This document shows positions 1-25,558 of a stretch of 25,558 nucleotides of DNA, piece by piece. Origin of the DNA: a virus; IMG/VR virus record IMGVR_UViG_3300013131_000226, positions 1 to 25,558 of that record. One strand, written 5' to 3'. Both the position numbers and the translations under genes were made by a program. The first letter of the stretch is position 1. Every line of letters begins with the position of its first letter. Under the pieces are notes generated by a model that ran no database searches, was not told the DNA's origin, and was given only the letters and a program-made list of their open reading frames with translations.

Positions 1-2
1 GG

Positions 3-83
3 CTTAACCAAGCCAACGGATTGCTGGCGGCGCAACAGGCGGCAGCTTCGGCACAATATAACCAACAAGTGCGGATACCATGA
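3..83 (+). CDS. C-terminal end of an unknown gene cut by the left edge
   Basis: Reading from base 3 there is an open frame of 26 codons ending in TGA at 81-83. The peptide is rich in Ala and Gln and ends in QQVRIP. The stop overlaps the polymerase start codon in an ATGA arrangement (80-83). No good Shine-Dalgarno sequence precedes the polymerase ATG, so translation of the polymerase is probably coupled to this gene. The fragment is too short to assign a function. Its composition would fit a helical or coiled-coil C-terminus, but this is only an impression. Confidence 0.55.
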   Translation, partial: LNQANGLLAAQQAAASAQYNQQVRIP

Positions 84-1966
84 AAATAATTACGCTGGAT
101 TTTGAAACATACTACGACAAACAGGACTTTAGTTTATCCAAGCTGGCTACTGAAGCGTATGTGCGAGACCCTCGTTTTGAGGTCATCGGTATCGCAGTAA
201 AAGTGGATGACAAACCGACCAAGTGGTTTACCGGCACGCATGAGGCGACGAAGAAGTGGCTGGAGAAGTTCGAGATGAGTCAACATCTGGTGCTGTCCCA
301 TAACGCGCACTTCGATATGGCGATACTCAACTGGGTGTTTGGTATAACCCCAAAGGGTTATCTGGACACGCTATCCATGGCTAATGCGTTGCACGGGATT
401 AACCGGAGCTGTAGCCTGAAAGCGCTGGCTGAGATGTATGGGCTACCGCCCAAAGGTACCGAGGTAGACGACGCCTCCGGCAAGCGGCGGCTGGACTTCA
501 GCAAGGATGAGATGAACGCGTACGGGTTGTACTGCATACACGACGTCGACCTGTGCCGTGAGTTGTTCGATTTGATGGTGCCGAAGTTTCCGCGCAGCGA
601 GCTGAAGCTGATCGACATCACCATACGGATGTTTGCTGAGCCTAAGCTACTGCTGGATAGGCAGCTGCTGGATACTCATTTATACAGAACCCGGGCGGCG
701 CAAGCGGAGAGTCTGGCTGCACTGGCCAAGATGCTCAAGCTAGAGCGGGATGAAGCAGGGCTCAAGGACATCCTCATGTCCAATAAAAAGTTTGCATCGC
801 TGCTGCGCGCGCTGCACATCGAGCCGCCTATGAAGATCAGCGCTACGACCGGGAAGGATACTTATGCGCTTGCAAAAACTGATGAGGCGTTCGCGGCGTT
901 GTTGGAGCATGACGACCCGCTGGTACAGGCAGCGGTTGCAGCGCGGCTGGGGAACAAAACCACCATCGAAGAAACCCGAACCGAAACTTTTATAGGTGTA
1001 GCCAAACGCGGGGCGTTCCCATTCCCGCTGAAGTATAGCGGTGCGGCTGTGACACACCGCTGGTCAGGGTTTGACTACAACGTGCAGAATCTTGGCCGCA
1101 CCAGCACGCTGCGCAGATGTATACACGCCCCCAAGGGGTATAAGATTATTGCGGCAGACTTGAGTAACATTGAGCTGCGGCTGGGGTTGTGGCTGGCGGG
1201 GCAGGACGACAAGGTGAAGCTGATCGACGATGGGGTAGACTTGTATGTAGACCTCGCCACACACATCTTCCACAAAACATACGGCGAGATTGTAGACCTC
1301 GGAAAGAAAAGCCGCGAACGCACGACTGGGAAGGTAGTGAGCCTTGCGAGTATCTATGGAACCGGAGCCGCCAAGCTGAAGGATACGCTGCGCATCCAAG
1401 GCAAGGTACGCTTTGGCGATATCGAGACCCAGCGCATGACTGACCTGTATCGCAGCAGCTACCAACGTGTTGTCGACGCTTGGAACCAAGGCAAGGAGGT
1501 GCTGGACTATCTGTACGAAACCAAGAACACGCCTACCGCAGCGGCGATGCCGTTCTTGCGCGATGGTCTGCTAACTGTTACTCCGCAAGGCATTGTAAAA
1601 CCTTCCGGGTTGATGCTGACTTATCCTGATTTGCGCTGGATGAAGGATAAGAAGGATGGCAAAATGGGGTATACATACGAGCAAAAGCGCAAAACGCGTG
1701 ATCGCGTCTATGGGTCGAAAGTTTACCAGCGATCGGTGCAGTCCCTAGCGCGGGACATTATAGGCGAGCAGATATTGGCGGTAGCCAAGCGTTACATGGT
1801 CGTGGGGACAGTGCATGACGAAATTATTGTTTTGGTCGAGGAAAACGCCGTTAACGATGCGTCGGATTATATCCTCGAATGTATGCGCACGCCCCCTGCG
1901 TGGGCAGGCGGTTTGCCTCTAGACGCAGAGCTGGGTGTTGGTGACAACTACGGGGACGCCAAATGA
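80..1966 (+). CDS. Family A DNA polymerase with 3'-5' exonuclease
   Basis: Replicative phage DNA polymerase. The N-terminus is a DEDDy proofreading exonuclease: LDFET (residues 6-10, Exo I), SHNAHFD (73-79, Exo II) and YCIHD (151-155, Exo III, with the Tyr and Asp four apart). The polymerase half shows THRWSG and NVQNLGR (325-340), motif A with Asp360 followed by SNIELR, the O-helix from Arg414 and Lys418 to Tyr426-Gly427, and motif C VHDE (578-581). All catalytic residues are therefore present. There is no 5'-3' exonuclease domain, as is usual for phage enzymes; 628 aa fits this. The residue matching E. coli Pol I Phe762 and T7 Tyr526 is Leu422. The start is chosen because the exonuclease motif begins at residue 6. 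It heads the visible replication arm and overlaps both neighbours by four bases. Confidence 0.97.
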   Translation: MKIITLDFETYYDKQDFSLSKLATEAYVRDPRFEVIGIAVKVDDKPTKWFTGTHEATKKWLEKFEMSQHLVLSHNAHFDMAILNWVFGITPKGYLDTLSMANALHGINRSCSLKALAEMYGLPPKGTEVDDASGKRRLDFSKDEMNAYGLYCIHDVDLCRELFDLMVPKFPRSELKLIDITIRMFAEPKLLLDRQLLDTHLYRTRAAQAESLAALAKMLKLERDEAGLKDILMSNKKFASLLRALHIEPPMKISATTGKDTYALAKTDEAFAALLEHDDPLVQAAVAARLGNKTTIEETRTETFIGVAKRGAFPFPLKYSGAAVTHRWSGFDYNVQNLGRTSTLRRCIHAPKGYKIIAADLSNIELRLGLWLAGQDDKVKLIDDGVDLYVDLATHIFHKTYGEIVDLGKKSRERTTGKVVSLASIYGTGAAKLKDTLRIQGKVRFGDIETQRMTDLYRSSYQRVVDAWNQGKEVLDYLYETKNTPTAAAMPFLRDGLLTVTPQGIVKPSGLMLTYPDLRWMKDKKDGKMGYTYEQKRKTRDRVYGSKVYQRSVQSLARDIIGEQILAVAKRYMVVGTVHDEIIVLVEENAVNDASDYILECMRTPPAWAGGLPLDAELGVGDNYGDAK

Positions 1967-2151
1967 GTGATGAGTTCGATCAAGCAAGTGATATGGAGCA
2001 GACAACGCGCGATCGGGCGATTGCGGCAATACGCAGGCAGCCGACCATGCCGGCAGGGTATCCGGGGGATTGTGATTTATGCGGCGAGTATTCGCAGCGG
2101 TTGGTGGATGGCGCATGCGCCCCCTGCCGAGATAAGTACCACTTAGACTAG
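1963..2151 (+). CDS. Small DksA/TraR-like C4 zinc-finger protein
   Basis: A 62-residue protein whose start overlaps the polymerase stop (ATGA). The C-terminal half has a CxxC pair at Cys37/Cys40 (CDLCG) and a second pair at Cys52/Cys55 (CAPC), with RLVDG between them. This spacing and the RL before the second pair resemble the zinc finger of TraR/DksA-type proteins, which bind in the secondary channel of RNA polymerase. The N-terminal helix region is acidic, then basic. A role in modulating host RNA polymerase is possible by analogy, but many small phage zinc-finger proteins share this pattern without that function. Confidence 0.8.
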   Translation: MSDEFDQASDMEQTTRDRAIAAIRRQPTMPAGYPGDCDLCGEYSQRLVDGACAPCRDKYHLD

Positions 2152-2160
2152 GAGATATAG

Positions 2161-2502
2161 ATGAGCGATGTGATTACCGGCGTGACAGGGCAGCAATATA
2201 AATTCATCGTAATCGACGACGAACAAGTGTCGCAGCAAACCGTTATGGAAGAAGCCCAGTCTTTAATTTATGGGGATCGGCAGACTCAGTACGGCGACCC
2301 TCGTGACAACCTCAACGCGATCGCGCAATTCTGGATGATGTATCTGTACCACAAGTACAAGGTAGATATCGAGCTGAACGGCGAAGACGTGTGCTGGATG
2401 ATGGCTCAGTTAAAAATGCTGCGGGAGTTCAACGGAAGTAAGCGCGACTCTTTGGTGGATGCGATTGGATACATAGGACTGATTGAAAGGCTGCGCGCAT
2501 GA
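2161..2502 (+). CDS. DUF6378-like conserved phage protein
   Basis: A 113-residue soluble, mostly helical protein preceded by a strong AGGAGA ribosome site. The stretch from about residue 33 (EEAQSLIYGDRQTQYGD) through WMMAQLKMLRE and DSLVDAIGYIGL resembles a common phage family, DUF6378 as I recall it: an N-terminal GDR..YGDP motif, then Lys/Arg-containing helices and a D.LVD..GY. ending. The biochemical function of that family is unknown to me. It overlaps the next gene (nuclease) by four bases, suggesting co-translation within the replication operon. Confidence 0.85.
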   Translation: MSDVITGVTGQQYKFIVIDDEQVSQQTVMEEAQSLIYGDRQTQYGDPRDNLNAIAQFWMMYLYHKYKVDIELNGEDVCWMMAQLKMLREFNGSKRDSLVDAIGYIGLIERLRA

Positions 2503-3152
2503 CCTTATCGTACTCAGCGCTCAAGCAGTTTAGCACATGCCCTAGGCAGTACCACGCAGTGCGGGTGCTGAAACACTACCCGTTTCAAGAGACCGAAGCG
2601 ACCATGTGGGGTAAGCGCGTGCATAAAGCAGCGGAGCTACGCGTGCGAGACAACACACCGTTCGACTTTGACTTCCCCGGGCAGGATGTTGTGGAGGCGC
2701 TGGCGGTGTTGCCGGGCGATAAGTACTGCGAGCTGGAAATGGCGGTCAACGATAAGCTGGAGATGGTAGCGTTCGACGACCCAAGCGCAGTGCTGCGAGG
2801 CATCGCTGACTTAATCATCGTGAACGGAGAGACTGCGCGGGTATGCGACTATAAGACCGGCAGTGATAAGTATCCCGACGTCGAGCAGCTGGAGTTGATG
2901 GCTCTGATGATGTTTATTAAGTTTCCACAAGTGACACGTAGCCACGGCGCACTGTTGTTCTTGGCTACCGATAAGGTAGTGCAAAAAATCACCAAACGCG
3001 AGGATGCACAAGCCTTGTGGGTTAACTGGATGGCCAAGGTAGGTAGAGTCGAGTCCGCCCACGAGCTTGGCGTGTGGAACCCCAAGACTTCCGGCCTGTG
3101 CAGGAAGTGGTGCCCGGTGACTACTTGCGAGCATAACGGGCTGCGGGACTGA
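2499..3152 (+). CDS. Cas4/RecB-like PD-(D/E)XK exonuclease
   Basis: A nuclease of the RecB/Cas4 type (PDDEXK_1 class). Visible motifs in order: LSYSALKQFSTCPRQY at the N-terminus (Cys14), GKRVHKAAE (His42), GIADLI (Asp104), DYKTG (Asp117, Lys119) and QLELMALM (Gln130). Three more Cys near the end (201, 205, 210) combine with Cys14 as in Fe-S containing Cas4/AddB nucleases, although the spacing (C-x3-C-x4-C) is not the textbook one. At 217 aa it is the usual size for a stand-alone phage Cas4-like nuclease. It probably resects DNA ends during phage recombination or degrades host DNA; the precise polarity cannot be told. It starts inside the DUF6378-like gene (ATGA overlap). Confidence 0.9.
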   Translation: MTLSYSALKQFSTCPRQYHAVRVLKHYPFQETEATMWGKRVHKAAELRVRDNTPFDFDFPGQDVVEALAVLPGDKYCELEMAVNDKLEMVAFDDPSAVLRGIADLIIVNGETARVCDYKTGSDKYPDVEQLELMALMMFIKFPQVTRSHGALLFLATDKVVQKITKREDAQALWVNWMAKVGRVESAHELGVWNPKTSGLCRKWCPVTTCEHNGLRD

Positions 3153-3187
3153 TACAATACGGTACGCAAACTTACGAGGAGCTGACC

Positions 3188-3484
3188 ATGCCGCGCAAAA
3201 AGAATATCCCTGCTGGTGACCCATATTTCCACGACCAGTGGCTGCAACAAAAAGCCCGAGGTGAGGACAAGAAGCAACTGGAGAGGCAGAAAGCGCGGCG
3301 AGCGTACGATAAGGCGGGCATCGACCGCAAAGGTAGAGACATCGATCATGTGAAAGCGTTGGCTAGTGGCGGTAAAACGAGCAAGGGTAATCTACGCTTG
3401 CGTAGCCGCACGGCGAATCGTGCCGATAATGGGCACAAACCCGGCGAGAAAGCTGGGAAAAGAAGGAGTACGATAGCTAACTAG
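3188..3484 (+). CDS. Small HNH-type endonuclease
   Basis: A very basic 98-residue protein. Residues 50-82 carry an HNH-like core: RDIDHVKALASGG (Asp53-His54), then Asn68 in KGNLRLRSR and the Asn-rich NRADNGH. The order D-H ... N ... N agrees with short phage HNH nucleases, in which the first His activates water and the later Asn/His bind the metal. It lies between the Cas4-like nuclease and the SNF2 helicase and has its own ribosome site (GAGGAG). It could be a free-standing homing-type nuclease or act in recombination. The N-terminal 45 residues are Lys/Arg-rich and probably bind DNA. Confidence 0.85.
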   Translation: MPRKKNIPAGDPYFHDQWLQQKARGEDKKQLERQKARRAYDKAGIDRKGRDIDHVKALASGGKTSKGNLRLRSRTANRADNGHKPGEKAGKRRSTIAN

Positions 3485-3492
3485 GAGGCGGT

Positions 3493-5052
3493 ATGGAGAT
3501 AGTCGAAGGCGGTAAAGCCCTTCGGGTAAGAGTAAAAAATCCAGATCGTTTCACAGCTGTCATACCAAAAAGCCACTACGAGGGCGAAGTAGCCCCCGGT
3601 GTACACGAGATACTCGTGCATTGGGGGTATGAGGAAGCGCTGGTGCTCAAGAACTTGGGCATCAAAAGCGTTCCCTCGCCTATACGCTCGCGGTATAGCT
3701 GGCCGGGTATGTACACGCCGATGAAACATCAAAGGGAGACAGCAGAGTTTTTATCGCTACACAAACGGGCGTTCTGTTTTGACGAAATGGGGCTCGGAAA
3801 AACCGCCGCTGCGGCGTGGGCAGCAGACTATCTAATGTCCATTGGGCAGGTTAAACGCGTGCTGGTTATATGTCCGGTGTCTATCATGCAGGCGGCGTGG
3901 CAGCAGGATTTGTTTAAGGTGCTGATGCACCGCACGGTGGGTGTCGCTCACGGAAGTAAGGACAAGCGCGTGGCCGTGTTGGACTCAGGAGCTGAGTTTG
4001 TCATCATTAACTACGACGGCGTCTGTACTGTGGAAAGCGAGTTGACCGATGCGGGGTTCGACCTGATTATCATGGATGAAGCGAACTGCGTGAAAAACGC
4101 ACAAGCACGACGTAGCAAAGCAATCAAGCGGTTGATCGGCCCAGACACGCGCGTATGGTTGATGACAGGCACACCGGCCGCACAAAGCCCTGAAGATGCT
4201 TATGGGTTGGCTAAACTTGTATCCCCTGAGCGGGTGCCCAAGTTTTTCGGCTCGTGGCGTGATATGGTGATGCAGCGGCTGACCCAGTTTAAGTGGGTAC
4301 CCAAGCCCAGTGCACGGGACACCGTGTTTAATGCGCTGCAACCAGCCATACGACACACCAAGGAAGAATGTCTTGATCTGCCTGACGTGGTGTATGTAGA
4401 CCGTAACGTGCCGCTGACTAAGCAGCAGGAGAAGTATTATAAAGTGCTTAAGGAGCAGATGATCGCTCTGGCGGCGGGAGAAGAGATTACGGCAGTCAAC
4501 GCGGCATCCATGCTGAATAAGCTGTTGCAGCTTTCAACCGGTGCGGTGTATTCAGATACTAGAGATGTTGTAGAGTTTGATGTCTCGCCTCGGCTGGAAG
4601 CGTTGGCTGATGTGATCGAGGAAAGCTCACACAAGGTTATTGTGTTTGCACCCTTCCGACACACGATTCAGCTGCTGGAGCGCGACCTGCAAGCGAGGGG
4701 GTATGCCACAGCAAGCATCCATGGCGATGTTAGTGCGGGCAAGCGCACGGAGATATTCTCTTCGTTCCAGTATCAGGAAGACCCACGGGTCATTATTATT
4801 CAGCCGCAAGCAGCCTCGCATGGGGTTACGCTGACGGCGGCCAGCACGGTGGTATGGTTTGGGCCTACGACCAGTCTGGATACTTATTTGCAGGCAAACG
4901 CGCGAGCGCACCGTAAGGGGCAGACCAATAAGGTCACGGTGGTACACCTGCAAGGCAGCGCGGCGGAAGCCAAACTGTATAAAGCCCTGAGCCAGCGCGG
5001 CTCGGCTCATGTGGATTTGATGAAGCTCTATGATGACGTTATTCATGGATGA
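3493..5052 (+). CDS. SNF2-type superfamily 2 helicase/ATPase
   Basis: A DNA-dependent ATPase of helicase superfamily 2, with the small phage SNF2 form (519 aa). Motif I is DEMGLGKT (97-104), preceded by the Q-motif-like MKHQRETAEF (77-86). Motif Ia is ICPVSIMQAAW (126-136), motif II is DEAN (195-198) instead of the usual DEAH or DEGH, and motif III is LMTGTP (223-228). The second RecA lobe (about 375-505) contains VIVFAPF, SIHGD and the motif V/VI region with QANARAHRKGQ. Phage proteins of this type are thought to remodel forks or drive branch migration. The start has a strong AGGAGGCGGT site overlapping the preceding stop. Confidence 0.94.
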   Translation: MEIVEGGKALRVRVKNPDRFTAVIPKSHYEGEVAPGVHEILVHWGYEEALVLKNLGIKSVPSPIRSRYSWPGMYTPMKHQRETAEFLSLHKRAFCFDEMGLGKTAAAAWAADYLMSIGQVKRVLVICPVSIMQAAWQQDLFKVLMHRTVGVAHGSKDKRVAVLDSGAEFVIINYDGVCTVESELTDAGFDLIIMDEANCVKNAQARRSKAIKRLIGPDTRVWLMTGTPAAQSPEDAYGLAKLVSPERVPKFFGSWRDMVMQRLTQFKWVPKPSARDTVFNALQPAIRHTKEECLDLPDVVYVDRNVPLTKQQEKYYKVLKEQMIALAAGEEITAVNAASMLNKLLQLSTGAVYSDTRDVVEFDVSPRLEALADVIEESSHKVIVFAPFRHTIQLLERDLQARGYATASIHGDVSAGKRTEIFSSFQYQEDPRVIIIQPQAASHGVTLTAASTVVWFGPTTSLDTYLQANARAHRKGQTNKVTVVHLQGSAAEAKLYKALSQRGSAHVDLMKLYDDVIHG

Positions 5053-5099
5053 CTTTACAAATTCACTTGACAAACAGCGCAGTAAACTGTAAAGTAAAC
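5052..5099 (+). promoter_or_regulatory. sigma70-like promoter inside an inverted repeat (possible operator)
   Basis: A perfect -35 box TTGACA (5067-5072) is followed by a 17-base spacer and TAAAGT (5090-5095, four of six to TATAAT). An inverted repeat ACTTTACA (5052-5059) / TGTAAAGT (5088-5095) brackets it, and the right arm covers the -10 box. AGTAAAC also occurs twice, at 5081-5087 and 5093-5099, one helical turn apart. It would serve the 132-aa gene and the SSB, whose first ribosome site starts at 5114. A repressor binding the repeat would block the -10; this is inference. Confidence 0.7.
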
Positions 5100-5125
5100 G
5101 CTCAATAACGATAAAGGAGATAACC

Positions 5126-5524
5126 ATGACACAAGAGATTACCGCCGGTAAGCTCGCGGCTACCTACATCAAAATCCGTGATAAACGGGCTGAGTTGCTG
5201 CGTGCCTATGAGGCTGAAGACAACGAGCTGAAGGCTGATTTAGAGTCGCTTGAGGAGCTGATGCTGGACAAGTGCAAGGAAGAAGACGCCGACAGTATCA
5301 AGACCCCATTTGGCACCATTATCCGCTCGGTCAAGCAGCGGTTCTGGCCCGCTGACTGGGAGATTTTTAACCAGTATGTAATTAACCACGAAGCCTTGGG
5401 GCTGCTGGAGAAGCGTGTACACCAGACCAACATGGCGCAGTGGATTGAAGACCATCCGGATGATCCACCACCCGGATTGAATATCGACCGCAGATATTCC
5501 GCCTCGGTACGGAGGGCCAAGTAG
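5126..5524 (+). CDS. Conserved phage protein with N-terminal coiled coil
   Basis: A 132-residue protein that I do not assign to a named family. Residues 10-55 form a charged, heptad-like helical region rich in Glu, Leu and Lys (from KLAATYIKIRDKRAELL to LEELMLDKCKEE). A middle portion, FGTIIRSVKQRFWPADWEIF, is followed by a C-terminal part with LEKRVHQTNMAQWIED and a basic end. It is the first gene after the 5052-5099 promoter and sits 54 bases before the SSB gene, so it is probably expressed together with SSB. Similar genes next to SSB genes occur in phages, which suggests a replication-associated role, not a structural one. Confidence 0.85.
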   Translation: MTQEITAGKLAATYIKIRDKRAELLRAYEAEDNELKADLESLEELMLDKCKEEDADSIKTPFGTIIRSVKQRFWPADWEIFNQYVINHEALGLLEKRVHQTNMAQWIEDHPDDPPPGLNIDRRYSASVRRAK

Positions 5525-5578
5525 CGGTAGTTGTAGTAGCAGTGCAGTGACCATTAACATAACCAAGGAGTAATAACC

Positions 5579-6463
5579 ATGAGTACAGAAGTCGCGTTGT
5601 TTAACGGCAAACTTCCCGCCCACCTGCGTAATCAGGAGATCGACGAAGTAACCAAGGCACTGGCTGGCGGTAGCGGTGCGTCGCATCGCCGGATCAGCAT
5701 TGAAGGCGGGGTGTTCCGCATGATCGTTAACGGTGAGCAGATGGCGGAAAACGAAGACCGTGCCATGAACATCGTTATCGTAGCCGCCGCACCTTCGGTG
5801 AACCGCCAGTATTATGCCGGCACCTACGTGAAGGGTAAATCTACACCCCCGACCTGCTGGTCGCCGGACGGCAAAACACCGAGCCCCGAGGCCGAGCAGC
5901 CGCAGAGTAAATCCTGCGACACTTGCAAACAGAACATTGCCGGCTCCGGCCAAGGCGATTCCCGCGCTTGCCGTTACCAGCAGCGGTTGGCGGTGGTGCT
6001 GGAAGGTGAGATGGACGGCCCGGTGTATCAGTTGGCACTGCCCGCTACCTCGCTGTTTGGTAAGGGCGAAGCAAACGCAACCAAGCTGCCGCTTCAAGCC
6101 TACGCTCGCTATCTGGCACAGAACGGTGTGTCGGTATCCCAAGTGGTGACAGAGATGCGTTTTGACACTAAAGCAGCGACACCCAAGCTGACCTTTAAGG
6201 CCACACGTCCGCTGGACATTGATGAGGTTGCCACAGTGAAGGATCAGGGCTCGACCATGGAGGCCCAGCAAGCCATCAAGCTGACTGTGTCCAAGATGGA
6301 CAAGAAGGCGGCGGAAGCGGAAGAGGAAGCGGAAGAGGAAGAAGTCGAAGAAGTCGAAGAGAATGTAGCAGAGCCGGTTAAGGTAGCACCGAGAAAGCCG
6401 GTAGCATCTCCAGACAAGAAACGATCCGCCGCTGCCGTCGTGGCACAGTGGGAAGACGAGTAA
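5579..6463 (+). CDS. Single-stranded DNA-binding protein with Zn site and acidic tail
   Basis: A 294-residue protein of the phage SSB type that carries a Cys cluster. Cys93 is followed by a WSPDG motif, then CDTC (113-116) and Cys131, a likely zinc site. The preceding region (40-80) is beta-rich with basic and aromatic residues. After about residue 243 the chain becomes a long acidic stretch (Glu-rich to about 265) and then a Pro/Lys linker ending in QWEDE. An acidic C-terminus with an aromatic residue near its end is typical of phage SSBs (T7 gp2.5) and recruits replication proteins. It has an AAGGAG ribosome site and ends 8 bases before a strong intrinsic terminator. The assignment is from motif and context, and the OB-fold itself is inferred. 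Confidence 0.85.
   Translation: MSTEVALFNGKLPAHLRNQEIDEVTKALAGGSGASHRRISIEGGVFRMIVNGEQMAENEDRAMNIVIVAAAPSVNRQYYAGTYVKGKSTPPTCWSPDGKTPSPEAEQPQSKSCDTCKQNIAGSGQGDSRACRYQQRLAVVLEGEMDGPVYQLALPATSLFGKGEANATKLPLQAYARYLAQNGVSVSQVVTEMRFDTKAATPKLTFKATRPLDIDEVATVKDQGSTMEAQQAIKLTVSKMDKKAAEAEEEAEEEEVEEVEENVAEPVKVAPRKPVASPDKKRSAAAVVAQWEDE
6317..6358 (+). repeat. Short tandem repeats coding the acidic SSB tail
   Basis: The 12-base unit GCGGAAGAGGAA occurs twice back to back (6317-6328, 6329-6340), followed at once by the 9-base unit GAAGTCGAA twice (6341-6349, 6350-6358). All units are in frame and code for Ala-Glu-Glu-Glu and Glu-Val-Glu. Expansion or contraction would change only the length of the acidic tail. 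Confidence 0.85.
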
Positions 6464-6471
6464 AACCTACG

Positions 6472-6495
6472 GGGCGGGGCAACCCGCCCTTTTTT
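6472..6495 (+). terminator. Intrinsic terminator after the SSB gene
   Basis: A perfect 7-bp GC stem, GGGCGGG (6472-6478) and CCCGCCC (6483-6489), closes a GCAA tetraloop of the stable GNRA class. It is followed by six T (6490-6495). The stem begins 9 bases after the SSB stop codon. The ribosome site GGAGG of the next gene starts directly after the T-run. Confidence 0.92.
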
Positions 6496-6505
6496 GGAGG
6501 CCGCA

Positions 6506-6814
6506 ATGGCGTATTCACAAAGACTATACACCGCCGTCTCACAAGCGGATATGAAAATGCTGGGGGTGCGGCTCGGTGCGGTTTGTATCGACGCCAAGAT
6601 ACCCGTGCAGGTCATCGCTCGTTGGATGGGTATATCTCGGCAAGGGGTGTATCTATGGTTCACTGGAGCCACCGATGTGGCCGACAGGCACCGAGAGAAG
6701 GTTGAGAGCCTTATTGATGTGCTGCTGGACGCACTGGAAGAAAACGCACTGCCCGTGCCTAAACTGGCAAGGGCGCTAGAGATTGTAGAAGAATATCAAG
6801 CAAGGGGGAGATAA
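6506..6814 (+). CDS. HTH DNA-binding protein
   Basis: A 102-residue protein when started at ATG 6506, which has GGAGG six bases upstream; the earlier TTG (6494) would lie inside the terminator T-run and the ribosome site. The middle contains a helix-turn-helix-like stretch, VQVIARWMGISRQGVYLWF, with the Ser-Arg-Gln recognition-helix start and a Trp as in Cro/phage-regulator folds. The rest is helical and charged (REKVESLIDVLLDALEEN). It is the first gene after the terminator, upstream of the primase-helicase, so it could be a phage regulator, or a replication accessory protein. Its target sites are unknown. Confidence 0.85.
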   Translation: MAYSQRLYTAVSQADMKMLGVRLGAVCIDAKIPVQVIARWMGISRQGVYLWFTGATDVADRHREKVESLIDVLLDALEENALPVPKLARALEIVEEYQARGR

Positions 6815-6815
6815 C

Positions 6816-6998
6816 ATGCGAGTTCACACAACAAAGTATTCACATTACACCAACGCAGAGCTGGTGTTGTTAGCGCGGCAAGTAGAGCATACGCTGCCTG
6901 TAATTGCGCAGGAGATGATGTACCGATTGGAGGAAGTTGAGCAGAGTCCTCAGGAATTGACCCCTGAGTTCCTTGACCGACAGATGCGGCTGGCTTAA
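6816..6998 (+). CDS. Small unknown phage protein
   Basis: A 60-residue acidic protein with a good ribosome site (AGGGGGAGATAAC before the ATG) and only one base between it and the preceding stop. The sequence is helical, with YTNAELVLLARQVEH and LPVIAQEMMYRLEEVE as two amphipathic helices. No family is recognised. Strong translation signals and position in the replication operon support that it is real. Confidence 0.75.
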   Translation: MRVHTTKYSHYTNAELVLLARQVEHTLPVIAQEMMYRLEEVEQSPQELTPEFLDRQMRLA

Positions 6999-7040
6999 AG
7001 TAGTAAGCCGCCCCCAAGCAACCAATCGCGAGTAAATCCA

Positions 7041-9905
7041 ATGACGAAACCAATCGAGTTTCTGCGGGCTATCCTCCCGCCCGATGGCTATTACGCCTTC
7101 GTAAGGATAAAAAACAAGCGGGTGCATCAAGTATTGGTCGACAGCCTCAGCACAGTGTCAGATATTGTGCAAGCGGCGGAAGCCAACATGGAGGATGCGT
7201 ATTTCGGGTGTGCATCGCATGCCGATAAAAACAGCCGTAAAAAAGACAACGTGCACGCGGTCAAGTCTATCTGGATCGATCTGGACTGCGGGCTGGACAC
7301 GCACTACCATGTGCAGCAGGATGGTCTGGACGCGCTGTTTATGTTTTGCGAGTCCACAGGCATTCCAACACCATGGGTGGTGAACTCCGGACGCGGGCTG
7401 CACGTGTATTGGCCGATGACGGAGTCGATACTGTTCACTGAGTGGGAAACATACTCGAGCAAGATGTTAGCGCTATGCGCCGAGCACGAGCTACACATTA
7501 AAGACCCCGGCTGCACGGTCGACGCTGCGCGCATCCTGCGGGTGCCCGGCACCCATAATTACAAGAACCCGGCTCAGCCCTTGCCGGTGCACATAATGCA
7601 CACCGGGGCTGTACTGGACTGGGTTGAGTTTAAGCAGAAGGTAGACGCCGCGATGACCGCAGCGGGTATCGCACCTTCAATGACACTACCGGCAAAAACC
7701 GATCGGGCAGTCGACCCACTCACCGCCGCGCTGGCTGGCAACATGGTCAGTAGCTTCCGCAAGATCGCGCAGCGTAGTCTGAACAACGCAGGGTGTGGGC
7801 ATATCGCCTCGGCACTGCTCAACCCTGCCGAGACTCCGGAGCCTGTCTGGCGCGCGGTACTGTCCACCGCCAAAGCCTGCGAAGATGCGGGTGAGGCGTT
7901 GTACACATGTATATCGCAAGGGCACCCAGATTTCAATATCCACGACACCATGCGGAAGGTGGCCGAGATAAAAGGGCCGTATACCTGCACGGCGTACTCG
8001 GCGGTGTGCGGGTCGCACGTATGCAAAGTGTGCAAGTTTAACGGCAAGATCACCACCCCGTTGCAGCTAGGCCGCGACGTGAAGAAGGCAGAAGCGCCCA
8101 TACCTATGGCAGAGGTGCATAAACCTCCCCAGCTAGGCGAAGGCTTCGATGATTTGACTGACACGCCAGCTGTCGTGCTACCCGACCTGCCGTTCCCATA
8201 TTTTCGTGGGTCGCAGGGGGGCATCTATACCCCGGGCAAGCCAGAGCCCGACGGCACTACCGGCGATCCGCAGATAGTATACGAATATAATCTGGACGTC
8301 ATTCGCCGGGTCGTTGACCCTGAGCGCGGCGAGACGCTGGTGTTGCACCTTGTGCTACCTCAGGACGGTGTTAAAGAGATTATGATACCGGCAGCGGATA
8401 CCGGCTCAGCGGACAGGATCGCTCCGCATATAGGCATGGCTGGTGTATACGGCACCAAGGAACAGATGACCCGTATAGCGAATTACTTGATACGTGCAGC
8501 AAAGAACCTACAGGCGAATACGGCGGCAGAACCGGCCCGGAGCCAGATGGGTTGGACAGAAGACAAGAACATTGTGTGGGGGCGTTCCCTGTTTACTAAA
8601 AAAGGCAGGTTTTACTGCCCAGCTTCCGGTAAGTCGTCGTCTGTGGCTGATATGATGCGTCAGACTGGCAGCTTTGAGAACTGGGAACGTATTGCCGACA
8701 CCTACGGAGACCCCGGCATGGAAATGCAGGCGGCGTGTATTCTGTTTGCGTTTGGGTCGATGTTGAACCCCTACACCTACGAAGACCCTATCTGGCTGCA
8801 CTTGGTGAGTACGCATTCGGGTTCGGGTAAGACTACGCTGATCGAAGTACTGAACAGTATCTGGGGCAGCCCTGATGCCATGGTGATGAGTGTGAAGGAC
8901 ACAGTAAACTCGCTGGAGAAACGGCGTGTGGTATTTAACAGCTTTGCGATGTGTCAGGATGAAATCACCAATCTATCACCAGAGCGGCTGAGCGATCTGG
9001 CCTACTCGCAATCGCAGGCACGGGAGAAGCACCGGTTGACCAGCGGCTCGCGCGAGATGGCCAACAACGACCGGCGCAACAATCACTTTATCACTACCGG
9101 AAACAAACTTATTGAAGATGCGCTGAGTAGTTTTAAGACCAATGCTGCGGGCGAGTTTGCCCGACTGATACAGGTTAAATTCAAACCGCTAGAGCGCAAG
9201 CTGGGCGGGCGTTACTTCGGGGCTATCAAAAAGAACTACGGACATGCTGGGCCGCGTTTCGCCAACTGGCTGGTGCGCCACGAGGACGAGCTGGATCAGC
9301 GCGTAGAGGACATGCGTATACGGTTCGATCGGGACTTCAGGAGCTCCAACAGCGAGCGTAACTGGGTAGGGCTAGTGTCCGGCGGGTTTGCGGCGGCGCA
9401 TATTGTGCAGCGGGAGCTGGGCATGCTACGGTCGTTCAACCTTGAGCGTATCTATGAGGAGTGGTTGACCCACATGGAGGTCGTACGCGCCAACGTACGC
9501 AAGACGATCGTACCGCATCAGGATGTGTTGGGGGACTTCATTAACGAGAATTACAGCAACATCGTTATCCCGGACAGCAACGTAGCGGCGACTATCGACG
9601 CCAACCCAGAGACGGCCTCACTGTACGGCCGCAAGAACGAACGTGACGCGAGAAACCGGCTGGTGATTCGCTGGGAGAAGAACACCAATCTGATATTTAT
9701 CGCCCAGAGCGAGCTGAAGGCCTACTGCGACAAGCGTTCGCATTCTTTTGCCGAGCTGCTGGAGCATTTCAGCATGACCCGGCAGTTCAAAGGCGTGGTG
9801 AATAAGCGTATGGGTAGCGGCACCGGGGTGGTCACCAGTGCGACTAAAGCACTGGTCTTTACGGTGGATAACGCGCTTGGCGAGATGCTCAAGGAGGACG
9901 ATTGA
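7041..9905 (+). CDS. Primase-polymerase/ATPase fusion (AEP domain plus DUF927-like helicase)
   Basis: A 954-residue multidomain replication enzyme. The N-terminus is an archaeo-eukaryotic primase (AEP/PrimPol) type catalytic domain: IDLD (79-82, metal-binding DxD), NSGRGLHVYW (115-124, motif II) and DAARILRVPGTHNYKN (161-176, motif III). A CxC-rich linker follows with Cys316, Cys323, Cys328 and Cys331, likely a zinc site. From about 440 onward it resembles DUF927-type phage helicases/ATPases: Walker A HSGSGKTT (592-599) and Walker B MCQDEITN (637-644). It should make primers and unwind or translocate on DNA. This architecture is known in phages and plasmids. The start lacks a strong Shine-Dalgarno sequence. 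It overlaps the next gene by one base. Confidence 0.92.
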   Translation: MTKPIEFLRAILPPDGYYAFVRIKNKRVHQVLVDSLSTVSDIVQAAEANMEDAYFGCASHADKNSRKKDNVHAVKSIWIDLDCGLDTHYHVQQDGLDALFMFCESTGIPTPWVVNSGRGLHVYWPMTESILFTEWETYSSKMLALCAEHELHIKDPGCTVDAARILRVPGTHNYKNPAQPLPVHIMHTGAVLDWVEFKQKVDAAMTAAGIAPSMTLPAKTDRAVDPLTAALAGNMVSSFRKIAQRSLNNAGCGHIASALLNPAETPEPVWRAVLSTAKACEDAGEALYTCISQGHPDFNIHDTMRKVAEIKGPYTCTAYSAVCGSHVCKVCKFNGKITTPLQLGRDVKKAEAPIPMAEVHKPPQLGEGFDDLTDTPAVVLPDLPFPYFRGSQGGIYTPGKPEPDGTTGDPQIVYEYNLDVIRRVVDPERGETLVLHLVLPQDGVKEIMIPAADTGSADRIAPHIGMAGVYGTKEQMTRIANYLIRAAKNLQANTAAEPARSQMGWTEDKNIVWGRSLFTKKGRFYCPASGKSSSVADMMRQTGSFENWERIADTYGDPGMEMQAACILFAFGSMLNPYTYEDPIWLHLVSTHSGSGKTTLIEVLNSIWGSPDAMVMSVKDTVNSLEKRRVVFNSFAMCQDEITNLSPERLSDLAYSQSQAREKHRLTSGSREMANNDRRNNHFITTGNKLIEDALSSFKTNAAGEFARLIQVKFKPLERKLGGRYFGAIKKNYGHAGPRFANWLVRHEDELDQRVEDMRIRFDRDFRSSNSERNWVGLVSGGFAAAHIVQRELGMLRSFNLERIYEEWLTHMEVVRANVRKTIVPHQDVLGDFINENYSNIVIPDSNVAATIDANPETASLYGRKNERDARNRLVIRWEKNTNLIFIAQSELKAYCDKRSHSFAELLEHFSMTRQFKGVVNKRMGSGTGVVTSATKALVFTVDNALGEMLKEDD

Positions 9906-10174
9906 TGAACACCCCAAGCGAAACACAAGTCGCCGCGCTGCGGTGGCTGCTGAAGTACGGGACATCCGAGGTGCCTATGATGGTAGATGATGCGGGGGTT
10001 GTGAGCCCAGCGCACGCTGGTTTTATGGAGTCTTTATTGGTTGGCGAACAAGACGTTGAAGACATAGACATCCTATTCAAAGCAGGGTTGGTGTTTATCC
10101 GCCATGACCCAGAACGCTACGTAATCATAGCGCGGCTAGATGCTAACCAGCTGGATAACCTGCGATGCCTGTAA
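9905..10174 (+). CDS. Small unknown phage protein
   Basis: An 89-residue protein when started at ATG 9905, whose A is the last base of the upstream stop; AAGGAGG lies at 9891-9897, a good distance. An alternative TTG start (9902) would add one residue only. Composition is acidic and mixed alpha/beta; no motif is recognised. The first part (QVAALRWLLKYGTSEVPMMV) could form a helical or winged-helix-like fold, but I would not assign it. Confidence 0.75.
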   Translation: MNTPSETQVAALRWLLKYGTSEVPMMVDDAGVVSPAHAGFMESLLVGEQDVEDIDILFKAGLVFIRHDPERYVIIARLDANQLDNLRCL

Positions 10175-10374
10175 CCCACGACTTGGTTGAGCCTTCCTTA
10201 ATTACTTTGCTGGAAGTAGGTGACAGTTTTTTTGTTCCTACACTGAAGCCCCAAAGATATATAAGGCTGATGCTGGCGCACGCAGCAGAGCTGGACATCC
10301 ACATCAAATGCGTGGCCGGTATCGACAAGGAAACCGACCTGTATGGGGTGCGGGTGCTCCGCACCCCGGGTTAA
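10165..10374 (+). CDS. Small conserved phage protein, last of the left arm
   Basis: A 69-residue protein beginning 10 bases inside the previous gene. The motif EVGDSFFVPTLKPQRYIRLM, then a helix and the ending YGVRVLR, match a short phage/bacterial protein type I have seen but whose function is unknown. The last codons lie within a perfect hairpin and its TAA stop overlaps the opposing stop of the 1987-aa gene. The ribosome site is weak, consistent with translational coupling. Confidence 0.75.
   Translation: MPVTHDLVEPSLITLLEVGDSFFVPTLKPQRYIRLMLAHAAELDIHIKCVAGIDKETDLYGVRVLRTPG
10345..10367. terminator. Stem-loop at the convergence of the two arms (weak bidirectional terminator?)
   Basis: A perfect 9-bp stem GGGGTGCGG (10345-10353) and CCGCACCCC (10359-10367) with a 5-base loop. 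It lies within the last codons of the 69-aa gene and 3 bases beyond the stop of the opposing 1987-aa gene. Neither side has a proper U-run, so simple intrinsic termination is doubtful; it may block read-through or protect RNA ends. Confidence 0.45.
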
Positions 10375-13300
10375 AAGCCAGCGTCGCGCCGCAGGTCGTA
10401 GGTCTGCTGCAACAACTGCTGCTGCCGGGTGTATATCTGATTGCGCTTTTCTTCCGTCATGTCACCGCGCTTGGCGGTTTTGTTCAGCGCGGCAAGCTGG
10501 TTACCGATTGCATTGACCCGGCCCGACAAGTTGAGCAGATGGCGGTTTTCTTGCTGGTACTGCCGCGCTTCCTCAAAGTTACCCCGATCACGTAGGTCTT
10601 TAAGATTGGCTTCCGCCGTGCGGACTCGGTCAGCAATTTCTTGGAAATCAGAACGCACGGCATTACCTTGCGGGTTGATGAAGAAGGCACCGACCATCGG
10701 GGTCTCATGGAGGCGCGGAGCCGGACGCTCGCCGACGGCGGACTCAATCATGCGTAGCAGGTTCAGCGCTTCGATGCCGGTACGGCCTGTCCAAGCAGTC
10801 AGATAGTTCTCGATAATGATCGGGCTCACACCCTTCTCGAAACCCAGCACCTGCATGGCAGACTCCAGCCCGGATGCCAGACCCTTGCTCAGCTCGGTGG
10901 TGCTCTGGTTGTATTGCTGGCTGGCTGACTTACTTTCCATGGACTTGCCGATCAGCGCGTGGCCGGTGAAGAATGAATGGTTGGTAGCATGCTCCACGAT
11001 CGGACGGGCCAGCGAAGGCATCATATCAGACGGGCCTAGCAGGATACTGCTGGCCGCAGAGGTGATTGCAGCGCGGCTCTTATGCCAGTCCTCGTTCGGA
11101 TCGTCCATCATCTGACGGGCGGTAGTCTCGGCTAGCACCTTGAACGGCAGCAGCTCGCTGGCTACGGGCATCTTCAGATTACCGGGGAACATGAAGTTAT
11201 TGTTCCGAGTAGCTGTTGTCTGATTCTCGTACTCGTCGTCGCCCATGTTGTATAGGGTGTGGGCCAAGGTAAAGGCCATCAACTTGCCCACCTGCCTGTA
11301 AACCATACGCATGGCGTCTTCTTTGTTCATACCGGGGATTTTGCCGGTCAGAGCGTCTACCATGCGGTGCGTACCTTGGATGCGCGCGTTAATAAACGGT
11401 ACAACGGTCATTAGAGCGGCGAGCGTGCGCGAGTTGCCCCGGTTATTAAAGTCGATCAGCATACGGGCAGCATGCTGGGCAGCAAACTCATCACCGGTTT
11501 CAGCAAAAGTTTTTTTGTATGCTGCTTCACGGGCAGCACCATCCGATGCCATGGCTACGGACTCGACCTTCTGTAGTGCTTGCTTCCACGGTGATACATC
11601 GCGTTCCAGCATCTCGCGGCGGAATGTATCCATACCGTCAGAAAAATCACGGGCGGCAATCACGCCGTATGAACGCAGTATCTTCTGCTCCACCGTCTCG
11701 CCTTTGATACCCTTCAACAGTCCTGTACCGACGTCCAGATAAGCACGTGCAAACCCTTGCCCGGTGCGGATAGCCACACGCTGCGCGTCTTGAGAAGTCT
11801 GTCCCCACACGAAGCCCGGCATAATGGTCACACCCTTACGCACCATGTTAGACAGCGAACGACCGATATGCCAGCCAATACCCGTCATCACCGGCGCAGC
11901 AGTGAACGCAGACGCGTCGTTCAGGTCATTGAGATGCAGGTGCACTGTCTCACCTTTGCGATTGAAAGACACTACATAGCGGTCGTTGGGGCTACCAAAC
12001 TTTCTCCACTTTGCCGCACCGACGGCTACCAGAGACTCACCCAATATGTTTGCCGTGTTGTTCTTGACGGCGCGCATGTTCAACCAGACAAGGTTATTAA
12101 ACGCATTGGTCATAGGGTCGCCGATAGACGCAGCGGAACCTGCGCCCAGATGATGCTCTTTTGCGGCTGTCAACAACGAGTTCAGATGGGTAGGCTCACC
12201 CAATGTATTTTGCAGCGACTCATCCATACGGTACAGCGGCAGGTATTCGGCGCGGTCCATATACTCCTTGGCTTTGGCTTCGGTGTATATACCGGATTCG
12301 ACCACGGCATCGACGGCATGGCCACGCATTACGTTGTAAGTATCGTGAAACTGCTTGATTAGCGGAGCCAGTTCGGGGTCAGCCCGCAGCTTGTCCGAAA
12401 AGGCTTTATCGGCTGCGGTGTAGAAAGATTTTTCAAATTGACCGAGTTTAACCAGCTGCTCCAAACGAGGGCCAAACACTGCCAACGCCATGGCGTTAGT
12501 AACCGTATTGGTATCCCCAGCATGCTGGGCCTCTTCCGTAAAGCCCTTGCTCATCAGCGCTTGCCGCAAGTTCTTGTAGTGGTCGGTCAGCGTGTGCATG
12601 TTGTTTTTGGAGTCTTCGACGGCTTTTACCCGACCCATTTTATCGATTACCATGTGGCCGATAGCCATGGCTTGAGACACTACACCGATGGCATTATTCC
12701 CCTGCGCGTTTGCAGCTTCAGCGGATACCCGCCCCAGATTTATTTTGCTGTAGGCACCCGTATCACCGGCGCGGTGCGTCTTGCCCAACAGCGAGTGGGC
12801 TTTGCCCAAGAAAGCATTGGCAGCGGCGTCAGTAAAACTGCGCTCCCCCAACCCCGAGTATTCGAGCATCCGATCCAGCAGTTTTTTGGGTTGCTCTTTG
12901 GCGGCGAACACTCGACTGGGTGCTCCGAATTTGGCGTACATCACCTCGCCGCGCTCAGCCACTGGCTTAGCCCCACGTTTACCTTTCGCCCCAAGCTCCT
13001 CCCGGACGGCGCCGTGCAGCAAGTCGATGAGGTCTTGACCCTCCAAAGGCTTGCCCATCCCGAGCTTGGTCAGCGCACCTTTAACGAGGTTGCGGATATA
13101 GGCCAAGAACTGCCCACCCAGCGTGTCAGGGCGAGGCCGCACGCCTTTTTTCATCAACTCTTCGGCGGTGTAAGCGATCAGCTCCTTGTACCGCAAGTGT
13201 GGGGGTGTATCCCGTGGAATACGCGCTTCAGCGTTACGCACCGCCGACTGCTCTACCGTACCCGCGCGCTGCCGCCAGCTGAGCACCTCAGTGGCTAGTT

Positions 13301-16300
13301 CAGTGACTTTCTCTTTGGAGCCCAGCAGCTTTTCAAGGCCGACGTGCTCACCCACTTCATGCAGAATAACAGCACGCTCTTGCCCTTTAGGGATGCGGCT
13401 GGCGACAAGGAATGCTTGGCTGCCTCTGAAAGCCAATGCTTGCGTATCCTGCTTAAACAGTCTACGCACATCGGCAGGGAGGTCGGATACCGAGTCAAAC
13501 ACCTGTAGCTTATTCTGGTTCCATCCTTCGCCGGCCAGCTCAGTGGCTGCTTGGCGGATAGACTGCACGGTAGCGGTCTGCTTTTCTTCGCCCATCGCGG
13601 CCAGCCTCGCTTCGGTGCCGGTTACTTCTGTCGGGGCTTCAGAGGCTGCTTCAGGCTCAGGCGTAGCCTCCTTACCTTTGGCAGCCCGCTCAGCGGCATG
13701 ACGTGCCGCGTCAGCATCTGCCAGCTCTTGCTGGCGCTTGGCTTTGGTTTGAGCTTCTAGCTGGCGTTCATAGTCGCGGGCCAGCTTAGCTGCGTCGCGC
13801 GTCTCCCGCGTGGCTTTATGCAGCTGTTTGTCGTTCTCGATACGGCGGGCTTCACGCACACGGTGCGCTTCAGCCATTTTGCGGTTTTCTGCCATATGCT
13901 TCGCGTTGATTTTAACCGCTCTGCTCAAGTCGCCTTTGGTAAACGACCGGTCGGTCAATCCCTTGGCGATAGCCTCAGCAACCCACGGAGTATCTTTGTT
14001 ACGCGCCATCCATGCGAGGTCGTCCCACCACAACCGCTGGGCTTCAAACCCGCCTTTACCGGCAGAGGCTTCTTTCAGCGTTTGCACCAACGGGGCGAGC
14101 TCAAATAAGGACTCAGGCTCCGCCGCCTGCCCGATCTTGCTGGTTTTCAACGTGGTAGTGGCACCGATGTCAGGCTCGACAGCCGCTGCGCGTTCTGCTT
14201 CAGTGGGTACCATCTCCGTCCACGATTTACCTGCTTCAGTCTTGGCTTGATCTGCTTCAGCTTGGAGCTTGGCTACCTGCCGTTTAATCTGCGCTTTACG
14301 GTTCTTGTCGGCGGTAGCACGCTCGGCTTCCAGCTCGGCGATCTTGGCTTGCAGGTCAACACCACGCTGCTGTGCAGCGGCTTCCGTTGCCTTGGCTTGC
14401 TCGTCTCGGGCAGCGGCTTCAGCACGCAGCTGTTCGCGGGCCCGTTCGCCCTGCGCGGCGCGATGTTCTTCGGTCAGTAGAGGTTCGCCACGGTCTATGT
14501 AATACGCCGTACGAGAAACTTCAGCCGAAGGCGGCTCCAGCGGTTGTATAGCACGCTCTTGCTCGTAAACCCGAGCATCATTAAGCCACATCTGCTCTTC
14601 TGGAGTACGCGGTGCTTCAATCGCCGGCGCTTCGGCAATCGGTGCCTCTGCTACAGGACGCTCTTCACCAGTAAACATATCACGCACCATACCCGGCTGG
14701 GTAGGCGGCTGCTTCGCTTTAGCAGCGGCGCGTGCGGCGGCCATCTTGGCTACCCAATCCGCTTTGGCCTGCGCTTGTTGCGCCTCAGTTGCGGCAATCT
14801 CTTCCATGAAAGGCTGTGCCCGTTCGGAATAGTACGCAGCGCGCGATGCTTCCGCCGAAGGCGGCTCCAGCGGTTGTATGGCACGCTCTTGCTCGTAAAC
14901 ACGGGCGTCGTTGAGATACATCTGCTCAGGGGCACGGGCTTCACTTACCTCAGGCAACACAAATGCTGGATGCTTCAGCCCGGCTTCGACTTTGGTTGCA
15001 GCGCTGGGGTGGTTTTCAGCGTAAGTCTCTAACGCGGCTTTGACTTCAGCGGCGACAGCCGGGTCAGTCAAAGATTTGCCTATGAAGCGCTCGCGGAGCT
15101 CCTTACCATCACCTTTATTGGCCACGCCCATCTGATTGAAGAACGCACGGTCGATGACGAATTGCTGCTCTTCCGGCAGCGCGCCTTGATACCCGCCTTT
15201 GGGCTGCTTAGGCATCTTGGTATCAGCGAACAGATCGCCCGTCTTGGTAACCCCTGCTTTGGCGGCTTTTTGCCACGCGGCGTCCCGAGCATCCTGCTCC
15301 AACCTTGTCGCCTGCTCCTGCTGCGCATCAGCCCACGTACGACCGAAGGCGTCCTCCGCTTTGCCTAGCATCTTTTCTTGTCGTCCACGCATACCGAACG
15401 CGCCCAGCGCGCCGAACACAGGAGCGCCGGCGATAGCTGCACCGGTAGCTTCACGCAGCCGGGCTTGCGCCTCGGGACTGCTCAGGTCTTCACCAGCCTG
15501 CGCCATGCGCATAGCCTCGGTGCCCACCATCAATGGTACGCCGACAGCACCGGCTTCAATCGACTTCATGGCGTAGTTCTTGGCTTGGCTATTCAGCGTC
15601 TGAATCGCCGCTTCGCGGGTCATCTGACCGTTAGCGACGGCTGTAGCGGTCTTTGCCAAGTCCGGGCCCATCAGCCGCATGGCTTCCATACCTTTACGGC
15701 CTAGACCGCCCAACACCGGCAGCAGCGCGGCTTGTGCCAAGCTGGTCATCAGGGTCGTGGCTCGATCAGTTTGTGGGGCAGCCCTACCTTCAAGGGCCGC
15801 CTGCCGGGCTACGGCTTCCTGCTCAGCGATATTGGCCCCTTGCTCCATCGGGAAGTCGGTAGCGATGAACCCCGCACCGCGCGCCAACGCGGCAGGTATG
15901 CCGGCTTCGGGAGCGACGACGGCGACAGCGGCACCAGCGGCGGTAGGTATAGCGTAGCGGCCGATCATCCCGCCAACGGGCTCGGATACATACTGACTAA
16001 AAGCGCGGCCTACACCGGGAAGAATACCTTGTTTGAACGCTTCAGCGGTCTCTTCTTTGGTAGTAGGCTTCCATGCACCGGGTTCAGTAGAGGGGGCTAA
16101 AAGGTTCTGGCCATACTGCTCCAGTGCGGTAGACCCGGTTAGATCAGCTAAGCCGCGCAGACCCCCACCGATGCCTTCTTTGAGGCCCGATTTGAGCGCA
16201 CCGGCAAACCCGTGCTGCTGCTTAATACCGTATAGGGTAGGAAATTTCTGCTGCGCGAGCTGCACCGCTTCGGTAAAGTCAATACCTGTAGGTACTTTGA

Positions 16301-16334
16301 AGTAACTACCGTCGGGTAATTTCATGTACGGCAT
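10371..16334 (-). CDS. Giant polyvalent-type internal virion protein with metallopeptidase-like motif
   Basis: A 1987-residue protein, last of the late operon. The start MPYMKLPDGSYFKVP followed by QLAQQKFP is a small N-terminal module often seen at the start of phage virion proteins. Residues about 124-160 and 196-210 are hydrophobic and Ala/Gly-rich, as in ejection proteins that insert into membranes. Residues 450-950 are long Ala/Gln/Glu/Lys coiled-coil regions with an internal duplication. ILHEVGEHVG (about 989-998) is a HExxxH variant of the zincin motif. It is followed by a region (about 1030-1100) rich in helices and then a large C-terminal domain resembling LPD38-type 'large polyvalent' domains. 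Such proteins are thought to be injected with the DNA. The enzyme activity is uncertain because the spacing is not HExxH. Confidence 0.9.
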   Translation of the reverse strand: MPYMKLPDGSYFKVPTGIDFTEAVQLAQQKFPTLYGIKQQHGFAGALKSGLKEGIGGGLRGLADLTGSTALEQYGQNLLAPSTEPGAWKPTTKEETAEAFKQGILPGVGRAFSQYVSEPVGGMIGRYAIPTAAGAAVAVVAPEAGIPAALARGAGFIATDFPMEQGANIAEQEAVARQAALEGRAAPQTDRATTLMTSLAQAALLPVLGGLGRKGMEAMRLMGPDLAKTATAVANGQMTREAAIQTLNSQAKNYAMKSIEAGAVGVPLMVGTEAMRMAQAGEDLSSPEAQARLREATGAAIAGAPVFGALGAFGMRGRQEKMLGKAEDAFGRTWADAQQEQATRLEQDARDAAWQKAAKAGVTKTGDLFADTKMPKQPKGGYQGALPEEQQFVIDRAFFNQMGVANKGDGKELRERFIGKSLTDPAVAAEVKAALETYAENHPSAATKVEAGLKHPAFVLPEVSEARAPEQMYLNDARVYEQERAIQPLEPPSAEASRAAYYSERAQPFMEEIAATEAQQAQAKADWVAKMAAARAAAKAKQPPTQPGMVRDMFTGEERPVAEAPIAEAPAIEAPRTPEEQMWLNDARVYEQERAIQPLEPPSAEVSRTAYYIDRGEPLLTEEHRAAQGERAREQLRAEAAARDEQAKATEAAAQQRGVDLQAKIAELEAERATADKNRKAQIKRQVAKLQAEADQAKTEAGKSWTEMVPTEAERAAAVEPDIGATTTLKTSKIGQAAEPESLFELAPLVQTLKEASAGKGGFEAQRLWWDDLAWMARNKDTPWVAEAIAKGLTDRSFTKGDLSRAVKINAKHMAENRKMAEAHRVREARRIENDKQLHKATRETRDAAKLARDYERQLEAQTKAKRQQELADADAARHAAERAAKGKEATPEPEAASEAPTEVTGTEARLAAMGEEKQTATVQSIRQAATELAGEGWNQNKLQVFDSVSDLPADVRRLFKQDTQALAFRGSQAFLVASRIPKGQERAVILHEVGEHVGLEKLLGSKEKVTELATEVLSWRQRAGTVEQSAVRNAEARIPRDTPPHLRYKELIAYTAEELMKKGVRPRPDTLGGQFLAYIRNLVKGALTKLGMGKPLEGQDLIDLLHGAVREELGAKGKRGAKPVAERGEVMYAKFGAPSRVFAAKEQPKKLLDRMLEYSGLGERSFTDAAANAFLGKAHSLLGKTHRAGDTGAYSKINLGRVSAEAANAQGNNAIGVVSQAMAIGHMVIDKMGRVKAVEDSKNNMHTLTDHYKNLRQALMSKGFTEEAQHAGDTNTVTNAMALAVFGPRLEQLVKLGQFEKSFYTAADKAFSDKLRADPELAPLIKQFHDTYNVMRGHAVDAVVESGIYTEAKAKEYMDRAEYLPLYRMDESLQNTLGEPTHLNSLLTAAKEHHLGAGSAASIGDPMTNAFNNLVWLNMRAVKNNTANILGESLVAVGAAKWRKFGSPNDRYVVSFNRKGETVHLHLNDLNDASAFTAAPVMTGIGWHIGRSLSNMVRKGVTIMPGFVWGQTSQDAQRVAIRTGQGFARAYLDVGTGLLKGIKGETVEQKILRSYGVIAARDFSDGMDTFRREMLERDVSPWKQALQKVESVAMASDGAAREAAYKKTFAETGDEFAAQHAARMLIDFNNRGNSRTLAALMTVVPFINARIQGTHRMVDALTGKIPGMNKEDAMRMVYRQVGKLMAFTLAHTLYNMGDDEYENQTTATRNNNFMFPGNLKMPVASELLPFKVLAETTARQMMDDPNEDWHKSRAAITSAASSILLGPSDMMPSLARPIVEHATNHSFFTGHALIGKSMESKSASQQYNQSTTELSKGLASGLESAMQVLGFEKGVSPIIIENYLTAWTGRTGIEALNLLRMIESAVGERPAPRLHETPMVGAFFINPQGNAVRSDFQEIADRVRTAEANLKDLRDRGNFEEARQYQQENRHLLNLSGRVNAIGNQLAALNKTAKRGDMTEEKRNQIYTRQQQLLQQTYDLRRDAGF
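14474..14920 (-). repeat. Internal duplication in the giant virion protein (110-residue period)
   Basis: A block coding LNDARVYEQERAIQPLEPP and its surroundings appears twice, about 330 bases (110 codons) apart: near 14474-14590 and 14804-14920. The 22 residues from LNDARV to PPSAE are identical in both, and the flanks (AAYYSER / TAYYIDR) still match. The intervening part is a coiled-coil segment, so the coiled-coil region seems to have grown by a 110-residue duplication. Confidence 0.85.
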
Positions 16335-16348
16335 AGGGTACCCCTATA

Positions 16349-17659
16349 TTATTCGCGCACTACGGCACCGGCAGGCGGTGTTTCTGTAAGTAAACTGGTG
16401 GTCGGAGCGGCCAGTTGAAGTCCTGTGATACCCTTGCTGCCCCCACCCGCATGCTGCAAGATGGCGTTGGCGATGGTTGTCTGATTCTGCACGGCTGCGG
16501 AGTAAATCTGCTTGGCTTCCAGCGCTTCGGGGCTGTTAGGCCCAGAGTTTTTTACCGCGTCGCGGTAGTTGCGCCCTGCTTCCGCCACGGCCTGCTGCGC
16601 CACGGTATGCAGCCCACCAAGCTCTTTGACATTGGCCGCCAGCGCTGCGCTATTGCCGGCCGCTGCCGCTTTATCCGCCGCATAACGAGACGCCTCCACT
16701 TGTTTCTGAAGCGAAAACATCCCGCTCATCAGGGCTTGATTAGACCTCACATCTTGTCCGCGCTCGGCCATAGCTTGATTAACCGCAGCGGCGCGCTCGG
16801 CGCGATCCATGTTGGCCAGCTGAATCTGCTGACCCAAGGCTTCCTTGCGTTCTTTCTCGATGTCGCCCATCTCAGTGCGGTACGCGCCCAATCCGTGCGT
16901 AGCACCTGTCGCCAGATTTCCCAAGAAACCCGCACGGGGACTCTCCGAGGCTGCCTGCGCCATACGCAATCCTGCTTCTGTCAGACCCATCCATTTGGCG
17001 CGGCTTGCGCGATCAGAGCGCTCAGCAGCGTCTTGCTTCAGCTGCTCACGGATAGAGTCAGCGTCAGCGTTGGGGCTGAGCACTTTCTTGATTTCAGCAA
17101 CGCGCTCTTCCAGCGATTTTTCAGGTACTTTGTATTTGTCATACCACGACTCATAACTGAGATCGCTGCTAGGTGCGGCGGCACGGATGCCCGCGCTGGG
17201 CGCTGCCGTGGGAGGCAGTGCTTCGGCCGGTGTAGTGACTTCTGGTGTAGGTGCGGTAGCGGGAGGCGTCTCGACCGGAACACTTGTGGGTGTAGCGGCG
17301 CGAGTAGGCATTAGGGCATCACCCCACCACCAACGCTCTGGCTCCTCCGCTTTAACTGTACCTTTACTGTCTTTGAACCGACGCACCTTGCCGCCGTCGC
17401 GGAAAGCGATAATACCCCCACCAGACATGGTCTGCACCTGCTCAGGCGGCGTTGAGGATACAACCTGCTGCGCGACACTCGGCGGCTGCGGCTGCGCAGC
17501 TGTAGCGGCCTGCTTCAACCGGTTGATCTCGGCAATACGAGCGATAATGACATTGGAGAAGCCCGCGTACTGCGGGTTACGCAGCAGAGAGACCAGCTGG
17601 GTTGGGTCTGCGATGCGCCCGATTATTGCTGCGGTCTTACCATATTCGCCCCTCTGCAT
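16349..17659 (-). CDS. Internal virion / ejection-type protein
   Basis: A 436-residue structural protein in the middle of the late operon. The N-terminus (PTQLVSLLRNPQYAGFSNVIIARIAEINRLKQ) is followed at about residue 80 by GGGIIAFRDGGKV, a glycine motif common in podovirus virion proteins. Then comes a low-complexity Pro/Ala/Thr linker (125-165), a charged segment with WYDKYKVPEKSLEERV, and a long helical C-terminal half (AAVNQAMAERGQDVRSNQAL, ALAANVKELGG) typical of DNA ejection proteins. The ribosome site is AGGAGGCGGT, placed at the stop of the upstream gene. No enzyme motif is seen. Confidence 0.85.
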   Translation of the reverse strand: MQRGEYGKTAAIIGRIADPTQLVSLLRNPQYAGFSNVIIARIAEINRLKQAATAAQPQPPSVAQQVVSSTPPEQVQTMSGGGIIAFRDGGKVRRFKDSKGTVKAEEPERWWWGDALMPTRAATPTSVPVETPPATAPTPEVTTPAEALPPTAAPSAGIRAAAPSSDLSYESWYDKYKVPEKSLEERVAEIKKVLSPNADADSIREQLKQDAAERSDRASRAKWMGLTEAGLRMAQAASESPRAGFLGNLATGATHGLGAYRTEMGDIEKERKEALGQQIQLANMDRAERAAAVNQAMAERGQDVRSNQALMSGMFSLQKQVEASRYAADKAAAAGNSAALAANVKELGGLHTVAQQAVAEAGRNYRDAVKNSGPNSPEALEAKQIYSAAVQNQTTIANAILQHAGGGSKGITGLQLAAPTTSLLTETPPAGAVVRE

Positions 17660-17667
17660 ACCGCCTC

Positions 17668-19008
17668 CTAGACCTTAGTACCCGTCGCTGCATTGTACGC
17701 GCCTAGACCGGCAATGCCCAAGCCTGCCAGCTGGCCGGCGACGTTCGGTGTGGGAGCGTACTGAATGACGTTCGATTGCGCGGTGGTGGGTGTACCATGC
17801 AGCAGCCCTGCCATCCAGTTCGCCTGCTGCTTACCGTAGTCGCGCTGGTTGATGAAGTCTTGATACGCAATGTCCATCTGCTGCTGAGTAAGCGCTTGTT
17901 GCTGCTGGCCCACACCCATCTGGGCATGGAGCCGCGCCAAGTCGGTTGCCTGCTGCGTCTGTCCAAGGCTTGCCAGTCCAGCGGCTTGTGCCTGCTCTGC
18001 GGAGAGCTGTTGCCCTGCCAGCTGCGCTTGCTGCCCGGCGAGAGCGCCGACCTGCTGTTGTTGCGCCAGCTCTTGCCCTGCCAACTGACCGCCGAACTGT
18101 GCTTGCTGCGCACCGATCGCCGCGAGCGCCTGCTGTTGTTGCAACTGATCTTGGAACTGCATATTGCCGATATTGGCCAGCTGAGACGCACCGGACATTT
18201 GCCGCGCCAAGTCCGCGTTGAACTGGAACATACCCGTCTGATACGCTTGGTTGGCCCCTTGCATCTGGATGTCGTTTTGCAGCTGCAACAGGTTGCGTTG
18301 CGCTTCAGCGTCGGCAATACCTTGACGGCTACCACCAAAAGCACCGGCCTTGGCAAACTGCGCCGACCGGCCAGTCATTTGAATGTCCGCTTGCCGCTGT
18401 GCTTCGCGCTTGGCGATGTCCGACACCGCTTGCTGGTACGGGTTCATGTAGGCAGCGACCATGGCGGGGTCTGTCCACATCTGGTTCATCGCGGCTTGGG
18501 TTGCGGTAGAGGCCGTACCGAATTGCCCCGGCTGCGCAATGCCTTGTACGCCAGCACCCGCAGCGGCAAGATTGCCCATACCCGGAGCGTAAGCACCGGC
18601 TACGTTGATGCCTTGAGTGCCTGTAATGGCCCCAGCGAGATTAGTTCCTGCGGGCTGATACGCATCTGCTACATTCTGCCCAGCGAGGATGTTGCTAGCC
18701 TGCCCGAATTGCGTGGGAGCACCTAAGCCAAGGATACCTGTCTGTGCCGCAGTTTGAGCGGGAGTGAACCCGGCGGTGCGCTGGCCAGTGTACGGTGTGT
18801 ACGGGTTATTGGCGATAGCCTCAGCACTGGCGACGTTACGGGTAACGTACGGCTCAAGATACGCGGGCAGGTTGGTGTTGGTGACAGTGGTATTTGTCGG
18901 AGCTGGGGGTGGGGAGCCGCCGCCGCAGAAAGCGATGTTACGACCGATAGTAATGGTGTCGAGGTGCCGGTCAAATTTGTCTTGGCTGTGAAGTTTAACT
19001 AGGCTCAT
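17668..19008 (-). CDS. Gln/Ala-rich internal virion protein
   Basis: A 446-residue protein. A short Pro/Thr-rich head (SPPPAPTNTTVTNTNLPAY) precedes a Gly/Ala region and the motif NPYQQAVSDIAKREAQRQADIQ. The second half is made of Gln/Ala-rich repeats such as AQFGGQLAGQELAQQQQVG, LAGQQAQLAGQQLS and EQAQAAGLASLGQTQQ, long helices expected to form a coiled coil. This is typical of podovirus ejection or internal core proteins. The start overlaps the upstream 157-aa gene by four bases (ATGA), with an AGGAG ribosome site. Confidence 0.88.
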   Translation of the reverse strand: MSLVKLHSQDKFDRHLDTITIGRNIAFCGGGSPPPAPTNTTVTNTNLPAYLEPYVTRNVASAEAIANNPYTPYTGQRTAGFTPAQTAAQTGILGLGAPTQFGQASNILAGQNVADAYQPAGTNLAGAITGTQGINVAGAYAPGMGNLAAAGAGVQGIAQPGQFGTASTATQAAMNQMWTDPAMVAAYMNPYQQAVSDIAKREAQRQADIQMTGRSAQFAKAGAFGGSRQGIADAEAQRNLLQLQNDIQMQGANQAYQTGMFQFNADLARQMSGASQLANIGNMQFQDQLQQQQALAAIGAQQAQFGGQLAGQELAQQQQVGALAGQQAQLAGQQLSAEQAQAAGLASLGQTQQATDLARLHAQMGVGQQQQALTQQQMDIAYQDFINQRDYGKQQANWMAGLLHGTPTTAQSNVIQYAPTPNVAGQLAGLGIAGLGAYNAATGTKV

Positions 19009-19478
19009 TTGGGACTCCTCGCGCGTTCCTCGCGTTGCAGATTCAGCAGATAGTTGTCATACCCCTCGGCATGTATGAATCGACGTATGGCTATTGTAGC
19101 ATCCACAGCCCATTTTGCACCACCAATTATCAGGGCGCATTGTGTCACAATCGCGGCATATTCGCTACGAATTATGAAGGCTATCTGCTTATCCGCGTCG
19201 GTTCCTGTTCGCTCCATGAAGGTGGCCGCTTGCCAGTGGATAATAGCGCTGGCGACCATGGGTTGCAGCTGGTTAAAGTGTTTCTGGTAGAACGCATTGC
19301 CGGGTATGGTAACCAGCGCGTGCCAGAAGGCTTCGTCAATCTGCGATGGGGATGCCGGGGCGTCCTTATCGATCAGATCGTCCCACAGATGGGCGACTTC
19401 CATGAGGCACAACAAAAAGTTCGCTGCGTCCGTATCGCCGCGTACGGCGTCCAGAACCGCTTGGGTACGATCAGACAT
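19005..19478 (-). CDS. Helical protein with a DDxxD-like motif, function unknown
   Basis: A 157-residue, mainly helical protein. Residues 29-39 read AHLWDDLIDKD, containing DDLID (33-37). A DDxxD motif is the metal-diphosphate site of isoprenoid synthases, but the chain is too short (those are about 300 aa) and no second Asp-rich motif is seen, so the resemblance may be chance. The rest is hydrophobic helix (FYQKHFNQLQPMVASAIIHW, ALIIGGAKWAVDATIAIRRF). It overlaps the methyltransferase by 8 bases and the 446-aa gene by 4, so it is translated as part of the same cassette. I do not assign a function. Confidence 0.8.
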   Translation of the reverse strand: MSDRTQAVLDAVRGDTDAANFLLCLMEVAHLWDDLIDKDAPASPSQIDEAFWHALVTIPGNAFYQKHFNQLQPMVASAIIHWQAATFMERTGTDADKQIAFIIRSEYAAIVTQCALIIGGAKWAVDATIAIRRFIHAEGYDNYLLNLQREERARSPK

Positions 19479-20166
19479 TGGACTCCTTCACAAAAAGATA
19501 CTCTACCGCCGACACGCACTGTACGGTAGACGGGTATTGTGGAGGCACCGGCAGCGCAGCGCACGACTGCACAAAGTCCGGGGACACACCTCGCCGAGAG
19601 TCGTAGAGATGGGCTAGCCGTAGTCCGGCGGCTTCCGCCGTGGCGATCACTTCGTCGGGGTCTCGGCTAAAATCATACGTCCAGTACCGCTGCGCATAAT
19701 CTCTTGCTTGGACAGCCTCAGGGCTATGCCCGTAGGCTATAAAATCCTTGCAGTAAAACTTGCCGCCGATGCTCAGCATGGTTGCAACGACCTTAACCAG
19801 TGAGTCCCAAGGCACATACCCGGCGCTCTCTACTGCCGTCACTAAATCCACACCATGAGCTGCCACGGAAAGCATATCCATTTTCAAAAAGCGGCTTTCA
19901 GGAAAGTTCTTTTTAGCATGCGCTACGTTCGCCGCGCTGTTGCTCACGCCGAAACAAAACACATTCTCCTTACGCATGGTATCCACCAACAACCCACTAC
20001 CACACCCAAGGTCAACCGCTACATCTCCGGGTTTGAGTTGCGCCAGCCGCAATATACGGGTCGGCATATCGCCGAAGTCCGCCGCGTTATACGTGCCTTT
20101 TTTCAGCACCAGTTCGGCGTGCATATCGTAAAACTCTTCACTGTTTTTCCACGGCAAGTCAGTCAC
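19471..20166 (-). CDS. Class I SAM-dependent methyltransferase
   Basis: A 231-residue Rossmann-fold methyltransferase. Motif I is VAVDLGCGSGLLVDTM (49-64). The second strand and its acidic/Ser region is CFGVSNSAANVAHAKK (71-86). The stretch FLKMDMLS (93-100) is the motif II/III region, and LVTAVESAGYVPW (108-120) is the post-motif strand expected to place the substrate. There is no DNA-methylase [DN]PPY motif, so a small molecule, protein, lipid or glycan substrate is more likely than DNA. It is embedded in the virion operon directly after a sulfotransferase-like gene, with 8-base overlaps on both sides. Confidence 0.92.
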   Translation of the reverse strand: MTDLPWKNSEEFYDMHAELVLKKGTYNAADFGDMPTRILRLAQLKPGDVAVDLGCGSGLLVDTMRKENVFCFGVSNSAANVAHAKKNFPESRFLKMDMLSVAAHGVDLVTAVESAGYVPWDSLVKVVATMLSIGGKFYCKDFIAYGHSPEAVQARDYAQRYWTYDFSRDPDEVIATAEAAGLRLAHLYDSRRGVSPDFVQSCAALPVPPQYPSTVQCVSAVEYLFVKESNV

Positions 20167-20674
20167 GATACAGCTCCGCGAACAAGTTTCTAATCACCGC
20201 CTTGTTGTACGGCACACAGGCAAACTCCGGTTGAATCTGCATCTTGACCAACTCATAGTGACGTTCAGGATCAAACGGCTTCTCCAGCAGGTACTCGTAG
20301 ATGTGCTGCGCTGCGTCCACATTAAATAAGTCAGCGGTAGTCACGTGGACACCGGCGATGCTGTCCAGCAGCGTGGTGACTTTATCTTCTTCCAAGGGGT
20401 TTACGCCCAGCTCTTCCAGCGAATCATTTATCTCCCGGATGTCGCGGTGCACGATGACCTTACGGGCTGGGTGCGCGTTTACGAACTCTGGGAACTGATA
20501 CAGCGCAGTGCAGGCGATGCCCAACGTTTTACCGGGCGACGAAAACTCATCGAGCCGCTCACGCGGCACTCGAAGAAGTGGGTCATGGACGCATATAGTG
20601 GTGTCGGTGCTGAGCCAGTTAGCCGCCCACGTCGTCCCAGAACGCGGTGCGGCGATTACCATAAAGTCGATCAT
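20159..20674 (-). CDS. Sulfotransferase-like protein
   Basis: A 171-residue protein whose N-terminus MVIAAPRSGTTWAANWL contains the PRSGTTW P-loop (10-16) used by sulfotransferases to bind the 5'-phosphosulfate of PAPS. KVIVHRDIREINDSL (72-86) fits the 3'-phosphate-binding segment (Arg and Ser). At 171 residues it is much shorter than typical sulfotransferases (about 250-350), but phage-encoded short members exist. The acceptor is unknown. The start overlaps the stop of the 536-aa protein (ATGA), and the end overlaps the methyltransferase by 8 bases, so the three small genes are co-translated. Confidence 0.88.
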   Translation of the reverse strand: MIDFMVIAAPRSGTTWAANWLSTDTTICVHDPLLRVPRERLDEFSSPGKTLGIACTALYQFPEFVNAHPARKVIVHRDIREINDSLEELGVNPLEEDKVTTLLDSIAGVHVTTADLFNVDAAQHIYEYLLEKPFDPERHYELVKMQIQPEFACVPYNKAVIRNLFAELYRD

Positions 20675-22281
20675 GCTGGCATCAACCTACCGGTTTTAAC
20701 TTGGGGGGCTTGCTTACTTTTACCTGTGCGGGCTTTGCGTACCGTGCTCACCATCTTGTCCAGCTTTTTAGCGCCGGCATTGGAGCTGCCGTTACCCAGA
20801 TGACTTACGGCATCGGCTGGGACAATATACTCACCGTCCGCTACGCGGATCGGCTCAGACACGCTACCACCGTCGATATAGGCAGGGATGGAGTCAGACA
20901 TACCATCGCCCGCGCCGCGAGTGAACATTGGGTCAAGGGAACCGCGATGACCGCGCAGATTCAGACTACCGCCCCGGGCGTAAGCGGCCACACGCTCGCC
21001 GTACTCTTTCATACGAGCATAACGCTCGTCTCTGGGGAGGCTCTCTAAACCGACCCGACCACCAGCAGCGTATGGGCGCATCACGGTGTATCCGGGAGCC
21101 TGCGTGTAGTTACTCAACTGGTTGCCAGTGAAATATGTAGCCTCACCACCGCCCGCAGGGGCAACCGGGTTTGCGACCTGCGTAATACCCGAGGTAGACG
21201 GCCCAGCCATATTAACTGCACGCATAAGCGGGCTATTAGGGGTAGGCTTCATAGCTTGTTTCAAGCCGTACGCACCCAGAGCACCGATACCCAAGGCTGT
21301 CTTGGGGTTAGCTGCGGCGTTGGCCATTAACTGCTGGGTGAAGCTAGGGTTGCTCGCGCTGACTGCTCGAGTGGCCATCTTGTCCCAAATAGCGGGCGTA
21401 GCGGTAGGCAGCTGCGATTGAGCACTGGTGTACGCCGTGGCGTAATCGACCGGGGTAGGGGATACCCAAGCCGGTGCATTAGTAGATGCCAGATTGGCCA
21501 TGAGTCCGGAGGGTTGCGCCGCAGGGGCGGCAGCTACCGCAGTAGGCGTAGCGGCGGCTACATTAACCCCTGCTGGAGTGGCGGACGGCAAGCCTAGTGT
21601 TTCCGTAACCCACGACATAGGACGGCGCGTGGCGGAAGCAATGTCGCTGACGCTAGCCCCTTGCCGGTAGTATGCGGTGTTCACTTTTTGCGCCAAGTCC
21701 AATTCTGAGCCGTACGCTGCCGGCGCGGATGCGCTAGGAGCCGCAGTAACCGGAGCCATTGCGCCGGGCTGAGCCAAAAAGTCCGTGGTCATCACATCAG
21801 CAGCGGAGGGGGTAGCGCCGGGAGCAGCAGCCAGCGGAGCGGTAGCTACCGCAGGGGGTGGAGTGATCGCAGACATAGCCGCCGTATCAGCAGTGTTCGC
21901 CGCTGCCGCCTCAGGAGCTAGCGTGGCAGCGTCAGCACCAGCACCCCAACCACTTGCCATGCCACCCAGAGCACCGCTCAGGCCGCCCATCAGCGCGCCA
22001 CGACCGATAGGGCCGCCCTCAATCGCAGAGCCCAGAGCGCCACCGGCGGCACCCGCCAGCATATAAGCACCGACGCCTTGCAGTCCGGGAATAAACATCG
22101 CAGCCATCGGGAGTATGGTACTCAGCAGCCCTGCCTCGGGGAGGCTTGTTTTGGGGTTGACCGGCAGGCTACGCAGCCCGCCAATTTTAGCGAGTGCGGC
22201 AACCTCGCCTTTGGTCATGTGTACGAGCTCGGTATCGGGGCCGCGTCCATGAGCGGCAATAGCTTGAGCAATGTGTTTCAT
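20671..22281 (-). CDS. Ala/Gly-rich virion structural protein (tail or ejection associated)
   Basis: A 536-residue protein with conserved ends and a low-complexity middle. Residues 14-50 (PDTELVHMTKGEV, then PVNPKTSLPEAG) match the N-terminal module of a podovirus structural family. Residues 48-110 are hydrophobic and Gly-rich, possibly a membrane-inserting segment. The middle (115-330) is an Ala/Pro/Thr linker. The C-terminal part has repeated Gly-Gly motifs (AAGGRVGL, YARGGSLNL, IDGGSV) and then DGMSDSIPA and VADGEYIVPADAVSHLGNGS, a strongly conserved phage signature. The ribosome site is AAGGAG. The precise position in the virion is unknown. Confidence 0.87.
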   Translation of the reverse strand: MKHIAQAIAAHGRGPDTELVHMTKGEVAALAKIGGLRSLPVNPKTSLPEAGLLSTILPMAAMFIPGLQGVGAYMLAGAAGGALGSAIEGGPIGRGALMGGLSGALGGMASGWGAGADAATLAPEAAAANTADTAAMSAITPPPAVATAPLAAAPGATPSAADVMTTDFLAQPGAMAPVTAAPSASAPAAYGSELDLAQKVNTAYYRQGASVSDIASATRRPMSWVTETLGLPSATPAGVNVAAATPTAVAAAPAAQPSGLMANLASTNAPAWVSPTPVDYATAYTSAQSQLPTATPAIWDKMATRAVSASNPSFTQQLMANAAANPKTALGIGALGAYGLKQAMKPTPNSPLMRAVNMAGPSTSGITQVANPVAPAGGGEATYFTGNQLSNYTQAPGYTVMRPYAAGGRVGLESLPRDERYARMKEYGERVAAYARGGSLNLRGHRGSLDPMFTRGAGDGMSDSIPAYIDGGSVSEPIRVADGEYIVPADAVSHLGNGSSNAGAKKLDKMVSTVRKARTGKSKQAPQVKTGRLMPA

Positions 22282-22291
22282 GGGCGGCTCC

Positions 22292-23398
22292 TTACTGGTT
22301 AATCTGGTTTACTGTCAGTATTATAGACGGGATTGCAGGTCTTACATAGGGTGTAGTCTGCGCAACGGTCGCCGCAAGCGAGGACGTCGTAGCGGCAGAG
22401 GCCCATATCAACTCAAAATAGTCGTTCGCCTGCATGGATAGCTGAAAGTTCCAGCTTGGAACGATGACATCCGAGTTACTTTTGATCGTTATTTCCGTCG
22501 CCGAGTTAGGCACGTCAATCCCATTGATGCGCGGCCATATAAACAAACTCTGGCTGGCAGCATTGGTGCTGCGCACCTGCGCCGAGAACTGAAAGTTATA
22601 ATGCCCCGCAGACTGGCACACGATACGCGACGCCGGCGTGCCTACGACAACTTTGTTTGACGAATCCGTGGTGTTAAATGTGACTGCTTGCGGGGTGTTG
22701 GCGACGGCGGGCACCTGTGTGGTGGTGTCGGAGAACGCCCCATAGGCAAGCGGTAGGGTGAGGGTCGGCCGTACCATGAGCACACCAGCGGCGGCGTCTT
22801 TTACCAGCACTGCGGCAACAGGAATGGTCAGGTTGGGTACCGTGGGCTTCACGTTGGTCAATGCTCCGGCGACTGTGGGGCTCGCATACAGGACATCGCC
22901 GACGTTCCATGCCGAAGTGTTCAGACCGGTGACTTCACCGAACCAAGTAACCAACCCTTTTTGCCCGGCAAGAATGTCCATGGCCGCCACGCCGACGGTG
23001 TACAGCGAAGGAATAGTGCCGTTCGCAATGTGCAGCCCCACCTGAGTCCCGCCAGAGATTACACCGGAAAAAGCGACTACGGAACCTTTTGTGATAGTAG
23101 TTGCGGTGCCGTTATACACGGGCGGGAAATACTGATCCATGCCGATGTGCTGCAACACAGAGTCCAGCCCCATGCCAATCGCTGGCGTGCCGTAAGTGTC
23201 GTTCCAGCTCAGCCGCGCAGGGGCATAGTCTGCACCGGTCTTATGGAAGTCAATGTACGCTGGAAACGCCAGCGCGCCGGAAAAGTTGTTGAGGCGCACC
23301 GCCTCAAGGTATTGCGTCAGTATCCGATGCGTGTAGTTAATATAGTCCGCATCGTACGCCTTGGGCGCAAGCGGGAGTGCTGGCGGACGGTAGCTCAT
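22292..23398 (-). CDS. Tail fibre or head decoration-like protein with C1q-like end
   Basis: A 368-residue protein. The N-terminus contains LSWNDTYGTPAIGMGLDSVLQHIGMDQYF, a motif of phage fibre/structural proteins, followed by small beta repeats (TITKGSVVAFSG, AGQKGLVTWFGEVTG, WNVGDVLYASPTVAGAL). The C-terminal 135 residues (from about 232, with AGHYNFQFSAQVRS, NGIDVPNSATEITI, QANDYFELIWAS) have the pattern of a C1q/TNF-like jelly roll, a common receptor-binding or trimerising end of phage fibres. Adjacent to the gp10-like hub gene with a 4-base overlap, it probably acts at the tail, but a capsid-fibre role cannot be excluded. Confidence 0.85.
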   Translation of the reverse strand: MSYRPPALPLAPKAYDADYINYTHRILTQYLEAVRLNNFSGALAFPAYIDFHKTGADYAPARLSWNDTYGTPAIGMGLDSVLQHIGMDQYFPPVYNGTATTITKGSVVAFSGVISGGTQVGLHIANGTIPSLYTVGVAAMDILAGQKGLVTWFGEVTGLNTSAWNVGDVLYASPTVAGALTNVKPTVPNLTIPVAAVLVKDAAAGVLMVRPTLTLPLAYGAFSDTTTQVPAVANTPQAVTFNTTDSSNKVVVGTPASRIVCQSAGHYNFQFSAQVRSTNAASQSLFIWPRINGIDVPNSATEITIKSNSDVIVPSWNFQLSMQANDYFELIWASAATTSSLAATVAQTTPYVRPAIPSIILTVNQINQ

Positions 23399-25260
23399 CG
23401 CTGGCCATCCTCACGGATGTCTATGCGTGGCGTGCCGAGCTGCCATGTGGTGCCTACTTGATTGGACTCAATCCGGAACGACATCTGCCGGCCACGTATG
23501 CGTGTCCAAGCCTGCTCGGTGAACTGCCCGAAAGGCACCACAGAAGTCTGCACGGTGTTCTTGGCATCGGTCTGAGTGAATGCCGCGCCGGGGGCTGACC
23601 GAGCTTTAAGTGTTAGGGTGACCGTCGGTTGTTGAGCAGTAGACCCGTCAAAATCCACATCGGGGATGATGCGTTGTACGAAACTGTAGTTCTGACCGTC
23701 GCCAATATCAAAGTCGGCCGACTCAAGAAATGCGTCTATTGGAGAAGGCGGTACTGTCGAACCATCGTCCATGCCGAGGTCGTGGTAGTAGACTTTACCG
23801 TCGTAGCCAGCGGCGAGCGGGTTCGGGCGCAGGGGGGAGTCCAGCCAAGCTGACCGCGACATGGAGCCGAAAGTCCAGATGTCTTCGACATAGTTGTACA
23901 CTACATACCGGTCAATCACGGTTGAGTTGAGCGAGCAATAGAACCAGATGACCTCGTTATACTGCACATTGGTGCCAGCCTGCACCTGCCCTATTTGCGA
24001 CATGTTCATGTTACTGAATACGTATTTACGCACGGTCGAATTAAGTGTCTGCACTTGCCCGTTGTACACGTAGAATTTATCTTTACCCATCCAGTACGCT
24101 ACGTTATCAGCCACCGCGACAGCGGTTACGGAGGCCACACTGATATTTTCTGCCAACGTGTTAAACGAGAATACGATTGGTGGCCCGACAAACTGCACCG
24201 TGATAAGGGTGGTGTCTGTCCATATCAGGTTTTCCTGCCGCACTTTTTTAGCGGCGTAAGTATAGCTACCTGCCGTAATACGCTGATCCCCTGCGGTGGA
24301 AGCCGCCGAAGGTGTCCAGTTAAGCGGATTGCCTTGGTCGCACCAGCGGATCAGCATAGGGTCTTCTACTGTTGAGCCTAGCGGGTTTGTACCGATAGCC
24401 AGCACGTGCTGATCGTCGGTGACCAGCAGATTATCCGCCACAGTCGGGGCGTCGCTCGCACCTGCTATGGTTTGAATAGCCACTGCCCGAGTGCTAAGCA
24501 TGGCATCAATAGAACCACCAGACGCTGACCAGTAATAGATGCCTCCATCTCGAATGGAGAATATAAAATCCTGACCGAAGTTATCGCCAACCCACTGGCG
24601 CATACCCGCAGTAACAACCCCGGGATTACTCGCCGCTGCCAGACCCCAGCCAGCGGCTCCGAAGGCACCAACACCTACACCGACGCCAGCGACCGACAAG
24701 GTTGGGCCAGTGTTGACTTGAAACGCTGCGGTTACTGTGCCTCCACCGGTGACCGCGCCGAGCGTGCAGGGCGTTGCGATGAACGTAAACGTGTTGGCGG
24801 TTACTGAAGTGATCTGGTGCTCGGTATTGAGCGTGGTCGCCAGAATACCGTCTACAGCCGTCGCCCCGGTGAAGGTAACGAAATCGTCAATGGCAGCCCC
24901 GTGAGCGACGGCTGTAACAGTAACCGTAGTCGACCCGGCAGTGCCGGTGGTAAAGGGGTTGGTCAAGACCACCGTATAGCGGATCGGCGTGATGTCGTAG
25001 AACGTCTGGCCGCGCTCAAGGTATATTTTTAAGTTAGTGCCAATGGCCAGCAGGTTCTCCCGCGCGATAGTAGCCCAGTTGTGAAGAAACCGGGCAACAC
25101 CCAAAAAGGTACCGGCACCAAGTAGCTGCCATCCGCCGATCTTCTCCGGAGTACCAGAACGGAAACGGATTTTATCCATGTCCCACCAGCCGCCTTCGTT
25201 GGTGTACCTAGTGTTCTCCCGATTCACCCCGGGCTTGAATGTCAGCTTTTGCAGCGGCAT
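23395..25260 (-). CDS. P22 gp10-like tail hub / DNA stabilisation protein
   Basis: A 621-residue beta-rich protein resembling P22 gp10 and podovirus tail hub proteins that plug the portal and retain packaged DNA. The start MPLQKLTFKPGVNRENTRY, then GGWWDMDKIRFRSGTPEKIGGW, is the typical N-terminal motif. Residues about 97-180 form an Ig-like beta insert (TVTVTAVAHGAAIDDFVTF). Beta-propeller-like repeats follow, e.g. MLIRWCDQGNPLNWTPSAAS (299-318) and AYWMGKDKFYVYNGQ. The C-terminus includes YNYVEDIWTFGSMSRSAWLD. The ribosome site is AAGGTG. Position between the lysis genes and fibre gene is consistent with the family. Confidence 0.93.
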   Translation of the reverse strand: MPLQKLTFKPGVNRENTRYTNEGGWWDMDKIRFRSGTPEKIGGWQLLGAGTFLGVARFLHNWATIARENLLAIGTNLKIYLERGQTFYDITPIRYTVVLTNPFTTGTAGSTTVTVTAVAHGAAIDDFVTFTGATAVDGILATTLNTEHQITSVTANTFTFIATPCTLGAVTGGGTVTAAFQVNTGPTLSVAGVGVGVGAFGAAGWGLAAASNPGVVTAGMRQWVGDNFGQDFIFSIRDGGIYYWSASGGSIDAMLSTRAVAIQTIAGASDAPTVADNLLVTDDQHVLAIGTNPLGSTVEDPMLIRWCDQGNPLNWTPSAASTAGDQRITAGSYTYAAKKVRQENLIWTDTTLITVQFVGPPIVFSFNTLAENISVASVTAVAVADNVAYWMGKDKFYVYNGQVQTLNSTVRKYVFSNMNMSQIGQVQAGTNVQYNEVIWFYCSLNSTVIDRYVVYNYVEDIWTFGSMSRSAWLDSPLRPNPLAAGYDGKVYYHDLGMDDGSTVPPSPIDAFLESADFDIGDGQNYSFVQRIIPDVDFDGSTAQQPTVTLTLKARSAPGAAFTQTDAKNTVQTSVVPFGQFTEQAWTRIRGRQMSFRIESNQVGTTWQLGTPRIDIREDGQR

Positions 25261-25268
25261 AAGGCACC

Positions 25269-25409
25269 TTATTTCAGGAAGGTCAGCTTGTAGATAGTGG
25301 ACAAAAAGATGTCTACGATATTATCAAACAGATTATTTAAGGCGGCATCGTTTGAATATCCGCCCTCTGCCGCAATAACAAGCTCGAATGCTTTATCGAA
25401 ATCGCTCAT
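25269..25409 (-). pseudogene. Truncated GH108 lysozyme remnant (46 aa)
   Basis: A 46-residue reading frame starting at ATG 25409, overlapping the stop of the holin-like gene (ATGA). Its first 20 residues, SDFDKAFELVIAAEGGYSND, are the N-terminus of GH108 (zliS-type) endolysins, including the EGGY catalytic Glu. The rest of the family (Pro/Gly-rich D-P-G-G-T and the remaining 140 or so residues) is missing; instead NNLFDNIVDIFLSTIYKLTF follows to the stop. The next gene starts 8 bases later, so a deletion, not a frameshift, is likely. It is either a nonfunctional leftover or a small gene with a new role. Confidence 0.75.
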
Positions 25410-25558
25410 TTGAACCACGCGACACCGCCAACGAGCGCAGCAAGAACAATCCACATTAAACGCTCAACCCATGAGCTACCAGCAATGGCGGTTTCAATTT
25501 TACCCAAACGCCTGCCGACTTCATTCTGGCGTTCGTCATACATGTCCATGCGCTTGAA
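25406..25558 (-). CDS. Holin-like small membrane protein, cut by the right edge
   Basis: An open frame of 50 residues runs in from the right edge and ends in TGA at 25408-25406. The N-terminal visible part is charged (MDMYDERQNEVGRRLGKIE), followed by one hydrophobic segment, VERLMWIVLAALVGGVAWF, near the C-terminus. This is the pattern of hemolysin-XhlA/holin-like phage proteins encoded just before an endolysin, which fits the GH108 remnant downstream. A start could be ATG 25549 or 25543, or lie beyond the window. The role in lysis is inferred from shape and position. Confidence 0.7.
   Translation of the reverse strand, partial: FKRMDMYDERQNEVGRRLGKIETAIAGSSWVERLMWIVLAALVGGVAWFK

Follow-up and report, generated by a model that had tools for sequence, protein, structure and literature searches.

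In phage T7, gene 13 (PF11090), which Pfam describes as a probable scaffold protein, encodes a small protein and precedes genes 14-16 in the virion operon. A GNAT gene beside the internal virion protein genes of SIO1/Cobavirus has been compared with T7 gene 13, and a role in morphogenesis has been suggested for it (PMC6775973). Here we describe the same place in the virion operon of a virus record that was analysed over its whole length of 25,558 bases (the window) and whose virion genes are podophage-like. In this virus the place is occupied by three small genes, designated P1, P2 and P3. The position between the nozzle/closure genes and the ejection genes is shared with T7 gene 13; however, no sequence relation was found between T7 gp13 and P1, P2 or P3, and neither these proteins nor the GNATs and GNAT-like genes that we scanned in the equivalent slot of other phages matched PF11090. 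The P1-P2-P3 cassette does not represent a set pathway of three enzymes; it is one filling of a slot whose small enzymes are exchanged among phages.

The virion operon and its slot

The genes surrounding the slot are transcribed from the minus strand in the order stab621, gp368, gp536, P1, P2, P3, ej446, gp436 and a gene encoding a protein of 1987 residues:

stab621, 23395..25260 (-), packaged-DNA-stabilisation or head-closure-type virion protein (phrog_3287)
gp368, 22292..23398 (-), small gene, tail- or fibre-like as judged from its position
gp536, 20671..22281 (-), structural-operon gene upstream of P1, forming one border of the slot
P1, 20159..20674 (-), compact protein with a predicted sulfotransferase fold, 171 aa (phrog_10855)
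P2, 19471..20166 (-), class-I SAM-dependent methyltransferase, 231 aa, GTG start
P3, 19005..19478 (-), all-helical protein, 157 aa (phrog_21390, unknown function)
ej446, 17668..19008 (-), DNA-ejection-type protein (phrog_4287), forming the other border of the slot; proposed client
gp436, 16349..17659 (-), next gene of the ejection module, its function suggested by position
1987-aa protein, 10371..16334 (-), gene that ends the ejection module, from its size and position probably the large internal virion protein

Gene starts are computed predictions. The stop codon of gp536 lies at 20671, giving an overlap of 4 bases with P1, and P3 overlaps ej446 by the 4 bases ATGA. Within the cassette the overlaps are of 8 bases, GTGACTGA between P1 and P2 and ATGTCTGA, preceded by AAGGAG, between P2 and P3. 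The coordinates, frames and overlaps given in an initial sequence-only reading of the window were exact in every case, and its proposal that the three genes are made together with virion proteins agrees with their location in the same operon, between gp536 and ej446. Overlaps of 4 or 8 bases are ordinary in this operon (stab621 and gp368 also overlap by 4 bases) and do not in themselves constitute a special signal. A foreign origin of P1-P3 on grounds of composition was rejected, as their GC and GC3 are the same as in the remainder of the contig. The C-terminal domain of gp536 (from 20671 to about 20940-21000), with the pattern DGMSD..PAYIDGG...DGEYIVPADAVSHLGNG...VRKARTG, is common to all close relatives with 41-74% conservation.

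The slot is filled differently in other phages. GNAT genes occupy it in L106, L107 and CRP-901, a glycosyltransferase gene lies near it in HTVC027P, and in many relatives, of the L111 type, it is empty. Loci L188-L204 carry slot genes of 143-148 aa with no convincing Pfam match, which we call GNAT-like only because a related gene of ctjtQ328, annotated as 'putative acetyltransferase', matches their profile. The idea that P3 and the GNAT-like genes are strict alternatives was discarded, as both are present in L057, L068 and L069. The virion operons of related phages (L111:9453-10849 and about 18-25 similar loci) contain a gene for an acyl-carrier-protein-like protein of 95 aa without a Pfam match, together with a beta-ketoacyl-synthase gene (370 aa, PF02801/PF00109).

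P1, a putative sulfotransferase, and P2, a methyltransferase

We fetched 75 viral relatives of P1 and read conservation in 43 representatives. The PRSGTTW motif, highlighted in the sequence-only reading as a PAPS-binding motif, lies at residues 10-16 and corresponds to a 5'-phosphosulfate loop of the PxSGTTxW type, with P10, R11, T14 and W16 present in 43/43 representatives and S12 in 42. The 3'-phosphate signature R-x7-S is likewise retained (R77 in 43/43, S85 in 42/43), its spacing of 8 matching that of R130 and S138 at the 3'-phosphate site of human SULTs. Outside the PRSGTTW residues, H30, R77 and R138 are invariant. The structure check suggested for P1 supported the assignment: the AlphaFold2 model (pLDDT 94.5) has a sulfotransferase fold, and sulfotransferases rank top in a fold search against the PDB (SULT2A1, E 3.8e-4; tyrosylprotein sulfotransferase, TM 0.60), in which kinases match too. 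P1 thus resembles the cytosolic and tyrosylprotein sulfotransferases (PF00685 and PF13469) in its loop, its R-x7-S signature and its predicted fold, but differs from them in being only 171 aa long, in scoring below the Pfam gathering thresholds (15 against 27 bits for PF13469 and 12.2 against 22 bits for PF00685) and in the absence from its sequence of the C-terminal GxxGxxK of cytosolic SULTs. Judged from conserved residues and the model, P1 appears to belong to a widespread family of minimal sulfotransferase-fold proteins whose PAPS-site signature is intact, and is a putative sulfotransferase. Relatives in cultured phages are annotated as 'hydrolase' or 'putative nucleotide triphosphate hydrolase' (phrog_10855), an assignment that the fold search does not support.

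P1 is found in varied surroundings. An ejection or tail-tip gene follows it in about half of P1 lineages, and a recognised ejection gene is among the next three genes in at least 19 of the 43 representatives; the two profiles used to recognise ejection genes miss some of them, so that such neighbour counts, for P3 as well as for P1, are lower bounds. In the siphophage-type contigs L225 and L256, P1 is flanked by a tail assembly gene (phrog_778) and the tail-tip gene (phrog_1101). Its partners vary: it is directly before P3 in three other contigs (L020, L026 and L238), is accompanied by a cupin in L092, and at five loci is separated from the ejection gene by a PF05118 Asp/Asn beta-hydroxylase-like gene (L223:5504-6067, L228:5582-6124, L233:5506-6153, L250:5504-6046 and L276:3511-4083). 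Elsewhere it has no such partner, and many phages carry P1 without P3. In the other half or so of its lineages P1 lies away from ejection and tail-tip genes, for example in the DNA-metabolism operons of Nipunavirus, Pamexvirus and Abidjanvirus, and the client of P1 therefore need not be the penetrating protein. The proteins of the Pseudomonas siphophages NP1, PaMx25 and AAT-1 belong to the P1 family (phrog_10855, 33-45% identity), but are encoded in early or DNA-metabolism regions, whereas P1 of the window is in a virion operon.

The SAM-binding motif ascribed to P2 is also genuine (VDLGCGSG). With motif I (DxGxGxG), a Rossmann methyltransferase domain and a match to Pfam Methyltransf_11 (PF08241) at 6e-8 and 33.6 bits, against a cut-off of 21.2, P2 is assigned to the class-I SAM methyltransferases; PF13489 and PF13649 also exceed their own cut-offs. 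All NCBIfam families that would specify a substrate scored far below cut-off, and searches of viral contigs, phage records and bacterial genomes, two of them limited to near-exact short patterns, brought up no close relative of P2. A different methyltransferase occupies the P2 position, before P3, in the sister lineage L104/L105, which is among the nearest relatives by stab621; P2 and the L104 enzyme match at 29%, which may be no more than general class-I methyltransferase likeness. This is the only other lineage with a methyltransferase-P3 pair among the retrieved loci.

P3 in phages and beside bacterial adhesins

The DDxxD motif of P3 noted from the sequence is real and extends to DDxxDxD, with D33, D34, D37 and D39 invariant in 65/65 relatives; R104 (64/65), G120 and N61 are near-invariant. 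The AlphaFold2 model consists entirely of helices (pLDDT 95.4). P3 may be a metal-dependent enzyme. Its identification with a known enzyme was rejected, since searches of Pfam, NCBIfam, PDB sequences and PDB folds gave no significant match (best PDB fold E 0.4). The invariant first DDxxD raises the further idea of a reduced isoprenoid-synthase-like enzyme, handling a diphosphate substrate via DDxxD and Mg2+, and weak, partial fold matches to prenyl synthases (9b3t, probability 0.77, TM 0.51; 2f7m, TM 0.52; 3ph7, TM 0.54) and a profile comparison that places the DDxxD motifs of P3 and of E. coli IspB in register point the same way. However, neither the PDB matches nor the IspB alignment (hhalign E 0.094) is significant, the DDxxD of IspA does not align with the P3 motif, and P3 has just 157 residues with neither a second DDxxD nor an RR motif in sequence or alignment; we consider such an enzyme very improbable.

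P3 is the conserved resident of the slot, found directly before ejection-type genes, mostly without P1 or P2, and also before gpJ in lambda-type phages. Loci were retrieved via short peptide patterns, taking the best 80 per search, and the counts given here are not frequencies. Among 48 representatives sharing under 90% identity, an ejection gene is one of the next three genes in at least 18; when representatives with a head-closure- or stabilisation-type gene among the three genes before P3 are counted as well, the number rises to at least 32. In the cases where PHROGs gives the gene after P3 a name, the name is that of a DNA ejection protein or of a virion structural protein. In the siphophage-type contig L078, P3 is located between gpI (phrog_32) and gpJ (phrog_31, E 1e-214). 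Most P3 loci contain neither P1 nor P2, as in the Achromobacter phage CF418P1, whose gene 5369-5842 belongs to the P3 family (phrog_21390, 41% identity) and lies amid structural genes, but lacks the P1 and P2 neighbours found in the window. The ejection proteins encoded after P3 (L006, L007, L012, L015 and L298) often have in common an N-terminal stretch M-[LI]-I-[KR]-[ST]-K..GY..DG.R..., after which comes a Gly-rich run; an N-terminal Met-Cys of the ejection protein was dismissed as a possible modified site because it is not general. Tandem P3-type reading frames of 216 and 96 aa are present at L016:5977-6889. In a Limnohabitans prophage-like region, a class-I methyltransferase fused to a PAPS-reductase domain (PF01507; L298:7279-8625) is encoded one gene past a pair formed by P3 and a structural gene.

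A scan of bacterial genomes located P3 directly downstream of VWA/RTX adhesin genes in Halomonas, Billgrantia, Vreelandella and an Alcaligenaceae MAG; examples from the Halomonadaceae and the Alcaligenaceae MAG are as follows:

L291:3005-3481, P3 gene after a VWA/RTX adhesin gene
L293:5980-6465, P3 gene after a VWA/RTX adhesin gene
L290:1753-2250, P3 gene after a VWA/RTX adhesin gene

These loci also adjoin genes for LapD (PF16448 and EAL) and LapG (PF06035), and P3 is found beside a LapA-type adhesin, LapD and LapG at nine loci. The likeness of the Halomonadaceae LapA/LapD/LapG locus to the phage slot lies in a P3 family gene placed right after the adhesin gene; the locus differs in being a bacterial surface-adhesin system with no phage genes recognised around it. 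P3 of the window shares 41-47% identity with the Halomonadaceae adhesin-locus proteins, and it is most like one of the adhesin-locus proteins (L302, 47%). In the P3 tree the adhesin-locus proteins form one group amid phage sequences; the tree is unrooted, with many weak forks and long branches, and gives no direction of transfer between phage and bacteria. Between two Halomonas genomes (L291 and L294), dN is 0.087 and dS is 1.79, which indicates that bacterial P3 is maintained by purifying selection. The pattern-limited genome scan demanded WDDLIDK, whereas a profile search of 121 genomes of one family did not, and it also found forms lacking the Trp; in that search 9 genomes carry P3, 3 in the adhesin setting and the other 6 in prophage-looking regions surrounded by tail-type genes.

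Possible roles of the slot

The explanation that we favour, and to which we give an even chance, is that the slot is an exchangeable site for factors that help in the assembly or modification of the envelope-penetrating protein whose gene adjoins it. It lies directly before the gene for the first protein that would cross the envelope, in podophages the ejection protein. P3 would be the old resident, a dedicated partner that either aids assembly of the penetrating protein or modifies it as a metal-dependent enzyme, and P1 and P2 would be extra enzymes acquired independently, most likely adding sulfate or methyl to the penetrating protein or an assembly intermediate prior to packaging. We infer both the neighbouring protein as client and all of this chemistry, gene neighbourhood being the chief argument: P3 and P1 recur before the gene for the penetrating protein in phages with unrelated tails, and this, together with P3 beside a giant adhesin, points to the next-door protein as client. 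Counting against this explanation are the empty slots of many relatives and the very different chemistries of the slot enzymes, for which a single purpose is not obvious. A more specific proposal, tentative and in our judgement rather unlikely, is that P3 represents an unrecognised family of small metal-dependent enzymes or dedicated maturation factors for large envelope-crossing proteins such as ejection proteins, gpJ and LapA-type adhesins, and that P1- and P2-type enzymes sulfate or methylate the same client.

The slot enzymes might instead modify the host surface (LPS, capsule or receptor) late in infection, so that fewer progeny are lost on debris or other phages are excluded. Genes of the sulfotransferase, acetyltransferase, glycosyltransferase, methyltransferase and Asp/Asn-hydroxylase types are all known in surface-glycan and lipid A chemistry, LpxO being of the Asp/Asn-hydroxylase type, and such genes alternate in the slot, whose place beside adsorption and penetration genes would fit. 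We nevertheless regard this as unlikely, because P3 is small, helical and free of matches to glycan enzymes, the overlap is with the ejection gene and not with fibre or receptor-binding genes, and the presence of P3 beside LapA adhesins suggests that its partner is a protein and not a glycan. High turnover of the contents, empty slots, the lack of close relatives of P2 and the occurrence of P1 in several other genome regions would also suit a site that simply tolerates the insertion of small cargo genes with functions unrelated to the virion; recurrence of the same families at the same place across unrelated tail types, and the persistence of P3 there over great divergence, make this quite unlikely. 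The sequence-only reading had envisaged a dedicated pathway in which P1, P2 and P3 together modify a virion protein, a host surface glycan or a small molecule; in its favour are overlapping genes in one operon that each carry conserved or recognisable motifs. The part of it concerning the individual proteins stands, with a predicted sulfotransferase fold for P1, a methyltransferase for P2 and a helical P3. The coupled unit does not: in the neighbourhood check, the trio was found in the window only among the retrieved loci, each pair is rare, and P3 and P1 are mostly apart. That reading had itself named rarity of the three genes as neighbours in related phages as evidence against a coupled pathway, which is thus unsupported; we rejected it on gene neighbourhood and rate it as very improbable.

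A position for small enzymes by the ejection genes is already known in T7 and SIO1-type phages; here the position holds many predicted chemistries (acetyl, sulfo, methyl, glycosyl and hydroxyl). If P3 and the P1- and P2-type enzymes do act on a common envelope-crossing client, phage morphogenesis would have a new step, the marking of the penetration apparatus by enzymes. The recurrence of P3 before gpJ and beside adhesin operons means that a 'hypothetical protein' can be tested as a partner of proteins that cross the envelope, both in culturable Halomonas hosts and in the cultured Achromobacter phage CF418P1.
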